This document shows positions 1 through 64,000 of a stretch of 64,000 bases of DNA, piece by piece (the first letter of the stretch is position 1; every line of letters starts with the position of its first letter). A program made the position numbers and the translations under genes. This DNA is from Luteolibacter sp. SL250 (lineage in GTDB: Bacteria; Verrucomicrobiota; Verrucomicrobiia; Verrucomicrobiales; Akkermansiaceae). The notes below the pieces were generated by a model. The model did not search any database. It was not told the DNA's origin and was given only the letters and a program-made list of their open reading frames with translations. The stretch covers positions 1,612,001 through 1,676,000 of the forward strand of contig NZ_CP113054.1 of assembly GCF_026625605.1 (NCBI RefSeq). Direction: 5' to 3'.

Positions 1-155
1 AGATCGACACGAAGCTTGATGACGCCCAGCGCGCGGGAGCGAAGAAGTTCCTCGCGGAGATGACCTCCGGCCAGGCATCCGCGCCCGCCACTCCGGCGGC
101 CCCTGCGGAATCCACAAAACCGGCGGCACCCGTAAAGCCAGCCACCAAGAAGTGA
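1..155 (+). CDS. C-terminal fragment of an unidentified protein (5' end outside window)
   Basis: An open frame runs in from the left edge (first full codon at base 3) to a TGA at 153-155. The visible 50 residues begin with a hydrophilic helical stretch (LDDAQRAGAKKFLAEM) and end in a low-complexity Ala/Pro/Lys tail (PATPAAPAESTKPAAPVKPATKK). Such tails are common at the ends of exported or ribosome-associated proteins, but nothing here identifies a family. It is called coding because the frame stays open up to a clean stop just ahead of the next gene. The function is unknown. Confidence 0.55.
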   Translation, partial: IDTKLDDAQRAGAKKFLAEMTSGQASAPATPAAPAESTKPAAPVKPATKK

Positions 156-209
156 CCGGGGCCGTTTGACTCCATGGCATGGCGGGATGAAACTCGAGGT
201 AATCCCGCC

Positions 210-1151
210 ATGTCCGCCCCAGCCCAGTTCCCCGATGAGCAGTCCGCCGACGGCGAGTTCGAACGCCAGGAGGACGAGTTCCGCGACGTGGTGAAGCAGG
301 ATGGGGATGCCCGCTTCGAGGTCGCTGCGGGCCGCTATCATCTCTATGTCTCGCTTGCCTGCCCTTGGGCAAGCCGTGCCGTCATCGTCCGCAAGCTGCT
401 GGGGCTGGAAAAGGCCGTGGGCCTCACGGTCCTCGATCCCATCCGTGACGAGCGCGGCTGGGCCTTCCGTGATGGCGACGGCTTCACCACGGACCCCGTC
501 AACGGCTTCTCCTTCCTCGCGGAGGCCTATTTCGCGAGCGATCCGGATTTCAAGGGGCGCGTGACCGTTCCCGTGTTGTGGGACAGGCAGCTCAGGCGGA
601 TCGTCAACAACTCGGAGGACGACATCTGCCGGATGTTCAACGATGCCTTCCGTCCGCTGGGTGGTGGAGCAGTGGACCTGTTTCCGGAAGACATCGCCGC
701 GGAGCAGCAGGAACTGTCCGACCACATCTATGATACGGTCAACAACGGCGTCTACCGTGCCGGATTCGCCTCATCCCAGAAGGCATACGAGCGGGCGTGC
801 CGGAAGCTTTTCGCCGCGCTGGATGGGCTGGAAGAACGCCTCTCATCGCGCAGGTATCTCTTCGGCGACCGCATCGTGGAGACGGACTGGCGGTTGTTCT
901 GCACCCTCGTCCGCTTCGACGCCGTCTATCACGGGCATTTCAAATGCAACGTCCGTCGGATCACGGACTATCCCAACCTGCAGGGCTACCTGCTGGATCT
1001 CTACCAGCAACCCGGCATCGCGGACACGGTGAACATGGACCACATCAAGCGGCACTACTACTTCACCCACTGCGACATCAACCCCACCCGCATCGTCCCC
1101 ATCGGGCCGGAGCTGGATTTCACCCGTCCGCACGGGCGGGATGGGTTCTGA
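210..1151 (+). CDS. Glutathionyl-hydroquinone reductase (Xi-class glutathione S-transferase, YqjG/ECM4 family)
   Basis: The predicted 313-residue cytoplasmic enzyme should reduce glutathionyl-hydroquinones to free hydroquinones using glutathione. The N-terminal thioredoxin-fold half carries the family signature CPWA, with the candidate catalytic Cys at about residue 51 in LACPWASR. It is followed by the conserved LDPIRDERGWAF segment. The C-terminal half is the helical GST domain (FGDRIVETDWRLFCTLVRFD, then a YPNLQGYLLDLYQ segment). Length and motif order match the family. The frame is open from an ATG at 174, but the ATG at 210 fits the family N-terminus better, so it was chosen. The gene appears monocistronic. 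The family call is secure; the physiological substrate is not known. Confidence 0.9.
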   Translation: MSAPAQFPDEQSADGEFERQEDEFRDVVKQDGDARFEVAAGRYHLYVSLACPWASRAVIVRKLLGLEKAVGLTVLDPIRDERGWAFRDGDGFTTDPVNGFSFLAEAYFASDPDFKGRVTVPVLWDRQLRRIVNNSEDDICRMFNDAFRPLGGGAVDLFPEDIAAEQQELSDHIYDTVNNGVYRAGFASSQKAYERACRKLFAALDGLEERLSSRRYLFGDRIVETDWRLFCTLVRFDAVYHGHFKCNVRRITDYPNLQGYLLDLYQQPGIADTVNMDHIKRHYYFTHCDINPTRIVPIGPELDFTRPHGRDGF

Positions 1152-1257
1152 TCCTGCACCGGGGAGCGGGTTGGCGTTGGCGACCTGAAGGGCATCGAAC
1201 CTGCTGGCCGGTGAAATTTCTTGGCGGTGCGTCCACGTAGGGTAGCTTCCACCACCC

Positions 1258-2391
1258 ATGAGAAGCCTGCCGAAAACCCTCGTCTGCCTCCTGCTTGTCC
1301 TCGCCGGTCCCCTGATGGCCAAGGAGGAACCGAAGGCCCAAGTCAAGCTGCTGACCATCGGCAACAGCTTCGCCAATGACGCGACCGCCTATCTGCCCGC
1401 TATGGCGAAAGCCGCTGGCAAGGACCTGCTGCTTTTCCGCGCCAACCTCGGTGGCTGCACCTTCGAGCGCCACGCCCGCCACATGAAGGCGTTCGAACTG
1501 GATCCGGCGGATCCGCAGGGCAGCCCCTACCGTGGAAGCGTCATCCATTCCCTGGCTGACGATGTCTCCGCCCCGAAGATCGCTTCCGGGGGCAACGAGG
1601 TGGATCCGAAATCCAAGGAAGTGCCGAAGAACTTTTCCCTGCGCCAGGCACTGGAACTGGAGAAGTGGGACTACGTCACGATCCAGCAGGTGAGCAACAC
1701 CAGCTTCCAGTTCGAGACCTTCGAGCCTTATGCCGGCGAGCTGATCGCCTACATCCGGAAATACGCGCCCACGGCGGAGATCGTCATCCACCAGACCTGG
1801 GCCTACCGTGAGGACTGCCCGCTCTACAAGGATGGCTTCGACCAGCAGAAGATGTTCGACGGGCTGGTGGCCGCCTACGGCCAGCTTGCGGAAAAGTATT
1901 CCCTGCGGACGGTCCCGGTCGGCACCGCCATGCAGGAAGCGCGGAAACTGCCCCGCTGGTCGTTCAAGTATCCTGACCCGGCATTCAACTACAAGGAACC
2001 GCTGCCCGGCACCTCTCCCGTCCAGCCCGGCAGCCTGAATGTGGGATGGACCGTGAAGAAGACCATGGTCGCGGTCGAAGAACCCGCGCCAGTCGGTGAA
2101 CCTGCCCCTGCCGGACAACCTGCTCCGGCGGCAGAGCCTGCCACGGGCGGCACCACCATCGTGAAGGCCGAGCCGAAGAAGGTGGAGAAGCTGGTGGCAT
2201 CCCTCGACTTCAAGCACTGCAACGCGGAAGGCCGCTATCTGGGTGCGTCCGTTTTCTACGGCTTCCTCTTCGGCGGCAAGGTCGCGGAGAACACCTTCGT
2301 CCCGCCCGTCGTGAAGCCGGAAGATGCGGCGGTGCTGCGCGGCATCGCGGATCAGGTGTTGGTCAACGTGCCTGCGCCTGCTCTGAAGTGA
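1258..2391 (+). CDS. Exported DUF4886 (SGNH-hydrolase-like) protein
   Basis: This 377-residue protein starts with a Sec signal peptide (about residues 1-21, ending LMAKEE). After it comes an SGNH-type block I, LLTIGNSFANDA, whose Ser is the candidate nucleophile. Later conserved blocks are YVTIQQVSN and IVIHQTWAYRED. This pattern fits DUF4886, a family of predicted secreted esterases or carbohydrate-active hydrolases. A Pro/Ala repeat (EPAPVGEPAPAGQPAPAAEPA, about residues 278-298) interrupts the domain before the C-terminal block GRYLGASVFYGFLFGG and looks like a linker insertion. No neighbouring gene reveals the substrate. The family is well supported; the activity is inferred only. Confidence 0.8.
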   Translation: MRSLPKTLVCLLLVLAGPLMAKEEPKAQVKLLTIGNSFANDATAYLPAMAKAAGKDLLLFRANLGGCTFERHARHMKAFELDPADPQGSPYRGSVIHSLADDVSAPKIASGGNEVDPKSKEVPKNFSLRQALELEKWDYVTIQQVSNTSFQFETFEPYAGELIAYIRKYAPTAEIVIHQTWAYREDCPLYKDGFDQQKMFDGLVAAYGQLAEKYSLRTVPVGTAMQEARKLPRWSFKYPDPAFNYKEPLPGTSPVQPGSLNVGWTVKKTMVAVEEPAPVGEPAPAGQPAPAAEPATGGTTIVKAEPKKVEKLVASLDFKHCNAEGRYLGASVFYGFLFGGKVAENTFVPPVVKPEDAAVLRGIADQVLVNVPAPALK

Positions 2392-2394
2392 AAT

Positions 2395-2431
2395 TTCACC
2401 GCCAAGGCGCGAAGGGCGCCAAGGAAGAGAA
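2395..2431 (+). repeat. Intergenic repeat, family C copy 1 (AAGGCGCGAAG type)
   Basis: Directly after the DUF4886 stop codon, the sequence TTCACCGCCAAGGCGCGAAG continues with GGCGCCAAGG. A related element lies in the opposite orientation at about 6337-6372. The 11-base core AAGGCGCGAAG is shared exactly by both. Short GC-rich repeats of this kind are scattered between genes in many Verrucomicrobia genomes. No coding sequence is present here. Confidence 0.45.
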
Positions 2432-2503
2432 GAAATGAATGCCTTGAAGGATCCGCTGGATTCAGCTTTCAGCTTTCTTCTCTTTCCTGAAAACTTCTCC
2501 TCC

Positions 2504-3373
2504 TTACCTCACCACCTCGGTGCCGATGCCGCCGTCGGTGAAGATCTCGAGCAGCAGGGAGTGCGGCTGGCGGCCATCCACGAAGTGGACCTTGCGCACG
2601 CCCGCGTTGAGGGCGTCCACCGCGCTGCGGATCTTCGGGATCATGCCGCCGGAGATGGTTCCATCCGCGATCAGGCCGTCGGCCTCCTTGCGGGTCACGG
2701 ACTTGATCAGGGAGGTGGGATCCTTCGGGTCGGCCAGCAGTCCGGGGACGTCGGAGAGATAAACCAGTTTCGCGACGCGCAGTTCCTTCGCCAGCGCGGC
2801 GGCGGCGAGATCCGCGTTGATGTTGAGGGGGCGTCCGGTGCCCAGCTCCGCGGCCAGAGGTGAGATCACGGGAACGATGCCCGCGTCATGCGCGGCGTCC
2901 ATGTTGGCGAGCTGGCAGCCGATGACTTCGCCCACCCGGCCCAGATCGACGGAGTTCCCCTCCGCATCCTTGCCTCGGAGTTTTTCGCCGAGGAAGACGT
3001 TGTTTCCCGCGATGCCGACCGCCTTGCCGCCGAAGTCGCGCATCATGCGGACGAGGCCTGGGTTGATCTCCTCGGAAAGCACGCGGGCGACGATGTCGAT
3101 CGCTTCGTCCGTCGTGACGCGGAAGCCGCCGACGAATTTCGCCTCCAGCCCGGCCTTCTCCATCGCGGCGGAGATCGCCTTTCCGCCGCCGTGGACGACG
3201 ATGGGGTTGATGCCGGCCACTTCGAGGAAGACGATGTCCCGCATCACGTTCTTCACCAGTTCCGGGTCCTCCATCGCGGAGCCTCCCATCTTGATGAGGA
3301 AGGTCTTGCCGCGGAAGGCCTGGAGGTAGGGAAGCGCCTCGATGAGGGCGTCTGCTTTGTCGATGGGGTTCAT
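2504..3373 (-). CDS. argB: Acetylglutamate kinase
   Basis: ArgB phosphorylates N-acetyl-L-glutamate with ATP, the second step of arginine biosynthesis, in the cytoplasm. The 289-residue protein shows the amino-acid-kinase fold landmarks: FLIKMGG (Lys about 28), IVVHGGGK (about 58-65), FVGGFRVT, the substrate segment LNINADLAAAALA, and YLSDVPGLL. The frame is open much further upstream, but the start was set at MNPIDKAD. That ATG lies 5 bases after the stop of the upstream membrane-protein gene and matches the normal ArgB N-terminus. The N-terminal helix ahead of the kinase core resembles that of arginine-sensitive enzymes, so feedback inhibition by arginine is possible. No other arg genes are nearby. 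Confidence 0.95.
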   Translation of the reverse strand: MNPIDKADALIEALPYLQAFRGKTFLIKMGGSAMEDPELVKNVMRDIVFLEVAGINPIVVHGGGKAISAAMEKAGLEAKFVGGFRVTTDEAIDIVARVLSEEINPGLVRMMRDFGGKAVGIAGNNVFLGEKLRGKDAEGNSVDLGRVGEVIGCQLANMDAAHDAGIVPVISPLAAELGTGRPLNINADLAAAALAKELRVAKLVYLSDVPGLLADPKDPTSLIKSVTRKEADGLIADGTISGGMIPKIRSAVDALNAGVRKVHFVDGRQPHSLLLEIFTDGGIGTEVVR

Positions 3374-3378
3374 GATGG

Positions 3379-4905
3379 CTAGGATGATGGAGGATTTTTC
3401 TTTCTGCCGGCGGACTTCTTCGCGGCGGCTTTTTTGGCGGGGGTTTTCTTCGCCACCACCTTCTTCGTGGCGGCTTTTTTGGCGGTGGTCTTTTTGACGG
3501 TGGCCTTCCTGGCCGCCACTTTTTTCGCTGCGGCTTCTTTGGCGGGTGGGGTGGTCGGTTCCGCCACGGCCGCGGCGGCGGGAGCCACCACTTCCGCAGG
3601 TGCGGTGTCTGCCGGTAATGAGGGGGCGGGTTGCTCCTCCGGAGCCTTCTCCGTGTCCCGGAAGAACAGATGACTGACAAAGAACGCACCACCCACGGCT
3701 GCGAGAACGGCGAGGGTCGGCGGCCACACGGAGGTGGTGAGGAAGGCGGTGAGATGGATGGCAAGCGCGGCTGCGGCCACCACGGCATAGATGACTCCGC
3801 GGCCGAACCTGCGGCGGCGGAATGGCATCGCCAGCAGCACCGCGGCGATTCCCAGGATGGTCAGCTCCCGCCAATCCTCGGACCGCGTCAGGATTTGCTC
3901 CCGGGACATCCCGGCACCGGAAGAAATGTCGGCCAACAACGGGCCCACCCGTGCGGAAAATGCCCTCGTCGGAGCCTCCGCGTTGGACTGGTCATCGCGT
4001 AGCATCACCAGCCCCGGTCCCGCGAGCGGAGTCCCTTCCTGCATGTCCCCCAGCAGTTCTGCCCGGAGCATCCGGGAGTCGGTGGCCTTTCCGGGTGCCG
4101 TGGAAATCCGGCCCGTCGCATCGATGGGAATATAGGGACCCTTGGCACCGAGTTTGATGAAGTTCCCCAGCTCGATCTCCACTCCATCAAAGGGAAGGCC
4201 CCGCTCCACCAGAACCGAGACGAGCGGGAAGGAAAGGACGAAGCGGTCATCCCAGCGGGCCAGCATCGGTGATCCGCCCGGGTCGTGCTCCAGCAGGGTG
4301 AAGCCGGAATACGCGTTGTCACCGCCGAGGATGACCCCTGGAAGCGGCAGCCGGTTGACGGTGGGGACTTTCGTGATGTCTCCACGCACCTGGGAGGGGG
4401 CGATGGATGCGCGGCGGAAAGTGGGGGAGATCGGAGTGCCGGTCGCACCGCGGGACAACGGGCTGGCGGTCGTCACCGCAGGGAAGGATTCAAGCGCACT
4501 GTCGAGCGCGCTGATCGCGATCACCTCCGGTTCCTCCCACGCGAGCAGGGCGGAGATGGCGGGCCTTTCCGCTCCCAGCCGCCGCATGTTCCTCAGCACC
4601 ACCGCGAGGTCCACGGGAGACGGTGGGGAGCTCTGGAAGATGCCCTCTTTGTCATCCCCCAATGATACGACGGCAGGCCCGTGCTTCGGGTCCGCTTTCT
4701 GGTAAGGGGCCAGCACCCGCAGCGACCACGGGGAATCCTGCGTGCCCGCCCCGGCGATGATGAACGGGGGATTCGCCGTGGTGGACGCCATCACCTTCAC
4801 CAGGAAACGGTCCACCGGACCGGATGGAAGGAACTCCAGCGCATACCAAGCGGCCGCCGCGGAGGCGATCAGCACGCTGAGGAAGCGGAGGCACGGTTTG
4901 GCCAC
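3379..4905 (-). CDS. Membrane protein with CHASE2-like extracytoplasmic region and histone-H1-like Lys/Ala tail
   Basis: The protein has 508 residues. It has an N-terminal membrane segment (about 7-25), a roughly 320-residue region that resembles CHASE2-type extracellular sensory domains (e.g. AVVSLGDDKEG, followed by a repeated ISALDSALE-type helix), and two or three more hydrophobic segments at about 345-415. It then ends in a low-complexity tail (about 430-508). The tail has an acidic/Pro part and then repeats such as AAKKVAARKATVKKTTAKK, like the C-terminal domain of histone H1 or bacterial H1-like proteins. With four membrane passes the tail would be cytoplasmic and could touch DNA or RNA. 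It lies just upstream of argB on the same strand (5-base gap). The function is unknown and the CHASE2 resemblance is tentative. Confidence 0.7.
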   Translation of the reverse strand: MAKPCLRFLSVLIASAAAAWYALEFLPSGPVDRFLVKVMASTTANPPFIIAGAGTQDSPWSLRVLAPYQKADPKHGPAVVSLGDDKEGIFQSSPPSPVDLAVVLRNMRRLGAERPAISALLAWEEPEVIAISALDSALESFPAVTTASPLSRGATGTPISPTFRRASIAPSQVRGDITKVPTVNRLPLPGVILGGDNAYSGFTLLEHDPGGSPMLARWDDRFVLSFPLVSVLVERGLPFDGVEIELGNFIKLGAKGPYIPIDATGRISTAPGKATDSRMLRAELLGDMQEGTPLAGPGLVMLRDDQSNAEAPTRAFSARVGPLLADISSGAGMSREQILTRSEDWRELTILGIAAVLLAMPFRRRRFGRGVIYAVVAAAALAIHLTAFLTTSVWPPTLAVLAAVGGAFFVSHLFFRDTEKAPEEQPAPSLPADTAPAEVVAPAAAAVAEPTTPPAKEAAAKKVAARKATVKKTTAKKAATKKVVAKKTPAKKAAAKKSAGRKKNPPSS

Positions 4906-4912
4906 GGAGGGA

Positions 4913-5863
4913 TCAGGGGATGGCCGCCAGGTAAGGGGCGAGCGGTTTTTCGAGGTCGGTGCCCGCGGTCACTTCGCGGAGGAGCTTCGCCGCCGTGGCG
5001 ATGTGCGGGCGATACCATTCATCGCCACGGTTTTTCAGGATGTTGCCGTAGGCACCCAGGGCCTGCATCAGCCGCTGGGCGGCGCATTGGTGGAACAGCG
5101 TGGTTTCCGGACGCTCGTCCGCGATATCCTCCCACAGTTCCAGAAGTTGCTCCCGCTCATCGGCGGAGTGGTCCAGATAGGGGTCGAAAATGAGGGATGC
5201 GAGGTCATACTCCTGGCGGCCGCGGCGCAGTCCCTGGAAGTCGATGAGATACACCGCCCCCTCCTTGATCAGGAGATTCTGCGACTGGAAATCACGGTGG
5301 ACCAGATGGCGCGCCCCCGTACCCAGCTTCTCGGCCAGCGCGGCGAAGGCAGGGTGCCCCTTCAGCGGGGTGGCGTCCATGCCGAGGAAGTCCTCCACCA
5401 GATGCTCGATGAAATAGTTCTGCTCCCACCGGTAGAGCGCGGCGTCGAACGGTGGCATCAGCTCGAACTCCTTCGGCGGCTTCGCGTAGAACAGCTTGTC
5501 CACCTGTTCCAGAGCGGAGCGGTAGAACGGCGGGCGTTCGGAAAACGGGCGGTCCTTGAGCGAAAGCAGGTCCACGTCCCCCAGGTCCTCCACCAGCGCC
5601 ACCCGGCGTTTCAGGTTCTCATGCAGGATCTCCGGCACCCGCAGCCGGGCTTTTTTCAGGAAATGCGCCACTGGCACGAACTGCTTGTTGTCCGCCCGCT
5701 CGTCCGTCCAGTGGATGCCGATGAACGGTTCATGCACCGGTGACTTGATACGGACGATGGTCCGGCCGGACGCGCCGCGCTTGATCGGCTCCAATGTCAC
5801 GGGGATGGTCGGGTCCACCTCGAGGAACTGTCGGGCGGTGGAGAGGATCGCGTCGGTCGGCAT
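4913..5863 (-). CDS. APH-fold phosphotransferase, AmgK-like
   Basis: The 316-residue cytoplasmic protein belongs to the aminoglycoside phosphotransferase/choline kinase fold. The catalytic loop is LVHRDFQSQNLLI (Brenner motif) and the metal-binding loop is LIDFQGLRRGRQEYDLASLI. The pair most resembles AmgK, the anomeric sugar kinase for N-acetylmuramate and N-acetylglucosamine in peptidoglycan recycling. A role in antibiotic resistance is therefore less likely than sugar phosphorylation. The frame extends to 5977, but MPTDAILSTARQF at 5863 gives the normal family N-terminus. The stop codon lies 7 bases before the start of the downstream membrane-protein gene, so the two are probably cotranscribed. 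No MurU-type nucleotidyltransferase is adjacent, so AmgK function is only suggested. Confidence 0.8.
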   Translation of the reverse strand: MPTDAILSTARQFLEVDPTIPVTLEPIKRGASGRTIVRIKSPVHEPFIGIHWTDERADNKQFVPVAHFLKKARLRVPEILHENLKRRVALVEDLGDVDLLSLKDRPFSERPPFYRSALEQVDKLFYAKPPKEFELMPPFDAALYRWEQNYFIEHLVEDFLGMDATPLKGHPAFAALAEKLGTGARHLVHRDFQSQNLLIKEGAVYLIDFQGLRRGRQEYDLASLIFDPYLDHSADEREQLLELWEDIADERPETTLFHQCAAQRLMQALGAYGNILKNRGDEWYRPHIATAAKLLREVTAGTDLEKPLAPYLAAIP

Positions 5864-5922
5864 GGGCGGGGGGAGTCTAGGCCGGAAAAAGCCCGCCGTG
5901 ACAAGGGAAATGCGGACCCCGC

Positions 5923-6177
5923 TCACTCGTCGTGGTGGAACCAGAGCAGCGTCGCCAGGCCCGTGCCGATTCCCCACAGCAGGATGCGGTTGTAGAAAAA
6001 ATACGGATAAACCATCATCGCGAGGCCGATCACGATCGGTTTCCAGCGCTCGAGCGCCCGCCCGTACCGCAGCGCCCCCCAGCCGATGGTGCCGAAAATG
6101 AGGCCCGCGAGGATGTTGTAACCATCGAAGGCACCGCCGCTCCGGAAGAGCGAATCGAACTGGAAGGGATCATTCAT
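5923..6177 (-). CDS. Small inner-membrane protein of unknown function
   Basis: The 84-residue protein has three hydrophobic stretches: ILAGLIFGTIGWGAL (about 22-36), IVIGLAMMVYPYFF (about 48-61) and LLWGIGTGLATLLWF (about 67-81). A short charged loop (RYGRALERWKP) lies between the first two. It ends in HHDE. It resembles widespread small proteins that are often loosely labelled 'amino acid transport protein', without real functional evidence. It lies upstream of the APH-like kinase on the same strand. Its regular hydrophobic pattern and clean start and stop make it a credible gene. Confidence 0.65.
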   Translation of the reverse strand: MNDPFQFDSLFRSGGAFDGYNILAGLIFGTIGWGALRYGRALERWKPIVIGLAMMVYPYFFYNRILLWGIGTGLATLLWFHHDE

Positions 6178-6463
6178 GGCGGGCAGGGAAAGCCACGTGG
6201 CGATGTGAGGAAGATACCATCACAGGGCCGCCAGCACACTCACTTGTTCGCGTAAGTAAGGAGGATGGACACTCTTGTCCATCGACGGCATTGGCAAGTC
6301 ACCCAAACACTGCCGCAAAGCAGCGCAGAGATTGATTTCTTCCCTTCGCGATCTTCGCGCCTTTGCTGTCAATCCTTTCCGATTCCGGATCGAATCTCAG
6401 CTCGATGGCGAATGGCATGTGGCGGGAAAGGGTTATGAAAGCGGAGCGGACGCCCCGTTTGTC
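6178..6463. other. Intergenic region with a repeat and no convincing gene
   Basis: This stretch of about 286 bases separates the start of the small membrane-protein gene from the 3' end of the VOC-protein gene. The short plus-strand frame that crosses it has no recognisable protein character and runs into the antisense of the VOC gene. Its one notable content is the inverse-orientation family C repeat at about 6337-6372. Confidence 0.5.
6337..6372 (-). repeat. Intergenic repeat, family C copy 2 (inverted)
   Basis: On the minus strand this reads GACAGCAAAGGCGCGAAGAT and continues CGCGAAGGGAAG. It shares the core AAGGCGCGAAG and the following GAAGG/CAAGG pattern with the copy at 2395-2431. The function is unknown. 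Confidence 0.4.
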
Positions 6464-6856
6464 TCAATCCATCGTCTGGCCGAAGCCGATGTCGTGCCCA
6501 TCCAGATCCTGGGTGCCGAATTCCCGGCAACCATAGGGCTGGTCACATAGTCCGTAGTCGATCACCGCGCCGCGTGAGACGAACTCGGCGTGGAGGGCAT
6601 CCACATCGGACACCCAGAAATAGATGTTCCAGAGCTTGTCCGCCACCGTCCAGTGGGGGACGACGTGCTTGGGGTCTTCCGCCTGCCGGAGCATCACGTA
6701 CATCCCGTCGCGGTGGAGGATCACGAAGGTAGGCGGTTCACCCCAGAAGCGCTCGTAGTGGAAGCCCATCGTGTCCCGGTAGAAATCCGCCGCCGCCACC
6801 ACGTCCTTCACCAGAAGGACGGGAGCGGATGCGGTAAGGCGTGCCGGGCTGTGCAT
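6464..6856 (-). CDS. VOC-superfamily (glyoxalase/bleomycin-resistance fold) protein
   Basis: The protein has 130 residues and a single glyoxalase/dioxygenase fold built from two beta-alpha-beta-beta-beta repeats. The first repeat is seen in PVLLVKDVVAAADFYRDTMGF and FVILHRDGMYVMLRQAED, the second in YFWVSDVDALHAEFVSRGA and FGTQDLDGHDIGFGQ. The last segment ends in the D-x-D-G-H pattern usual for VOC proteins. These proteins act as small-molecule isomerases or dioxygenases, or bind and sequester antibiotics; the sequence does not tell which. The gene lies 7 bases after the exported pyruvyl-transferase-like gene and may share its transcript. Confidence 0.85.
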   Translation of the reverse strand: MHSPARLTASAPVLLVKDVVAAADFYRDTMGFHYERFWGEPPTFVILHRDGMYVMLRQAEDPKHVVPHWTVADKLWNIYFWVSDVDALHAEFVSRGAVIDYGLCDQPYGCREFGTQDLDGHDIGFGQTMD

Positions 6857-6863
6857 GGGGGTG

Positions 6864-8093
6864 TCAGCCGGAGGGTAGTGATTTCTTCAGCGTGGCAATC
6901 TCCTCTGCCTGCTTAGCGAAGACGAAGTCCCGCGCCTTCGCCGCCTTCGCTTTCGCTGCGGCGGGATCCTTCGCCAAGGAAAGGATGGTAGGGGCGATGA
7001 GTTTGTATTTCTCCGGGTCATCCAGGTCGAAAAGCCACTCGTCGAGGCCGATGTCCCGCCACATGAAGCCTTTCGTCGTCTGCTCGTCGAAACGGCAGAC
7101 GATCGCGGGGATGCCACTGCTGATGCACATGATGGGACTGTGCATCTCATTCCCGAAAAGTCCGGCGGAGCGGTTGTAGACGCTCAGCGCCTCGTCGGTG
7201 AGCCAGTATCTGTCCCGCCAGACGCATTTCTTTTTCACCTCTTCCGGCAGCTTGTCGTAGATCATTTCCTTGCCCAGCGGGATCTGGGTCATGTCCTCGC
7301 AGCAGATGAGCACTTTCATGTCAGTCTGCGTGACGACCTGGATGATGCCCTCCCGGAGCTGGGAGTGGTCGTGGTCCTTCATCTCCTGGTTGCGGGCGTC
7401 CTTCTTCGGGTCGAACGCGCGGCCCTTCTTCACCGTCCAGAACGGGGTCCAGCGGTAGCGCGGGATGCAGCAGAGGAACTTGCCATGCTCCAGGCCGTGT
7501 TCCGTGAGGTAGGCGTCCGCCGCCGCGTCATTGCGCAGGGTCACCACTCCGAAGGCACAGTCCGGGCCGAACTCCGCGATGGGGGTGGTCAGGCCCTGGT
7601 CCTTCGCGGTCTGCATGGAGACGCTGTCACGGAAGTAGACGAACTTCGCGCCATTGAGGATCTCGATGCCCTTTGCGTTGTTCTTGAAAAAGGAGATGCC
7701 GAACACGCCGTAGGGCTTGCCGGTTTCATCGCGCCAGCGGCCGACGTCCGTCTGTGCCACGAATCCGGAACCGGATCCATGGAGGAGGAAATCGCAATCC
7801 TTGAAGGCGGCGTCCACTTCGTCCCGGCCGTTGAGGATGATGGTCTTTGGGAAACGCTTCTGCACCAGTTCCTTCGCACCGTGCTCCAGGTTGCTCGCCC
7901 AGAAGCTGATCTTCACATCCGGCAGGTGCTTTTCCAGCAGTTCCAGCATGCCCATCTGGTGGGCGATGTCGCCGATGTTGATGCTCTGCCAGCCGTTCCG
8001 CAGCAGGATGTGAGGCTGCTTCCCATCGGCGGCCCGGACGGACGAGGTGATGGCGGCGGCAAGGGCGGTTCCGATGAAATGGCGGCGATTCAT
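6864..8093 (-). CDS. Exported polysaccharide pyruvyl transferase-family protein
   Basis: The 409-residue protein starts with MNRRHFIGTALAAAITSSVRA, a Tat-like twin-arginine signal peptide. The rest resembles the polysaccharide pyruvyl transferase fold (PF04230): ILLRNGWQSINIGDIAHQMGMLELL at the N-terminus, a glycine-rich HGSGSGFV loop, then GPDCAFG and a C-terminal GNEMHSPIMCISSGIPAIVCRFDEQT block, where the N-E-x-H-S-P-I-M pattern corresponds to the nucleotide-sugar-like site of GT-B folds. Known members add pyruvate ketals to surface polysaccharides from PEP, usually in the cytoplasm, so an exported form is unusual. It may act on cell-surface material or be a non-catalytic relative. It is followed closely by the VOC gene. 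Confidence 0.8.
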   Translation of the reverse strand: MNRRHFIGTALAAAITSSVRAADGKQPHILLRNGWQSINIGDIAHQMGMLELLEKHLPDVKISFWASNLEHGAKELVQKRFPKTIILNGRDEVDAAFKDCDFLLHGSGSGFVAQTDVGRWRDETGKPYGVFGISFFKNNAKGIEILNGAKFVYFRDSVSMQTAKDQGLTTPIAEFGPDCAFGVVTLRNDAAADAYLTEHGLEHGKFLCCIPRYRWTPFWTVKKGRAFDPKKDARNQEMKDHDHSQLREGIIQVVTQTDMKVLICCEDMTQIPLGKEMIYDKLPEEVKKKCVWRDRYWLTDEALSVYNRSAGLFGNEMHSPIMCISSGIPAIVCRFDEQTTKGFMWRDIGLDEWLFDLDDPEKYKLIAPTILSLAKDPAAAKAKAAKARDFVFAKQAEEIATLKKSLPSG

Positions 8094-8257
8094 GAGTTTG
8101 CGAAACTAGGGGAGCAATGGGTGGTGATGGCAAGGTTATAAACTGAACGTCTCCGGACGCGCGCAGTGTGAATACCGGGTTCTCCGTGATTTATGATGAC
8201 TTTCGCTCACCCGGGCAATAATAGGTTGGAACCGGCGTTGGAGCATGCCGGTGAACC

Positions 8258-9541
8258 ATGAAATTCCCCCGTGCCATGCCCACGTTTTATTGCATTCATT
8301 GTGCACAGCATATTGACGCTTCACCGGAGTGGGAGGGCCTTTCCTCCAACTGTCCTGCTTGTGGCGGGGAGATTGTGGTCCCTCGTGCCACCGCCGGGGG
8401 CGTTCCACGGGCAGCCGGGTCTCCACCGCTCCCTTCCCGGATGTCACATGACCTCCCACCCGCGGAGTTGCTTCATGGCCACGGAGCGGGCAACCCGCTG
8501 AAACCCTTTCTCATACCTGTCGGTGCGACTCTCCTTCTAACCGCCGTCGGAGGGGTCCTCGCCTGTTCTGAAAAAGCCCTGAAAGCGGGCGCCGGTTCTG
8601 CCCTTCTCGATTTCATGGTCGGGTGGGTGGCTTATTTCGTCGTCTGTTCGGTCGCGGCCCTCATCGTCTCGGCATTGTGCGGTGGGATCGGTGCCGCGCT
8701 GGGAAAACCATTCATCAGGTGGTTCTCCCGGTCGTATCTGGTTTCGGCGGTTCTATTCTCCGTCCTTCCCAGCGTGCTGATTCTGGTGCTGAAGGACAAG
8801 GGAGCGGCCTCCCAATCCGGGGTGGCCACCGGACCAAAACGGGATGCTGGTGAGCGGACCATGCCTTCCTCATCCGATGAACGGCAGTATGAGAAAAGGA
8901 ACGTCGCTTCCAGCTCCCTCCTCGGTCCACCCTCCAAATCCCCCCGGAATGAGATTGAAGACATGCGGCAGGCCATCCAGGGCATGAAGGAGGACGCCCG
9001 GACACTCCGTTCCGAATTCCTCGATGTGGAGGGGCAGCCGAAAGCCTCGGATTTCAAATTCGAGGAACCCGCCGCACCGAAGAATACGGCGGAGAAGTTC
9101 ACCGCCTTCACCCGTTCGGTGATGAATGACGCCGCGGTGATCCAGCAGGAGTATCTCGCGGACCTGAACAAAGCCGGGAGTGATACCCTCCTCGATCCGC
9201 AGAGACTGAAGGACGGTGGATATGGCCGTGCGAAAGGGATCATTTCAAGAATGAGATCCGCAGTTGATCTCGCCGAGAAGAAAACAGGGGAACTGCTCCA
9301 AAGTCTGCCGACCCGTGCAGCGGGCCTCAATTTCGATCCGGCCATGGAGGCGGAGGTTTTGGCGGGCATCCGGAGAGGGCTGGACAAGGTGCTTCCTGTC
9401 GTGGACGACGTGAGGCGCTTGGAGCGGGATTCCATCGATCAACTGGAGTCTCTGATCATTCTCCTGGAAGCGGGCCGGTGGGAGCATGATGGCAGCCAAT
9501 ACATTTTTGAGAGGGGACAGGGACGCGGACCGGTTCAATGA
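8258..9541 (+). CDS. Zinc-ribbon membrane protein with C-terminal helical region
   Basis: The 427-residue protein has an N-terminal zinc ribbon formed by two CxxC pairs (CIHC and CPAC, about residues 13-37). Three or four membrane segments follow at about 83-103, 115-148 and 160-178. A hydrophilic cytoplasmic part of about 240 residues, rich in helix-forming residues, completes it. The start is uncertain: the ATG at 8276 (MPTFYCIHC) begins directly at the ribbon and may be the real one. The last residues (ERGQGRGPVQ) look unlike the preceding helices, and a second frame (9486-9674) carries on with helix-like sequence, so the gene may be frameshifted near its end. No family was recognised. Confidence 0.65.
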   Translation: MKFPRAMPTFYCIHCAQHIDASPEWEGLSSNCPACGGEIVVPRATAGGVPRAAGSPPLPSRMSHDLPPAELLHGHGAGNPLKPFLIPVGATLLLTAVGGVLACSEKALKAGAGSALLDFMVGWVAYFVVCSVAALIVSALCGGIGAALGKPFIRWFSRSYLVSAVLFSVLPSVLILVLKDKGAASQSGVATGPKRDAGERTMPSSSDERQYEKRNVASSSLLGPPSKSPRNEIEDMRQAIQGMKEDARTLRSEFLDVEGQPKASDFKFEEPAAPKNTAEKFTAFTRSVMNDAAVIQQEYLADLNKAGSDTLLDPQRLKDGGYGRAKGIISRMRSAVDLAEKKTGELLQSLPTRAAGLNFDPAMEAEVLAGIRRGLDKVLPVVDDVRRLERDSIDQLESLIILLEAGRWEHDGSQYIFERGQGRGPVQ

Positions 9542-9674
9542 GTTGATGGGGATTATTTCCTCGAATACCGACATGCAGGTTCAGATCCAGGAACGGCAGA
9601 TGAGGAATGGGATGAATCGTATCGACCAGAGCCTCGAGCAGCTCGATGACTTCGGGAAGCGGGGCGGACGCTGA
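9486..9674 (+). CDS. Short ORF: separate small protein or frameshifted C-terminus of the previous gene
   Basis: A 62-residue frame overlaps the end of the zinc-ribbon membrane-protein gene by 56 bases in a different reading frame. Its sequence (RDADRFNELMGIISSNTDMQ, then QERQMRNGMNRIDQSLEQL) is amphipathic, helical and coiled-coil-like, and continues the character of the upstream protein better than that protein's own last ten residues do. A one-base slip in the runs TTTTT (about 9504-9508) or GGGG (about 9512-9516) would join them. It could equally be an independent gene starting at ATG 9486, preceded by a purine-rich stretch. Confidence 0.4.
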   Translation: MMAANTFLRGDRDADRFNELMGIISSNTDMQVQIQERQMRNGMNRIDQSLEQLDDFGKRGGR

Positions 9675-9758
9675 GACCGCGCGGGCGTTCCCGTCACCGA
9701 GCAACAAGGGATAAACTTTGCCATCCGGCCCGTTCCTGCGTAACTCCATGGGAAACCG

Positions 9759-10913
9759 ATGAAGAGGACATTCCGCATGATGTTGGCCGCGGCCTGTATG
9801 GGCTCCGGATTCGCGAAGGAGAACGCCGGTACGCTGGACACCGCCCTTTCCGTCTTCCGCGAAGGGGTGGTGGAGGCGAAGGACGTGGCCGGTGCGGTGA
9901 CCGTCGTCGGCTCGAAGGAGAGAGTGCTTTCTTCCGGAGCCACCGGTCTGGCGGACATCGCCAACAAGCGCCCGATGAAGACCGACTCCGTCGCCTGGAT
10001 CGCCTCCATGTCGAAGCCTGTCACCGGCGTGGCGGTCATGATGATGGTGGAGGAAGGCCGGATCTCGCTGGATGATCCGGTGGCGAAGTACCTGCCGGAG
10101 TTCAAGGATCTGAAGGATGCGGAGGGCAAGGAGGTGACGGTCACCGTCGCCCAGTGCATGTCCCACACAGCCGGGCTCCAGGATCTCACCAAGGAGGAGG
10201 AAATGGGCCTGTCCACCCTGGACCAGGTGATGAAACTCACCGCCACCCGCCCGGTGAAATTCGCGCCCGGGACGAAGTGGGCCTACTGCCAGACGGGGAT
10301 CAATGTCGGAGGGCGCATCGTGGAGGTGGTTTCCCAGCAGAACTTCGCCGACTTCCTGGAGAAACGCCTCTTCGGCCCGCTGGGCATGAAGGACACGTCA
10401 TTTTATCCGAACGCGGATCAGGTGGCGCGTCTGGCCCTGGCCTACAAGAAGACGGACGTGGGTCTGGAGGTGGAAGTGCCGCGCGTGCTGGCAGGCAAGG
10501 AATACGGTGACACGAGCCGCTACCCCCGTGCGAACGGCGGGCTTTTCTCCACGGCTGAGGATTTCTCGAAATTCCTCGCCATGGTCCTCAACGGCGGCGA
10601 GGCGAACGGCCAGAATTTCCTCAAACCGGAGTCCATCCAGGAAATGACGAAGTCCCGCACGGACGGTCTGGAGAAGGTCGGCTTCGTGGAGGGGAATGCC
10701 TATGGCATCGGCTGGATCCGGGTGGTGAATCCGGGCGGGGTGACCGCGTCGCTTTCCCCCGGGTCCTACGGCCACGGTGGTGCCTATGGCACGCAGGCAT
10801 GGATCGACCCGGTGAAGGACCGCTACTCGGTGCTCATCATCCAGCACACGAACATCGGCAATGGGGACAACTCCGCGTTGCGCGGGAAATTCCAGCAAGC
10901 CGCCGGGAAGTGA
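9759..10913 (+). CDS. Exported serine hydrolase, class C beta-lactamase / penicillin-binding-protein-like
   Basis: The 384-residue protein has a short signal peptide (about 1-19) and the serine beta-lactamase fold. The SxxK motif is SMSK (Ser83, Lys86) after the typical AWIASMSKP lead-in. The second motif is YCQ at about 176-178 in KWAYCQTGIN, where most relatives have YxN. The third is HGG in YGHGGAYGTQ near the C-terminus. Such proteins act as periplasmic esterases, D-aminopeptidases or beta-lactamases, and the family name alone does not indicate antibiotic resistance. The stop codon overlaps the GTG start of the epimerase gene, so the two are translationally coupled. Confidence 0.88.
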   Translation: MKRTFRMMLAAACMGSGFAKENAGTLDTALSVFREGVVEAKDVAGAVTVVGSKERVLSSGATGLADIANKRPMKTDSVAWIASMSKPVTGVAVMMMVEEGRISLDDPVAKYLPEFKDLKDAEGKEVTVTVAQCMSHTAGLQDLTKEEEMGLSTLDQVMKLTATRPVKFAPGTKWAYCQTGINVGGRIVEVVSQQNFADFLEKRLFGPLGMKDTSFYPNADQVARLALAYKKTDVGLEVEVPRVLAGKEYGDTSRYPRANGGLFSTAEDFSKFLAMVLNGGEANGQNFLKPESIQEMTKSRTDGLEKVGFVEGNAYGIGWIRVVNPGGVTASLSPGSYGHGGAYGTQAWIDPVKDRYSVLIIQHTNIGNGDNSALRGKFQQAAGK

Positions 10914-11725
10914 AGCTGCTGCTCATCGGAAACGGCTATCTTGGACAGGCGGTGGGCCGCGTGTTCCTGGAGCATGGCTGGGAGGTGGTGCCGGTCTCGC
11001 TTTCCGGAGGTGAGGGCGCGCGTGCGGCGGATGTCAGTGACCTTTCCTCCGTGCGCGGACTGGCGGATGCATCGCCGGACTTCATCGTCCACTGCGCTGC
11101 CTCCGGCCGCGGTGGACCGGAGGCCTACCAGCGGGTATATGTCGATGGCTGCCGGAATCTGGCGGACGCATTTCCCGGCGTGCCGCTCCTTTTCACGTCC
11201 AGCTCCTCCGTCTATGCGCAGACGGATGGCTCGGTCGTCACCGAGGAAAGCCCCGCCGTGCCGGAGCGGGAAACCGGGCGTTTGCTGCTGGCGGCGGAAA
11301 AGGTGGTGCTGGAGGCTGGCGGCACCGTCGCCCGGCTTTCCGGGATCTACGGTCCCGGGCGCAGCGTCATTCTGAAGAAATTCCTCTCCGGGGAGGCCGT
11401 CATCGAGGAGGACGGCAGGCGGTTCCTCAACCAGATCCACCGGGATGATGCGGCGCGGGCGGTTTTCCACCTCGCATCAGCAGGGGAAAAACGCGGCGGT
11501 ATCTTCAATGTCAGCGACTCCACCCCGATGGCGCAGGGCGAATGCTACCGGCGGCTGGCGGAGATCTTCGGAAAGCCGCTGCCGCCGTCCGGTCCCCGGG
11601 ACCCGGACCGCAAGCGCGGCTGGACCCACAAGAAAGTCTCCGCGGCGAAGCTGCGGGGCACAGGCTGGCAGCCGGAGTTTCCGTCGTTTCTGGACGCGGT
11701 TCCTTCGGTGGCTGCGACATTGTGA
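10910..11725 (+). CDS. NAD(P)-dependent epimerase/dehydratase-like SDR protein (YeeZ-like)
   Basis: The 271-residue cytoplasmic protein has a Rossmann fold. The nucleotide loop is LLLIGNGYLGQAVGRVF (GxGxxG) at the extreme N-terminus. Other extended-SDR landmarks are HCAASGRGGPEAYQ, the strand-loop FTSSSSVYAQTDG (catalytic Ser region), RLSGIYGPGRS and FLNQIHRDDAARAV. The usual YxxxK dyad is not clear, as in the atypical YeeZ group. The GTG at 10910 overlaps the TGA of the upstream hydrolase (GTGA) and puts the nucleotide-binding strand at the N-terminus as expected, so it was chosen over the longer open frame beginning at 10799. The substrate is unknown. Confidence 0.82.
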   Translation: MKLLLIGNGYLGQAVGRVFLEHGWEVVPVSLSGGEGARAADVSDLSSVRGLADASPDFIVHCAASGRGGPEAYQRVYVDGCRNLADAFPGVPLLFTSSSSVYAQTDGSVVTEESPAVPERETGRLLLAAEKVVLEAGGTVARLSGIYGPGRSVILKKFLSGEAVIEEDGRRFLNQIHRDDAARAVFHLASAGEKRGGIFNVSDSTPMAQGECYRRLAEIFGKPLPPSGPRDPDRKRGWTHKKVSAAKLRGTGWQPEFPSFLDAVPSVAATL

Positions 11726-11735
11726 ACGCGGGGAC

Positions 11736-11808
11736 CGCTGGTCTCCAGACCGGCATCTTCCCCTGATGGCCTTGGCTGCCAAGCCGGTCTGGAGACCGGC
11801 GCTCCCAG
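11736..11808. repeat. Intergenic palindromic repeat, family A copy 1 (GGTCTCCAGACCGG type)
   Basis: Two inverted copies of a palindromic unit flank a short spacer: GGTCTCCAGACCGGCATCTT at about 11741-11760 and AAGCCGGTCTGGAGACCGGC at about 11781-11800, the latter followed by GCTCCCAG. The reverse complement of the second matches the unit at 15378-15409. The element lies between the epimerase and pheS genes and could fold into a strong hairpin. Confidence 0.7.
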
Positions 11809-11858
11809 CGCAAAGCCTTTGACCGCCCCGGAATAACCGGCTAAGCCGTCCGCCTCCC

Positions 11859-12875
11859 ATGAACGAGTCCATCGCCTCCATCCAGACCGATGCCCTGGAA
11901 CGCATCGCCAACGCAGCAGACGAGCGCGCGCTCGAAGACGCCCGCGTGGGGGTGCTGGGCAAGAAAGGCACGCTCACCCTTGCCCAGGCTGGCATCAAGG
12001 ATGTGCCGAAGGAAGAGAAGGCCGCCTTCGGCCAGTCGCTCAATGCCGCCCGCGCCGCCATCACCTCCGCGCTGGAGGAAAAACAGGCGGCCCTCCAGGA
12101 GGTGGCGGACCGGAAGGCCCTCGACGGCGTGGATGTGACCCTGCCCGGCCGCCCGGTCCTCACCGGTGCGCTCCACCCGCTCACCCAGATCCGTGACGAG
12201 GCTATCGGCATCCTCCGCCGCATGGGCTTCGCCCTCGCGGACGGCCCGGAGATCGAGGATGAGTTCCACTGCTTCGACGCGCTGAACACGCCCGCCGACC
12301 ACCCGGCCCGCAACGAGAAGGACACCTTCTATTTCGACTCCGGAAAACTCCTCCGCACCCACACCTCCAGCGTGCAGGTGCGCACCATGGAGTCGCAGGC
12401 GCCGCCGCTGCGCATTATCGCGCCCGGCTCCGCCTACCGCCGGGACGAGATCGATGCGACGCATCTTTCCGTCTTCAACCAGCTCGAGGGTCTCTACGTC
12501 GCGGAGGATGTCTCCCTGCCGGACCTGAAGGGCACGCTGGAGTATTTCCTGCGGGAACTGTTCGGAACCACCACGGAGGTCCGCTTCCGCCCGCACTTCT
12601 TCCCGTTCACCGAACCGAGCTTCGAGATCGACGTGAAGCTCCAGGTCAAGGGTCAGGCTCCGCGCTGGATCGAGGTCGCCGGCTGCGGCATGGTGGACCC
12701 AGCCGTTTTCTCCGCCGTCAACGCCGCACGGAAGGACAACGCATTCGACCCGGAAAAGGTCACCGGCTTCGCCTTCGGCATGGGCCTCGACCGCCTCGCC
12801 ATGATCCGCTGGGGCATCAAGGACATCCGCCTCCTCATCGAAAACGACGTCCGTTTCCTCAAACAATTCGCCTGA
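11859..12875 (+). CDS. pheS: Phenylalanine-tRNA ligase alpha subunit
   Basis: PheS is the catalytic subunit of the alpha2-beta2 enzyme that charges tRNA-Phe. The 338-residue protein has the N-terminal coiled-coil arm (about 1-85, starting IASIQTDALERIANAADERA) and the class II synthetase core. Motif 2 is seen in APGSAYRRDEIDATH, with HTSSVQVR before it and the HFFPFTEPSFEID segment after it. Motif 3 is GFAFGMGLDRLAMIRWGI at the C-terminus. Length and motif spacing are normal for bacterial PheS. It is followed by pheT 101 bases downstream, with a palindromic repeat in the gap. Confidence 0.97.
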   Translation: MNESIASIQTDALERIANAADERALEDARVGVLGKKGTLTLAQAGIKDVPKEEKAAFGQSLNAARAAITSALEEKQAALQEVADRKALDGVDVTLPGRPVLTGALHPLTQIRDEAIGILRRMGFALADGPEIEDEFHCFDALNTPADHPARNEKDTFYFDSGKLLRTHTSSVQVRTMESQAPPLRIIAPGSAYRRDEIDATHLSVFNQLEGLYVAEDVSLPDLKGTLEYFLRELFGTTTEVRFRPHFFPFTEPSFEIDVKLQVKGQAPRWIEVAGCGMVDPAVFSAVNAARKDNAFDPEKVTGFAFGMGLDRLAMIRWGIKDIRLLIENDVRFLKQFA

Positions 12876-12881
12876 AAAAAG

Positions 12882-12953
12882 AACCGCGAATGAACGCGAA
12901 TCAACGCCAATAAGGATATTTCATTCGCGTCTATTGGCGTCCATTAGCGGTTT
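12882..12953. repeat. Intergenic palindromic repeat, family B copy 1 (between pheS and pheT)
   Basis: The left arm starts AACCGCGAATGAACGCGAAT (12882 on). The right arm ends GTCCATTAGCGGTT and is its imperfect inverse; 24 of 30 positions match by eye. The first 16 bases, AACCGCGAATGAACGC, recur exactly at 50416-50431. The element would form a long hairpin in the pheST transcript. Confidence 0.75.
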
Positions 12954-12976
12954 AAAAGCATTTCCCTCTTCCTGTC

Positions 12977-15358
12977 ATGAAAACGTCCCTCAACTGGCTC
13001 GGCAGCCACCTGAATCTCTCCGGAAAATCGATCAAGGAGATCGATGACCTCTTCACCTTCGCGGGTGTCGAGGTCGAAGGCATCGAGACGAAGGGCATCG
13101 CTTCGGAAAAGATCGTGGTCGCACAGATCATGGAGGCCGTGCAGCACCCGAACGCGGACAAGCTGAAGGTCACTCAGGTGGACGTGGGCGAGGGGACGCT
13201 GCGGCAGATCGTCTGCGGCGCGAAGAACTACAAGGTGGGGGACAAGGTGCCCTGCGCCCTGCCCGGTGCCGCACTTCCCGGTGGTTTCACTATCGGTGAG
13301 ACGAAGATGCGCGGTGTCGATTCCCGTGGCATGCTCTGCGCCGCGGAGGAGATCGGCCTGCCGAAGGGTGAGGACGGCCTGCTCATCCTGCCGGAGGACT
13401 CCGTCATCGGGAAGCCCGTGAAGGAGATGTTCGATTCCGACGTCCTGCTGGAGCTGGAGGTCACTCCAAACCGCCCGGACCTGTTGAGCCACCGTGGCAT
13501 GGGCCGGGAGCTCGCCACCCTGCTGCGCACGCCTTTCCTTCCGCTGGAAATCCCGGCTGTGGAAAAGGTCTCCGAAGACGCCGCCGTGATCCACATTGAG
13601 GCCACGGACGCCTGTCCGTTCTACACCGCTGTCCGCATCAAGGGTGTGAAGGTGCAGGAAAGCCCGGCTTGGCTGAAGAAGCGCTTGGAATCCATCGGAC
13701 TGCGCCCGATCAACAACGTCGTCGATATCACGAACTTCGTGCTCCACGAACTCGGCCAGCCGCTGCACGCCTTTGATGCCGCGAAGGTCAGCGGCGCGAT
13801 TGTCGTCCGCCACGCCAACGACGGCGAGGTGTTCAGCGCGCTCGATGAATCGGAGCATGAACTGGTCTCCGGCGACCTGCTCATTTCGGATGAATCCGGA
13901 GCCGCGCTAGCCCTCGGCGGCGTGATGGGTGGCGCGGAGAGCGGCGTCACGGAGGAGACCACGGAGATCCTGCTGGAGTCCGCCTGGTTCACCCCGCAGG
14001 GAATCCGCCGCACCTCCCGCCGCACCGCGCTTTCCTCTGACTCCTCCTACCGCTTCGAGCGTGGGGTGGACCCGCAGGGCGTGCTGCCTGCCTCCGCGCT
14101 GGCCGTGAAGCTCATCCTGGAAACCGCGGGCGGTGATGCCGGCGTGACCTTCGCCTCCGGCACCGCACCCGCGCTGACGAAGCCGGTGGCACTGGATGAA
14201 AGGAAGCTCAACCAGCTCATGGGCGGATCGATCTCACTGGATGCCGCGGAGGAGATCCTCACCCGTCTGGGCCTGTCGAAACTCACCGACGGCACCTGGG
14301 ATGTCCCGTCGTTCCGTGCGGACCTCCAGCGTCACATCGACCTCGTCGAGGAGATCGCCCGCGTCCATGGCCTGGACAACGTGCCATCCCGTTTTCTCGG
14401 TGCCTTCGTGCCGCAGAGCGCCGTGGACAAGGCGTATGACGCGGACATGGTCTTGCGCCGCCGCCTCGCCGCGCTCGGCCTCTACGAGTGCCAGACCATC
14501 AAGCTCATCTCGGACGCCCAGGTGGCGGACGGGCTGCCGCTGCGCCCGCTGCAGGATGGCGACATCATCCGCGTGAAACTCCCGCTCAGCGAGGACCACG
14601 CCGTCATGCGCCCCAGCATCGTCCCCGGCCTGGTTGCCAGCGCCGCGCGCAACGTGCGCCAGCAGCAGAAGGCGCTCCGCTTCTTCGAAATGGGCCGCGT
14701 GTTCCGCAATGCGGGCGGCGGCAAGGCGAAGGACCAGGAAAGCGAAACGCTCGGCATCCTCGTCTCCGGCAGCACCAACACCGGCGGCTGGGCACAGGCC
14801 GACCGCACCGCGGATCTCTATGACCTGAAGGGCATCCTCGGCGCCCTCCTGCCGAACCGGACCATCCGCTTCACGCCGAAGGAACGCGACGGCTTCGCGC
14901 TCGGCAGCGACATCAAGGCGGATGACCAGAACATCGGCGCTTTCGCCCGTCTGTCGCTGGCGAAGGAACGCGCGCTCGACTTCACCTCCGCCGTGTATGT
15001 TGCGGAGCTGGATCTTGCCAAGGTGCGCAAGCTCCTGGCCGGCATCACCCAGGTGGAGGACCTGCCGCAGTTCCCGGGTTCGTCCCGCGACGCGGCGATG
15101 GAAATCCCCGCCGCCACCGCGAACGCGCAGATCGAAGCCGTGATCGCCAAGCACGCCGAGCCGCTCCTGACCGGTTCCGAATGCTTCGACGTCTTCACCG
15201 ACCCGACCGGCGTGAAACTCCCCGCCGACCGCAAGTCCGTGGCCTACCGCTTCCACTACCGCGCCGCGGACCGCACGCTCAAGGCAGAGGAAGTCGATGC
15301 CGCGCACCAGAAAGTGCTCGCCGCACTGGCCACCGGCCTCGGTGTGAAGTTCCGCTGA
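12977..15358 (+). CDS. pheT: Phenylalanine-tRNA ligase beta subunit
   Basis: PheT is the structural and editing subunit of the Phe-tRNA synthetase. The 793-residue protein begins with MKTSLNWLGSHL and has, in order: an EMAP/tRNA-binding domain (about 40-150, with HPNADKLKVTQVDVGEG), the B3/B4 editing domain (about 215-390, with PINNVVDITNFVLHELGQPLH split by short linkers), the B5 domain (about 400-470), the catalytic-like core (about 490-690, with LVEEIARVHGLDNVP just before it) and the C-terminal ferredoxin-fold anticodon-binding domain (about 698-793, FPGSSRDAAMEIP onward). Domain order and length are complete. The start follows a purine-poor leader after the palindromic repeat. Confidence 0.97.
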   Translation: MKTSLNWLGSHLNLSGKSIKEIDDLFTFAGVEVEGIETKGIASEKIVVAQIMEAVQHPNADKLKVTQVDVGEGTLRQIVCGAKNYKVGDKVPCALPGAALPGGFTIGETKMRGVDSRGMLCAAEEIGLPKGEDGLLILPEDSVIGKPVKEMFDSDVLLELEVTPNRPDLLSHRGMGRELATLLRTPFLPLEIPAVEKVSEDAAVIHIEATDACPFYTAVRIKGVKVQESPAWLKKRLESIGLRPINNVVDITNFVLHELGQPLHAFDAAKVSGAIVVRHANDGEVFSALDESEHELVSGDLLISDESGAALALGGVMGGAESGVTEETTEILLESAWFTPQGIRRTSRRTALSSDSSYRFERGVDPQGVLPASALAVKLILETAGGDAGVTFASGTAPALTKPVALDERKLNQLMGGSISLDAAEEILTRLGLSKLTDGTWDVPSFRADLQRHIDLVEEIARVHGLDNVPSRFLGAFVPQSAVDKAYDADMVLRRRLAALGLYECQTIKLISDAQVADGLPLRPLQDGDIIRVKLPLSEDHAVMRPSIVPGLVASAARNVRQQQKALRFFEMGRVFRNAGGGKAKDQESETLGILVSGSTNTGGWAQADRTADLYDLKGILGALLPNRTIRFTPKERDGFALGSDIKADDQNIGAFARLSLAKERALDFTSAVYVAELDLAKVRKLLAGITQVEDLPQFPGSSRDAAMEIPAATANAQIEAVIAKHAEPLLTGSECFDVFTDPTGVKLPADRKSVAYRFHYRAADRTLKAEEVDAAHQKVLAALATGLGVKFR

Positions 15359-15377
15359 GGCTGCTGGAGAAAGCCCG

Positions 15378-15488
15378 CTGGGAGCGCCGGTCTCCAGACC
15401 GGCATCTTCATCGGGATGGAGCGCCGACTTCAGTCGGCTCCGGAGAATCCAGCCAGCGAAGCCAAGCCGGCTGAAGCCGGCGCTCCAT
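15378..15488. repeat. Intergenic palindromic repeats, family A copy 2 plus a related unit
   Basis: Downstream of pheT, CTGGGAGCGCCGGTCTCCAG followed by ACCGGCATCTTC (15378-15409) matches the family A element at 11736-11808. Next to it a variant unit, GGAGCGCCGACTTCAGTCGG (from about 15418), is mirrored by AAGCCGGCTGAAGCCGGCGC followed by TCC (to about 15488). All units share the outer GGAGCGCCG/CGGCGCTCC ends around a different inner palindrome. Confidence 0.7.
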
Positions 15489-15619
15489 TCGCTGTCCCGT
15501 TGGTCCATCAAAACTTATTGGGTGCATGATGCCGAGATCTTCTCTCCTCGCTCGCGCGTTGGGAGGATCCGGTTTTGGTGGAAGTTGCTTCCATCGGACG
15601 GTTGGGCATTCTCTTGGGA

Positions 15620-15997
15620 ATGGATCGCGCACGCACTGTCATGAGAGGGCTTTTCAGAAGCCGCGTCCTCTGGTTCGTCGTCGGGATGGCTTGGTTGCCT
15701 TCGTTCAAATACATGGGCCGATACACCAGGGAACCCACCGCTTTTGAGGCGATGGGCTGGGTCCCACGTCACCATGAGAGCAAGTATCTCTCCAAGGTCC
15801 CTTCCGAATTTGACTATACCCTGCAGTTCCCGGGGGATCGGGAGAAGTTCGAGGCATTCATCAAACGGATGAACCTGCAGGATCACAAGGTGTCCGATGA
15901 CGAATACAAGAGGGAGGCTGATGGCGGTGGGATGAAGGCGACCTTCTCCCCCGACCGGAAGGGATTCGAGATCGAGTTCAGCTCGTGGAAGATTTGA
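15620..15997 (+). CDS. Hypothetical protein with N-terminal membrane anchor
   Basis: The protein has about 125 residues from the ATG used here; the same frame is open back to 15575, and a third candidate start lies at 15641 (MRGLFRSRV). A single hydrophobic stretch (VLWFVVGMAWLPSF) near the N-terminus is followed by a charged soluble part (EAMGWVPRHHESKYLSKVPS, then FPGDREKFEAFIKRMNL). The soluble part has regular polar and aromatic spacing and ends FEIEFSSWKI, like a small beta-sandwich or two-strand fold. No family was recognised. It appears to be a stand-alone gene. Confidence 0.5.
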   Translation: MDRARTVMRGLFRSRVLWFVVGMAWLPSFKYMGRYTREPTAFEAMGWVPRHHESKYLSKVPSEFDYTLQFPGDREKFEAFIKRMNLQDHKVSDDEYKREADGGGMKATFSPDRKGFEIEFSSWKI

Positions 15998-16044
15998 TCA
16001 TGGTACTCCGCACGTGCGGAATCTGCGGGCTTGCATGATCCGCC

Positions 16045-16250
16045 AGGGTCTGGTGTCTTCCCTGCCGATGACCTGATGCGGGGTGCATGGAATCCGGTGA
16101 GAGCCCGGAACAGTCGCGCTGCGGTATCCGATGGACGAATTCCCACACAGCCAATCTCCGCGCGAGCGGGGGTGAAGGCGGGAAGGAGGCGGGGAGGGCG
16201 GGAGAGATTCCGTTCCCCCACAGTCGGGAGTCCGAATACTTCACCCCGTT
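16045..16250 (+). promoter_or_regulatory. Cobalamin (B12/adenosylcobalamin) riboswitch
   Basis: The conserved core is readable: GGAATCCGGTGAGAGCCCGG (from 16089) followed by AACAGTCGCGCTGCGGTA. This matches the GGGAA-x-GGTG-x-A-x-CC-x-CTGTCGCGC-x-CGGT pattern of cobalamin aptamers, including the B12-box region. The 3' signature GGGAGTCCGAATACTT (from about 16226) corresponds to the conserved GAGTCxGAATACC segment that closes the aptamer. The spacing, with a variable GC-rich arm in between, is normal. Downstream are a BtuB-like receptor and two exported proteins, as expected for a B12-repressed operon. The outer boundaries are approximate. Confidence 0.85.
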
Positions 16251-16329
16251 TCGTTCGTCCCGGTGCCGTTCATCCGGATGCGGCGCCGTGTATGCCCTTC
16301 CGCGCAAGAGGGGTTTGGGACGGAGAATG

Positions 16330-16360
16330 CCCGAGTGCCATCCACGCGGGTTTTCCTCTT
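16330..16360 (+). terminator. Candidate riboswitch-controlled intrinsic terminator
   Basis: CCCG-A-GTG, loop CCATC, CAC-G-CGGG forms a stem with one A/G mismatch (16330-16350) and is followed by TTTTCCTCTT (16351-16360). It lies between the riboswitch and the first gene, 38 bases ahead of the ATG, where a transcriptional expression platform would be expected. The alternative anti-terminator pairing was not worked out. Confidence 0.45.
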
Positions 16361-16398
16361 CTCGTGTCCGGGTCATCCACAGAATCAGAAGAGAAAAC

Positions 16399-16989
16399 AT
16401 GAAAATCAACATCGTCAGGGTGTTCGCCGTTGCGTGTACCCTGCTCTCCGCCAGCTTTGCCGGGGCCGCCAACATCATCCTCGGGTCCGGCACGGACGTT
16501 TCCTACCTCGTGCTGGAATCCCCGAACATCGGGAGCCGCACCTACGAAATTTACTACACCTACAGTAGCGGATCTCCGTTGGACACCTGGGGTCTGCTCC
16601 AGATCATCGACTCCGCGGAGAGCGATCTTTCCATCAGCGCGGACAACTACGGCACGGTCGGGGAGCCGAACTATTTCATCTCCGCCATCACCTGGATGGG
16701 GGTGACGGAAACGAACGCCGGGGCCCCTGACTACGCGCCGTATTGGGTGCAGTCCGTGGCGGGTGGACTGGCCGGATATCCGACGGGTGTCCCTGTTGCG
16801 GATGGTTCATGGTCGGAAGGCAGCGGTGTCTCCGCTCCTTTCCGGGTGGTCGCACCGGGTTCCTGGGACGGTCTGGTGTATGGTGCGTATGGGACCGTTC
16901 CCAGCGTGAATCCCGTGCCGGAGCCCGTTGCATCCGTGATGGTGTTGATGGGCGGCGCACTGGTCTGGCGCCGCCGCAGGGCGCGCTGA
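16399..16989 (+). CDS. PEP-CTERM surface protein of the cobalamin operon
   Basis: The 196-residue exported protein has a signal peptide (MKINIVRVFAVACTLLSASF, cleavage near AGA). A beta-rich middle part contains YEIYYTYSSGSPLDTWGLLQ and later APYWVQSVAGG. It ends in a PEP-CTERM sorting signal: VPEPVASVMVLMGGALVW followed by the basic RRRRAR. The signal is read by an exosortase that is not in this window. It is the first gene after a B12 riboswitch, and 20 bases separate it from the TonB receptor. The context strongly suggests a role in binding or delivering corrinoids at the cell surface, but that is inference. The ATG at 16399 was chosen because it starts a proper signal peptide. Confidence 0.85.
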   Translation: MKINIVRVFAVACTLLSASFAGAANIILGSGTDVSYLVLESPNIGSRTYEIYYTYSSGSPLDTWGLLQIIDSAESDLSISADNYGTVGEPNYFISAITWMGVTETNAGAPDYAPYWVQSVAGGLAGYPTGVPVADGSWSEGSGVSAPFRVVAPGSWDGLVYGAYGTVPSVNPVPEPVASVMVLMGGALVWRRRRAR

Positions 16990-17009
16990 GCCCAAACCAA
17001 CCATTTGCG

Positions 17010-18986
17010 ATGGCGGGATCTTCCAGCCTCGCCGTATTTTCGGCGCTCCTGCTCGCCGTGGCTTCCGCCACGGGCGAGGAAGTGATGCCTGAAATCGTGG
17101 TGGAAGCATGGCGGGGGGCTGTGCTTCCACCACACTTCGCGGGAAACGCGACCGTCATCGATGAGGAGGAAATCACCTCCTCCGGTGTCCGCTCCGTGGC
17201 GGAATTGTTGGCGGTGAAGGGCGGCGTGCGGTTGACCAGCACCTCCGGAAATGCTGCGGCGGGTGCGCTGCACCTCCGGGGGTTCGGGGAAAATTCCTCT
17301 TCCCGTGTGCTGGTGATGGTGGATGGGCGTCCGGTGAACCGCCCGGACATGGCGGCGGTGTCCCTGCTGGAGGTGCCCCTTTCCCGGATCGTCCGGGTGG
17401 AGATCCTGCGGGGTGCGCAGACCGCCCGTTTCGGAGACAATGCGGCGGCGGGGGTTATCAATCTCGTCACCCGCACCCCTTCGGGAAACGGGAGCGGTTA
17501 TCTCGAAGCCGCCGGGGGCAGTGACGGACTCGCCATCCAGCGCCTGGGTTACGGTGTCCGGTACGGCGCGGACGGCATCCGCGTCGATCTGGAAAGGAAC
17601 TTTTCAGACGGCTGGCGGGACAACGCGATGAGCGAGATGGAGTCCGCCCATTTTCGTTGGGACCGGCGGCTCGGCCACGGATGGGAGGTGGATGCGGGCA
17701 TGGGCTGGTCGGATGAACTCACCGGCTTTCCCGGACCATTGTCAGAGGCGAGGTACCGGGACGATCCCCGGCAGTCGATCTACGTGCAGGCCGGACAAGA
17801 GGATCAGTATTTTTCGGAACAGGAGCAATGGAAGGCAGATGTCACCCTGGGCTGGAAGGGCGGCCAGGGGATGGGCGTGGACCTGCCGCTGGCGTGGTCC
17901 CGCCGGGACCAGGCATGGAACTTCGGCCCCGGATCCCACACGGACAACCTGCTGGATTCCGTCACCTTCCGCCCGGAATGGAGCTGGCGGACCGCTGGGC
18001 TGGATGTCCGGACCGGGCTGAACATCCGGCATGACTCGCTCGATCTCACCCAATACCGGGAGATCCAGCGGCAGAGGAAAACCGCGGTCGCGGACCTCGA
18101 ACGCATGGTCTATGGGGTATCCACCGCGGTGGACTGGGAACCATGGCAAGGGTGGCACCTCGGCTTTGCCGGCAGGCTGGAAGGCTCCCGGGTGGACGCC
18201 CGTGCGGAGAGCATCCGCTTTCCGTGGGACCCGGATTTGAATTTCGACAGGGGCGGTAGTGAACTGAACCATGCGCTGCAGCTCGGCCTCCGCTGGGAGG
18301 GGGATTCCGCGGATGGATGGTTGCGCTATGACCGGCTCTACCGTCTGCCTTCCACGGATGAGATCGCCTCCTACCAGGGCTTTCCCATGTCGGAGCCTTT
18401 CAATGACCGCCTGGAGGCGGAAACCGGCCACCAGGTCGAGCTGGGCGGCGAATGGCGGCGGGACGGCTGGAGGTGCCGGTTGAATGGATTCGTCCAGTGG
18501 CTCGATGGTGAGATCGCCTATGACTACCTCCGGAATTTGAACGTGAACCTCGAGGAAACCCGCCGCTACGGGGTGGAGACGGAGCTGGGCTGGAACTCCG
18601 CCCGTTGGGATCTTCTGTTCCGCCACACCTGGCTGGATGCCCGGCAGCGATCCGGCGAATATTCCGGAAAGGAAATCTACCTTGTTCCGCAGCATGAGTT
18701 CTCCGCCGTGGCCGGTTGGCGTCCCATGGAGCGTTGGCTGGTACAGGCGGAATACCAATACACCGGCAGTTCCTTCGAGGGGAACGATCTGTCCAACAAC
18801 CAACCGAAGCTGCCCTCCCATGCCACTGCGAACCTCATGGTGCGCTGGGAGGGTCGTGACGGATGGTCCGTCTATGGGCGGGTGAACAACCTCGCCGATG
18901 AGCGGTATGCGACGGTGAAATACAATGGAGTCTGGTATCCTGCGGCGGGCCGGCAGTATCAGATCGGCATCCGGAAAGAGTTCTGA
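17010..18986 (+). CDS. TonB-dependent outer-membrane receptor, probable cobalamin transporter (BtuB-like)
   Basis: The 658-residue protein has a signal peptide (about 1-21) and a TonB-box-like stretch (EIVVEAWRG). The plug domain spans about 40-150 and contains VAELLAVKGGVRL, GALHLRGFGENSSSRVLVMV (with DGRPVNRP following) and GAQTARFGDNAAAGVINLVT. The 22-strand barrel ends in YQIGIRKEF with the C-terminal Phe needed for outer-membrane insertion. BtuB-type receptors move vitamin B12 across the outer membrane using TonB energy. The B12 riboswitch upstream supports that substrate. The frame is open upstream, but MAGSSSLAVF gives the signal peptide, 20 bases after the PEP-CTERM stop. No inner-membrane BtuCDF genes are in the window. 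Confidence 0.88.
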   Translation: MAGSSSLAVFSALLLAVASATGEEVMPEIVVEAWRGAVLPPHFAGNATVIDEEEITSSGVRSVAELLAVKGGVRLTSTSGNAAAGALHLRGFGENSSSRVLVMVDGRPVNRPDMAAVSLLEVPLSRIVRVEILRGAQTARFGDNAAAGVINLVTRTPSGNGSGYLEAAGGSDGLAIQRLGYGVRYGADGIRVDLERNFSDGWRDNAMSEMESAHFRWDRRLGHGWEVDAGMGWSDELTGFPGPLSEARYRDDPRQSIYVQAGQEDQYFSEQEQWKADVTLGWKGGQGMGVDLPLAWSRRDQAWNFGPGSHTDNLLDSVTFRPEWSWRTAGLDVRTGLNIRHDSLDLTQYREIQRQRKTAVADLERMVYGVSTAVDWEPWQGWHLGFAGRLEGSRVDARAESIRFPWDPDLNFDRGGSELNHALQLGLRWEGDSADGWLRYDRLYRLPSTDEIASYQGFPMSEPFNDRLEAETGHQVELGGEWRRDGWRCRLNGFVQWLDGEIAYDYLRNLNVNLEETRRYGVETELGWNSARWDLLFRHTWLDARQRSGEYSGKEIYLVPQHEFSAVAGWRPMERWLVQAEYQYTGSSFEGNDLSNNQPKLPSHATANLMVRWEGRDGWSVYGRVNNLADERYATVKYNGVWYPAAGRQYQIGIRKEF

Positions 18987-18988
18987 AC

Positions 18989-19909
18989 ATGAAAAAGGCG
19001 CTTCTGATTTTCTCCGCATTGTGGCCCCTGGCCGCCGGTGCGGGTGATTTTCCACCTCCCGCCGGGGCTCCAGGCTCCACCGCCATCAGCCATACGGACC
19101 CCCGCTTCGTTGGTTGGGCGAAAGGTTATCTCCCGCCGCAGTATGGCGCGGGTGTCGATGGGATCTGGAAGACTCCGGATCTGGCGTTGGGAGCGGCAGG
19201 TACGGATCCCATGCATATCGTCTGCCTTGGGAATGGTGGCAGGATGACCCTCGTTTTCCCCCATCCCATCCGCAACGGACAGGGCGCGGACTTCGCCGTC
19301 TTTGAAAATGCCTTCAACCACACCTTCCTGGAACTGGCCTTCGTGGAAGTTTCCAGCGACGGGGTGAACTACCACCGCTTTCCGGCGATTTCGGATACGG
19401 TCGAGCCTGCTGGCGGCTTCGGCGGGATCGATGCGACGGAGATCCACAACCTTGCGGGAAAATACCGGGGCGGCTATGGCACTCCGTTTGATTTGGATGA
19501 GATCCTGGATGCGCCGCTTCTGGACAAGGAGAACGTGCGGTTCGTCAGGATCGTGGACATCATTGGGGACGGGAGTACGAGCGACAGCCGCGGCGAGCCG
19601 ATTTATGACCCGTGGCCGGTCGAAGGCTCCGGCGGGTTTGATCTGGACGCCATCGGGGTGATCCACCAGAACGACGGGCCGTTCCGCGTCACCCGCGCCG
19701 TCGCTGGAGAAACGGTTTTCACGCTGGAGTGGGAGAGCAACCCGGGCACCAGCTACCGGATCGAGACATCCACCTCGCTGGACCCTGCGGAGGCATGGCT
19801 GCCGGTGGATCAGGTGGCGGGCAGCCAGCTTTCCGGAACCACCATTTTCCCCGCACCGGCGGATCCGGCGGAAACCCGGCGCTTCTGGAGGGTGGTGCGT
19901 CTGGACTAA
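18989..19909 (+). CDS. Secreted protein of the cobalamin operon, candidate corrinoid-capture protein
   Basis: The 306-residue exported protein has a signal peptide (about 1-18) and starts 2 bases after the TonB-receptor stop, so it is clearly cotranscribed. Recognisable segments are HTDPRFVGWAKGYLPPQYGA, ADFAVFENAF, FVEVSSDGVNYHRFPAI, GGFGGIDATEIHNLAGKYRG and GSGGFDLDAIGVI. The last two recur in uncharacterised surface proteins of B12 loci in other phyla (recollection, not checked). A C-terminal module of about 60 residues (FTLEWESNPGTSYRIETSTS onward) is a fibronectin-like domain common at the end of Verrucomicrobia exported proteins. It may bind cobalamin at the surface, like BtuG or BtuH of Bacteroides, but it is not homologous to them as far as can be seen. 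Confidence 0.75.
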   Translation: MKKALLIFSALWPLAAGAGDFPPPAGAPGSTAISHTDPRFVGWAKGYLPPQYGAGVDGIWKTPDLALGAAGTDPMHIVCLGNGGRMTLVFPHPIRNGQGADFAVFENAFNHTFLELAFVEVSSDGVNYHRFPAISDTVEPAGGFGGIDATEIHNLAGKYRGGYGTPFDLDEILDAPLLDKENVRFVRIVDIIGDGSTSDSRGEPIYDPWPVEGSGGFDLDAIGVIHQNDGPFRVTRAVAGETVFTLEWESNPGTSYRIETSTSLDPAEAWLPVDQVAGSQLSGTTIFPAPADPAETRRFWRVVRLD

Positions 19910-19948
19910 TCGCTTGACTGCCGGGGAATCGGCGGATTCCTTCCGCGC

Positions 19949-20293
19949 ATGCTTCGCCAAGTCCTGAAGTCAAAGATGCACCGCGCCATGATCACGTCCT
20001 CGGATGTGGACTATGAAGGCAGCATCGAGATCGACACCGAGCTCATGGAGGCGGCGGGCCTGTGGGAGGGTGAGAAGGTGCTGGTCGCCTCCATCACCAG
20101 CGGCAACCGTCTGGAGACCTACGTGCAGGCGGGGGTTCCCGGTTCCAGGGAAATCATCATCAATGGCGGCGCCGCCCACCGGATCAAGAAAGGCGAGCGG
20201 GTGGCTATCATGGCCTTCGCTGTTTCCGATGTCCCGGTCGTGCCGAAAAAGATCCTCCTTGATGAGGAGAACCACATCATCCGCAGGAACTGA
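19949..20293 (+). CDS. panD: Aspartate 1-decarboxylase (pyruvoyl-dependent)
   Basis: PanD makes beta-alanine from L-aspartate for pantothenate and CoA synthesis. The 114-residue protein has the family N-terminus LKSKMHRAMIT and the self-cleavage site in DYEGSIEID: cleavage between Gly24 and Ser25 creates the pyruvoyl cofactor. The substrate loop is IIINGGAAHRIKKGERVAIM, in which the NGAA-like NGGA is conserved. Length is normal. It lies alone between the cobalamin operon and a lipoprotein gene, with no other pan genes nearby. Confidence 0.95.
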   Translation: MLRQVLKSKMHRAMITSSDVDYEGSIEIDTELMEAAGLWEGEKVLVASITSGNRLETYVQAGVPGSREIIINGGAAHRIKKGERVAIMAFAVSDVPVVPKKILLDEENHIIRRN

Positions 20294-20372
20294 ATTTCAG
20301 GGATAGCGGCGGATCGGGCATGGTTTAAACAAATTGACCCGACATATCTCCCGTGGCAGGTTTCCCGGGCGT

Positions 20373-21020
20373 ATGAAGTATTTACCGGTCCTCTCCGCCA
20401 CCGCCGCTCTCGCCCTTGTGGGGTGCGCATCCATGAACGCCCCGCTCACCTCCAGCGGGAGCTTCGATCCTCTTTCCGCTGCCGGTGGCTCGGTCCGTAG
20501 CGGAACCAGCACGGCTTCCAGCTTCAAGGCCGGTCAATTCGTCCGCGCCGCCATCGACAACACCGCGTTTTTCAGCAAGCGCCCGAAAGGTGATGCGGAT
20601 GCCGACAAACTTCTTCCCCGGAACACGGAGATGAAGGTGATCTCAGTGGACTCCAGCTATGTGAAGGTGGAGCTGGACAGCGGTGAGGTGGGCTTTGTCC
20701 CCGCGGTGATGGTGCAGGACCCGAATGCGGTGGTGACCGATACCAGCGGCATGGTTGTCTATCCACCGCTCCCTGCGGGAGGTGGCATCGTCGAGCCGCT
20801 GCCGAACATGACCCCCACGGATGTGCCTCCGGGAGGCGTTCCGCCGGTCATTTCCGTGGATCCGTCCGCACCGGTGCCTCCCGCTCCCGCCGCCACTGGA
20901 GATCCCTCCACCGCGCCCGGCACATCACCCGCCGCCACTCCTGCGGCCCCTGCAGCACCCACCCCGCCTCCGCTCCCTCCGGGCGGTGAGGATGTTTCCC
21001 CGGGGAAAGAATCCGAGTAA
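20373..21020 (+). CDS. Lipoprotein with SH3-like domain and Pro-rich C-terminus
   Basis: The 215-residue protein has a lipoprotein signal peptide with the lipobox ALVGC (Cys at about 18). An SH3b-like domain (about 50-115) reads KAGQFVRAAIDNTAFFSKRP, then NTEMKVISVDSSYVKVELDS and GEVGFVPAVMV. The rest (about 125-215) is a Pro/Ala/Gly-rich low-complexity tail. SH3b domains often bind peptidoglycan, which would fit an outer-membrane lipoprotein. The start at 20373 was chosen over the frame's first ATG (20334) because it begins the signal peptide. A good terminator follows. Confidence 0.75.
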   Translation: MKYLPVLSATAALALVGCASMNAPLTSSGSFDPLSAAGGSVRSGTSTASSFKAGQFVRAAIDNTAFFSKRPKGDADADKLLPRNTEMKVISVDSSYVKVELDSGEVGFVPAVMVQDPNAVVTDTSGMVVYPPLPAGGGIVEPLPNMTPTDVPPGGVPPVISVDPSAPVPPAPAATGDPSTAPGTSPAATPAAPAAPTPPPLPPGGEDVSPGKESE

Positions 21021-21054
21021 CCTGCTGCCAGCGGTTCCACACCATCTCCTCATC

Positions 21055-21093
21055 AAAGCCGGTGCTCCACAGGGACACCGGCTTTTCTTTTTT
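21055..21093 (+). terminator. Rho-independent terminator after the SH3-like lipoprotein gene
   Basis: AAAGCCGGTG (21055-21064) pairs perfectly with CACCGGCTTT (21076-21085), with an 11-base loop, followed by the T-rich tail TCTTTTTT. It lies between the plus-strand lipoprotein gene and the 3' end of the convergent phoH gene. Confidence 0.8.
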
Positions 21094-21115
21094 GGAGAAG
21101 GACCGCGACAGGTGA

Positions 21116-22081
21116 TCAGGCGCGATAGCGCTCGTAGGCTTCCACGATGCGTCCGACGACCGGGTGGCGGACGATGTCCTGCTTCGCGAAGCGCAGGAAG
21201 GTGATGCCGTCGATGCTCTGCAAGGCGTGTTCCGCTTCCGAAAGGCCGGATCTCACCCCGGGCTTCAGGTCCACCTGGGAACCATCGCCGGTGACGACCA
21301 TGCGCGAGTCCTCTCCAAGACGGGTCAGGGTCATGAACATCTGCTCGCGGGTGGTGTTCTGGGCCTCATCCAGGATGATGAATGAACGGGAAAGCGTGCG
21401 TCCGCGCATGAAAGCAAGCGGGGCGATTTCAATGGTGCCGTCCTCCAGGTAGCGCTGCGCTTCCTCCGGATCCAGCATGTCATGGATGGCGTCGTAGAGC
21501 GGCCGCAGGTAGGGAGCCACCTTTTCACGGAGGTCCCCGGGCAGGAAGCCGAGAGCTTCGCCTGCCTCCACGGCGGGGCGGGTGAGGACGATGCGTTGGA
21601 TCGCTTTCTTCTTCAGCATGGTCAGCGCCATGGCCATCGCCAGGTAGGTTTTCCCGGTTCCCGCGGGGCCGAGCCCGAAGATGACATCGTGGGTCTCCAT
21701 GGCCCGGATGTAGGCCAGTTGGTTGGGCGTCCGCGGGACCACCGGTTTGCGTCCCTTCGAGCCGACCAGCTTCACTCCGGACAACTCGGACACGCCGACT
21801 TCAGCGCCCGTGGCAGCCGCTTCCACCGCCAGGCGGAAGTCGCGGGTCTCTATTTCCCGGCCGTTGCGGCGCGCGGTTTCCAGGTCGTCGAACACGGCTT
21901 TCGCCCTGGCCAATGCAGCCGGTTTTCCGGAAAGAAGGATCCATCCTTCGCGGGTGACCGCCTTCACTTCGAGCATCGTTTCCAGCACGTTCAGGTTCCG
22001 CACGTCATCCGCGAACAGGGAATGGAGGAACTGGGGGGTATCGAACTCAAGTTTGATCTCGTCGGCAGCGGTATCGATCAT
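21116..22081 (-). CDS. PhoH-family ATPase
   Basis: The 321-residue cytoplasmic protein is PhoH-like (PhoL/YbeZ type): an N-terminal KH-like region (about 1-110) and a P-loop ATPase domain. Walker A is GLGPAGTGKTYLAMA (about 136-150), Walker B is SFIILDEAQNTT, and the following motif reads TRLGEDSRMVVTGDGSQVDL. In many bacteria this protein works with the endoribonuclease YbeY in ribosome maturation, but no ybeY is next to it here. It converges with the lipoprotein gene and stands alone on its strand. The family is certain; the precise role is not. Confidence 0.92.
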   Translation of the reverse strand: MIDTAADEIKLEFDTPQFLHSLFADDVRNLNVLETMLEVKAVTREGWILLSGKPAALARAKAVFDDLETARRNGREIETRDFRLAVEAAATGAEVGVSELSGVKLVGSKGRKPVVPRTPNQLAYIRAMETHDVIFGLGPAGTGKTYLAMAMALTMLKKKAIQRIVLTRPAVEAGEALGFLPGDLREKVAPYLRPLYDAIHDMLDPEEAQRYLEDGTIEIAPLAFMRGRTLSRSFIILDEAQNTTREQMFMTLTRLGEDSRMVVTGDGSQVDLKPGVRSGLSEAEHALQSIDGITFLRFAKQDIVRHPVVGRIVEAYERYRA

Positions 22082-22170
22082 TGGCAGTGAATAATCTAAC
22101 GCCGGAACCGGGACCGGTCAATCATCCGGCTTGCTCCGTTCTTGATCCTTGATCCCCGTGGGCGTGCTGC

Positions 22171-22641
22171 TTGAATGGGTGCGTGAAACACTGCTATCTG
22201 TTCTTGTCCTTGTTGGGGTTGGGCGCTTGTGCGGGGCCGGACAGCCAACTGACCGTGAAGCAGTTCTACCTCCGCGATCAGGTTGAGGACGATCTGGATG
22301 ATCCCATGATGCGCGGTGAGAAAAGCCGCCTGCTGCATGGCGCGGTGAGCATGGCCGAAAGGCGTGACCGGCTGGGGCAGTACTACACCGTGCTCTGGAG
22401 TGAGGCGGATGGCGTGGGATCCGGACCGGTTGAGGTCCGTTTCGACTACCGCCAGGGCGCATCCGGCAGCCGGATCAAGACCCGTTCCGAGAAATTTTCC
22501 CCGCAGACATCCTCCGGAAAAGCGGTCTTCTCCGTGGTCGGGGATGACTACTTCAAGCGTGGCAAGGTCATCAGTTGGAAGGTGACGCTCCTGCGTGACG
22601 GAAAGGCTCTTTCGAGCAAGCAGTCCTACATGTGGGAATAA
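22171..22641 (+). CDS. Small lipoprotein of unknown function
   Basis: The 156-residue protein has a lipoprotein signal with a lipobox LGAC (Cys about 20; mature start CAGPDSQ). The mature part is hydrophilic, with alternating patterns suggesting a beta-sandwich: YYTVLWSEADGVGSGPVEVR, then FDYRQGASGSRIKTR and GKVISWKVTLLRDGKALSS. It ends SYMWE. The first ATG gives MNGCVKHC; the GTG three codons later (22180) is an alternative start. No family was recognised. It is divergent from phoH and probably monocistronic. Confidence 0.65.
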   Translation: MNGCVKHCYLFLSLLGLGACAGPDSQLTVKQFYLRDQVEDDLDDPMMRGEKSRLLHGAVSMAERRDRLGQYYTVLWSEADGVGSGPVEVRFDYRQGASGSRIKTRSEKFSPQTSSGKAVFSVVGDDYFKRGKVISWKVTLLRDGKALSSKQSYMWE

Positions 22642-22685
22642 GGTGGTGGGTGGAAAAACCGCCTTGGATTCAACCGCAAGTAAGG

Positions 22686-22713
22686 TTGACCGGATGCGTG
22701 AATGATTTATAGT
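22686..22713 (+). promoter_or_regulatory. Candidate sigma-70 promoter for the STAS-PP2C operon
   Basis: TTGACC (22686-22691) and TATAGT (22708-22713) are separated by 16 bases. They lie about 40 bases ahead of the GTG start of the STAS gene. Both boxes are close to consensus; no experimental support is available. Confidence 0.45.
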
Positions 22714-22751
22714 GTTCCGCACCCGGCCGTTGGAAGTACCGCACTCACCCC

Positions 22752-23285
22752 GTGATCACCGAATGCCCCATATTGGTAGGAACTTTTGAACGGTTCAGTT
22801 GGATCCGTTGTGTCGGGAAGGGCTCATTTCTGACGAGTCCGGCAATGAAAGCGTTCGGTGACGACGCGATTTCCAACGGTGAGCGATGTCTGGTCGTTGA
22901 CCTCGGTGCCTGCACGGGGATGGACTCCACCTTCATGGGGACTCTCGCAGGGATGGCCGCAAGGCTCTCCGTCGTTGATGGGGGGACGCTCCAGATCGCG
23001 GACGCGGGCGAGCGCAACAGGCGCTCCCTGGAAGATCTTGGATTGGACTTTTTGATGGAGATCGATCCTCCCTCCGCTGATTGGCGGGGGAAAGTGGAGG
23101 AGGTCCGGAAATCACTGAAGCCGCCGAAGAACGGTGTCTCCGCGGGGAACCAGGCCCGGCATGTGCTGGAAGCCCACCAAGTGCTTTCCCAGGCGAATGA
23201 GAGCAATGCCCGGAAATTCTCCACGGTCGTGGATCTGCTGGAAGCGGAACTGGCGGAGAAACAGGGGGCAACGGAGGGGTCGTAG
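22752..23285 (+). CDS. STAS-domain protein (anti-anti-sigma-factor-like)
   Basis: The 177-residue protein has a STAS domain (about 5-110). The conserved strand-helix CLVVDLGACTGMDSTFMGTL contains the candidate phospho-acceptor Ser59. Such proteins are switched by phosphorylation and control an anti-sigma kinase or another output in partner-switching systems. The C-terminal 65 residues (ARHVLEAHQVLSQANESNAR and on) form an extra helical extension beyond the usual single-domain antagonist of about 110 residues. The start codon is GTG at 22752. The PP2C phosphatase gene begins 6 bases after the stop; together they form a phosphatase-antagonist pair. No serine kinase partner is in the window. Confidence 0.85.
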   Translation: MITECPILVGTFERFSWIRCVGKGSFLTSPAMKAFGDDAISNGERCLVVDLGACTGMDSTFMGTLAGMAARLSVVDGGTLQIADAGERNRRSLEDLGLDFLMEIDPPSADWRGKVEEVRKSLKPPKNGVSAGNQARHVLEAHQVLSQANESNARKFSTVVDLLEAELAEKQGATEGS

Positions 23286-23291
23286 CGACGG

Positions 23292-24746
23292 ATGACACCT
23301 CTCCAGCATTCGATCACAGGTGCGCTGTTGTTGTTCGTGATCGCGGCCGTGGTGCTAGTGGTTGCCCTGCAGAACCAGCGCCGTCATTCCCGCAGGTTGC
23401 GCGTGCGGTTCAGGGATCATGATGCGAAGGAGCACCGGATGTTCACTTTCCTCCATGACCTGGGGGAGTCGATCGAGAACGAGCCGTCCCCGGCCGTGCT
23501 TTCCCGCATCATCGTGGATGGCATCGACAAGGTGGTGAAGGCGACCGGCGGGGCGATCTATTTTGTTTCGGAGGAGAACGGTGGCTACCTGAACCCGTCT
23601 TATGTTTCGGAGGACTGTCCTCCGCTCATCGGTCTTCCGGCGGATGTCAGGAAGAAGGCGGAGAAGGATCCGCGCGCGATCGACAGCTACATCCGTTTGT
23701 CACGGGTTGGCATCGGGGACGGGATCCTCGGGTATTGCCTGGAGGCGGGTGAGGTGATCCAGGTGGATGATGTGAAAGGCCATCCCTCGTTCCGTGACAT
23801 CCATGCTCCTTACAAGGAGGACGTGTCCGTGCTGATGGCTCCGCTGCGCCACGCGGGGAAAGACATGGGAGTGCTGGCGGTGGCCCGCCGTCACCAGGAC
23901 GGATATTTCTCCGACAACGACTTCGCCGTGTTCAAATCCGCCGCGGAACAATCAGCCTTCGCCATCGGCAACGCGCGCATCCATCGGGAAGCCAGTGAAA
24001 AACGGGCGATGGAGAGCGAGCTGCGGACCGCGCGCGAAGTACAGCAAGTGCTGCTCCCGCAGAAGGACCCGGTGGTGCCGGGCTTCCGCATCAGCGGAAC
24101 CAACCTGCCTGCCCGCATCATCAGCGGTGATTACTACGACTACATCGACCTCGGAGATGCGAAGTGCGGCATCGTCATCGCGGACGTTTCCGGCAAGGGT
24201 GTCCCGGCGGGTCTGCTGATGGCCATGTGCCGCAGCTCCCTGCGCTCCGTGGCGGCGGGCGAGCATTCGCCGTCCAAGGCGCTCGGACTGGTGAACCGCC
24301 AGCTTTTCCCGGACATCCGGGAGGACATGTTCATCAGCATGGCTTACGGCATCCTCGATGGCATGACCGGAATCCTCACGCTGTCCAGGGCGGGACATGA
24401 CCCTGCGCTCTGCTACCGGGCGGCGGCCGGAACGGTCGAGTCCCTGCGCTCTCCGGGGCTCGCACTGGGGGTGGACAGCGGTCAGGTTTTCGAGCGGGTG
24501 ACCAAGGATCAGGAGGTGCCGCTGCACGCGGGGGACTGCGTTCTGTTCTATACGGACGGTGTGAAGGAAGCCGTCGATGCGAAAGAGGAGGAGTTCGGCA
24601 TGGAACGCATGGCGGAGGTTTTCAGGAGCGCGGCTCCTCATGGAGCGGAAGCGGTGCTTCTCAGGATGCAGGAGGAACTCAAGGCATTCACGGGTGAGTG
24701 CGCGCAGATGGATGACATCACCCTGGTGGTCATTGAGAAGCGTTGA
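23292..24746 (+). CDS. GAF-domain PP2C-family serine phosphatase (RsbU/SpoIIE-like)
   Basis: The 484-residue protein has one N-terminal membrane segment (about 8-28), a GAF sensor domain (about 45-225, with EDVSVLMAPLRHAGKDMGVL and AFAIGNARIH) and a PPM-type phosphatase domain (about 235-484). The phosphatase metal-binding motifs are SGDYYDYIDLGDAKCGIVIA, DVSGKGVPAGLLMAM, LSRAGHDPALCYR, DCVLFYTDGVKEA and MDDITLVVIEKR. It would dephosphorylate the STAS protein encoded just upstream in response to a signal seen by the GAF domain. It ends 13 bases before the convergent pseudopilin-like gene. Confidence 0.92.
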   Translation: MTPLQHSITGALLLFVIAAVVLVVALQNQRRHSRRLRVRFRDHDAKEHRMFTFLHDLGESIENEPSPAVLSRIIVDGIDKVVKATGGAIYFVSEENGGYLNPSYVSEDCPPLIGLPADVRKKAEKDPRAIDSYIRLSRVGIGDGILGYCLEAGEVIQVDDVKGHPSFRDIHAPYKEDVSVLMAPLRHAGKDMGVLAVARRHQDGYFSDNDFAVFKSAAEQSAFAIGNARIHREASEKRAMESELRTAREVQQVLLPQKDPVVPGFRISGTNLPARIISGDYYDYIDLGDAKCGIVIADVSGKGVPAGLLMAMCRSSLRSVAAGEHSPSKALGLVNRQLFPDIREDMFISMAYGILDGMTGILTLSRAGHDPALCYRAAAGTVESLRSPGLALGVDSGQVFERVTKDQEVPLHAGDCVLFYTDGVKEAVDAKEEEFGMERMAEVFRSAAPHGAEAVLLRMQEELKAFTGECAQMDDITLVVIEKR

Positions 24747-24759
24747 TCCCGCCGTCGGA

Positions 24760-25260
24760 TCAGCGGAGGTGATCGTCTGCGGTGTTCATTTCCCTGTCCG
24801 GGCCCGCGGAGCGTATTTCCGTCTGTGATCCGGATATCTGGTGGAAAAAATAGGGGGTGCCCCATCGGTCGATCAGTTGTCCCGCCCCATTGAGGTGCGG
24901 ACCTTTGTCGGGAAGATAGGCCAGGCGTTTCGGATTTCCGCCCAACAGGGCGGCGGTGATCTCCTCGTTCTCGCCGACGGGGTTCCCGTCATGGTGTTTC
25001 CTGAACTCGGACATCAGCAGTTCGATGGTGGCCAGATCATCCTCCACTTGGGAGTCAGGTGAGTTGAGCGGAGTGATGCCGTCCGCGATGGGAAGCCTGG
25101 TGACCTTCTCCGGCTCCGCGCTCCGGGGTGGTGGCGGGGTGCGGCGGGCTTCCTGGTTTGGAGCCGGTGGTGGAGAGGGTGTGTCAGCCTGCCGCGTCAA
25201 CAGGAAGCCGCCCAGAAGCAGCCCGCCGATGGCAGCGGAAACGAGGAACCGGCGGGACAT
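24760..25260 (-). CDS. Membrane-anchored protein with pseudopilin-like C-terminus
   Basis: The 166-residue protein has a signal anchor (MSRRFLVSAAIGGLLLGGFL, about 1-20), a Pro-rich linker, a helical stretch (DDLATIELLMSEFRKHHDGN) and a C-terminal part (GQLIDRWGTPYFFHQISG, then SAGPDREMNTADDH). The final part resembles the Ca-binding C-terminus of GspG-type pseudopilins (D-x-WG-x-PY ... S-x-G-x-D). The pilin-type prepilin cleavage site is not evident. Its ATG overlaps the stop of the upstream DUF1501 gene as TGATG, so translation is coupled. It is the last gene of the DUF1800-DUF1501 operon. The function is unknown. Confidence 0.7.
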   Translation of the reverse strand: MSRRFLVSAAIGGLLLGGFLLTRQADTPSPPPAPNQEARRTPPPPRSAEPEKVTRLPIADGITPLNSPDSQVEDDLATIELLMSEFRKHHDGNPVGENEEITAALLGGNPKRLAYLPDKGPHLNGAGQLIDRWGTPYFFHQISGSQTEIRSAGPDREMNTADDHLR

Positions 25261-26807
25261 CAGAGGAACCCGAGATTGGCGGTGGAGCTGGTGGTGGCGT
25301 CGAACCGGCCGAGGTTCGGGAACACGGCCTCCATCGAGTTTGAATCCGCCCCCATCCATGAGGCGAGGCGCGCCGCATACTGGTCCACCGAAGTGTCCGG
25401 GATCCACCGGCCGCGGTTCGACCCCGCGTCGATCGAGCCGGACACCGCGCCCGTCTTCAATGAAGGGAAGCTGCCATAGAGGTCGCCGCCGTTGACCGCG
25501 CCCCCGGTGACAAAGGCATGGCTGCCCCAGCCGTGGTCGGACCCCGCCTTGGTGGAGTCCGTGTTGTTCGGGGTGAAGGTGCGGTTGAAGTCGGAAGCGG
25601 TGAACGTCACCACGCTGTCCCACACGCCAAGTTCCTTCAGGGATTGGGAGAATGCCTTGATCGAGTTGTTCAGTTCGCGGACAAGGTTGCCGTGGGAAAC
25701 GAGCAACGTCTGGTGGGTGTCGAAGCCTCCGATCTGGCAGAAGAAAATCTGCCGGTTGTTGCCGAGCACGTTCCTGCCGGCGATGAGCTTCGCGATCATC
25801 TTGAGCTGGTTGCCCAGAGAGGTGGTCGCCCCGGCGGTGCTGAAGATGGAGTCGAAGTTCACCCCGGTTGTCCCGGCCGCGGTGACCGCCGCGCCGATGG
25901 TTCCTTCGGCGGCGCGCGCCCGCACCACGATGCGGTTATATTCCTCCTCGTGGAGATTCGCATGGGTGAGACGCATGATGTCCTCGAAGGCCCTCAGCCG
26001 CTTCGCGGAATCCGTCGTCTTGTAGGAGCCGTCGGTGTTGAGCGCGTCCGTGTAGTTCGTTCCGAATCCGGAGAGCGGGACCGTGCCTCCGCTGTTCACG
26101 ACGAACTGGGTAACCTGCCCGGCCGTGCCGACCTGGAACGAATTGATGCCCGCCAGTGAGATCGACATCGAAACCTTCGATGTCCCCGCATTGTAGGAGG
26201 AGTGCAGCAGGTCCGCAGCCCGTCCGCCCCAGCCGGAGCTGAACGGTTTGTCGGATACGGATGACTGCCACTGGGTCTGCTGGTCGGAGTGGGAGAACAG
26301 CTGGCGCGGCAGCGGGATGTTCCCGGAAAGGTACTCCGCACGGCTGGCGACGGGAAAGGCGAGGGTGCCCACGTTGCACATGACCGCCAGATCGCCTTCA
26401 TTGAAAAGCTGGGCCAGATGGCTGGCTTCCGGGTGGAGGCCCATCGGGGAAACCCTCCCTCCATGCCAGCGGTTGAAGGCGCGGGTGGTGGCAGGGACGT
26501 TCAGGGTGCGGAGGGTGGTGCGGTCCAGCTTCAGGACGCCACGGCCCGTCTCATAATCCGCACGGATGCCGTCTTCCGCGGGATCTCCGGCGGGGACGAG
26601 GAAGTTGTTCGAATCATGACCCCCGTTCAGGAACAGGCAGACCAGCGCCTTGTAGGAACCGTCCGGAGGCGTTTGGGCCATGGCTGCGGTCATGAGGCGC
26701 ATCTGGGCGAGGGCGTTGACCAGACCGGTGACGCCGAGCGACGCGCAGGCCGTCTGGCGGATGAAATCCCGGCGGCTGGCGAGGTCTTCCTTCTGGTGTT
26801 TTTTCAT
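25260..26807 (-). CDS. DUF1501 protein (exported, sulfatase-fold-like)
   Basis: The 515-residue protein has a Tat-type leader (SRRDFIRQTACASLGVTGL) and the DUF1501 domain: LVCLFLNGGHDSNNFLVPAG near the start, VMCNVGTLAFPVASR, and FCQIGGFDTHQTLLVSHGNL near the end, followed by DFNRTFTPNNTDSTKAGSDH with its metal-binding-like D/H residues. DUF1501 proteins are related to the alkaline phosphatase/sulfatase superfamily but their reaction is unproven. The gene follows the DUF1800 gene by 15 bases; the two families travel together in many genomes, implying one surface process. Confidence 0.9.
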   Translation of the reverse strand: MKKHQKEDLASRRDFIRQTACASLGVTGLVNALAQMRLMTAAMAQTPPDGSYKALVCLFLNGGHDSNNFLVPAGDPAEDGIRADYETGRGVLKLDRTTLRTLNVPATTRAFNRWHGGRVSPMGLHPEASHLAQLFNEGDLAVMCNVGTLAFPVASRAEYLSGNIPLPRQLFSHSDQQTQWQSSVSDKPFSSGWGGRAADLLHSSYNAGTSKVSMSISLAGINSFQVGTAGQVTQFVVNSGGTVPLSGFGTNYTDALNTDGSYKTTDSAKRLRAFEDIMRLTHANLHEEEYNRIVVRARAAEGTIGAAVTAAGTTGVNFDSIFSTAGATTSLGNQLKMIAKLIAGRNVLGNNRQIFFCQIGGFDTHQTLLVSHGNLVRELNNSIKAFSQSLKELGVWDSVVTFTASDFNRTFTPNNTDSTKAGSDHGWGSHAFVTGGAVNGGDLYGSFPSLKTGAVSGSIDAGSNRGRWIPDTSVDQYAARLASWMGADSNSMEAVFPNLGRFDATTSSTANLGFL

Positions 26808-26822
26808 GGCAGGAAGATCGGG

Positions 26823-29800
26823 TTATTTCTGGGTGACGCAGACGGGGGAGGACATGACCAGCCAGATCCCGGTTTTGATGCGGTCCCGCATGTAGGTTGC
26901 CTGGTTGGAGGCGCTGTTCGAGTTGTTGCTTGTCGAGCGGATGGAGACCATCGCATCGTGGATGATCTTCCGCGGCTTGCCGGGGGAGTTTCCAAAGCGC
27001 GCCTTCAGCTCGCCCGCGCACAGCAGCAGGTCGATGCGTTCAAGCACCGCGTCGCAGGCATTGGTGATGGCGGTGGTGTTGTTGAACGCTCCCGTGTCCA
27101 GACTGGTGATGGTGCCGTCGTTGTTGGTGTCCATCACCGCCATGTAGAGCGCTTCCAGAGGGGTGAAATCCGAGAAGATCCGTTGCGACGTCTGGCCGGT
27201 GTATCCGACGGTGGTCGAGAGCCCCCCGCTTGCGTAGATGCCGTTGTAGAGGAAATTGGTCGCGTTCACCGTGCTGGTCTCGTTCGCGATCTGGAGTTCC
27301 GGAGACAACAGGCCGTTGGCGGACAGGACACCGGGAGGGGAGTAGTCGGGAAGGAACCAGTTGAAGACATTGGGCGCGGCGAGCGGCGACTGCCCGACCG
27401 TGGTCGCCGTGGAGTTGAGCTGGTAACGGCCGATGCCCGCGGTGAACTTGTCCACTTCGTCCTCCGGGTACCCGAACGCAAGCAGGTCGGTGAGCGGCAT
27501 GGTGGATTTCGCGCCGAAGGCCCGGAGGAATGCGGTGGCGCGGATGATCGGCTCCTTGACCTTGCCGGAGCTGGCCAGGGTGATCGCGTCCTGCGGTGAG
27601 CGCGCTTCCGGATCCAGCAGGATCTTCCGGATCACGGCGGGGAAATTTCCACCCGTGGTGCGGAATTCCTCGGAAACGCGGTAGAGGTAACCGGCGGACG
27701 GATTCGCGGTGACGAGGCGCTGGATCAATCTCCGGCAGATGAACGGCGCCGTGTTGGGATGGACGTTCAGGTGGTTGAGGACAGCCGCCAGATCCTGATC
27801 TCCGGTCTGTCCGGAAGGGAGCGAAAGGCCGATCATCGACTTCGCGCCGGTATCGTGGTTAGCGGCGAACACCTTCATCGGGTTCGTCCACTGGGCCTCG
27901 AAGTAGCTGCTGCCGTTGTTCTGGTTGAACGTGTTGTTGTCGACCGGGGTGGGACTTGTGGAACTGTTGCGCTTGGAGAACGACCAGCCGGTGAACACCC
28001 GTGCCATCTCCGTGATGTCCGTCTGGTCATACGTCGGGATCGGCGAGCCATTGCCGTCCAGTTTCAGCGAACCATCCGGGTGCAGGGCGACCAGTCCGAT
28101 CGAGAACAACTGCATGATCTCCCGCGCGTAGTTTTCGTCCGGGGAAACCAGCAGGTTGCCGCCGCTGTCATAGGTCGCCTTGGAGTTCCGCAGGTGGGAC
28201 AGGTAGTAGCCCATCATGGGGCTCCTGGACACGTTCTCGAGGACCGTCCGGAAGTCGCCGGAGGCCGCACCGCGCAGCATGTCATAATAGTTCGCGGCAC
28301 CGTAGGCACGGTTGTTGACGATCGCGTCGTTCTCCGAAATCACGAAGATTTCACTCAGCGCGAACCCGAAGCGCTCCTTGAGCTGGCTCTTGGAGGCCAT
28401 CGCCAGCAGCCACCAACCGCGGCGGCGGTTGATCTGGAGGACGGAATAGTCGGCTCCGCGGATCGACCATTCCTCTGCGTTCGCGGCCGTGGTGTAGGTC
28501 AGGAGCGACGGCGGAACCATTCCCAACTGTTCGTCGATCCATTGGCTGTAGGCGGCGATGCGGTCGCCGCCCGCATTGGCCACGCGGGCCTTCATGTCGT
28601 TGATCGATTCCAACGTCGGACCGAAGGTCGCCTGGGTGAGGAAGCGTGCGATGTCCCGTTCCAATTCCGCATCCGCCAGCGGGTCGATCGGTCCGGGGGT
28701 GGAGGGTGGCTGGAATTCCGTGGAGCCGGAGGTGGGCTGGAAGTTGCCCTCGATCTCGCCGGTGACATGCGCCTGGGTGAAGACGCCCAGCTTCACATTG
28801 CCCGCGAGCAGCGCATCCAGGACTTCCTGGTCCTTGAGGAAGGACTGGCTCGCACGCAGCAGCCACTGCTGGCCACCGTAGTTCACCGGCTGCACGGACT
28901 GCAGGATGGAGGAGGCCGCGTTGAGCACCTGGGTCGAGTTGACCGGTGAGTTCAGGTTGGAGAAGCTGACGGTGACGGTCGCCACGTCGTTGTCACCGGG
29001 AAGCCGCACGGTCGCGATGCCGCTGCCTTTGGAATCGACGCCATCGAGCGGGCGCAGGTAGGCGATGAGCAGGCGTTGGTTCGCAAGGGTGGGTTTCGCG
29101 TCCCGGATGGATACCGCCGCACTCTGCGGGGTTCCTGCGACGGTGATGTTGAGATGCTCCGGGACCTCGGTCAGGGCATCGGGCAGCGGCTTCACGCTCA
29201 ACGTGGCGCTGGTGGCTCCGGCGTGGATGACCAGACGATGGGTGACGGGCTGGTCGTTCCCATCCCGGAGGGTGAAATCCGCGGCGGATGCGGAGGACTT
29301 CGTTGAATCCGCTTCGCCGTCGGTACGCAGGAAAATGGTGAATGGATACGGCGTGGCGCCGGGCAGGGTGTACGTGATCACCGCCAGCTCATTCTCCTTC
29401 TCATAGGCCGCCGCTGCGGTGGCTGTCACCGTCAGCGCGTTGCCGCGCCATGCCTGCACCATCGCCGTGGCAACCGCCAGGTCATTCCCGGCGGATGCCG
29501 ACGGGAAGGAGGTGCCGTTATCCGGATCGAACCCTGATAGCTGGATCTCCGACCAGTTGTCCACGCCGTCGTTGTCAGAGTCGGTGTCGCTGGCCACCAC
29601 ACGGTAGAACCCCTGGGTGTCTCCGGCGGCCGGTGTGAAAACGTGGCTGCCTGCGCTTGTCGCAATGTGGGGTTCACCGACGGGATCCCACGGACCGGCC
29701 GGGCTTGGTCCGGACACAACCTGATATTTCTTTCCGGGCTGGGTCAGCGCGGTGAGGGAGATGGCGGTGCCATCCATGGTGATGGTCACCGTGTGGCGGG

Positions 29801-30011
29801 AGGAGGCGTCACGGGGATCCGTGCCTGCGGCGGATTCGGCGGCGTTGCTCTGGCCGTCCCCGTCCGTGTCATCGGACGCGGCGAGACCGGTGGCATGGTA
29901 GCGCGCTTCCCAGACGTCACCCAAGCCATTCGCGTCAAGATCCAGCGCAAGTGCCGGGGCGACACTCATGGCGGCCGTCAATGAGGGCAGGAGAAGTTTT
30001 GAAGGCGGCAT
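26823..30011 (-). CDS. Large secreted DUF1800 protein with TSP3 and CHRD-like domains
   Basis: The 1062-residue exported protein has a signal peptide (MPPSKLLLPSLTAAMSVAPA, about 1-22). Thrombospondin-type-3/EF-hand-like Ca repeats come first (LDLDANGLGDVWEARY, DTDGDGQSNAAESAAGTDP, DTDSDNDGVDNWSEIQ). A Calx-beta-like region follows (about 180-300), then a CHRD-like domain (about 315-440, ending LGVFTQAHVTGEIEGNF), then the DUF1800 domain from about 460 to the end (FLTQATFGPTLESINDMK, NYAREIMQLFSIGLVAL, FICRRLIQRLVTANPS, LLCAGELKARFG). The start at 30011 was chosen because it begins the signal peptide. It is the first gene of the DUF1800-DUF1501-pseudopilin operon. The function is unknown; surface location and Ca binding are inferred. 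Confidence 0.88.
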   Translation of the reverse strand: MPPSKLLLPSLTAAMSVAPALALDLDANGLGDVWEARYHATGLAASDDTDGDGQSNAAESAAGTDPRDASSRHTVTITMDGTAISLTALTQPGKKYQVVSGPSPAGPWDPVGEPHIATSAGSHVFTPAAGDTQGFYRVVASDTDSDNDGVDNWSEIQLSGFDPDNGTSFPSASAGNDLAVATAMVQAWRGNALTVTATAAAAYEKENELAVITYTLPGATPYPFTIFLRTDGEADSTKSSASAADFTLRDGNDQPVTHRLVIHAGATSATLSVKPLPDALTEVPEHLNITVAGTPQSAAVSIRDAKPTLANQRLLIAYLRPLDGVDSKGSGIATVRLPGDNDVATVTVSFSNLNSPVNSTQVLNAASSILQSVQPVNYGGQQWLLRASQSFLKDQEVLDALLAGNVKLGVFTQAHVTGEIEGNFQPTSGSTEFQPPSTPGPIDPLADAELERDIARFLTQATFGPTLESINDMKARVANAGGDRIAAYSQWIDEQLGMVPPSLLTYTTAANAEEWSIRGADYSVLQINRRRGWWLLAMASKSQLKERFGFALSEIFVISENDAIVNNRAYGAANYYDMLRGAASGDFRTVLENVSRSPMMGYYLSHLRNSKATYDSGGNLLVSPDENYAREIMQLFSIGLVALHPDGSLKLDGNGSPIPTYDQTDITEMARVFTGWSFSKRNSSTSPTPVDNNTFNQNNGSSYFEAQWTNPMKVFAANHDTGAKSMIGLSLPSGQTGDQDLAAVLNHLNVHPNTAPFICRRLIQRLVTANPSAGYLYRVSEEFRTTGGNFPAVIRKILLDPEARSPQDAITLASSGKVKEPIIRATAFLRAFGAKSTMPLTDLLAFGYPEDEVDKFTAGIGRYQLNSTATTVGQSPLAAPNVFNWFLPDYSPPGVLSANGLLSPELQIANETSTVNATNFLYNGIYASGGLSTTVGYTGQTSQRIFSDFTPLEALYMAVMDTNNDGTITSLDTGAFNNTTAITNACDAVLERIDLLLCAGELKARFGNSPGKPRKIIHDAMVSIRSTSNNSNSASNQATYMRDRIKTGIWLVMSSPVCVTQK

Positions 30012-30186
30012 GGAATGGGTTTTTCGGAGCCATCCGTTCGCTAATTCCGCATGCCTTGAAAGTAAAGCTGATTTCTCCCGGCGCACGGGGTATCATTCCA
30101 CATGATGCAATGCGCCTTCCGTCTGGTCTGGAATAGGGCCCGGCCCCGGGTGGATCGGCGGAAAGAAGCCCCGCCTGCCAGCCTTC

Positions 30187-30918
30187 TCACAAACGCTTTC
30201 TGCGGAACGTGAGGAGCCCGGCACCCATCAGGAGGGAGCTGAGGAATGCAGGCTCCGGAACGGCGTCCGCGGTGAGCTGGATGTTGTCGAAGCGGAAGCT
30301 GGTGGTGTTCCCTGCGTGCCCGACGGTGAAGCGGATCTGGACGTCTGATTGTCCTTCGATCGCATCGAGGGACGACAGGTTGTAGTTCATCGCAACATAG
30401 CTGTTGTTCGTGAAGTTCCCCAGATTCGCTCCCGGTACGGATGTGAAGGCGCCCCCTCCGATGCTGTACTCGATCGCGCTGAATGCGGAGGCGCGTGGTT
30501 CGCTTCCGCCCTGCGCGGAGCGGACGTCCATCCGTATCATCAGATTCTGGATGTTGGTGAGATTGAGGGAGATCGTAAGTGCATCCGAGCCCACGGTGGT
30601 GGTGCCGTTCCAGCCGAATGCGAATCCAGCACCGGTTGCGTTGGCGACGCCATTCCATGTATTGCCCTGGAAATCCTGGAATGTCGCCGCACCGCCGGGC
30701 ATGCCGCCGCCCGCGATCACATGGGTGCCGGCGAGCGAGATGCCCGGGGTCACCGGAAAGGTGGAGGCCGTTGCGTCGGGGTTGAAGGATCCCCCATTGG
30801 CGATTGCATCCTGTTCGGTCTGGGCGGACCAGAAGGCATTGACGGTGGCCCCATGGAGAGTGGCGGAGGTTCCGGAGAGGATAACGGAAAGGAGGATGGT
30901 GGCGGTGGGAATTTTCAT
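30187..30918 (-). CDS. PEP-CTERM surface protein
   Basis: The 243-residue exported protein has a signal peptide (MKIPTATILLSVILSGTSAT). A beta-rich middle part reads TISLNLTNIQNLMIRMDVRS, then YVAMNYNLSSLDAI and VQIRFTVGHAG, resembling a jelly-roll domain. The C-terminal sorting signal VPEPAFLSSLLMGAGLLTF ends in RRKRL. It is a substrate for an exosortase located outside the window. It stands alone between the DUF1800 gene and the first two-component system. No ligand or partner is suggested by its neighbours. Confidence 0.85.
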   Translation of the reverse strand: MKIPTATILLSVILSGTSATLHGATVNAFWSAQTEQDAIANGGSFNPDATASTFPVTPGISLAGTHVIAGGGMPGGAATFQDFQGNTWNGVANATGAGFAFGWNGTTTVGSDALTISLNLTNIQNLMIRMDVRSAQGGSEPRASAFSAIEYSIGGGAFTSVPGANLGNFTNNSYVAMNYNLSSLDAIEGQSDVQIRFTVGHAGNTTSFRFDNIQLTADAVPEPAFLSSLLMGAGLLTFRRKRL

Positions 30919-31043
30919 GAAGGAGCGGCTTTTGGATTTATTCGGATGGATTGGATCATGTCTGGCTCCGGATCGTCCACCCCCCGAACGGTTGGTATTT
31001 GCGGCTTCCCCCGGTGGGTCGTGGCCGTGCTAGATAGGGGGAC

Positions 31044-33134
31044 ATGCCCTTGTCCCGATCATGGATATCACTGCTCACCCTGGCGATGACCTGCCAGGGG
31101 CAGGAGATCCCGGTGGTCACGCAGGCGAAGGATCTCTACCGGCTGAACCGCGCGGAAATGCTGTACCCCACGCCGGTGCGCATCCGGGGCGTCGTCACCT
31201 ACAACCGCGGCGACGAGTTCAACGACTTCACCATGCAGGACGAAACCGGCGGTCTGGTGGCGGATGCCCCCGGCACCGCCAACCAACTGATGATCGGCCT
31301 GGTGCCCGGGCAGGAGGTGGTGATCGAAGGTGTCACGATGGTGAACCCTCCACCCACCCCGAGGGTAAAGGTGGAGAAACTCATTCCCGGCAGGATGGCA
31401 GGTCTTCCCGCGCCGCTCCCGTTCACACCGGAGGCATTGCTGGGAGGTGCGGGCCGGCTTTGCCATGTCGAGTTCTCCGGCGTGATCCGTGAAGCGCATG
31501 TTGACACGAAACTGGAGCCGCCCCGGCTCATCCTTTCCCTCGGGCCTCCAGGGAGCCGGCTGGCGGTGTGGCTGGCGAGGTTTGACGACGTCTCCATGGC
31601 CGCGTTGAAGCCGGATACCCGTGTGCGGGTCCACGGTGTCTCGATGTCCTGGACCAGTGCGAATCTCCAACCCTACTCGACCTTCGTGGTTGTCCAGGAC
31701 CCCACACAGATCGAGGTCCTTTCTCCTCCCTCCGACACGGGGAAACTGCCGGTCACTCCCATCGGGCAGCTCCTGTCCACCGTGCCGGAGGGATTTGAAA
31801 ACCGCAGGCAGCGGATTTCCGGAACGGTCACCCTGCGGTGGTCCGATGAAGCGGTGGTGATCCAGGATGATACCGGCGGCATCCTTTCCTATCCGGCCGC
31901 GGGGGAGATGCCCGCCATCGGTGACCGGGTGGATTGTGTGGGCTTTCTCAGTCCGGACCGCGGCCGGGTGATCCTCGATGAATCGTCCTACGGTGATTTC
32001 CGTCCCGGTGCGCCACCACTTCCGGAGCTGGTCTCCGCGGATCTCCTGCTGAACGAGGCTCCGATCAAAGACCGGGACGCGCTTCTGGTCAGCACCACCG
32101 GCGTGTTCAGGAGTTCCGGGCGCAGCGGCACCCATGGTCTCATCCAGGTTGAGTCCGAAGGTGTGATGTTCGATGTGGTGTTTCCTCCCGGGGGAGCGCT
32201 TTCCCCGGAGGTGCTTCCCGGTAGCTTGATCGAGGTCACCGGAGTGGCGAAGTTCGTCTTCACCGGACGGTCCACCACGGCGGGGGGGCGGGCGCTCGAC
32301 CGGTTTGAGATCCATCTTCCCACCATGGCGGGGATCAAGGTGCTGTCGGCCCCTTCGTGGTGGACTCCGCGGCGTTTCGCGGTGGTCGCCGGGGTGATCC
32401 TCTTCTGCCTCCTGCTTTCCTTGCTCTGGGTCATCTCCCTGCGTCGCCGCGTGGCTGCGCGCAGCGCCCTGCTGGTGAGGGAGATCCGCGCCCGCCATGA
32501 ACAGCGGGTCCTGCTGGAGGAACGTGCCCGGCTGGCCGGGGATCTCCACGACACCCTTTCCCAATCGTTGTCCGGAGCCGTCGTGCAGATGGAACTCGCT
32601 GATTCGCTCGACGCATCGCCAGCGGCGGAAACCCACCGCCTGCTCGCCCGGCGTCTGATCAACCGCAGCTATGAGGATCTCCGCCGCGCGGTGTGGGATC
32701 TGACCCCCAGTGTCCTGCTCAATCAGGATCTCCCCTCCGCGCTCCGCTCCGTCGCCGGAGAACAGTCCGCGGACCACAACTGCGGAATCACCATCGAAGC
32801 CGGGGAGGATCTGCCGGGCCTCCCCGAGCGGTCGCGCTCGCACCTCCTCCGCATCTGCCAGGAAGCCATCCACAATGCGATCCGGCACGGCGCCGCGTCA
32901 GAGATCCGCGTTTCCCTCAAGCAGGTGGAGGACAGCATGCTGCTCGTCATCAGGGACAATGGCCGCGGCTTTGATCCGGGAAAGATACCCGGGCCGACGG
33001 ATGGCCATTTCGGCCTCAGTTCCATGAGGAACCGTGTCCTTCGTCTCGGGGGGGCGTTCGGTGTCGATACATCCCCGGCCGGCACCGTTGTCAGTGTCAC
33101 CGTCCCCATCGCTCCCGTTCCTGATTGCGCATGA
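31044..33134 (+). CDS. NarL-type sensor histidine kinase with large exported OB-fold-like sensor
   Basis: The 696-residue protein has a signal peptide, an exported region of about 415 residues, one membrane segment (about 442-464, VVAGVILFCLLLSLLWVISL) and a cytoplasmic HisKA_3/HATPase kinase. The phospho-acceptor is His502 in LAGDLHDTLSQSLSG. The ATP-binding motifs include LLRICQEAIHNAIRHG and DNGRGFDPG. The sensor contains repeated OB-fold-like modules (VRIRGVVTYNRGDEFNDFTM, then RISGTVTLRWSDEAVVIQDD and AIGDRVDCVGFLS) that recur in the second kinase of this window. Its stop overlaps the response-regulator start as ATGA. The ligand is unknown. Confidence 0.9.
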   Translation: MPLSRSWISLLTLAMTCQGQEIPVVTQAKDLYRLNRAEMLYPTPVRIRGVVTYNRGDEFNDFTMQDETGGLVADAPGTANQLMIGLVPGQEVVIEGVTMVNPPPTPRVKVEKLIPGRMAGLPAPLPFTPEALLGGAGRLCHVEFSGVIREAHVDTKLEPPRLILSLGPPGSRLAVWLARFDDVSMAALKPDTRVRVHGVSMSWTSANLQPYSTFVVVQDPTQIEVLSPPSDTGKLPVTPIGQLLSTVPEGFENRRQRISGTVTLRWSDEAVVIQDDTGGILSYPAAGEMPAIGDRVDCVGFLSPDRGRVILDESSYGDFRPGAPPLPELVSADLLLNEAPIKDRDALLVSTTGVFRSSGRSGTHGLIQVESEGVMFDVVFPPGGALSPEVLPGSLIEVTGVAKFVFTGRSTTAGGRALDRFEIHLPTMAGIKVLSAPSWWTPRRFAVVAGVILFCLLLSLLWVISLRRRVAARSALLVREIRARHEQRVLLEERARLAGDLHDTLSQSLSGAVVQMELADSLDASPAAETHRLLARRLINRSYEDLRRAVWDLTPSVLLNQDLPSALRSVAGEQSADHNCGITIEAGEDLPGLPERSRSHLLRICQEAIHNAIRHGAASEIRVSLKQVEDSMLLVIRDNGRGFDPGKIPGPTDGHFGLSSMRNRVLRLGGAFGVDTSPAGTVVSVTVPIAPVPDCA

Positions 33135-33757
33135 AAAATCCCGTCCGTCTCCTGCTTGCCGATGATCACGCGATTGTCATCGCGGGGCTGACCGCGCTCC
33201 TGGGGCTTGAGCCGGGGTTTGAAGTCGTGGCGACGGCGGAGGACGGTGAGGAAGCGGTCAGGAAGTACGACGAACACCGTCCGGACGTGGCGCTGATCGA
33301 TCTGCGGATGCCGGGGATGGGAGGCATCGAAGCCGCCCGGCGCATCATCTCCCGGCACCCGGGTGCACGCATCCTGATCATTTCCACCTTTGAGAGCGAA
33401 GAGGACATCCACCGCGCGCTGCAGGCAGGTGTCGGCGGCTACCTTCTCAAGGGCTCGAAGCGCCCCGAACTGGTCGCGGCCATCCGTGCGGTGTTCGAAG
33501 GGAAGCGCTGGCTTTCCGCTCCTGTCGCCCGTCTCGCCGCGGAGCGTGCCAAGCAACCCGAGCTGACCGCGCGTCAGGTGGAGGTCCTCGATCTTGTTTC
33601 AAAAGGCCTCAGCACCAAGGAAATGGCCGTGATCCTGGGCCTGACGAGCGAGGGTACGAAACATCACCTCCAGCAGATCTACCAGAAGCTCGGAGTCTCC
33701 ACCCGGGCGGAAGCCACCTCCGAAGCGCTCCGCCGCGGCATTCTCCACCCAGACTGA
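33131..33757 (+). CDS. NarL/FixJ-family response regulator
   Basis: The 208-residue DNA-binding regulator is the partner of the kinase that overlaps it by 4 bases (ATGA). The receiver domain (about 5-120) shows LLLADDHAIVIAGL, the phospho-acceptor Asp in PDVALIDLRMPGMGGIEAA, and LIISTFESEEDI. The C-terminal LuxR-type helix-turn-helix reads LTARQVEVLDLVSKGLSTKE and MAVILGLTSEGTKHHLQQIY. The ATG at 33131 was chosen over the TTG at 33125 because of the typical 4-base overlap. The FAD-oxidoreductase gene follows after 6 bases and may be in the same transcript. Confidence 0.92.
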   Translation: MKNPVRLLLADDHAIVIAGLTALLGLEPGFEVVATAEDGEEAVRKYDEHRPDVALIDLRMPGMGGIEAARRIISRHPGARILIISTFESEEDIHRALQAGVGGYLLKGSKRPELVAAIRAVFEGKRWLSAPVARLAAERAKQPELTARQVEVLDLVSKGLSTKEMAVILGLTSEGTKHHLQQIYQKLGVSTRAEATSEALRRGILHPD

Positions 33758-33763
33758 ACATTC

Positions 33764-35365
33764 ATGAACAAGTACCTGACACTCCTGCTCAGTGGCACCA
33801 TCGCCGGTGCATCCGCCCGGGAAATCCGCACGGACATCGTCGTCTACAGCGGTGTTCCATGCGGCATCGCCGCCGCCATCACCGCCGCCCGTGAAGGCGC
33901 GGATGTCATCCTCATCGAGCCTGAAAAGCATGTCGGCGGACTCTCCACCAGCGGCATCAACACCGCGGAGTCCGAGCACATGCTGAAATGGACCATCGGT
34001 GGATTCGCCGACGAGTTCTACCGCGAACTGGGCAAGCACTACGGAAAGGGCGACAGCCCCGAATACTACTTTGAATCGAGCGTGGCGCAGAAGGCGTATG
34101 ACGCCATGCTGGCGAAGTCCGGAGTCGGCATCCACCAGGGGGCACGTGTCGAGAAGGTAGCCAAGGAAGGGGGCCGCATCACCTCCATCACCCTCGCCGA
34201 CGGATCCGTCGTGCATGGAAAGGTTTTCATCGATGCCAGCTACGAAGGTGACCTCATGGCCCGTGCCGGTGTGGACTACCGCATCGGCCGGGAAGCGAAG
34301 GCGGAGTTCGGCGAGGAGGCCGCGGGCGTCCGCTTCGACAAGACCCCGCGCAAGGCGCCGACCGTCGATGCCGACGGCAAGCTCCTTCCCGGCATCACGG
34401 CCTGGGCGAAGGACCTCAAGGAAGGTGACGCCCATCCGGCGCCGATGAACTACAACTTCCGCTTCACGGTGGCCAAGGACCCGGCGCTGCGGGTTCCTTT
34501 CCCCGCTCCGGAAAACTACGATCCGAAGCGCTACGCCATGCTTGCGGCCTGGTTGAAATCCCGGACCACACAGGGGCAGAAGACCAGGTTCGAGGACGTC
34601 ATCGATCTCTACGCCCGGCGCAACGGCAAGTTCGAGATGAACAACAGCCAGGCGGCGATCTTTTCGCTGGGTCACTTCGGCGGTCAGTTCGAGTGGGCGG
34701 ACGCCAGCTACGAGAAGCGTAAGGAGATCTTCGATGATCACATGGACTACTCGCTCGGCCTCATCCACTTCCTGGGCAACGACGCATCCGTCCCGGAGAA
34801 CATCCGTGCGGAGGCGAAGACCATCGGCCTCCACAAGGATGAGTTCACGGACAACGGGAACCTTCCCTACCAGTTGTATGTCCGCGAGGCACGGCGCATG
34901 CGCGGCGAATACGTCGTCCGCCAGCAGGATGTGCAGGATGACCGGAGGAAGGAAGACAGCATCGGCATCAGCAGCCATTTCATCGACAGCCACCACGTTC
35001 AGCGTCTCGCGGTTTCAGAGACGGAGTTTGTCAATGAAGGGCGGATCTGGCGGATGGGCTACGCCTTCCAGATTCCCTACCGTTCCCTGACCCCCAAGGC
35101 AGGGCAGGCGGACAATCTGCTGGTGCCCGGCGCGGCGAGCTTCACCCATGTGGCCTTCTGTACGCTGCGGTTGGAAAGTGTCTGGATGATCACCGGCCAC
35201 GCGGCAGGCGTGGCCGCAGCCATGGCCTCCAAGGACGGCGTGGCCGTCCGCAACGTTCCGATCAAAGCACTCCAGGAAAAGCTCCGCGCGCAGAAGCAGG
35301 TGGTGGACTTCATCGAAGGCCAGCCGGAGAAGTGCGAGAAGCTGAACGGCCCTCCTGAGTTCTGA
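33764..35365 (+). CDS. Exported FAD-dependent oxidoreductase (FAD_oxidored / 'xanthan lyase'-like)
   Basis: The 533-residue protein has a signal peptide (about 1-19) and a flavoprotein fold of the PF12831 type. The dinucleotide motif is DIVVYSGVPCGIAAAITAAR with the following ADVILIEPEKHVGGLSTSGI. Further blocks are VFIDASYEGDLMARAGVDYR, DSHHVQRLA and the C-terminal NLLVPGAASFTHVAFCTLRL, where the last flavin-contacting segment lies. Members of this family oxidise sugars or other small molecules, but the substrate is rarely known. The gene sits 6 bases after a response-regulator gene, so it may be controlled by or cotranscribed with that two-component system. It converges with the 35390 gene. 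Confidence 0.85.
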   Translation: MNKYLTLLLSGTIAGASAREIRTDIVVYSGVPCGIAAAITAAREGADVILIEPEKHVGGLSTSGINTAESEHMLKWTIGGFADEFYRELGKHYGKGDSPEYYFESSVAQKAYDAMLAKSGVGIHQGARVEKVAKEGGRITSITLADGSVVHGKVFIDASYEGDLMARAGVDYRIGREAKAEFGEEAAGVRFDKTPRKAPTVDADGKLLPGITAWAKDLKEGDAHPAPMNYNFRFTVAKDPALRVPFPAPENYDPKRYAMLAAWLKSRTTQGQKTRFEDVIDLYARRNGKFEMNNSQAAIFSLGHFGGQFEWADASYEKRKEIFDDHMDYSLGLIHFLGNDASVPENIRAEAKTIGLHKDEFTDNGNLPYQLYVREARRMRGEYVVRQQDVQDDRRKEDSIGISSHFIDSHHVQRLAVSETEFVNEGRIWRMGYAFQIPYRSLTPKAGQADNLLVPGAASFTHVAFCTLRLESVWMITGHAAGVAAAMASKDGVAVRNVPIKALQEKLRAQKQVVDFIEGQPEKCEKLNGPPEF

Positions 35366-35389
35366 AGCGATGCCTGAGCGTGTCTTCCG

Positions 35390-36697
35390 TCACTTCTCCG
35401 GAACGGCCTTCATCCGGGTGACTTCCTCCGGCGTGAGGGAGAAGCGCTTTTCCGCATCGGTGAAGAAGAGGCGGAGACGGTTCAGCTGCTGGATGGCGTA
35501 GTCAGGAAGAGGATCTTCCCCGGGATCGGGCGGATCGGGTTCGAGCGTCCTACGGTTTCCGTCATAGACGGTGGCCAGTTGGCGGAGCATGTCCCCGCGG
35601 GGGATGACTTCCATGACCGCGAAGGCCTTGTCCCTTTCATGGATGTTCTTCGTCAGGGCAGAGGCGAGGATCTTCCGGTCCGCGGGAGGGAGTGCGCCGG
35701 CGAGCGCGGCGACGGCACCCACGGAGATGCTGCGGGCGGAGGTGGCGATATCCGCCAGGCAGGCTGCACGGTCCGAAGGCGGGAGTTCCGCGAGGCGGGC
35801 GGTGGCCCAGGCTGTGCCTAGCTCCGTGCCGTCCCGCAGCAGATGGGCATTGAAGATGGAAGGGAATGGCCCTCCGTGGGAATCCGGCCCGAGGCTCTTG
35901 TCCTGGAGTCGGTTTCGGGTGGCCGCCCATGCTGCGTCCGGATTCCGTATCGCCCATTGGTAAAGCGGGGCCGAGAGATTGGCCTTTCCGGAGAGGGTGG
36001 TGAACAGACCGGCGAAATCGAAGCCATCCGGGTAGGTGACGCCGTGGAAAGAAGGTTCCTTGAGATCGAACAAGGCGATGAGGCGGAGGGCCTCCGCCGG
36101 ATCCCCGCGCTCCAGCGCCCCCTTCAGGACGTTCTCGCCAACCACCCGCCGGAGGTAGTCCTTTTCCGTGGATTGATAGGTGTCGAGCCATGTCTTCGCG
36201 AGCAGCGGCTGGTCTTTCGCTGCACCTGTGATGATCGCACGGAGGAGATACTCGCGGAGAATTTCCGATGGGATGGCGGATGCCCACTCATGAGTGGCGG
36301 CGTCATCCCGGCGGTAGAGTTCCACAGCGGCGAGTCCGATCAGGTCCCAATGCGCCATCAGTTCCCTGGACGGTACCGCAGCGGACAGGAAGGCGTGCTG
36401 GGCGAGGATCATCTCCTTCAGCGCGGGCGTGGGAATGCGGGCGAGTGCAAGACTTTCCGGGAATTCTCCTTTTGATTGGTTTTCCCGCAGACGGCGAAGA
36501 CCGGCGAGATCGTGAGCGGGGGAGGGGGACGCTGCTGCTGTGGGGCGGCCCGGACGGACGGGCGCGGGAATGTCTGTGGCGCTCTCCGTGCCACCGGATG
36601 CAGGCGGGGCGGAATGGAGTTGCCTGCCGATGAGGATGCCACCGGCGGCAAGCACGGACAATAGGGCGGGATGGAGCAGCGGTATGCCGTGTTTCAT
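35390..36697 (-). CDS. Hypothetical exported protein, paralogue 1 of a tandem pair
   Basis: The 435-residue protein has an N-terminal membrane or signal segment (LLHPALLSVLAAGGILIG), a Pro/Ser-rich linker and then a long helical region. It shares with the next gene upstream the motif GVTYPDGFDFAGLF and a pattern in which short aromatic helices are followed by acidic caps (e.g. PLYQWAIRNPDAAWAATRNR). Such helical-repeat layouts suggest a binding scaffold. No catalytic motif was seen. Its start codon overlaps the stop of the upstream paralogue (36694-36697), so the pair forms an operon. Confidence 0.7.
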   Translation of the reverse strand: MKHGIPLLHPALLSVLAAGGILIGRQLHSAPPASGGTESATDIPAPVRPGRPTAAASPSPAHDLAGLRRLRENQSKGEFPESLALARIPTPALKEMILAQHAFLSAAVPSRELMAHWDLIGLAAVELYRRDDAATHEWASAIPSEILREYLLRAIITGAAKDQPLLAKTWLDTYQSTEKDYLRRVVGENVLKGALERGDPAEALRLIALFDLKEPSFHGVTYPDGFDFAGLFTTLSGKANLSAPLYQWAIRNPDAAWAATRNRLQDKSLGPDSHGGPFPSIFNAHLLRDGTELGTAWATARLAELPPSDRAACLADIATSARSISVGAVAALAGALPPADRKILASALTKNIHERDKAFAVMEVIPRGDMLRQLATVYDGNRRTLEPDPPDPGEDPLPDYAIQQLNRLRLFFTDAEKRFSLTPEEVTRMKAVPEK

Positions 36698-37980
36698 TCC
36701 TGTTCCTCCTTCTCGAAGCGTTTCAGGATGGCATCCACACGCGCGTCACCAGCGCCCCACTCGCGGAGTTTCTCGCGGAAGGTATCATCCTTCGCCGCAT
36801 CAGGATCCGTGTAGATGGGGCGGCTGGGATTGATGGGCTGCACGGTTTCCAGAAAGCGGAGGCGTTCCTCCGGCTCCGGGATCTGCTCCAGCAGCCGGAG
36901 TGTCTGGCGGTGCTTTCCGTAAAATAAACCCTGCACGGCGTAACCCAGGACCTCCCGGTGGATGGGGGTATCTTTGGCGGCGTTCAGGGTGCGGACGGCG
37001 AAGGCGGGTTCATCGATCCAGGAGGATGATCTGAGGTTGAGCAGTTCCGCACGCGGACCGGGCTCCATGGCGACCATTTTTCCATTGAACCATGCCTGGG
37101 TTTCCGGCTCGATGCCCAGACGGCTGGAAACATAGGTAAGCGCCTTGTCGCCGTGGTTCTCCTGCAGCCACTGGAAAGCGGCTTCCCGGTCACGCTTCAT
37201 CCAACTGCCGAAGATGGAACCTGCCGCCGCCGCCGATCCCTCTGTGGTGAAGGCGACCTCCGCCGAGGACAGCAGTCCGGGAAAGTCGAATCCCTCCGGA
37301 AAGGTGACGCCGGGAAGCACACCCAGGCCGCCGATGTGGAGGGTGTGGAAACCCACTTCGAATCCATCCGCCCTCAGTCCGCGCATGAGGGCCGTCATCT
37401 CTCCCACACCTTTTGAAGCCGCAGTGGTCAGGTTGATGTCGATGATGTGCTGGTGCAGTCCGGCATCGTACAATCCGCGTTTCGTGCGGAGGAATTCCAT
37501 CCCTTCCGCGGCGCGTTCCGCAGGCCAACGGCAAAGGAGGATCCAGGAAAGGTTGGATGCCTTTTCCGGCGTCAGTCCGTCGAAAAAACCCATCGCGGAA
37601 TCGAAATCCCTGCCGATGAGTCCGCTGAACAGCAGCGGGGTGAGTCCCAGCTTGCCCGCACTGTGGAGGAGCAACTCCGGGTGGAGCAGGCTTTCCTCCA
37701 GCGCGGCGCGGATTTCTTCATCCGTCCAGTCCGCCAGTACGGCGAGGAGGGGATCCGGCGGCGGCTCGGCGGGATCCGGGGTCCGCGCACGGATGGCGCG
37801 GAGGAAATCATCGGACGTCCATGGCTTGCCGGATGCGCGGGAATCACTCTCCCGGTGATGGGACGAGCGGGATGCCTTTCCTTTCTCCGTTCCTCCTTCT
37901 CCGCGTCCGGCGGTGGCCCATCCCACCCACACGGCCAGCGCGGGCACGGTGAGGTAGAGGATGGGGAGCCGGGGATTCAT
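36694..37980 (-). CDS. Hypothetical exported protein, paralogue 2 of a tandem pair
   Basis: The 428-residue protein has an N-terminal signal/anchor (LPILYLTVPALAVWVGWATA), a polar linker and a helical-repeat body. Paralogy with the following gene is shown by GVTFPEGFDFPGLL (versus GVTYPDGFDFAGLF) and by similar spacing of KRDREAAFQWLQENHG-type helices. No enzyme motif or family was recognised. It overlaps its downstream paralogue by 4 bases. Members of this kind appear in multiple copies in Verrucomicrobia genomes (recollection, not checked). Confidence 0.7.
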   Translation of the reverse strand: MNPRLPILYLTVPALAVWVGWATAGRGEGGTEKGKASRSSHHRESDSRASGKPWTSDDFLRAIRARTPDPAEPPPDPLLAVLADWTDEEIRAALEESLLHPELLLHSAGKLGLTPLLFSGLIGRDFDSAMGFFDGLTPEKASNLSWILLCRWPAERAAEGMEFLRTKRGLYDAGLHQHIIDINLTTAASKGVGEMTALMRGLRADGFEVGFHTLHIGGLGVLPGVTFPEGFDFPGLLSSAEVAFTTEGSAAAAGSIFGSWMKRDREAAFQWLQENHGDKALTYVSSRLGIEPETQAWFNGKMVAMEPGPRAELLNLRSSSWIDEPAFAVRTLNAAKDTPIHREVLGYAVQGLFYGKHRQTLRLLEQIPEPEERLRFLETVQPINPSRPIYTDPDAAKDDTFREKLREWGAGDARVDAILKRFEKEEQE

Positions 37981-38023
37981 GGATGCGTGACAAGTGGGGC
38001 TGGCATCCTCGCTTCACCGAGGA

Positions 38024-41000
38024 TCACTTCTTCGACAGCGCTTCCAGATAGTCGAGCAGGCCGGCGAATTCCTTGATGGTGAGGCTGGCGGCGAGGCCGG
38101 GCGGCATCATCGAGATCGGCGGCTTCTCGCGGCTGGCGATGTTCTTGGCGTCGATGTTGGTTTCCTTTCCGGTGATGTCCCGCAGGGTCACTTTCTCCGC
38201 GCTTTCGAACGTCACAAAGCCGACGTGGCTGTGGCCGTCCTTGGTGGTGATGGCGTTGGTGGCGAAGCCTTGGGAAACCGTCTTGTTCGGATCAAGGATG
38301 GCCTCGGCCAGTTCGGCCCGCTTGTAGGTCTGGGCGATGTTGCCAAGGTAGGGGCCTTTCTGCGGCTGGCTCTCTTCCGTGGTGTGGCAGGTGTTGCAGG
38401 AGACGCGGTTGAAGATCTGCTCACCGGCGGCGGCGTCACCCTTCGTTTTCATGATCCGTTTGATGACCTCCTCGTTTTTCAGCGAGCCGACGAGCGGGCC
38501 GCTGGCGGCGGTTTTCTTCTCCAGTTTCATGCCCTTGGCGGCGTTCTGCGCGACCTTGGCCACCTCCTTGTCAGGATCGTCCAGGGCGGCGAGCACCTTG
38601 TCCGCATAATGGTTGTGCTTGAGCTGGGCGACGGCGCGGAGGATCTGCACGCGGCGCTTCGTGTCCTTCCATCCCTCGTCCAGCGCGTTGGTGGCGGCGG
38701 CGCGGGATTCCGGCGTTCCGTCCTTGCGCGCGCTGAGCTTGAGGAGCGCGGCATCCGCCCAGCGTGCGGCGGGCGTCCCGACCTTCGCGGCCTCTTCCTC
38801 CAGTGCGTGGTGGTGGTTCTCCAGCTTCTGGGAGTCGAGGAAGGCGTTCTGCGCGGCCTCATTTTCCTTCCGCGCGCCGGACACCTTCGAGAGTGTCTCC
38901 AGCGTCTGGAGGCATGCGACGATGCCCTCGGTGCTGTCCGTCTTCGACAGGGAAATGATGACGTTCATCAGCAGGGTGGCGGCGGCGGTCGGCTCCATGG
39001 AGGCCGGGTCCGTGTTGGCGGCGGTGATGAGCAGGGGGATGGCCTTGACCGGGATGGTCTCGGCGGTGGCGAGCTGGGCGGCGGCATCCGGCATCAGTTT
39101 CGGGTCTTTTTCGGCCAGCGAGAGAACCTTCTCCAGCGCGTCGTTGGACTGGATGCGGTTGCGGTTCATTTCCTTCACCAGGAAGGCGGATTCCTCCGCA
39201 CCGGCACCGGCGAGGGCTTCCTTGAGCGCTTCCGCCACGCGTGGCGTCTCGCTCCATGCCTCCGGTTGGTAGTACGGTCCGCGCGTGTCCGGACGGGTGC
39301 CCCAGGAGTCGCCCTTCCATTCGCCGTCGTGGAAATAAAGGCGGCAGAGGGCGGAGAGGATGCCCTGGCGTTCTTCCAGGTCCTTGGTCTTGCCCAGCCA
39401 TCCGATCAGACCGGTGACAACCTCCGGCTTGTGCATGCGGGCGAGGGCCTGCAGGGCGTCCGGTCGACCGCGGGATTCCGGATCGTGTTGCGGTCCGCCC
39501 GTGGTGTTGCCCGGCTCCGTGGTGTCACCGGCGGCATCCGCCAGATAGCTGAAGGCCAACTCATGGTCCTGCATCTTTGCCAGCGCCTGGACGGCGGTGT
39601 GGCGGACGAGCGTGTCGGAGTTGCCCAGCGTGAGATTGAAGACCGCTTTCCGTGTGGCGCGGTTCCACGCCGGGGAGGCGGAGATCATCCGGTTGAGCTG
39701 CACCAGGGTGGAGGGCTGGTTTTTCCAACCCTTCGGGATGGTGAAGCTGCCATCATGTTTCTTCGCCACCCAGTCCGCGTCTTCGGCGGTACCGCGGGCG
39801 ACCAAGGCATCAAACGCGGGATCGGCGGGGAGCTTTGCGATAGCCTCAGAGAGTGCCTTGCCCTTTTCCGGGAAATGAGTGAAGGCCAGAAGGGCGGCGG
39901 CACGCGCGGCGATGGGCTTCGCGGGATCCGCGGCGAGCGCGGTGAGCCCGCTGACCGCGGCGTCTGGCAGTCCCCGGCGCATCAGCTCACGCTGCGCCTC
40001 AATCCGGCGGCGATAGCTTTCGGATTCGCAAAGCTTCACCAGGTCCGCGTCGGATGCCTTGCGGAAATCCGGCAGCGGTTCGGGCGTGAAGCCCTTCGGC
40101 TTCACCTGCACGATGAAGCCGACTTCCGGACCTTCCCAGTTGAAAGTCGCGCCTTTCCAGCTCGCCAGATAGACGCGGCTCATGGCGTCCACGTCACCAT
40201 CGGTCGGGCGGTAGAGCTTGATGAACGGCTTCGGCGGTTCGGTCTCAGTGAAGGCGGCGCTCTTGATTTTCAGGCTGTGGCGCCACAGCGCGCCGGTGCC
40301 CCAGTCCGCGGTGAACGGCGCATTGTTCCACTCCCCGAAGCCCGGCTCGTCGATGTACACCGCGCCGCAGCCGGAGCCACCGCCGTAGTCCGCGATGGGC
40401 TGGATGATCTCGTCGCCGAAGTTCTTATAGAGCCGTGGATAGCCGTGGTCGCCGATGCCGGTGAACTGGTGGAAGCGCACGTTCCAGCCGCCGCCGTCGT
40501 TCGTATTGTCCCGGGTGAACATGTCCATCTCCGGGCTGATGGCCACCTCCAGGATGTTCCGTGTGCCGGTCGCGTAGATCTGGATGTCGGAGCCGTCAGG
40601 CCTCACGCGGATGACGCCGCCGTTGCGGTGCTGGAGCGTCTTTCCATCGGAACCGGTCGCCTTTATGAAGGCGAAGTCACCGCCCGCGATGTAGAGCCAG
40701 CCGTCCACCCCCATGCTGATGCCGTTGGTGGTGTGGTCCGCCGGGCGGTCCGGGAAGCCGAAGGCGATGTCGCTGACCAGGCGCTTGCTTTCTTCCGCAA
40801 CTCCGTCGCCGTCCTTGTCGATGAAGGCCGTCAGGTGCGGCGGGTGGATCACATACAGGCGGTCGTTGTCCCACAGCACGCCGCGCGGGGAGTCGATCTC
40901 GCAGAAAACCTTTGTCTCATCCGCACGGCCGTCGCCGTCCGTGTCACGCAGGCGGATGACCCGTCCGCGTTTCGGTGCCTTGCCCTGCGCGCCGTTGCCG

Positions 41001-41272
41001 TCGCTGGCGACGTAGAGATCGCCGTTCGGGGCGGCAGCGAGGAACACCGGATAGTTCGCGGCGGAAGCCGTGGCGAACAGGGAAACGTCGAAATCCTCCG
41101 GCACGGTGACCCCTTTCAGGATCTCCGCCTCCTGCTCCGGGGTGAGCTTCGTGATGGAAGGCGGCGGATTGCCCTCCTGGGCGAACGGATCGTTCGCCTT
41201 GTCATAGGCTTTCTTGTCCTGCGCGTGGGCGGCGAGGGTGAGGGCGAGCAGCGGGGAAAGTCGGCGGATCAT
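38024..41272 (-). CDS. PVC-type CxxCH cytochrome protein with sorbosone-dehydrogenase-like propeller and HEAT repeats
   Basis: The 1082-residue exported protein has a signal peptide (about 1-18), a membrane-bound-dehydrogenase-like beta-propeller (about 55-370, with FLAAAPNGDLYVASDGNGAQ, ADHTTNGISMGVDGWLYIAG and GTRNILEVAISPEMDMFTRD), helical HEAT-like repeats (about 400-900) and a C-terminal Verrucomicrobium-type haem domain with NRVSCNTCHTTEE (CxxCH) followed later by ITTKDGHSHVGFV. The propeller class often binds PQQ or oxidises sugars; the haem would pass electrons on. It is on the same strand as the DUF1501 gene but separated by a terminator. The substrate is unknown. Confidence 0.9.
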   Translation of the reverse strand: MIRRLSPLLALTLAAHAQDKKAYDKANDPFAQEGNPPPSITKLTPEQEAEILKGVTVPEDFDVSLFATASAANYPVFLAAAPNGDLYVASDGNGAQGKAPKRGRVIRLRDTDGDGRADETKVFCEIDSPRGVLWDNDRLYVIHPPHLTAFIDKDGDGVAEESKRLVSDIAFGFPDRPADHTTNGISMGVDGWLYIAGGDFAFIKATGSDGKTLQHRNGGVIRVRPDGSDIQIYATGTRNILEVAISPEMDMFTRDNTNDGGGWNVRFHQFTGIGDHGYPRLYKNFGDEIIQPIADYGGGSGCGAVYIDEPGFGEWNNAPFTADWGTGALWRHSLKIKSAAFTETEPPKPFIKLYRPTDGDVDAMSRVYLASWKGATFNWEGPEVGFIVQVKPKGFTPEPLPDFRKASDADLVKLCESESYRRRIEAQRELMRRGLPDAAVSGLTALAADPAKPIAARAAALLAFTHFPEKGKALSEAIAKLPADPAFDALVARGTAEDADWVAKKHDGSFTIPKGWKNQPSTLVQLNRMISASPAWNRATRKAVFNLTLGNSDTLVRHTAVQALAKMQDHELAFSYLADAAGDTTEPGNTTGGPQHDPESRGRPDALQALARMHKPEVVTGLIGWLGKTKDLEERQGILSALCRLYFHDGEWKGDSWGTRPDTRGPYYQPEAWSETPRVAEALKEALAGAGAEESAFLVKEMNRNRIQSNDALEKVLSLAEKDPKLMPDAAAQLATAETIPVKAIPLLITAANTDPASMEPTAAATLLMNVIISLSKTDSTEGIVACLQTLETLSKVSGARKENEAAQNAFLDSQKLENHHHALEEEAAKVGTPAARWADAALLKLSARKDGTPESRAAATNALDEGWKDTKRRVQILRAVAQLKHNHYADKVLAALDDPDKEVAKVAQNAAKGMKLEKKTAASGPLVGSLKNEEVIKRIMKTKGDAAAGEQIFNRVSCNTCHTTEESQPQKGPYLGNIAQTYKRAELAEAILDPNKTVSQGFATNAITTKDGHSHVGFVTFESAEKVTLRDITGKETNIDAKNIASREKPPISMMPPGLAASLTIKEFAGLLDYLEALSKK

Positions 41273-41380
41273 GGGTTCAGGCGTCAGTCTGGGAGATTTT
41301 GCGGGAAGGGGAAGCTATTCGTGGAAGACGGAGAGAATCTTTCAGTGAGGGCGATCTGAAGGGGCGGGCTTTACGTGGAT

Positions 41381-41559
41381 GTGGCTGGGTCATCCTGGCC
41401 CAAGCCGATGCCGGGACTTCCAGCCCCGTCTTTTCAGGGTGCTGTCTGATAGGTCCCGCCCCCGTAGAATCACAGGCTCCCCAAAAAAATGCTCCGGACT
41501 TTCGTCCGGAGCATTCCATTGGGATTCGGTAACAGCTTGGGCCGGGTTGGCCCAGCCAC
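41381..41559. repeat. Inverted repeat flanking a terminator (intergenic)
   Basis: GTGGCTGGGTCATCCTGGCC plus CAAGC at 41381-41405 is matched, inverted, by GCTTGGGCCGGGTTGGCCCA plus GCCAC at 41535-41559; 22 of 25 positions agree. About 130 bases, including the minus-strand terminator, lie between the arms. The 290-base gap has no gene. Confidence 0.65.
41483..41515 (-). terminator. Rho-independent terminator after the DUF1501 gene
   Basis: A 12-bp perfect stem (AATGCTCCGGAC at 41488-41499 with GTCCGGAGCATT at 41504-41515) has a 4-base loop. On the minus strand it is followed by a run of seven T (the AAAAAAA at 41483-41489). It ends the minus-strand operon 46635-41563. Confidence 0.88.
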
Positions 41560-41562
41560 AGC

Positions 41563-42831
41563 TTAGGTGAACAACGCGGCGATGGGCACACCGCCATCGG
41601 TGATGGGCACCGGGCGCGTGGAGTCCATCAGCTCGTGGCTCGGATTGATGCCGAGCGCGGCGTGGATGGTGGCGTGGAAGTCGGGGGTGGAGACCGGTTT
41701 CTCGGCGATCTTCTTTGAAAGGTCGTCCGTGGTGCCGTAGGCGCCCTTGTGGTTGAGTCCGCCGCCGGCGAGGACCATGGTGAAGGCGGCTGCCTGGTGG
41801 CCGCGGCCGCCGCCGCCATCGAACTCCGGCGGACGGCCGAACTCCGTGGCGACCACGACCAACGTCTTGTCCAGGAGCTTCTTCTGCTCCAGGTCCTTGA
41901 TCAGTGTGGCAAGCACCTGGTCGAGTTCACGGATGAGGACGTGCTGCTGGAGCTGGCCCGCGTTGTGGGTGTCCCAGCCGGTGCCGTTCACCCAGCCCGG
42001 GTTGTGGGAGACCTCCACGAAACGCACGCCGTCCTGGATCAGGCGGCGGGCGACGAGGCAGCGCTCGCCGAACTCACCGGCGTAGCCGTTGCGGATGTCG
42101 GACGGTTCATTCGACAGGTCGAAGTTGCGGATGAACTCCGGCCCGGCGAGACGCAGCGCCTCGACCTGGGCGGATTCATAGTCGGCGATGGTGGAGTCCT
42201 TCGGCACACCGGCGGTGATCGGCTCCAGCAGTTGCTTGCGCGCGTCCATCCGCTTCGTGTCGAGGTATTCCGGACGGGTGAACCCGGCGGGGCCGGCCTT
42301 CACGTCCGTGAGGTAGATGTTCCCATACTTCGAGCCAAGGAAGCCCGGGCCGCGGCTGACGCTGGGGAAGCCGATGAGCATGTAGGCGGGCACCTTCGGG
42401 TTCGCGGAGCCGCGCTGGTGCGCCACGATCGAGCCGATGGACGGATAGATGGTGCTGCCGCTGATCGGCCGGCCGGTGTGGACGAAGTTGGTGGCGATGG
42501 CGTGCTCCTGGCCGGAACCGTGGTGGACGGTGCGCACGGCGGTCATGCGGTCCATCAGCTTCGCGCAGTTGCCCAGATGCTCCGTCACGTTCACGCCGGG
42601 AACGACCGTCGGGATCGACTCATAGTCGGAGCCGGCGACCATCGGCTTCTTGCCGGTGCCGCGGCGTTTCGGGTCGAAGGTGTCGATCTGGGACATGCCA
42701 CCGCCGAGCCAGATGAAGATGCAGTGCTCGGCCTTGCCCTTCGGCATGGAGGCAACATGGGTGGTGTTCGCCAGAGCCGGGCCGGCCAGTGAGGCGAAGG
42801 CGGAGGTTTTGAGGAAGGAACGGCGGTTCAT
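41563..42831 (-). CDS. DUF1501 protein paired with the PSCyt1/DUF1553 gene
   Basis: The 422-residue protein has an exported leader ([20 protein letters not shown], Tat-like) and the DUF1501 domain: [46 protein letters not shown]-type later turns, and [20 protein letters not shown] followed by [20 protein letters not shown]. This is the version that in planctomycetes and Verrucomicrobia is always next to a DUF1549/DUF1553 gene; here that gene is 30 bases upstream. The alkaline-phosphatase-like metal residues (D, H) are present. The biochemical role is unknown. Confidence 0.92.
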
Positions 42832-42861
42832 GGTTTTTCGCGTTGGGATGAAATGGAGGAA

Positions 42862-45800
42862 TCAGCGGTTGAATACAAGTTCGGGGGAGTTGAGGACCGC
42901 CCACAGGACGTCCTCCATGCGCTGGCGCCAGTCGGCGTCCAGGCGTCCGGTCGGCGGGTCACCGGCACGGGCGGCGAGCTGCTGCTCGTGGCGCAGCACG
43001 TTCGCGGCGGCGTCCAGGTGGTTCGACCAGGAGACATACTTCTCCGGGCGGCGCTCGGCCTTCACGGCAACGGGGATGGTGGTGCTCTTCACGCGGGTGT
43101 CGAAACCGGCGGCGAGATAGGCGCTGTATTTCGCGCGTTCCTGGTCGTTCGGCTTGCGGGTGAGGATGCGGAGGAACATCTGGTCCAGCAGTTGGTCCAC
43201 CGTCTGGTCCTGCAGCGCCAGTTCCGTCATGCCATGGTCATCGCTCAGGCGGGTGAGCCAGATGCCCATGGTGCCGTTGCTGATGATGGCGGGTTGCAGC
43301 GCGTTCGGGGAAATCTCCCGTGCGTTGGTCGCATCCTGGCGGGCGCCCTTCCAGCCGAAGGCCTCCAGCACGTCGGCGACGGCCTGGATGCGTGGCAGGG
43401 CGAGGGACGGACGGTCACGCTCGTTTGAAGTGCTGGTCAGCATCCACGCCCGGGTCGGCTTGCCGAGGGAGATGGAGTTCTTCAGGTCCCGGCGGCCGTC
43501 GATGTCCAGGCTGACCTCCTCCGTGCGGAACGGCTTGCCGGTCGAGGCGAAGAGGGCGTCCACGATGGTCTCCGCATCCAGACGGCGCGGGGCGGGGGAG
43601 GTGTAGAGCGGGCTGGTGTCACGCAGGCGGGTGTCGATCGCGCGCTGATAGGCGTTCGAGTTGAGGATCACCCGTGCCAGGTTCTTCATGCTGTAGTTCT
43701 GGCGCACCAGTTCACGGCCCAGCCATTTCAGAAGCTCCGGGTGGGTCGGCTCGTTCTTCTCCCAATCCTCGACGGGCTCGACGATGCCGCGTCCCATGAA
43801 CTGCTTCCAGATGCGGTTGGCCATCACCTGGGCGAAGCGTTCGTTCTGTGGCGCGGTGATCAGGGCGGCCAGCACGTCACGGGTGCTCTTCTGGTCTTCC
43901 GCCAGCGCGAGGCCCACATCTTCCGCGACGAATTTTCCGAATGGCCATGCCGGGGTCACCTTCGAGCCGGGAGGCAGCGTCACCTTGATCAGCGGCTTGC
44001 GGCCGCCCACGGAAAGTTTGTCCATCGGCACGCTGCTGGTGGCGGGCACGCCGACGGGTTTTGTCTCCAGCATCGCCGCGAGCTGGAAAAGCTGCTCCTG
44101 CGTGCTTTCATGGGCCGGTGCGTCATGGCAGCGCGCGCACTTCATCTCGATGCCGAGGAAGGCGGTGCTGACGATGGTGCCTTTCTGAGCCATCGGCACG
44201 TCATTTCCTGCGGCCACACCGAATCCGGCGGGGCCACCGAAGCGGTTGCTGCCGTTCATCCGCACCAGTTCGGTGACGAAAAGATCCAGCGGCTTGTCAT
44301 CCAGCAGGGACTCATGGATCCACCAGCGGAACGGGCCCGTGTTGTTGAGCGTGGGGTTGAGCATGTTCGGGTTCTCCGCGAGGACGTCCTGCCAGTAGCC
44401 CATCCACTTGTCCGCCCATCGGTCATCCGCGAGCAGGCGGTCGATCGTCTTTGCGCGCTTGTCCTTGTCCGTGCTTTTGGTGAAAGCCTCGATTTCCTCC
44501 ACGGTCGGCGGCACGCCGATGGTGTCCAGGGAGACACGGCGCAGGAAGGAGAGGTCGTCGCTCAGGCCCGTGACATCGGTGTATTCCACGTTCAGCTCCG
44601 GCCAGTTCGCACCTTCGTCGATCCAGCGCTTGATGAGTTCCTGCTGCTCCTTGGTCAGCGGATCACCCTTCGGTGGCATGATGTAGTCCTCATCCGTCTG
44701 GGTGATGCGGTCGTAGAGGGAACTCTTGTCCGCGTGTCCGGGGGTGATGGCCGGTCCATCGGATTTGCCACCCTTGATGGCGTGTTCCAGCGTGTTGAGC
44801 TGGAGGTCGCCCTTCGTCTTGTTGCCCTGGTGGCAACTGAAGCACTTTGTTTCCAGAATGGGCATCACTTCCTTGTAGAAGTTCACGCCTTCCTTCTTCG
44901 CTTCGGAGTACTGGTGGGCCACCTTGTCGATCTTCTGGTTGACGAAGCGGTCGATGGCGTTGCCTTCCGGATAGCCGGACACCGCCGCCGGGGCGGGGAC
45001 CTGCTGTGCCGAGGAAAGATACTTCTCCGCTTCCTTCCTGCGCTTGTCCCAGTAGGCGGCGTGCTTCGCGCGGGCATCCGCACGGCGCTGCTGGTTGAAA
45101 TCCTGGAGCCAGGCACGGCGTTCGGTTTCGTATTCCGTCCAGCCCTTGTCATTGTAGGCGACTTTGCGGGAGCCTGGGGAGAGCAGTTCCCATGTGTCCG
45201 TGCCTTGGTGGGAGATGGCCACGACCGCCTCGCCGATCTCCGGTCTGCGGCGCGCGTTGCCGACGACTCCGCCGACCATGGTTTCGAAGGACACGAGGTG
45301 CTCGCCGCCCTTCGTTTCGAATTCGCACCAGGCTTCCTCCGTGCCGGGAGGCGCGAAGCGGAAGTCCGCGCCGCCGAGATCGAGGAACTTGTCCTGTTCA
45401 GAAACATGGTTGTGGCCGCCGCTGTCCGCCTTGGTGAAGGAGGTCAGGATCAGTTGCTTGCCGTCGATATGGAGCCGGGAGGAACTGCGGGCGCGGACCA
45501 GCAGGCGGTGCTTGCCGGCGGGGATCTTCACCTTTGCGGAGGCGCGCATGATGCTCGGGATCGGCCGGTCCTCACGGACACCAGTGTCCACGTATTTGTG
45601 GGGCAGCTCGAAGAAGCCGAAGACATCCTCCGTGTAGTGTTCGCTTTCAGGAGGTTGGATGGCCGGCCAGGAATTCTTCGGCGGAACTTTCTCACAGATC
45701 TGGACGAGCACCTTTCCGGCGGGGATCTGGGCGACCTCCACGACGGCTGGCGGCGGGACGAACACGTAGCGCTGGGAGAGGGTGGCGTCCGCAACGGCAC

Positions 45801-46635
45801 CGCGGTACACGGCGACCTCATCGATGGAACCGTTGAGCGTGTTGCCTGGACCTCCACCGTTGCCGGTGCCGATCATGACGTCATCCGCATCGCTCACCGG
45901 AGGCTCGGTGGTTTTGCCCGCCATGTCCCAGGCACCTTTCGTGATCTTCTTGCCATCGACATGGGCGGTGACGCTGTCCGGCTTGCCGAAAGTGTAGGTG
46001 ACGGCCACATGGTGCCAGCCGGAGCCGGCGGTGAAGCCCTCCGCGGCCACCCAGCGGTGGTAGCCTTCTTCCTTGGTCTTCTCGTTGCGGCTGCGGAAAA
46101 GGAAGGTCGGGAGCGCCTCGCCGCCTTCGTTCTTCAGGCGCAGCGCCCAGTTCTGGTTCTCAGCGGTGAAAGCCTTCTTGCGGTTCCGGCCCTTGCCGAT
46201 GAGGTAGATGTAGGAGCCGTTCTTGAGATCTTCGATCCTCACCCATGCCTCGATGGTGATGGTTTCACCTTGGACGAAGCGCAGGTTCACCCCGGGGACA
46301 TCCGTTTCCTTCACCAGGATCGATCCGTCGCCGCCTTCCAGGTCGAGCGCCATGTTGCCCGCTGCGAACGATGGATAGATCGGTGCCTGCGGCCCGTTGC
46401 CGGAGATCTTCGCCTTGCCTCCGGGCTTGCCGGGGAAGTCGCCGTCAAAGGTCCATTTGACGAGCGGCGGGATGACCGGGATTTTCACCGAGTCGTTCTG
46501 CGCGGCTTCCTGCGGCGGGGCGTCATTGGTGGCATCCGGGGAATCCGCCTGGTCCGCGTCGTTGGCGGCGAAGGCGATCGCCACGGCGGACGCCGCGGCG
46601 AGGGTGAGGTAGGTGCTGGAACGGAGCGGAGACAT
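42862..46635 (-). CDS. PSCyt1-LamG-DUF1549-DUF1553 cytochrome protein
   Basis: The 1257-residue exported protein has a signal peptide, a LamG/concanavalin-like domain (about 45-290, with LRFVQGETITIEAWVRI and GWHHVAVTYTFGKPDSVTAH), a linker, a planctomycete cytochrome C domain (METKCFSCHQGNKTKGDLQL-type segment, CxxCH at about 600), then DUF1549 (SFLRRVSLDTIGVPPTVEEI) with a second CxxCH-like CARCHDAPAHE, and DUF1553 at the end (FAQVMANRIWKQFMGRGIVE, LVRQNYSMKNLARVIL, DQLLDQMFLRILTRKPNDQE). It is probably a surface-bound haem protein used in breaking down complex polysaccharides, as proposed for planctomycetes. The DUF1501 gene follows. Confidence 0.92.
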   Translation of the reverse strand: MSPLRSSTYLTLAAASAVAIAFAANDADQADSPDATNDAPPQEAAQNDSVKIPVIPPLVKWTFDGDFPGKPGGKAKISGNGPQAPIYPSFAAGNMALDLEGGDGSILVKETDVPGVNLRFVQGETITIEAWVRIEDLKNGSYIYLIGKGRNRKKAFTAENQNWALRLKNEGGEALPTFLFRSRNEKTKEEGYHRWVAAEGFTAGSGWHHVAVTYTFGKPDSVTAHVDGKKITKGAWDMAGKTTEPPVSDADDVMIGTGNGGGPGNTLNGSIDEVAVYRGAVADATLSQRYVFVPPPAVVEVAQIPAGKVLVQICEKVPPKNSWPAIQPPESEHYTEDVFGFFELPHKYVDTGVREDRPIPSIMRASAKVKIPAGKHRLLVRARSSSRLHIDGKQLILTSFTKADSGGHNHVSEQDKFLDLGGADFRFAPPGTEEAWCEFETKGGEHLVSFETMVGGVVGNARRRPEIGEAVVAISHQGTDTWELLSPGSRKVAYNDKGWTEYETERRAWLQDFNQQRRADARAKHAAYWDKRRKEAEKYLSSAQQVPAPAAVSGYPEGNAIDRFVNQKIDKVAHQYSEAKKEGVNFYKEVMPILETKCFSCHQGNKTKGDLQLNTLEHAIKGGKSDGPAITPGHADKSSLYDRITQTDEDYIMPPKGDPLTKEQQELIKRWIDEGANWPELNVEYTDVTGLSDDLSFLRRVSLDTIGVPPTVEEIEAFTKSTDKDKRAKTIDRLLADDRWADKWMGYWQDVLAENPNMLNPTLNNTGPFRWWIHESLLDDKPLDLFVTELVRMNGSNRFGGPAGFGVAAGNDVPMAQKGTIVSTAFLGIEMKCARCHDAPAHESTQEQLFQLAAMLETKPVGVPATSSVPMDKLSVGGRKPLIKVTLPPGSKVTPAWPFGKFVAEDVGLALAEDQKSTRDVLAALITAPQNERFAQVMANRIWKQFMGRGIVEPVEDWEKNEPTHPELLKWLGRELVRQNYSMKNLARVILNSNAYQRAIDTRLRDTSPLYTSPAPRRLDAETIVDALFASTGKPFRTEEVSLDIDGRRDLKNSISLGKPTRAWMLTSTSNERDRPSLALPRIQAVADVLEAFGWKGARQDATNAREISPNALQPAIISNGTMGIWLTRLSDDHGMTELALQDQTVDQLLDQMFLRILTRKPNDQERAKYSAYLAAGFDTRVKSTTIPVAVKAERRPEKYVSWSNHLDAAANVLRHEQQLAARAGDPPTGRLDADWRQRMEDVLWAVLNSPELVFNR

Positions 46636-46739
46636 GGGTTGGAACTACCTGCATGAAACGCCGGAATCCGTTCCGGTGCAATTCGGTAAAAGGGGGAGAG
46701 GGTACTCCCACTTTCGGGTGATATGGCAGGGAGCCGCCC

Positions 46740-47372
46740 TCAGACTTCGATCAACCCGCGGCGCAGGGCTTCCGTGACGGCCTGGGTGCGGTCCTGGGCA
46801 CCAAGCTTCGCCATCAGGTTGCTCACGTGCCGTTTCACGGTGTCCTCGCTGAGGCCCAGGTCGGATGCGACTTCCTTGTTGCTGCGGCCCTTGGCGATGA
46901 GGGCCAGCACCTCCCGCTCTCGCGGGCTGGGTTCCGGACGGCTGAGCCGTTCGGCCAGCCGCTGGGCGATCTCCCGCGGCAGGTAGCGGTTGCCCTTGGA
47001 AACCTGGCGCACGGCCTCCAGCAGGTCTTCCCGCGGGGCGGCCTTCTGCAGGTAGCCGAGCGCCCCGGCGCGGATGGCGCGGTAGATGTCCTCGTCCCGT
47101 GCGAACGATGAGAAGACCAGGATCCTCGCCGCGGGGTGGTCTTGGGAGATCCGGGAAACGGCATCCACACCATTGGTTTCACCCATCTGCAGGTCCATCA
47201 GCACGACGTCCGGGTGGTGGGTCTCATACGCGGTGACGGCTTCGTTCGCGTCGGCGGCCTCCGCGACCACGCTCATGTCATCCTCCAGGGCGAGGGATGC
47301 GGCCAGCCCGCTGCGGACCACGAAATGGTCGTCCACCAGAAGGAGACGCAACGGTTGGGAGGCATCCTGCAT
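46740..47372 (-). CDS. NarL/FixJ-family response regulator
   Basis: The 210-residue regulator has a receiver domain (LLLVDDHFVVRSGL, phospho-Asp in HPDVVLMDLQMGETNGVDAV, and ILVFSSFARDEDI) and a LuxR-type helix-turn-helix (PSPREREVLALIAKGRSNKE, then VASDLGLSEDTVKRHVSNL). The open frame reaches 47435, but MQDASQPLRLLLV at 47372 gives the normal N-terminus. The partner kinase ends 13 bases upstream. It is the counterpart of the regulator at 33131-33757. Confidence 0.93.
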   Translation of the reverse strand: MQDASQPLRLLLVDDHFVVRSGLAASLALEDDMSVVAEAADANEAVTAYETHHPDVVLMDLQMGETNGVDAVSRISQDHPAARILVFSSFARDEDIYRAIRAGALGYLQKAAPREDLLEAVRQVSKGNRYLPREIAQRLAERLSRPEPSPREREVLALIAKGRSNKEVASDLGLSEDTVKRHVSNLMAKLGAQDRTQAVTEALRRGLIEV

Positions 47373-47385
47373 GGGGTGACTGTTC

Positions 47386-49434
47386 CTATGCGGCGGAAGG
47401 GATGGCAAGCACGACTTCCACGCAGGCGCCTTCACCGGGCTTGCTGCGGATGTCCAGCTCCGCGCCCAGCTTGCGCACGCGCTCTTTCATCCCCTGCAGC
47501 CCGAAGTGGCCGGACGCGTTAGACTTCCCTCCGACGTCAAAGCCCGCGCCATCATCCTCCACCTTGAGGTGCATGGCGCCGGGTGCGTGGGTGAGGGAAA
47601 TCCGGACACGCTTCGCGGACGAGTATTTGATGGCGTTGTTGACAGCCTCCCGTGCGATCCGCAGCAGATGGTGCTGGACCAGGGGAGGGACTGCGGGCAG
47701 GTCCGCCATCGCGGAGTAGTCCAGCGGGATGACGGTGGTGGTCTGCAGGTGGTCGATGAGGATGCCGAGCGAGGTTTCCAGCGGCTCGGAATGCTGGGAC
47801 TCATCCCGCAGGTCCCATACGAAATCCCGGGTTTCCGTCTGGAGCCGGAAAAGGAGCTTCCGCAACTGGTCGAGCAAGCCCTTCGCCTTTTCATCGGCCA
47901 CCCGGGGCACTGCGGCATCCAGCCGCAGGGACAGCCCGGCCAGCTCCTGTTCGAGTGTATCGTGGAACTCGCGGGCGATGCGCTGGCGTTCCTCGATCAT
48001 CGCTTCTCGTTGGGCCTTCACCTCGATGATCTTCACCTGGCGGGCGACCTGGCGTTGCAGGACAGCCGCCCAGACGAGGACGAGGAGAGCGGCTCCGGCC
48101 ACCACGCCGAGCATGATGGACAGCTTGGTTGAGTTCCACCAACTGGGGGCTGAAAGGAGGGTGACATCATCCGGTGAGCGCAGCCAGAGTTCATGGGCGG
48201 CTGGGGCTGCCCGGTAGCTCCGGCTGGTGCTCCGCACCTCCTTGACCAGCCAGATGCCGGTGAAGCGTGCTTCACTCCCCGGATCGACCGGAGGCAGCTT
48301 CCAACCGTGGGAGATGATGCGGAGGGTATCCGTGGGGGTCCGGATGATGAAGGTGCTGTCGTCCGCGAGTTGCTGGATGACCGTGCCCTCGATGGTGACG
48401 AGATCCGCGTCGAGCGCGCCGCTGTTGATCTGGGTCGCTCCCGGCTTGATGGCTGGGGGAGGGGCTTGGCCATGTGAGGTGACCCGCAGTGTGGCGTCCG
48501 CCAGCATCGCACTGAATCCCCCCATTTCAGGAAACCCCAGAGCCTCCACATGGTCTCCTGCCCGTAGTCCCGGGGATGGACCGGCCATGATGACGCGGAC
48601 GCTGCGGTTGTCCTGGCGGATGAACACGCTGCCATGGATCTGCGGTCCCAGGGCGGTTCCGGAAATTTTCACCCGGTGGCTGGCCGCACCCGCCCTGGCA
48701 AAGTCGAAAAGCGAAGACAGCGGTGTGTCCGCCGTTCCATAGGGATCCGCTGGAGGAGACTGGATGACTGTGATCGAGTTTCCGTCGCTCGCACGGAGAT
48801 AGGGATAAACGAGCTGCCGGTGGTCATTGATGGCTCCTGCCGCCAGTCCCCGGATACGTACCTCGGCATCAACCAGGGAGGATCCGTCCTCCGGTGCCTG
48901 GTCGAACTGGACCTCCAGGATGCCGCCTTCCACGTTCAGGCGGAGTTTGCCGGTGGTCTCCCCGGTGAGTTCGAAAGAACGGCCGACGCCCGTCACTTCC
49001 ACGAATTCATAGTGGTGCTGGCCGGTTTCCAGTTCGCGGAGCGTGAGTGTCCGGGGTTGGGGCGGAGGGCCTGCGGAAAGGACGTCCACCTTCGAGGGGA
49101 TGATGCCGCCGATATACAGACCGGGGAATCTCACCCCCTTGATGGAGATCATCTGTCCGGGTTGGTAGCTGCTGGAGCGGCTGCTGCGGAAAAACGTCGC
49201 CCCGCTTTCATCCCGGATGAAGGTGGTGCCATTCGGATCGATGAACGTGATGGTGGCTGACGCCAGGCTCACCGCCGGTTGCAGCAGCGACGTGTTCGGG
49301 AGCCGTGCGATCGCGCTGGCCGTGGTCAGGACCGGTGCCTTCGGGTCGATCTTCGGCGTCTGCGCGAGGAGGTCTCCCGGAAAACAGGCGGAGAGAAGGA
49401 AAAGGAGCGCGGCTTTTTTCAGGAATCGCGGCAC
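47386..49434 (-). CDS. NarL-type sensor histidine kinase, paralogous sensor architecture
   Basis: The 682-residue protein has a signal peptide, an exported OB-fold-like sensor (about 35-410) with modules such as EFVEVTGVGRSFELTGETTG and PGLRAGDHVEALGFPEMGGF, one membrane helix (LSIMLGVVAGAALLVLVWAA, about 433-452) and a HisKA_3/HATPase kinase with His491 in IAREFHDTLEQELAGLS. The ATPase motifs are HHLLRIAREAVNNAIKYSSA and VEDDGAGFDVGG. It shares the overall plan with the kinase at 31044-33134. It is followed by its response regulator on the same strand. The signal is unknown. Confidence 0.9.
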   Translation of the reverse strand: MPRFLKKAALLFLLSACFPGDLLAQTPKIDPKAPVLTTASAIARLPNTSLLQPAVSLASATITFIDPNGTTFIRDESGATFFRSSRSSSYQPGQMISIKGVRFPGLYIGGIIPSKVDVLSAGPPPQPRTLTLRELETGQHHYEFVEVTGVGRSFELTGETTGKLRLNVEGGILEVQFDQAPEDGSSLVDAEVRIRGLAAGAINDHRQLVYPYLRASDGNSITVIQSPPADPYGTADTPLSSLFDFARAGAASHRVKISGTALGPQIHGSVFIRQDNRSVRVIMAGPSPGLRAGDHVEALGFPEMGGFSAMLADATLRVTSHGQAPPPAIKPGATQINSGALDADLVTIEGTVIQQLADDSTFIIRTPTDTLRIISHGWKLPPVDPGSEARFTGIWLVKEVRSTSRSYRAAPAAHELWLRSPDDVTLLSAPSWWNSTKLSIMLGVVAGAALLVLVWAAVLQRQVARQVKIIEVKAQREAMIEERQRIAREFHDTLEQELAGLSLRLDAAVPRVADEKAKGLLDQLRKLLFRLQTETRDFVWDLRDESQHSEPLETSLGILIDHLQTTTVIPLDYSAMADLPAVPPLVQHHLLRIAREAVNNAIKYSSAKRVRISLTHAPGAMHLKVEDDGAGFDVGGKSNASGHFGLQGMKERVRKLGAELDIRSKPGEGACVEVVLAIPSAA

Positions 49435-49493
49435 GGTCCGTTCATGCTCCTCCGGGGTTGGTCATCCGGCGAGGATTTTCGGCGTCGTCCCTG

Positions 49494-50351
49494 TCACGCC
49501 CTCCAGCGCTTCGTCAGATCGCCATAGGCGTCGATGCGGCGGTCGCGGAAGAAAGGCCAGATCCGGCGGAAATCCTCCACCTTCTTGTAGTCCACGTCGT
49601 GGTAGAGGATCTCCTCGTTTTCCGTGGAAGCCTTCGCGACCAGCTCACCGTAGGGGTTCGCTACGAAGGATCGGCCCCAGAATTCGGTGCCGTCGTGGGT
49701 GCCGCTGCGGTTGATGGCGGCGAGGTAGCAGCCGTTCGCAACCGCATGGCCGCGCTGCACCGTCTCCCAGGCGCAGTGCTGGGCCGCGCCGAGTTCCTCC
49801 TTTTCCGCGGGCAGCCAGCCGATCGCCGTCGGGTAGATGAGCAGCTCCGCACCGCCCAGCGCCATCAGTCGGGCGGCCTCAGGGTACCACTGGTCCCAGC
49901 AGATGAGGACGCCGATCTTGCCGAAGCGCGTGTCCCACACCGGCCAGCCGGTGTCCCCGGGCGTGAAGTAGAATTTTTCCTCGAAGCCGGGGTCCTGCGG
50001 GATGTGGGACTTCCGGTAGAGGCCCAGCAGGCTGCCGTCCGCATCATGGATCGCGGCGGTGTTGTGGTAGAGGCCGGGTCCCCGGTGTTCGAAGAGTGAG
50101 GAAATGAGGACGATGCCCAGCTCCGCCGCCAGCTTGCCAAGGCGGTCCGTCACCGGTCCCGGAAGCTTGTCGGCAAGGTCGAAACGCTCCGTGTCCTCCA
50201 CGGTGCAGAAATACGGGGTCAGGAAAAGCTCCTGGGTTGCCACGATCTGTGCGCCGCCTGCCGCTGCCTCGCGGATCAGCTTTTCATGGTGGTCGAACGC
50301 TTCCTCTTTGCTGGAGAAGGTGGCGGACTGGAGCAGGGCGAGGCGTGGCAT
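49494..50351 (-). CDS. aguB: N-carbamoylputrescine amidase-like nitrilase-family hydrolase
   Basis: AguB hydrolyses N-carbamoylputrescine to putrescine in the arginine/agmatine polyamine route. The 285-residue protein has the catalytic triad of the carbon-nitrogen hydrolase fold: Glu41 in ATQELFLTPYF, Lys114 in LYRKSHIPQDPGF and Cys151 in LICWDQWYPEAA. The substrate-binding patterns WPFFRDRRIDAYGDLTKRW and AVANGCYLAAINRSG match the AguB branch. Length is normal. No aguA or speA is adjacent, so the family name is stronger than the pathway assignment. Confidence 0.9.
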   Translation of the reverse strand: MPRLALLQSATFSSKEEAFDHHEKLIREAAAGGAQIVATQELFLTPYFCTVEDTERFDLADKLPGPVTDRLGKLAAELGIVLISSLFEHRGPGLYHNTAAIHDADGSLLGLYRKSHIPQDPGFEEKFYFTPGDTGWPVWDTRFGKIGVLICWDQWYPEAARLMALGGAELLIYPTAIGWLPAEKEELGAAQHCAWETVQRGHAVANGCYLAAINRSGTHDGTEFWGRSFVANPYGELVAKASTENEEILYHDVDYKKVEDFRRIWPFFRDRRIDAYGDLTKRWRA

Positions 50352-50415
50352 GGCGGGAATCTAGGGCGGCACGGCGGAGAGACAAGACGCAAGAAAAGCC
50401 GGAGGGAGGTGGTTC

Positions 50416-50497
50416 AACCGCGAATGAACGCCAATGGACAAGAATCCTTCAGCCGATGATTTTTCCCATTGGCGTCCATTGGCGTCCATTGGCGGTT
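50416..50497. repeat. Intergenic palindromic repeat, family B copy 2
   Basis: AACCGCGAATGAACGCCAAT then GGA (50416-50438) pairs with the inverse arm TCCATTGGCGTCCATTGGCG then GTT (50475-50497); 21 of 23 positions match. The first 16 bases equal those of the pheS-pheT repeat at 12882. The right side also carries the direct 10-mer repeat GGCGTCCATT twice. It lies between the aguB gene and the exonuclease-fold gene. Confidence 0.75.
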
Positions 50498-50508
50498 GAT
50501 ATTTTCCA

Positions 50509-51369
50509 CTATTCCGCCCGCTCGCTGGAGTGGATGACCGGGTAGTGGTCGGAGATGGAGTTGAGCACCACATCCTGGCTGGTATGCACGGTGCGGACCT
50601 CCGCCGCCGTGCGGGGATCTGTGAGGATGAGATCGATCCTCTGGAGATACTTCACCTGATCGGTCGGGTCCGCGGCGTGTGGTTTCATGCGGGTGGGCAC
50701 GGAAAAGTTGGCGGGCAGCGGCGCGCAGGAGTCCACCAGCCCCGCGTCCATGAAACCGCCGACCACCTGAGCGGAGAACTTCCCTCCGGTCAGGTTCGTG
50801 GGCTTCGCCGACCCGATGAGGATCCGCTGGGCATTGGTGAAGTCGATGTCGAGCGGCGACTTGTCGTTGAAATCCCCAAGGGCGAAGAGGCGGCGGTTTT
50901 CCCCCAGCAGTCCTTTCACCACCGGGACCAGCTTTTCCATTTCCCCCACCCGCACGGTGCGGTCGTGGGGGCAGAGGTGGATCACCAGAAAGTCGGTGTC
51001 CGCCGTGCGGACGTGCAGGCAGCCATGCCACAGGCCCTCGCGGATTTTCGCCACCACCGTGATGGGGGTGCGGGAGGTCAGTCCCACGGGAAAGCCATCC
51101 AGCTTCAGGATGGCACTGTGGCCGTGCCCCCAGATGGCGGAAGTTTCCGCGAGTTTCTTTTCGTCGAAGCCGTTGAGCTCCTGCAGCGCCACCACATCCG
51201 GTTGTTGCTTCCTCAGCCACTCCGCACCTTCGGTGATCCGTTCACCCCGGTTGAAGCCATAGAGGACGTTCCAACTGATCACCTTGAACTCCTTCGCCGC
51301 CGCAGGGAGGCAGCCCATGAGGGCGGTGGTGATGGCGATTCCGTATCGTAACCATTTCATAGCTGCCAT
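50509..51369 (-). CDS. Exported endonuclease/exonuclease/phosphatase-fold protein
   Basis: The 286-residue protein has a signal peptide (about 1-25, GIAITTALMGCLPAAA; the ATG at 51360 could also be the start) and the EEP fold: FKVISWNVLYGFNRGE, DVVALQELNGFDEKKLAE, LVIHLCPHDRTVR, LFALGDFNDKSPLD, RIDLILTDPRTA and the final SISDHYPVIHSS. The conserved D, N, E and H residues of the family are present. Members cleave nucleic acids, phosphoinositides or sphingomyelin; exported ones are often extracellular nucleases or phosphodiesterases, so this assignment is open. It starts divergently from the metallophosphoesterase gene. Confidence 0.85.
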   Translation of the reverse strand: MAAMKWLRYGIAITTALMGCLPAAAKEFKVISWNVLYGFNRGERITEGAEWLRKQQPDVVALQELNGFDEKKLAETSAIWGHGHSAILKLDGFPVGLTSRTPITVVAKIREGLWHGCLHVRTADTDFLVIHLCPHDRTVRVGEMEKLVPVVKGLLGENRRLFALGDFNDKSPLDIDFTNAQRILIGSAKPTNLTGGKFSAQVVGGFMDAGLVDSCAPLPANFSVPTRMKPHAADPTDQVKYLQRIDLILTDPRTAAEVRTVHTSQDVVLNSISDHYPVIHSSERAE

Positions 51370-51553
51370 GGACCAGGAATATCATGGCCGCCGGGGGGAA
51401 GCATGCGTTTGCGAAGCTATTGTCACTCCACGGTGGTTTCCGCCGGGTGGCCTGGGAGAAATAACCGGTGCCTGCAACACCGGCGGTGTCTGCCTCCGTA
51501 TGCCTGTGCTGCGGTGCCTCCGCCGTGAAACCCGAAACCCTGACTCCATCCAC

Positions 51554-53500
51554 ATGAGACCCTTCATCCCGGCCTTCACCTGCCTGCTCCTGCTCGCCGC
51601 TGCCAACGGCGTCTCCGCCCAGATCCACACGGACCGTCCGGCCCCGCTGGCGCTGCCGCTGCCGGACAAGGCGGAGTCGTTCGATTTCGCCGTCTTCGGC
51701 GACCGCACCGGCGGCGTGCCCGCAGGCATCAAGGTGCTGGAGCAAGCGGTAGCGGAGACCAACCTCATCAGTCCGGATCTGGTCATGACCATCGGCGACC
51801 TGGTGCAGGGCTACAATGGCACGGAGGAATGGCTCACCCAGATGAAGGAATACCGCGGCACCATGGGGAAGCTGCGCATGCCGTGGTTCCCAGTCGCGGG
51901 AAACCATGACATCTACTTCCGCGGCGATGGGAAGCCACAGGGCGAGCACGAGGCGTCCTATGAGAAGCATTTCGGCCCGCTGTGGTACTGGTTCGCGCAC
52001 AAGGGCAGTGGCTTCCTCGTCCTCTTCTCGGATGAAGGGAACCTGGACACGCCCGACGTGCGCCGCTCGTTCAAGGACCCGGCGCAGCAGAAGTTCAGCG
52101 GGCCGCAGCTCGCGTGGGTCCGGAAGTCGCTGGAGGAGATGAAGGACCTGAAGAATGTCTTCGTCTTCATGCACCAGCCGCGCTGGGACCTGGACCGCTA
52201 CCCCGGCAGCAACTGGGCGGAGGTGCACGGCATGCTGGCCGCCCATGGCGGGGTGCGCGCCTGCTTCGCCGGGCATATCCACCGCCTGCGGCACGATGGT
52301 GTGAAGGACGGCATCCAGTACCACACGCTGGCCACCACCGGCGGTAACAGCGCGGGCAACTACCCGGACGCCGGATTCCTCCACCACATCAACCTCGTCT
52401 CCGTGCGTGCGGATGGCGTGAGTGTCTCCACCATCCCCGTCGGCAGCGTGATGGATCCTTCCATCCACACCGCGGAGCGCACGAATGAGATCTCCCGCGC
52501 GCGCGCCATCCGGCCGAAGGCGGTGACTCCCTTCGAACTGGACGCCGCTGGCAAGGGCTCCGCCGCCTACCCGCTGGAAATCCCCAACCCCACGAAGCAT
52601 CCGCTGGAGGTCACCGTGACCGTGAGGGATTCCAAGGGCTGGACCGTCACCCCGGCCAGCCGCACCGCCACCATCCCGCCCGGCGGCAAAGGAACGGTGA
52701 GCTTTGATGTCGCCAGCGATGGCGCGGGCTTTGGCGGTAAATACCGCGTCCCCGGACTGACCATGGACACCTACCTCCTGGAAGGTGAAAAGCGGACCCA
52801 ACTGCCGCCGAAGGTGATCCCACTGGAAATCCGCCTCGGCCAACTGCCGGATGAGGCATTCATCCCGGCGGAGGAAACCACCGCAGCCCACATGCGGGAC
52901 CGTGAGTCCGGGATGAAGGTGGAGTCCGCCGGCTATGATCTGCCGGACGGCCCGTTCACCCTGGAGGCCCGCGTGTATCCGGAGGCGCTGCTGGATTCCT
53001 GCGGCATCGTCTCGAAGACCCAGGACTCGGAATACGGCCTGATTTCCCGTGGCAACGAAGTGCATTTCGTCGTCCACCTGAATGGCAAATACGTGCGCCT
53101 GAAGTCCGGGCCGGTCCTCAAGCCGGGAGTCTGGACGGATCTGGCCGCCGTCTATGATGGCTCCGAAGCGAGGCTCTATGTGGATGGCAAGCAGGTCGCC
53201 GCAGCACCCGCCTCCGGCAAGCGCACGCGCAACAAGCTGCCCCTCTACATCGGCGCGGACACCACTGCGGATGGCCTCCCGGGCCGTTCGTTCCAGGGTT
53301 CGATTGATGAGGTGAAGCTCAGCAAGCGCGCGCTCCACACCGCCACCTACACGCCGCCGGAACGCCGGGATGTGGATGGGGATACGGTGCTGCTGTTCCA
53401 CATCGACCGCATGGTGGCGGGCCGCCTGCCGGACAGGTCCGCATCCCACGCCCACGCCTTCCCGGTTGGCAGGCCGATGCTCCGCGTGGTGAAGCACTGA
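51554..53500 (+). CDS. Secreted metallophosphoesterase with C-terminal LamG domain
   Basis: The 648-residue exported protein has a signal peptide (about 1-22) and a calcineurin-like phosphoesterase domain (about 43-300): FGDRTGG (Asp50), MTIGDLVQ (Asp82), AGNHDIYF (116-119), FMHQPRW (His207) and AGHIHR (240-243). A middle beta domain (about 325-440, YPLEIPNPTKHPLEVTVTVR) is NPCBM/bacterial-Ig-like, and a LamG-like domain (about 455-600) closes it. It probably hydrolyses phosphate esters or nucleotides outside the cell. The start was chosen at the signal peptide; the frame is open further upstream. The substrate is unknown. Confidence 0.88.
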   Translation: MRPFIPAFTCLLLLAAANGVSAQIHTDRPAPLALPLPDKAESFDFAVFGDRTGGVPAGIKVLEQAVAETNLISPDLVMTIGDLVQGYNGTEEWLTQMKEYRGTMGKLRMPWFPVAGNHDIYFRGDGKPQGEHEASYEKHFGPLWYWFAHKGSGFLVLFSDEGNLDTPDVRRSFKDPAQQKFSGPQLAWVRKSLEEMKDLKNVFVFMHQPRWDLDRYPGSNWAEVHGMLAAHGGVRACFAGHIHRLRHDGVKDGIQYHTLATTGGNSAGNYPDAGFLHHINLVSVRADGVSVSTIPVGSVMDPSIHTAERTNEISRARAIRPKAVTPFELDAAGKGSAAYPLEIPNPTKHPLEVTVTVRDSKGWTVTPASRTATIPPGGKGTVSFDVASDGAGFGGKYRVPGLTMDTYLLEGEKRTQLPPKVIPLEIRLGQLPDEAFIPAEETTAAHMRDRESGMKVESAGYDLPDGPFTLEARVYPEALLDSCGIVSKTQDSEYGLISRGNEVHFVVHLNGKYVRLKSGPVLKPGVWTDLAAVYDGSEARLYVDGKQVAAAPASGKRTRNKLPLYIGADTTADGLPGRSFQGSIDEVKLSKRALHTATYTPPERRDVDGDTVLLFHIDRMVAGRLPDRSASHAHAFPVGRPMLRVVKH

Positions 53501-53593
53501 GGCATCGCACATTGTCACACGGACCGGCACAATATCGGTTGCCGGTCCCCGCACGCGACGGGACTCTGCGGACGACCCGACAGCGGCAGCTCC

Positions 53594-54520
53594 ATGAATC
53601 ATCGCAACCACATCGACCCCGCGGCGGACCTGGATGATGAAATCCGGAGAATCTCCGGCCGCAGGATCGCCGGATCCTTGAAATGGTTGCGGAGGATTCG
53701 CGAACAACCCGCGGAGGCCGTCCATGAGGTGCGCAAGGACCTGAAGCGGCTGCGCGCGTTGGTGCGGCTGCTGCAGGATACCCTGGGGAAACGCCGCCAC
53801 CGGAAGCTGCAAAGAGATCTCCGCAATGCCGGGCGGCTGCTCTCCGCCTTCCGCGATGCGGAAGTGAGGCTGCAACTCGTGAAAAACCTGGTGGACCAGT
53901 CCGACCCCGCCGCGCGCAGGGCGCTGGAGGAGGCTGTGGAGCGCATCCAGTCCGTTCATCAGGGGACGGTGAAGACGGAGGATTTGGAAGAAGCGGCGGA
54001 TGAAGTGATGACACTGCTCCGCGGCGCACGCCGCCGCCTGCGTGTCTGGGTGGTTCCCTCCGAAGGGCTGGGCAAACAGATGGAGGGCGCGCTTTTCCGT
54101 TCTTTTGAAAAGGCGCGGCTGGCCATGCGCCGCACGCTGATCCACCCCGTGGCGGAGAATTTCCACGACTGGCGGAAGGCCTGCAAGACGCTGCGCCACC
54201 AACTGGACCTGGTGATGCAGCCCGGCGGGGAGGGTGGGGAGCATCCACGGATCGGGACGTTGCACGAGCTGTCCGAGCATCTGGGGAACCTCAATGATCT
54301 GGATGTGCTGGAGGAGTCGTTGGAACCCCTCGCGGAAGGCACGCTGGACATCGCCGGGCTGTCCGCCATCCGGCGGGAACTGGAGGAACGCCGGACCGAA
54401 TTGGTGCGGGAAAGTTGGGCGGCAGGTGAGGGGATCTTCAGCCGGGAAGCGGAGAATTTCATTCCGTTGCGGGGACATTGCCCCGCTTTTTCAGAAACTT
54501 GGCTTGATTCCCCAGGATAG
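53594..54520 (+). CDS. CHAD-domain protein
   Basis: The 308-residue protein has the CHAD fold: all-helical with conserved basic residues, here EAVHEVRKDLKRLRALVRLL, RNAGRLLSAFRDAEVRLQLV, FHDWRKACKTLRHQLDLVM and LSEHLGNLNDLDVLEE. CHAD domains bind polyphosphate and often sit on polyphosphate granules. No CYTH phosphatase domain is fused or adjacent. Its stop is 23 bases before hisG; the two are probably unrelated in function. The family is clear; the cellular role is inferred from the fold. Confidence 0.88.
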   Translation: MNHRNHIDPAADLDDEIRRISGRRIAGSLKWLRRIREQPAEAVHEVRKDLKRLRALVRLLQDTLGKRRHRKLQRDLRNAGRLLSAFRDAEVRLQLVKNLVDQSDPAARRALEEAVERIQSVHQGTVKTEDLEEAADEVMTLLRGARRRLRVWVVPSEGLGKQMEGALFRSFEKARLAMRRTLIHPVAENFHDWRKACKTLRHQLDLVMQPGGEGGEHPRIGTLHELSEHLGNLNDLDVLEESLEPLAEGTLDIAGLSAIRRELEERRTELVRESWAAGEGIFSREAENFIPLRGHCPAFSETWLDSPG

Positions 54521-54543
54521 GGGGCGTAAACCCCGGCCCCTTC

Positions 54544-55422
54544 ATGCCGGAAAACACACTCAAGATCGCCATTCCAAAGGGCAGCCTTGAGCAGCCCACC
54601 ATCGAGCTGCTCTCGAAGGCGGGCTACGAAATCTATGTTTCGTCCCGTGGACTGCGCCCCGCTTCGAACGACTCCGAACTGGATGTCTTCCTCATCCGTG
54701 CCCAGGAAGTCGGTCGTTACATCAGCCAGGGCTTCCTGGACTGCGGCATCACCGGCTACGACTGGGCCTGCGAATATGAGGATGACCTGGTCGATCTCGC
54801 CGAGCTTCCTTATTCCCGTGCCACCGTGCGCCCGACGAAGTGGGTGTTGGTCGTACCGGAAGATTCCCCGATCCAGAAACCGGAAGACCTTCAGGGCAAG
54901 CGCATCGCCACCGAAGGCGTCGGCATCACCGAGCGTTATCTGAAGCAGAAGGGCATCACCGCCGATGTCGAATTCTCCTGGGGTGCCACCGAGGTGAAGG
55001 TGCCGGATCTGGTGGATGCCATCGTGGACGTGACCGAGACCGGTTCCTCCATCAAGGCCAACCGTCTGCGCATCGTTGACACCCTCCTCACCTCGTTCCC
55101 GCACTTCTACGCCAGCAAGACAGCGACGCTCGATCCTTGGAAAAAGGAAAAGATGGAGCGCATCGCCCTGCTCATCAAGGGCGCTCTCGCCGCACGCGGA
55201 AAAGTGGGTCTCAAGATGAACCTGCCAACGGCGAAACTGCCGGAAGTGCTCGAAAAACTCCCGTCCCTCCGCCGTCCCACCGTCTCCCAGCTTGCGGAAG
55301 AAGGTTGGGTCGCCGTGGAGACAGTGATTGACGAAGTGATCGTTCGGGACATTATCCCGGCCCTCAAGCTCCTCGGAGCCGAAGGGATCATCGAGTATCC
55401 GCTCAACAAGATCGTTCCCTGA
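54544..55422 (+). CDS. hisG: ATP phosphoribosyltransferase (long form)
   Basis: HisG joins ATP and PRPP, the first committed step of histidine biosynthesis. The 292-residue protein starts LKIAIPKGSLEQPTIELLSK and has DVFLIRAQEVGRYISQGFLD, CGITGYDWACEYEDDL, and the PRPP loop EGVGITERYLKQKGI, then VDAIVDVTETGSSIKANRLR. A C-terminal regulatory domain (about 215-292, LKMNLPTAKLPEVLEKLPSL onward) makes it the long form, whose activity is usually feedback-inhibited by histidine and which does not need HisZ. No other his gene is present. A short basic peptide gene follows after 42 bases. Confidence 0.95.
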   Translation: MPENTLKIAIPKGSLEQPTIELLSKAGYEIYVSSRGLRPASNDSELDVFLIRAQEVGRYISQGFLDCGITGYDWACEYEDDLVDLAELPYSRATVRPTKWVLVVPEDSPIQKPEDLQGKRIATEGVGITERYLKQKGITADVEFSWGATEVKVPDLVDAIVDVTETGSSIKANRLRIVDTLLTSFPHFYASKTATLDPWKKEKMERIALLIKGALAARGKVGLKMNLPTAKLPEVLEKLPSLRRPTVSQLAEEGWVAVETVIDEVIVRDIIPALKLLGAEGIIEYPLNKIVP

Positions 55423-55464
55423 TCCTCACCCTTTCATCGCAAACCAACCCCGAACGCAACAGCC

Positions 55465-55569
55465 ATGGGCTCCATCAAGAAACGCCGTAAGACCAAGATC
55501 AACAAGCACAAGCGCAAGAAGCGCATGAAGCAGAACCGCCACAAGAAGCGCCTCCGCTACAAGTCCTAG
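55465..55569 (+). CDS. 34-residue basic peptide, AURKAIP1/COX24-type small ribosomal protein
   Basis: An ATG-to-TAG frame encodes a peptide that begins MGSIKKRRKTKINKHKRKKR and ends HKKRLRYKS; 22 of 34 residues are Lys, Arg or His. The N-terminal MGS-x-KKRR-x-K and the later KK-x-R-x-LRYK-like pattern resemble the AURKAIP1/COX24 domain found at the end of mitochondrial mS38 and in the short bacterial bS22-type proteins near the decoding centre. It is too short for default gene callers. It is preceded by AACAGCC rather than a strong Shine-Dalgarno. It follows hisG, and a strong hairpin comes 27 bases later. Confidence 0.8.
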   Translation: MGSIKKRRKTKINKHKRKKRMKQNRHKKRLRYKS

Positions 55570-55595
55570 GACTTGGTTTGACCTTTTGATCTGAT

Positions 55596-55631
55596 ATGCC
55601 AGCGGACCGGAGTCATCCGGGCCGCTGGCAT
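55596..55631 (+). terminator. Strong hairpin after the basic-peptide gene (possible terminator)
   Basis: ATGCCAGCGG pairs with CCGCTGGCAT (10 bp), and the inner ACCGG/CCGGG extend the stem around the loop AGTCAT. The tail is only weakly T-rich (CATTCTGTCC), so it may be a terminator, a processing signal or an mRNA 3' end stabiliser. Confidence 0.5.
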
Positions 55632-55698
55632 CATTCTGTCCGGATGCCGGGGCCGGTGCATCTTCCTTAGCGTCGGTAGTTGATTCATTTTCTGTGTC

Positions 55699-56496
55699 AT
55701 GAGCCTCCAGGTGGTCGTTGATTTCCAGGTGATCGCCGAATCACCGGACTGGATCGTGGTCAACAAGCCCGCTCCGCTCATCGTCCATCCGGCGAACCGC
55801 AAGCCGGAGCCGACCTTGCTCGGTGGGATCGAGATTCTCTTTTCCTACGAGATGGAGAACGGCGCCTGCCCGGCCATTGTCACGCGGCTGGACCGTGACA
55901 CCAGCGGCATCGTGCTGGTGGCCATGCACACCGCCGCAGCGCGGGAACTGGGAATGGTTTTCGAGAGACGGGAGGCGCGGAAGGAATACCTCGCCTTGGT
56001 CCATGGCTGGCCGGAAATGGATGAGTGGGAATGCCGCGTGCCCATCCTGCGTGCCGGTGAGATCGGCACGTCCACCATATGGGTTCGCCAGATCGCACAT
56101 GAAGGAGGGAAGCCATGTTCCACGCGTTTCCTCGTCGAGCGGCGTTTCGAGCGTGTGGAGGGCAGATTTTCCCTCGTCCGCTGCTTTCCGGAAACCGGGC
56201 GAATGCACCAGCTCCGGGTCCATCTCGCCCACGGCGGCCATCCCATCGTGGGGGACAAGCTCTATTCGGGAGACGGTGCGGAATACATCGAGTGGATGCG
56301 TACCGGTTGGACGGAGGATCTGAAGTCCCGCCTGCATCTGCCGCGCCATGCGCTGCATGCGGCGGTGCTTGAAGTGCCCTGGGCGGGCGGAAAGGTGGAA
56401 TGGCGTTCGGATCTGCCGCCGGACCTCGCCAATTTCATGGCAGGTGCGGAGGTGGCGGATACGCCCGGAGTTGTCATCTGGAGCCGCCACGACTAG
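55699..56496 (+). CDS. RluA-family pseudouridine synthase
   Basis: The 265-residue protein converts uridine to pseudouridine in rRNA or tRNA. The catalytic motif is VTRLDRDTSGIVLVAM with the candidate Asp65, followed by EYLALVHGWP, ARKEYL-type helices, and the RluA C-terminal blocks FSLVRCFPETGRMHQLRVHL, AHGGHPIVGDKLYSG and LPRHALHAAVLEV. There is no S4 RNA-binding domain; the N-terminus is short, as in RluA and TruC. The exact target uridine is not predictable. The gene starts after the basic-peptide gene and the hairpin and precedes the Nif3-like gene by 8 bases. Confidence 0.9.
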   Translation: MSLQVVVDFQVIAESPDWIVVNKPAPLIVHPANRKPEPTLLGGIEILFSYEMENGACPAIVTRLDRDTSGIVLVAMHTAAARELGMVFERREARKEYLALVHGWPEMDEWECRVPILRAGEIGTSTIWVRQIAHEGGKPCSTRFLVERRFERVEGRFSLVRCFPETGRMHQLRVHLAHGGHPIVGDKLYSGDGAEYIEWMRTGWTEDLKSRLHLPRHALHAAVLEVPWAGGKVEWRSDLPPDLANFMAGAEVADTPGVVIWSRHD

Positions 56497-56504
56497 CGTC
56501 CGGC

Positions 56505-57260
56505 ATGGCTTTTCTCGATGAGGTGGTGGCGTATCTGGATGGGGAACTCAATACGACCGGGATTCCGGACTACCCGGGGGCCATGAATGGTCTCCAGCTC
56601 CAGAACTCCGGCGGGGTTCCCCGTATCATTGCCGCGGTGGATGCTTCCCTGCCGGTCATCACAAAGGCTGCGGTTGGTGGTCCCGGCCTCCTCATTGTCC
56701 ACCATGGCATGTTCTGGCAGGGTGCCCAGGCGCTCACCGGCGCGTTTTACCGGAAGATACGGACGGCGATGGATGCGGATCTGGCAATCTATGCGTCCCA
56801 TCTGCCGCTGGATTTCCATCCTCGGTGGGGGAACAACATCCGCCTCGCACAGGCGATCGACCTGGAGGAGATCACGCCATTCATGGAAACCAAAGGGCTG
56901 GCGATGGGCCTGCGCGGCACTTGGCGGGGTGGGAGGGATTCGCTCGTTTCCACCGTTGGAAAGGCGGTTGGCGGGCCGGTGCATCTCTGTCCCGGCGGTC
57001 CGGCGGAGATTTCGCGCGTCGGACTGGCCACGGGAGGGGCGGGAAGTGAGATCGCGAAGGCGGCTGCGGAAGGTATTGATACCTTCATCACCGGAGAGGG
57101 TCCTCATTGGAGCTATCCCTTGGCGGAGGAATTGGGCGTGAACCTGCTCTATGCCGGACATTACGCGACGGAAACCTTCGGCGTGAAGGCGCTTGCCGCC
57201 ATGCTGGGAGAGCGTCTAGGCACTCCATGGAGCTTCATCGACCACCCGACCGGACTTTGA
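56505..57260 (+). CDS. Nif3-like dinuclear metal-centre protein
   Basis: The 251-residue cytoplasmic protein belongs to the Nif3/YbgI family (GTP cyclohydrolase 1 type 2-like). Metal-binding landmarks are LLIVHHGMFWQG near the start (H-H), DLAIYASHLPLDFHPRWGNN in the middle, and GEGPHWSYPLAEELGVNLLY with AGHYATETFGVKAL near the end. The function of the family is debated. The ATG at 56505 was chosen; the frame is open upstream. Its stop overlaps the TTG start of the DNA glycosylase gene. Confidence 0.88.
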   Translation: MAFLDEVVAYLDGELNTTGIPDYPGAMNGLQLQNSGGVPRIIAAVDASLPVITKAAVGGPGLLIVHHGMFWQGAQALTGAFYRKIRTAMDADLAIYASHLPLDFHPRWGNNIRLAQAIDLEEITPFMETKGLAMGLRGTWRGGRDSLVSTVGKAVGGPVHLCPGGPAEISRVGLATGGAGSEIAKAAAEGIDTFITGEGPHWSYPLAEELGVNLLYAGHYATETFGVKALAAMLGERLGTPWSFIDHPTGL

Positions 57261-57850
57261 AAACCTGGATCACCGTCCAGCTCCCCGGAGCGGATCTCAC
57301 CCCGGATTTCTTCCGTCGCCCACCCGGGGTCTGTGCGCGGGAGCTCATCGGGTGCATCTTTCGGTGGAACGGCTGTGAAGGTCGTATTGTTGAGACTGAA
57401 TCCTATGAAGAATTCGATGATCCGGCGTGCCACACCTGGAACCGCCCGGGTGCCCGCAGGTTCATCGCCGGACACGATGCCGGTGCTGCCTACGTCTACC
57501 TCAACTACGGAGTTCATTGGCTGTTCAATGTATTGACCAAATCCCAGGAGGGGAACGGATTTGTCTTATTCAGGGCGTTGGAGCCCACCGTGGGTTTGGA
57601 TAAAATGCGCCAACGACGTGGAGTTTCCGATGAGAAGGGACTTTGTTCAGGACCCGGGAAACTTACCAAAGCTTTGGAAATCAATGGAAATCACCATGGT
57701 TTGAATTTCCTGGAGGGAAGATCCACCGGGATCAGACGGGGTGGCCAGGTGGAGATCATCACGGGGCGAAGGATTGGTATCAGCCGGGCTGAGGAACGCC
57801 CGTGGCGGTACGGAATGGCGGCTTCCAACTGCCTGAGCAGAAAATTCTGA
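57257..57850 (+). CDS. 3-methyladenine DNA glycosylase (AAG/MPG family)
   Basis: The 197-residue protein removes alkylated purines from DNA. It has LTPDFFRRPPGVCARELIG, the catalytic segment GRIVETESYEEFDDPACH (Glu48 candidate nucleophile activator and Tyr50 intercalating residue), YVYLNYGVHWLFNVLTK, VLFRALEP and LCSGPGKLTKALEI. The reading frame contains no ATG near the expected N-terminus; the TTG at 57257, which overlaps the Nif3 stop as TTGA, gives the right length, so it was chosen. Coupling with the Nif3-like gene is therefore likely. The open frame upstream to 57107 is antisense-type noise over the Nif3 gene. Confidence 0.88.
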   Translation: MKTWITVQLPGADLTPDFFRRPPGVCARELIGCIFRWNGCEGRIVETESYEEFDDPACHTWNRPGARRFIAGHDAGAAYVYLNYGVHWLFNVLTKSQEGNGFVLFRALEPTVGLDKMRQRRGVSDEKGLCSGPGKLTKALEINGNHHGLNFLEGRSTGIRRGGQVEIITGRRIGISRAEERPWRYGMAASNCLSRKF

Positions 57851-58063
57851 ATGCCGTCAGCTTTAAGGGAGCCTGGCGATCGGGCGCTGGATCGACGCTA
57901 CGGGATAGCGAAAGAATTCAGTTAGAAAGCCGCATTAAAGTCGGAAAAAATCGCTTGAATTGCAATGAATTGCTGCATTCGGACAACGCTGAAAGAAATC
58001 CGACAAAAGTGAAAAAAAGGCTTGCCCCGATGTGGGGGATCGCGTCTTATCTTCAACGAAATC
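57851..58063. other. Intergenic region upstream of tRNA-Gly
   Basis: This stretch of about 213 bases is locally AT-richer than the surroundings and has no gene-like frame with protein character. The open frame that begins inside the glycosylase gene at 57802 and runs through the tRNA is rejected as noise. A candidate promoter for the tRNA lies at its end. Confidence 0.5.
58022..58050 (+). promoter_or_regulatory. Candidate promoter for tRNA-Gly
   Basis: TTGCCC (58022-58027) and TCTTAT (58045-58050) are 17 bases apart and 13 bases separate the -10 box from the tRNA 5' end at 58064. Each box matches the sigma-70 consensus at four of six positions. Confidence 0.4.
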
Positions 58064-58137
58064 GCGGGCATAGCTTAGTGGTAAAGCGCTATCCTTCCAA
58101 GTTAGACATGCGGGTTCGATTCCCGCTGCCCGCTCCA
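58064..58137 (+). tRNA. tRNA-Gly (anticodon UCC)
   Basis: The 74-base gene has a perfect 7-bp acceptor stem (GCGGGCA with TGCCCGC), discriminator T and an encoded CCA. The D arm is GCTT/AAGC, the T arm GCGGG/CCCGC with loop TTCGATT, and the anticodon loop CTTCCAA has UCC at 34-36. The anticodon stem CTATC/GTTAG contains one U-U mismatch. It decodes GGA (and GGG by wobble). It lies just upstream of the exopolysaccharide locus. Confidence 0.95.
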
Positions 58138-58170
58138 TAAAACTCTCAAAATCGGATAACACCTAAACAA

Positions 58171-58845
58171 ATGAAGAAGACCATCTACTTCGCCGTCATG
58201 AGCCTCGCTCTTGGCTCCATGTCCGCTTCCGCGGCTGTCGATTGTGTCAAGCTCTCGGTTTCCGTGAAGCATGCCGTGGCTGCTGATCGTGAGAAGACAC
58301 TTGAAATCGTCTCCAAGCAGGTTGGCGAAAATTCCGGCTGCGCGTGCGAAGTGGTGAAGGCTGCGATCGAAGGCTCCCAGGCGGATCCGACGCTTGTGGC
58401 TGCGATTGTTGAGGCAGCTGCAACCGCGGCTCCCGAGCAGGCAACCCTTTCCGCTCAATGCGCCATTGCCGTGGCTCCGGATGCCAAAGCAAAGGTCAAT
58501 GCGGTCATCGCGAAGCTCGGCAAGGCCGGCTCGGCCGGGCAGGCTTCCGCCATGGTGTCCGATGGCAACAATCCTCTCGACTTCCCTGCCGGTGCGGACG
58601 GTTCCGGTGCTGGCTCCGGTAGCACCGCTGCTGGTTCTGGCAATGCTGGTGCTGGTGACGGCGGTGGTGCGGTTGGTCCTCGCCCGGGTGATGCTCCAGT
58701 GGGTGCTGGTGGGCCTGGTGGTGTGGGTAGTGGTGGTGCCGGTGGTCCTGGTGGCGCAGGCGGACCTGGTGCTGGAACCGGTGGAAGCACCCCTCCTCCT
58801 GAGGTAATTCCTCCTGTCGATCCTGTCACCCCTGTTGATCCTTGA
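58171..58845 (+). CDS. Secreted Gly-rich protein at the head of the exopolysaccharide locus
   Basis: The 224-residue protein has a signal peptide (MKKTIYFAVMSLALGSMSAS, cleaved near ASA). A helical domain follows (about 23-125) with DCVKLSVSVKHAVAADREKT, the pair SGCACEVVKAAIEG and QCAIAVAPDAKAKVNAVIAK, so there are four Cys residues that could form disulfides. From about 135 the protein is low-complexity Gly/Ala/Ser (GGPGGVGSGGAGGPGGAGGP) and ends in a Pro/Val tail (PPPEVIPPVDPVTPVDP). No family was recognised. It starts 33 bases after the tRNA and precedes the outer-membrane barrel gene by 50 bases. It may be an extracellular matrix or secretion-associated protein, an inference from position only. 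Confidence 0.7.
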   Translation: MKKTIYFAVMSLALGSMSASAAVDCVKLSVSVKHAVAADREKTLEIVSKQVGENSGCACEVVKAAIEGSQADPTLVAAIVEAAATAAPEQATLSAQCAIAVAPDAKAKVNAVIAKLGKAGSAGQASAMVSDGNNPLDFPAGADGSGAGSGSTAAGSGNAGAGDGGGAVGPRPGDAPVGAGGPGGVGSGGAGGPGGAGGPGAGTGGSTPPPEVIPPVDPVTPVDP

Positions 58846-58895
58846 GTGATAACTGCTCGAATTAGTCTTAGTTTCCCCGAAAAAACTTCCCCAAC

Positions 58896-60116
58896 ATGAA
58901 AAAGCAACTTTCCCTCGGTCTGGCCTCTCTTCTGATGGCTGGGTATGCCAGTGCCGGCAGCGGTCTCTACTACGTCGGTGCTGAGCCTGAGAACTCCCTT
59001 CCTCTCAAGTGGATGATCGGACTTGATGCGGTGTATGACAACAACGTCACCCCGGGTGCCGGTGCCAAGGAGGACGCGTTCAGTCTCAATCCGTATGTCG
59101 GTCTCTCCGTTGTCAGCATCACTCCTCAGACCAGTTGGGACGTTTATGCCCGCCTCGGCTTGATCTACTATTTGGACGCTCCAAGCAATGTCGATGATGT
59201 CTATGGTCAGGCCCGTATCGGCGCCAATATGACCCATCGTTTCAACGATCGTCTCCGGGTTTCCAGCCGTAACTTCCTTTCCTACGAACTTGAGCCGGAT
59301 TACTCCTACGGCTTTGCAACCAGCCGCCAGTTGAGCGAATACTTCTACTGGCAAACCGACAACTCCGTCGGCTACCGCTGGTCCGAGCGCTTCGCCACCT
59401 ACTCCGGATTCGTTCTGTCCGGCCTCGACTACGACGATGTGCCGAACAGTGATCGTTTCTCCTGGTCGCTCTACAACCAGTTCCGTTACCAACTCTCGCC
59501 GCAGACTGTGGCAACCCTCGACTATCGCTACACCCAGACGGATGGCGATGGTCTCGCGGAAGATTCCGACGACCACTACCTGCTGGTCGGACTTGAGCAC
59601 CGTTTCAGCCCGAACTCGATCATCATCGCCAAAGCTGGTGCTCAGTTCCGTGATGTGGACGGTGGTGACACCAGTACGAACCCATTCCTGGAAGTGGCCA
59701 CGTCCACCCGTGTGAACGAACAGTTCACGGTGCGTGGCTTTGCGCGCTATTCGGTCGAATCGTATGACACCACCCAGGTTCTGGGAGCTGCCATCTATGA
59801 CTTCAGCGAGCGCCAGACCCTGCGGATCGGTATTTCCGCCGAGTATGCGATCTCCCCGATGTTCACTGTGTTCAGCGGCGTGGATTACATCGCTTCCGAC
59901 TATGACAGTGGAAATCTGGTGAGTGCTCCAGGACCTGCTCCTACCGCAAGCGGTCTCGAAGACCGGGTGATCAACGCTTACATCGGTCTCTCGGTGAAGT
60001 TCACCGACTACCTGACCGGAACGGCCACCTACAACTTCACTGACTTCGATTCCGACTTCGCCCAAGGTGATTACAACCGCAACCGCTTCAGTGTCGGTGT
60101 GCGCGCGGAATTCTGA
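58896..60116 (+). CDS. Outer-membrane beta-barrel protein of the exopolysaccharide locus
   Basis: The 406-residue protein has a signal peptide (about 1-20) and alternating amphipathic strands throughout: ALNPYVGLSVVS-type segments such as FSLNPYVGLSVVSITPQTSW, YFYWQTDNSVGYRWSERFAT, QTVATLDYRYTQTDGDGLAE and LLVGLEHRFSPNSIIIAKAG. It ends RFSVGVRAEF with the terminal Phe typical of BAM substrates. Its form resembles BBP2-type barrels found with exopolysaccharide export genes. It probably provides an outer-membrane conduit or anchoring function. A terminator follows, so transcription of wzc may start anew. Confidence 0.8.
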   Translation: MKKQLSLGLASLLMAGYASAGSGLYYVGAEPENSLPLKWMIGLDAVYDNNVTPGAGAKEDAFSLNPYVGLSVVSITPQTSWDVYARLGLIYYLDAPSNVDDVYGQARIGANMTHRFNDRLRVSSRNFLSYELEPDYSYGFATSRQLSEYFYWQTDNSVGYRWSERFATYSGFVLSGLDYDDVPNSDRFSWSLYNQFRYQLSPQTVATLDYRYTQTDGDGLAEDSDDHYLLVGLEHRFSPNSIIIAKAGAQFRDVDGGDTSTNPFLEVATSTRVNEQFTVRGFARYSVESYDTTQVLGAAIYDFSERQTLRIGISAEYAISPMFTVFSGVDYIASDYDSGNLVSAPGPAPTASGLEDRVINAYIGLSVKFTDYLTGTATYNFTDFDSDFAQGDYNRNRFSVGVRAEF

Positions 60117-60157
60117 TCTATCCTTGAGTCGATTATCCTGAATATTTGACTTATTCC

Positions 60158-60196
60158 GAACTCCCGCAATGTTTGCCATTGCGGGAGTTCTTGTTT
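60158..60196 (+). terminator. Rho-independent terminator after the beta-barrel gene
   Basis: GAACTCCCGCAATG (60158-60171) pairs with CATTGCGGGAGTTC (60177-60190), a 14-bp perfect stem with a 5-base loop, followed by TTGTTT. It separates the barrel gene from the Wzc-like gene. Confidence 0.82.
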
Positions 60197-60235
60197 GCAG
60201 GCAATCCTTTTTAACGACCCCCGTTTTCCCAACGT

Positions 60236-62401
60236 ATGCAATCTCCCTCAGCCCAACAGAGTGAAGCAGCGCTTCATGCCGTAGATTACTGGCAGGTCAT
60301 CAAGAACCGATACGGTGTCATCCTTCTGACGCTTCTCCTGGTGTTCATGACGGCGGCGGTCATCACCTATGTGATGCCCAAGAAGTTCGAAAGCTCGGCG
60401 GTTATCGAAGTGAAACCACGCGGTCAGATTCTGTCTCCTTTCGGAGAGCGGGGAGCTGAAGCGAGTGGTATGGGCAGGATGACCCCGCGTTTCTTCGAAA
60501 CCGAGTTCGAGAAAATCAAAAGTAGCAAGAGTATTGCAAAAGTTGTTGATAATCTGGATCTTGTGAGGAAATGGGGCAAGGACCGGGATGCGATCATCGC
60601 CGAGCTCAAATATCGGATCATCACCACCCAGAACATCCGGGGAACGGATTTGATTTCGATCAAGGTCCGCCATGTCAACAAAGAGGATGCGCGCGATGTG
60701 GCGACGGAAGTTTCTGAAGCCTATCGCCAATATCGGCATGGCCTTGAAGAGAAGGAATCCGAAATGGCTCTGGGAGAGCTGTCCAAGGCGGTCAGGGAGC
60801 AGGAAGACAAGGTGGAGGAGCGGCGCAAGGCTCTTTCGAACATCGTCCGCGAAAAGGAGATCATCTACCGTGGCTCCGAATCAATCTTCGGAAACTCCGG
60901 TGTCGATGAGGATGATTCCGCGAGAAGTGCGGCCGATGCCTACGCAAAGCTCGAGCAGCAGAAGATCGAGTTGGAGAGCCAGATCAAGAGCCTTCTGAAG
61001 TACGACAGCGAGCAGTTGATGGTCTATGCTTCCGGTCTCGATCTGCCTGAAAACATCGTCAAGACCCTTTACCCGCAGTATCTTGAGATGCGGCGTGAAC
61101 TTGAAGCGGCGAAAACCCAGGGTTTGGGTGACCGTCACCCGACTGTGCTTGAGCTGGGTGGGCGTGTGGCGAACATGAAGAAAGACCTGGATGCCGGCGT
61201 GGTGAACCTGCGGGATGTGCTCCGTGCCCGCCTGGAAATGGCGACCGCGCAGCTCGGGCAGGTCGAGAACCTGAAAATCGAGAAGAAGGGTGAAGCAGTC
61301 CGGAAGGGAATTGACACCCAGGACTATGTGGACGCGAAACGCGAGTTCGAGACGGATCTCGATCTCCTGCAGACGATGAAGCTCAAGTTCCTGACGGAAA
61401 AGGTTTCGACGAAGATGGGGGATGAATCCATCGCCGTCCATGAAGAGCCGGTGATCGCACAAGCCCCCGTCAGTCCGAACGTGACCTTGAACCTCGTGCT
61501 CGGTGCCGTGGTCGGGCTGATCTTCGGTGTCGGCATCGCGTTCTTCCTCGAGTATCTCGATACCTCCGTGAAGAGCCTGGAGGATGTGGAGCGTTATCTG
61601 CAGGTTCCGGTTCTCGCGGTGATTCCCAAGGATGTGGGTGTCCTGCACAAGCAGAGCGGGATGAGCCCGGATGCGGAAGCCTACCGGATTCTCCGTACCA
61701 ACATCGAATTCAACCGCAAGAATCCGGAGGACAATGCGATCACCGTGGTTTCCGGTGGTGCGGGTGAGGGTAAATCGACCACGCTGGTCAATCTTGCCTA
61801 TATCTGCGCCCAGGGTGGATACACCACGCTCATGATCGACGGCGACCTCCGCCGTCCGCGTCTCCATACGTTCTTCGACATCAACAATGCCGTTGGTCTC
61901 ACCAACTATCTGACGACGGAGCTGGCTCTGGAAGATGTGATTCTCCAGACACCGGTGGACAACCTCTACTTCATGCCATCCGGTATTCTGCCTTCGGATG
62001 CGGCCGGTATCCTCAATTCCCGCCGCATGTCGGAACTGATCCAGGATGTGAAGCAACGCTTCGACCTGGTGCTGGTGGACAGCCCACCCATCCTCGGTGT
62101 CAGCGATGCGTCGGTTCTGGCGAGTGAAGTGGACCTCACCATGATCGTGGTGCAGCACCGCAAGCTCCCGCGCAACATGCTGATCCGCGTGAAGCAGGCC
62201 GTCGAGAATGTTGGCGGGCACGTGATCGGTGTGGTGCTGAACAACGTGGATGTCCGCAGCGACAGCCAGTATCAGTATTATACAAGCTACTACACCTACT
62301 ATGCTCCTGCCGAAGGGCAGGTAGGACCTCCGGTGAACGCCGCTGCGGCACCACGCCAGCAGAAGACCGGCGGGCGGGAGAATGATTCCGAGCTCTACTA
62401 A
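60236..62401 (+). CDS. Wzc-type polysaccharide copolymerase / tyrosine autokinase
   Basis: The 721-residue inner-membrane protein has TM1 (about 28-46, VILLTLLLVFMTAAVITYVM), a large Wzz-type periplasmic part with coiled coils (about 150-380, including LGELSKAVREQEDKVEERRK), TM2 (about 418-440, LNLVLGAVVGLIFGVGIAFF) and a cytoplasmic BY-kinase domain. Kinase motifs: Walker A VVSGGAGEGKSTTLVNLAYI, Walker A' LMIDGDLRRPRLH and Walker B DLVLVDSPPILGVSDAS. The C-terminus carries a Tyr cluster (SQYQYYTSYYTYYAP) for autophosphorylation. It controls chain length and export of surface polysaccharide. The Wza-like gene follows after 23 bases. Confidence 0.95.
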   Translation: MQSPSAQQSEAALHAVDYWQVIKNRYGVILLTLLLVFMTAAVITYVMPKKFESSAVIEVKPRGQILSPFGERGAEASGMGRMTPRFFETEFEKIKSSKSIAKVVDNLDLVRKWGKDRDAIIAELKYRIITTQNIRGTDLISIKVRHVNKEDARDVATEVSEAYRQYRHGLEEKESEMALGELSKAVREQEDKVEERRKALSNIVREKEIIYRGSESIFGNSGVDEDDSARSAADAYAKLEQQKIELESQIKSLLKYDSEQLMVYASGLDLPENIVKTLYPQYLEMRRELEAAKTQGLGDRHPTVLELGGRVANMKKDLDAGVVNLRDVLRARLEMATAQLGQVENLKIEKKGEAVRKGIDTQDYVDAKREFETDLDLLQTMKLKFLTEKVSTKMGDESIAVHEEPVIAQAPVSPNVTLNLVLGAVVGLIFGVGIAFFLEYLDTSVKSLEDVERYLQVPVLAVIPKDVGVLHKQSGMSPDAEAYRILRTNIEFNRKNPEDNAITVVSGGAGEGKSTTLVNLAYICAQGGYTTLMIDGDLRRPRLHTFFDINNAVGLTNYLTTELALEDVILQTPVDNLYFMPSGILPSDAAGILNSRRMSELIQDVKQRFDLVLVDSPPILGVSDASVLASEVDLTMIVVQHRKLPRNMLIRVKQAVENVGGHVIGVVLNNVDVRSDSQYQYYTSYYTYYAPAEGQVGPPVNAAAAPRQQKTGGRENDSELY

Positions 62402-62424
62402 CCCGATACCCCATTCCCATCGTC

Positions 62425-62997
62425 ATGAATTTCAGAAAAGTATTGGCCGTCGTTATGACGGCGATGGCCCTGATCACACCTGCCCTCGCCCAGAGCGAAA
62501 TCAAGGTCGGGAAAGCGCTTCAGATCACGATCCAGGGAGTTCCCATCGAAGAGCAGCAGAAGATCAACGGCCAGTACATGGTGACCGACTCCGGTTTGAT
62601 CAACATGCCCCACCTTTCTCCGATCCGTGCGGTTGGAATGAACCCGGGCAGCTTGGCGAACGTGATCCAGTCCCGCTACAAATCGGAGGGAATCTACCGG
62701 AACCCAACCATCCAGGTCTTTGCGAACATGGAGGGTGCGGGTGTGGACAAGCAGAGTGTCACGGTGGGTGGTCAGGTCCGTCGTCCGGGGCCCGTGGAAT
62801 ATTCACGTGAGCTGACCCTTTACCAAGCGATCCAGGCGGCTGGCGGTGCGACGGAGTTCGGTTCCTTGAAGCGGGTGGTTCTGTTCAGGAACGGACAAGG
62901 ACGCCGCTACGATGTCACCCAGACCCAGTTCATGAACATCCCTTTGTCTCCCTCGGACACGATCGAGGTGCCTCAGAAAACCATCCTCGGGCAATGA
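62425..62997 (+). CDS. Short Wza-like polysaccharide export protein (PES/SLBB)
   Basis: The 190-residue protein has a signal peptide (about 1-23, ALITPALAQ) without a lipobox. A polysaccharide export sequence domain (about 25-100) reads VGKALQITIQGVPIEEQQKI, then VTDSGLINMPHLSPIRAVGM and NPTIQVFANME, and one SLBB domain (about 110-185) reads VTVGGQVRRPGPVEYSRELT then LYQAIQAAGGATEFGSLKRV. It is about half the length of Wza (which has two SLBB domains and a C-terminal helix), so it may need a partner such as the beta-barrel protein for outer-membrane passage. It is cotranscribed with the Wzc-like gene. Confidence 0.9.
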   Translation: MNFRKVLAVVMTAMALITPALAQSEIKVGKALQITIQGVPIEEQQKINGQYMVTDSGLINMPHLSPIRAVGMNPGSLANVIQSRYKSEGIYRNPTIQVFANMEGAGVDKQSVTVGGQVRRPGPVEYSRELTLYQAIQAAGGATEFGSLKRVVLFRNGQGRRYDVTQTQFMNIPLSPSDTIEVPQKTILGQ

Positions 62998-63016
62998 TCT
63001 GATTTTCTTCCCTGCG

Positions 63017-63733
63017 ATGGCGATGTTTGGTCACCAGCAGCACGAACGTTCGCTTCGGGGGATTTCAAAAAGCATCATCGCAGGTTGTTTGATCACGGCG
63101 GGATCCGGCCAGGAGGCTGGAATCCCGCCTTCCATTTTGGAGGGGCTTTCGGCGGATAAGTTCGTCGAGCGGGAGGAGGCCCAGAAGCTCCTGCGGCAAT
63201 GGGCGGAGAAGGCACCCGTGAAGTCCACCGATGTCTTGTTGGGACGGGTGCGCGACGAAGAGGATCCGGAGATCCGTTCCCGTTGTCTGGAAGCCCTGAA
63301 AGCCATCGTGCTGGAGCGTGAATACCATGCGGACGGTTTTCTTGGAATCAGCATGCAGGAGGTGGAGGTGAAATTGCCGGGGAATGGCGGACTGGTGAAG
63401 GCCATCCGGGTAACCAGGGTGGTCGAGGATTCCGCCGCCGGTCAGGCAGGCATCACCGAAGGCACCCTCATTGTCGGATTGGGGGAGCGGATGTGGAAAA
63501 ATGGAGGGATGGCCATGGAATTCCGTGAGCAGGTGAAGGGAACCCGTCCCGGGACCACGATCACACTCCAGTTGCTGGAGAACGGTGAGGTTGTCCGCAA
63601 GGCGTTGAAAGTGGGGGAAAGGGCGCGTCACGCGGGCGGATTCGATGAGGAGGATCCGGTCAAAGCGAACGAGTTGGCGAGGGAGGAGTTTTTCCGCAGA
63701 TGGCTAGACAAACGGCTGAAACAACCGCGCTAG
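63017..63733 (+). CDS. Exported PDZ-domain protein with HEAT-like N-terminus
   Basis: The 238-residue protein starts with a weak signal/anchor (GISKSIIAGCLITAGSGQEA, about 17-34). A short helical region (about 40-105, LSADKFVEREEAQKLLRQWA and EDPEIRSRCLEALKAIVLE) is HEAT-like, and a PDZ domain follows (about 110-205: GFLGISMQEVEVKLPGNGGL, VVEDSAAGQAGITEGTLIVG, LENGEVVRKALKVGERA). No protease domain is present. It lies between the export gene and a tail-specific protease gene, so it may regulate proteolysis at the envelope; this is inference. Confidence 0.78.
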   Translation: MAMFGHQQHERSLRGISKSIIAGCLITAGSGQEAGIPPSILEGLSADKFVEREEAQKLLRQWAEKAPVKSTDVLLGRVRDEEDPEIRSRCLEALKAIVLEREYHADGFLGISMQEVEVKLPGNGGLVKAIRVTRVVEDSAAGQAGITEGTLIVGLGERMWKNGGMAMEFREQVKGTRPGTTITLQLLENGEVVRKALKVGERARHAGGFDEEDPVKANELAREEFFRRWLDKRLKQPR

Positions 63734-63813
63734 TTTTAGGATTTTATCCATCGACATCTGCCTGAGTGATGGCAATTTCTTGAAATTTCCGAAACACCCA
63801 CCTTGTTTTCACC

Positions 63814-64000
63814 ATGATTCTCTCCCGGTTTCGAAAAGCAGCACTTTCAGCGGTATTTGTGGCAACGTCCTGCACCGCTTGCGCCCAGCAGGCGGATTTC
63901 AATGAGGTCGGCAAGCAGATGGCGATCATGCTGCAGAACAGTCATTTCGCGCGCATCCAGTACGACGCGAAGCTGAGTCAGCTTTTTCTCGACGACTACA
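63814..64000 (+). CDS. N-terminus of a carboxy-terminal processing protease (S41, Prc/Tsp-like), truncated by window end
   Basis: The first 62 residues are visible: a signal peptide (MILSRFRKAALSAVFVATSC with a possible lipobox-like Cys) and then FNEVGKQMAIMLQNSHFARI and DAKLSQLFLDDY. This is the conserved N-terminal helical region of tail-specific proteases (the 'L-x-N-x-H-F/Y ... LS-x-x-FLDDYL' pattern of Prc). The catalytic Ser/Lys dyad and PDZ domain would lie beyond the right edge. It begins 80 bases after the PDZ protein gene. Confidence 0.82.
   Translation, partial: MILSRFRKAALSAVFVATSCTACAQQADFNEVGKQMAIMLQNSHFARIQYDAKLSQLFLDDY

Follow-up and report, generated by a model that had tools for sequence, protein, structure and literature searches.

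Why a multi-pass membrane protein should end in a lysine- and alanine-rich stretch resembling histone H1 is the question raised by one open reading frame of Luteolibacter sp. SL250, which lies at 3379..4905 of the window (the whole 64,000-nucleotide stretch of DNA that was analysed) on the reverse strand, as do all of its parts and both of its neighbors described below. The frame starts with GTG and encodes 508 residues, described here as an orphan CHASE2-type membrane protein with a polybasic C-terminal tail. An earlier note had reported a membrane protein with a Lys/Ala tail at this place, an observation confirmed by the reading frame, its helices and the clustering of its lysines. The K/A-rich end is real but spans about 54 residues (455-508; 3382..3543), not the 80 given there, and by translation has 18 K, 2 R, 16 A and 1 acidic residue; residues 417-454 (3544..3657) form a Pro/Ala/Glu-rich linker.

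The last 54 residues hold 18 of the 28 lysines of the protein, a density not reached in any 54-residue window by any of 10000 shuffles of the protein, so the cluster is not a product of chance. GC by codon position is 0.46/0.56/0.69 in the tail DNA and 0.66/0.52/0.79 in the DNA of the CHASE2-type domain, both highest at the third position, a pattern normal for coding DNA. Tandem repeats run through the tail DNA, with periods of 15, 45 and 60 and a best score of 148, and the Pfam HC2 model (PF07382) matches residues 439-503 with 28.1 bits, which agrees with the H1/Hc2-like composition noted earlier and stays below the gathering cut-off of 40 for membership in the family. The tail is best described as a probably disordered, repeat-expanded arm composed of a near-neutral linker and a basic distal end.

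The CHASE2-like body and its topology

The AlphaFold2 model (mean pLDDT 89.2, pTM 0.83) has a helix at residues 4-25, a domain at 30-341 and helices at 344-363, 366-390 and 397-414, which is the CHASE2-type architecture of helix, large domain and three helices. TM1 (residues 4-25, seen in the model and in hydropathy) maps to 4831..4896. The divergent CHASE2 domain (residues 30-341, delimited by the model and by hhalign against canonical CHASE2 proteins, and probably extracytoplasmic) maps to 3883..4818, and TM2-TM4 (residues 344-414, from model, charge and hydropathy) to 3664..3876, with a motif RRRRFGRG between TM2 and TM3 that would face the cytoplasm. TM2 is short and does not reach a simple hydropathy threshold in the window protein; the 15 residues at its core, however, are hydrophobic in each of the 46 sequences scored, with Kyte-Doolittle values averaging 2.53 and never below 1.96. 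With four helices, both termini lie on one side of the membrane. Mean K+R counts over 47 sequences are 1.19 for the N-terminus, 2.04 for the TM2-TM3 loop and 0.06 for the TM3-TM4 loop, and since the helix number is even and both the N-terminus and the TM2-TM3 loop are positive, the tail is placed in the cytoplasm and the CHASE2 domain outside the inner membrane. By sequence and model, the tail occupies the position that the output domain has in canonical CHASE2 proteins. The multi-pass character, the large extracytoplasmic domain (about 310 residues) and the cytoplasmic tail for which the earlier note had suggested a topology prediction are therefore all upheld, the latter two by way of charge and helix count.

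The relationship to CHASE2, also proposed in the earlier note, emerges from homologues and profiles. CHASE2 (PF05226, gathering score 26.3 bits) does not match the window protein at E≤1, nor does the Pfam model match anything in the window's genome; within the class, 90 of 141 sampled genomes contain a match. Over the helices Pfam gives a weak match to DUF6320 (E 0.13). Ten homologues were scanned with Pfam; L041 belongs to the genus, the remaining nine to other families within the order. Two exceed the CHASE2 cut-off (L031 with 33.4 bits and L040 with 27.6), four have matches below it (L033, L034, L035, L039) and four have none (L032, L036, L037, L041); L031 is itself reached from the window protein by sequence search (E 3.6e-13). 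Aligned with hhalign against 21 canonical CHASE2 proteins of the class, 47 genus-level sequences gave a probability of 97.5% (E 6.3e-12), rising to 99.5% (E 2.7e-23) with nine order-level homologues added, and this profile homology spans the domain and the following helices. Because the profile homology is found while the Pfam gathering score is missed, the window protein is, as judged from its profiles, a strongly divergent CHASE2 relative and not a Pfam-certified member. Solved structures add little: Foldseek with the model returned no match at E≤0.001, a PDB sequence search with the protein returned none, and a VIA fold comparison gave a best Z of 4.3 with many subtilisin-like chains, so that no solved structure appears convincingly like the predicted fold. 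After the helices Pfam finds no domain except the sub-threshold HC2, and hence no cytoplasmic output domain; by this domain search the protein is an "orphan" CHASE2 without a catalytic output domain.

Distribution and gene neighborhood of the orphan family

The orphan family was found in 105 of 117 Akkermansiaceae genomes, at one place in each, and in 36 of the 37 genomes of the genus, the window's own included; the genome that lacks it is 57% complete. Over all genomes of the search that gave the genus count, it was found in 46 of 59. What is uncovered here is a near-universal single-copy gene of Akkermansiaceae with a recurrent gene neighborhood, which in the window's genome goes unrecognized by the Pfam CHASE2 model. 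In the window it is flanked upstream, at a distance of 7 bases, by an AmgK-like kinase of the APH fold (4913..5863, the ATG start at 5863 being an estimate) and downstream, 5 bases away, by argB for acetylglutamate kinase (2504..3373; TIGR00761 206.1 bits, cut-off 151.3). Scanned as 4913-5875, the kinase frame scores 47.4 bits with Pfam APH and 58.3 bits with NCBIfam AmgK, the latter far under its cut-off of 550.

Of the testable loci of the genus, 37 of 49 have the kinase directly upstream, as do 17 of 20 loci of other genera; argB is close downstream in 28 of 42 and 9 of 19, respectively. Most of the 12 genus-level loci without the upstream kinase fall in one clade of the tree, and two members of that clade (L044, L049) have, by eye, a thymidylate-kinase-like gene in its place. 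Among the 10 order-level loci, two have the kinase no more than 1 kb away, and five more (L031, L032, L033, L037, L038) have it one gene further off. Pfam finds the gene in between to be GlgE-like in L032, L033 and L038, with a match below the cut-off in L031, and in L031, L033 and L038 a nucleotidyltransferase gene, by Pfam, lies upstream of the kinase. That the kinase keeps company with nucleotidyltransferase and GlgE-like genes in other families suggests an anomeric sugar kinase that serves the recycling of glycans or of the cell wall. A beta-CASP/RMMBL ribonuclease gene follows the CHASE2-type gene in 4 of the 10 order-level loci (L032, L033, L039, L040), a count to which L038, ending inside the gene, cannot contribute.

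Two further observations concern other parts of the window. The kinase is far better conserved than the CHASE2-type protein next to it (69-82% against 32-50% identity to the window in loci L057-L107). Elsewhere in the window, a cobalamin riboswitch (16089-16239, forward strand; Rfam 51.6 bits) precedes an ORF with a PEP-CTERM-like end and is followed by a TonB-dependent-receptor-like ORF at 16743-18986, both ORFs being recognized by eye.

Variation of the tail and similar basic extensions

The tail is evolutionarily changeable. After removal of four proteins whose frames run off the contig (L062, L098, L100, L107), 52 proteins left 48 complete ones, the window's included. A strongly basic tail is present in 18 of these; in 20 the chain continues for fewer than 30 residues beyond the last helix, and the other 10 fit neither description, one of them being acidic with a net charge of -10. 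A fixed architecture, as the earlier note's fusion would imply, does not hold against these 20 proteins and the acidic tail, and stable fusion of a histone domain is rejected, the tail being labile in both length and charge. That note had also named lack of conservation of the tail in orthologues as a ground against its reading, and the survey supplies half of this, with the 20 of 48 proteins almost devoid of a tail and the one acidic tail.

For the tree and the tail statistics, 76 of 121 collected proteins were used, after duplicates, open frames and cores under 250 aa were dropped; most weak order-level homologues were also left out, among them L035 and L039, which have basic ends too. L146 was retained despite the open 3′ end of its frame, and L030 entered this set with a wrongly measured tail length of 0, a long tail being visible in its sequence. 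On this tree the strongly basic state requires 20 changes, where shuffles average 21.9 and 61 of 300 are as low; it is no more clustered than chance would have it and is hardly inherited, which counts against a functional arm. A laxer definition of basic gives 19 changes (mean 25.1; 2/300 shuffles as low), and the presence of any tail of at least 30 aa gives 17 (mean 23.7; 0/300), that is, it is clustered. Among the 46 long tails (at least 30 aa) of the 76 distinct proteins, the last 40 residues carry a net charge of +3 or more in 36, of -3 or less in four and in between in six, and 38 are more basic in their distal than in their proximal half. Genus g18 of the Akkermansiaceae has net negative tails in 3 of 4 sampled proteins (L138-L140, two of them nearly identical) and a basic one in L141.

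Where dN/dS could be computed (9 of 11 pairs, which share sequences and include two with acidic tails), it was 0.17-0.61 for tails and 0.06-0.27 for the domains of the same pairs, the tail exceeding the domain in 7 of the 9. By these ratios the tails are constrained, but more loosely than the domain. Relatives that are about 85% identical (L006, L076, L007) have tails of 20, 52 and 64 aa; in one pair (L013/L019), the basic last 25 residues are identical and the linker drifts. Inspection by eye of three frames over 300 bases after the stop (270 in L088) revealed no hidden lysine-rich frame at 15 short-tailed loci, two of which are copies of the same gene; on this basis, frameshifts and assembly errors were rejected as the source of missing tails. 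Internal deletion may also remove tails, because L070 and L104 retain the "NPPPSQS" end of the tailed L060.

Basic extensions occur on other proteins of these bacteria as well. In the window's own genome, a search with the Hc2 model (E≤1) and with the tail (E≤10) found, besides the CHASE2-type gene, a repressor of the BlaI/MecI type that ends in a PAKKA tail, and Rho with, by eye, a K/A-rich N-terminal part. Across 41 genomes of the genus, in a census whose first search step may miss weak places, 28 Hc2-like places were found in 19 genomes, three of them in the orphan CHASE2 family. Of the other 25, BlaI-type repressors account for 8 (in 7 genes) and Rho for 5, each of the 12 genes being confirmed by Pfam, so that 13 of 25 are in nucleic-acid binders. 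Four are in a small protein starting MGQQSNKIIKRRRR, three in a short protein without a Pfam match that we take to be DUF2934-like, one in an unidentified protein, and four are without assignment; these remaining places, 7 of them in short uncharacterised proteins, count against a nucleic-acid-binding arm. Counting for a polyanion-binding arm, a basic C-terminal stretch is present in 18 of 60 ORFs of the orphan family and in 5 of 531 other ORFs at the loci at hand, this background having been called by length alone with false ORFs included; two of the five were scanned, and both are RNase R/II-type.

Several of these proteins deserve mention in their own right. The BlaI/MecI-type (Penicillinase_R) repressor (L053 1396-2178, reverse strand; about 1725260-1725760 of C1 in the window's own genome) has an Hc2-like tail of about 140 residues built of PAKKA repeats, and this fusion recurs in the genus in 7 genes. 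A short uncharacterised protein starting MGQQSNKIIKRRRRADYLKRKKE (L173, L175, L181, L184) likewise recurs in the genus; it has a K/A-rich tail and no Pfam family but HC2. RNase R/II-type exoribonucleases with Lys/Arg-rich ends lie a few kb from argB in two loci (L066 10299-12794, L091 8808-11204).

Possible roles of the tail and known systems

We tentatively favor, at slightly under even chances, a putative accessory, cytoplasmic polyanion-binding arm, its partner most likely nucleic acid, attached to an orphan CHASE2 protein that is conserved for a core job of its own. The disordered basic arm would bind a cytoplasmic polyanion by charge, most likely DNA or RNA, and so keep it close to the membrane, and the core job of the CHASE2 protein would not need the tail. 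The chromosome tether and the link from an outside signal to DNA put forward in the earlier note would be putative roles at most, and the partner may be another polyanion. The tail is regarded as accessory because it comes and goes quickly in relatives, and the core protein is kept in orthologues with and without it and is tied by gene order to the AmgK-like kinase. The strongest rival, which we consider unlikely though well worth weighing, is that repeat slippage yields the tail as an almost neutral by-product, in that GCC-AAG type repeats grow and shrink at the end of a gene whose last helix leads into the cytoplasm anyway, where the resulting charge is tolerated while doing nothing specific. 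The tandem repeats in the coding DNA of the tail, the unclustered strongly basic state, the 20 of 48 proteins with under 30 aa after the last helix, the unequal tails of the 85% identical relatives and the higher tail dN/dS in 7 of 9 pairs would all follow from slippage. It accounts less well for the bias of long tails towards basic (36/46) and distally basic (38/46) composition, the excess of basic ends over other ORFs, the clustering of tails of at least 30 aa (17 changes vs. 23.7; 0/300) and, in the one pair L013/L019, the identical basic end beside a drifting linker.

If the arm does bind, its partner could instead be a non-nucleic polyanion, namely polyphosphate or the acidic phospholipids of the membrane in which the protein sits, a reading we regard as improbable. 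In the available parts of the sources, the KPAA-rich AlgP is associated with polyphosphate granules (PMC9239181) and a C-terminal region of TubY is able to bind both membranes and DNA (PMC7762940). A near-neutral linker with distal charge would nevertheless suit a partner away from the membrane surface, and those Hc2-like carriers of the genus that have a recognized domain are, the orphan family aside, soluble nucleic-acid proteins. Insertases of the Oxa1/YidC/Alb3 type have basic tails that recruit ribosomes and thus offer a parallel. The tail might likewise recruit ribosomes or messenger RNA to the membrane or hold an RNA-degrading complex; we think this highly doubtful, although Alb3 and ribosomes are treated together in the portion available of PMC8733628 and the ribonuclease is the next gene in 4 of 10 order-level loci, since it does not adjoin the gene in the window and only L039 of the four ribonuclease-linked proteins is clearly basic at its end. 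That the charge merely fixes the C-in orientation of the last helix by the positive-inside rule fits the even helix number and the positive TM2-TM3 loop, but we give it hardly any credence: the charge is mostly distal (38/46 long tails), tens of residues off the helix, and orthologues lacking it align over the same helices.

A bolder version of the nucleic-acid arm, which we offer as a distinctly speculative idea, is that the near-universal single-copy orphan CHASE2 is a putative adjustable nucleic-acid tether at the inner membrane, its CHASE2 domain reading the state of the envelope and its rapidly evolving basic arm setting the hold on the chromosome or RNA. If true, a basic arm in place of an enzyme would adjust how firmly chromosome or RNA is kept at the membrane. 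Some orthologues have the basic tail and others lack it, and this natural series permits a direct test of possible nucleic-acid tethering by a polybasic arm on a membrane protein of the sensor type.

Known systems resemble the window protein in parts. CHASE2 receptors, such as the CHASE2-cyclases, share the N-terminal helix, the large domain, the three helices and a C-terminal part, whereas the window protein has a basic tail in place of their output domain and is missed by the Pfam model. The Lys/Ala repeats of the tail are common to Hc2 and other histone H1-like proteins (PF07382) and to AlgP, which unlike the window protein are not known to be membrane proteins. The BlaI-type repressor and Rho of the same genome join the same kind of low-complexity basic sequence to another domain, at the C-terminus in BlaI and near the N-terminus in Rho, but both are soluble DNA- or RNA-binding proteins. 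The length of Hc2, too, is reported to differ by lysine-rich repeat units in the accessible part of PMC2848022. A parallel to the combination is Rv3852, a membrane-anchored nucleoid-associated protein of Mycobacterium, with KAAK/PAAK repeats and a membrane helix, described in the section available of PMC8233713 as DNA-bound while tethered to the membrane. Like the window protein, for which this is read from sequence and model, it unites Lys/Ala repeats and a membrane anchor in one polypeptide; its membrane helix is single and C-terminal, it has no CHASE2 domain, the likeness drawn here is one of description, and DNA binding is reported for Rv3852 but putative for the window protein. The earlier note's view that the fusion is not a standard architecture thus stands as to its rarity and gives way to the extent that Rv3852 provides a parallel. 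No CHASE2 protein with a lysine-rich tail is described among the titles of the literature matches listed, although the breadth of the CHASE2 and Verrucomicrobia matches means that this excludes little. The parts of the protein are of known kinds; their combination and the orphan family are new to the literature searched.
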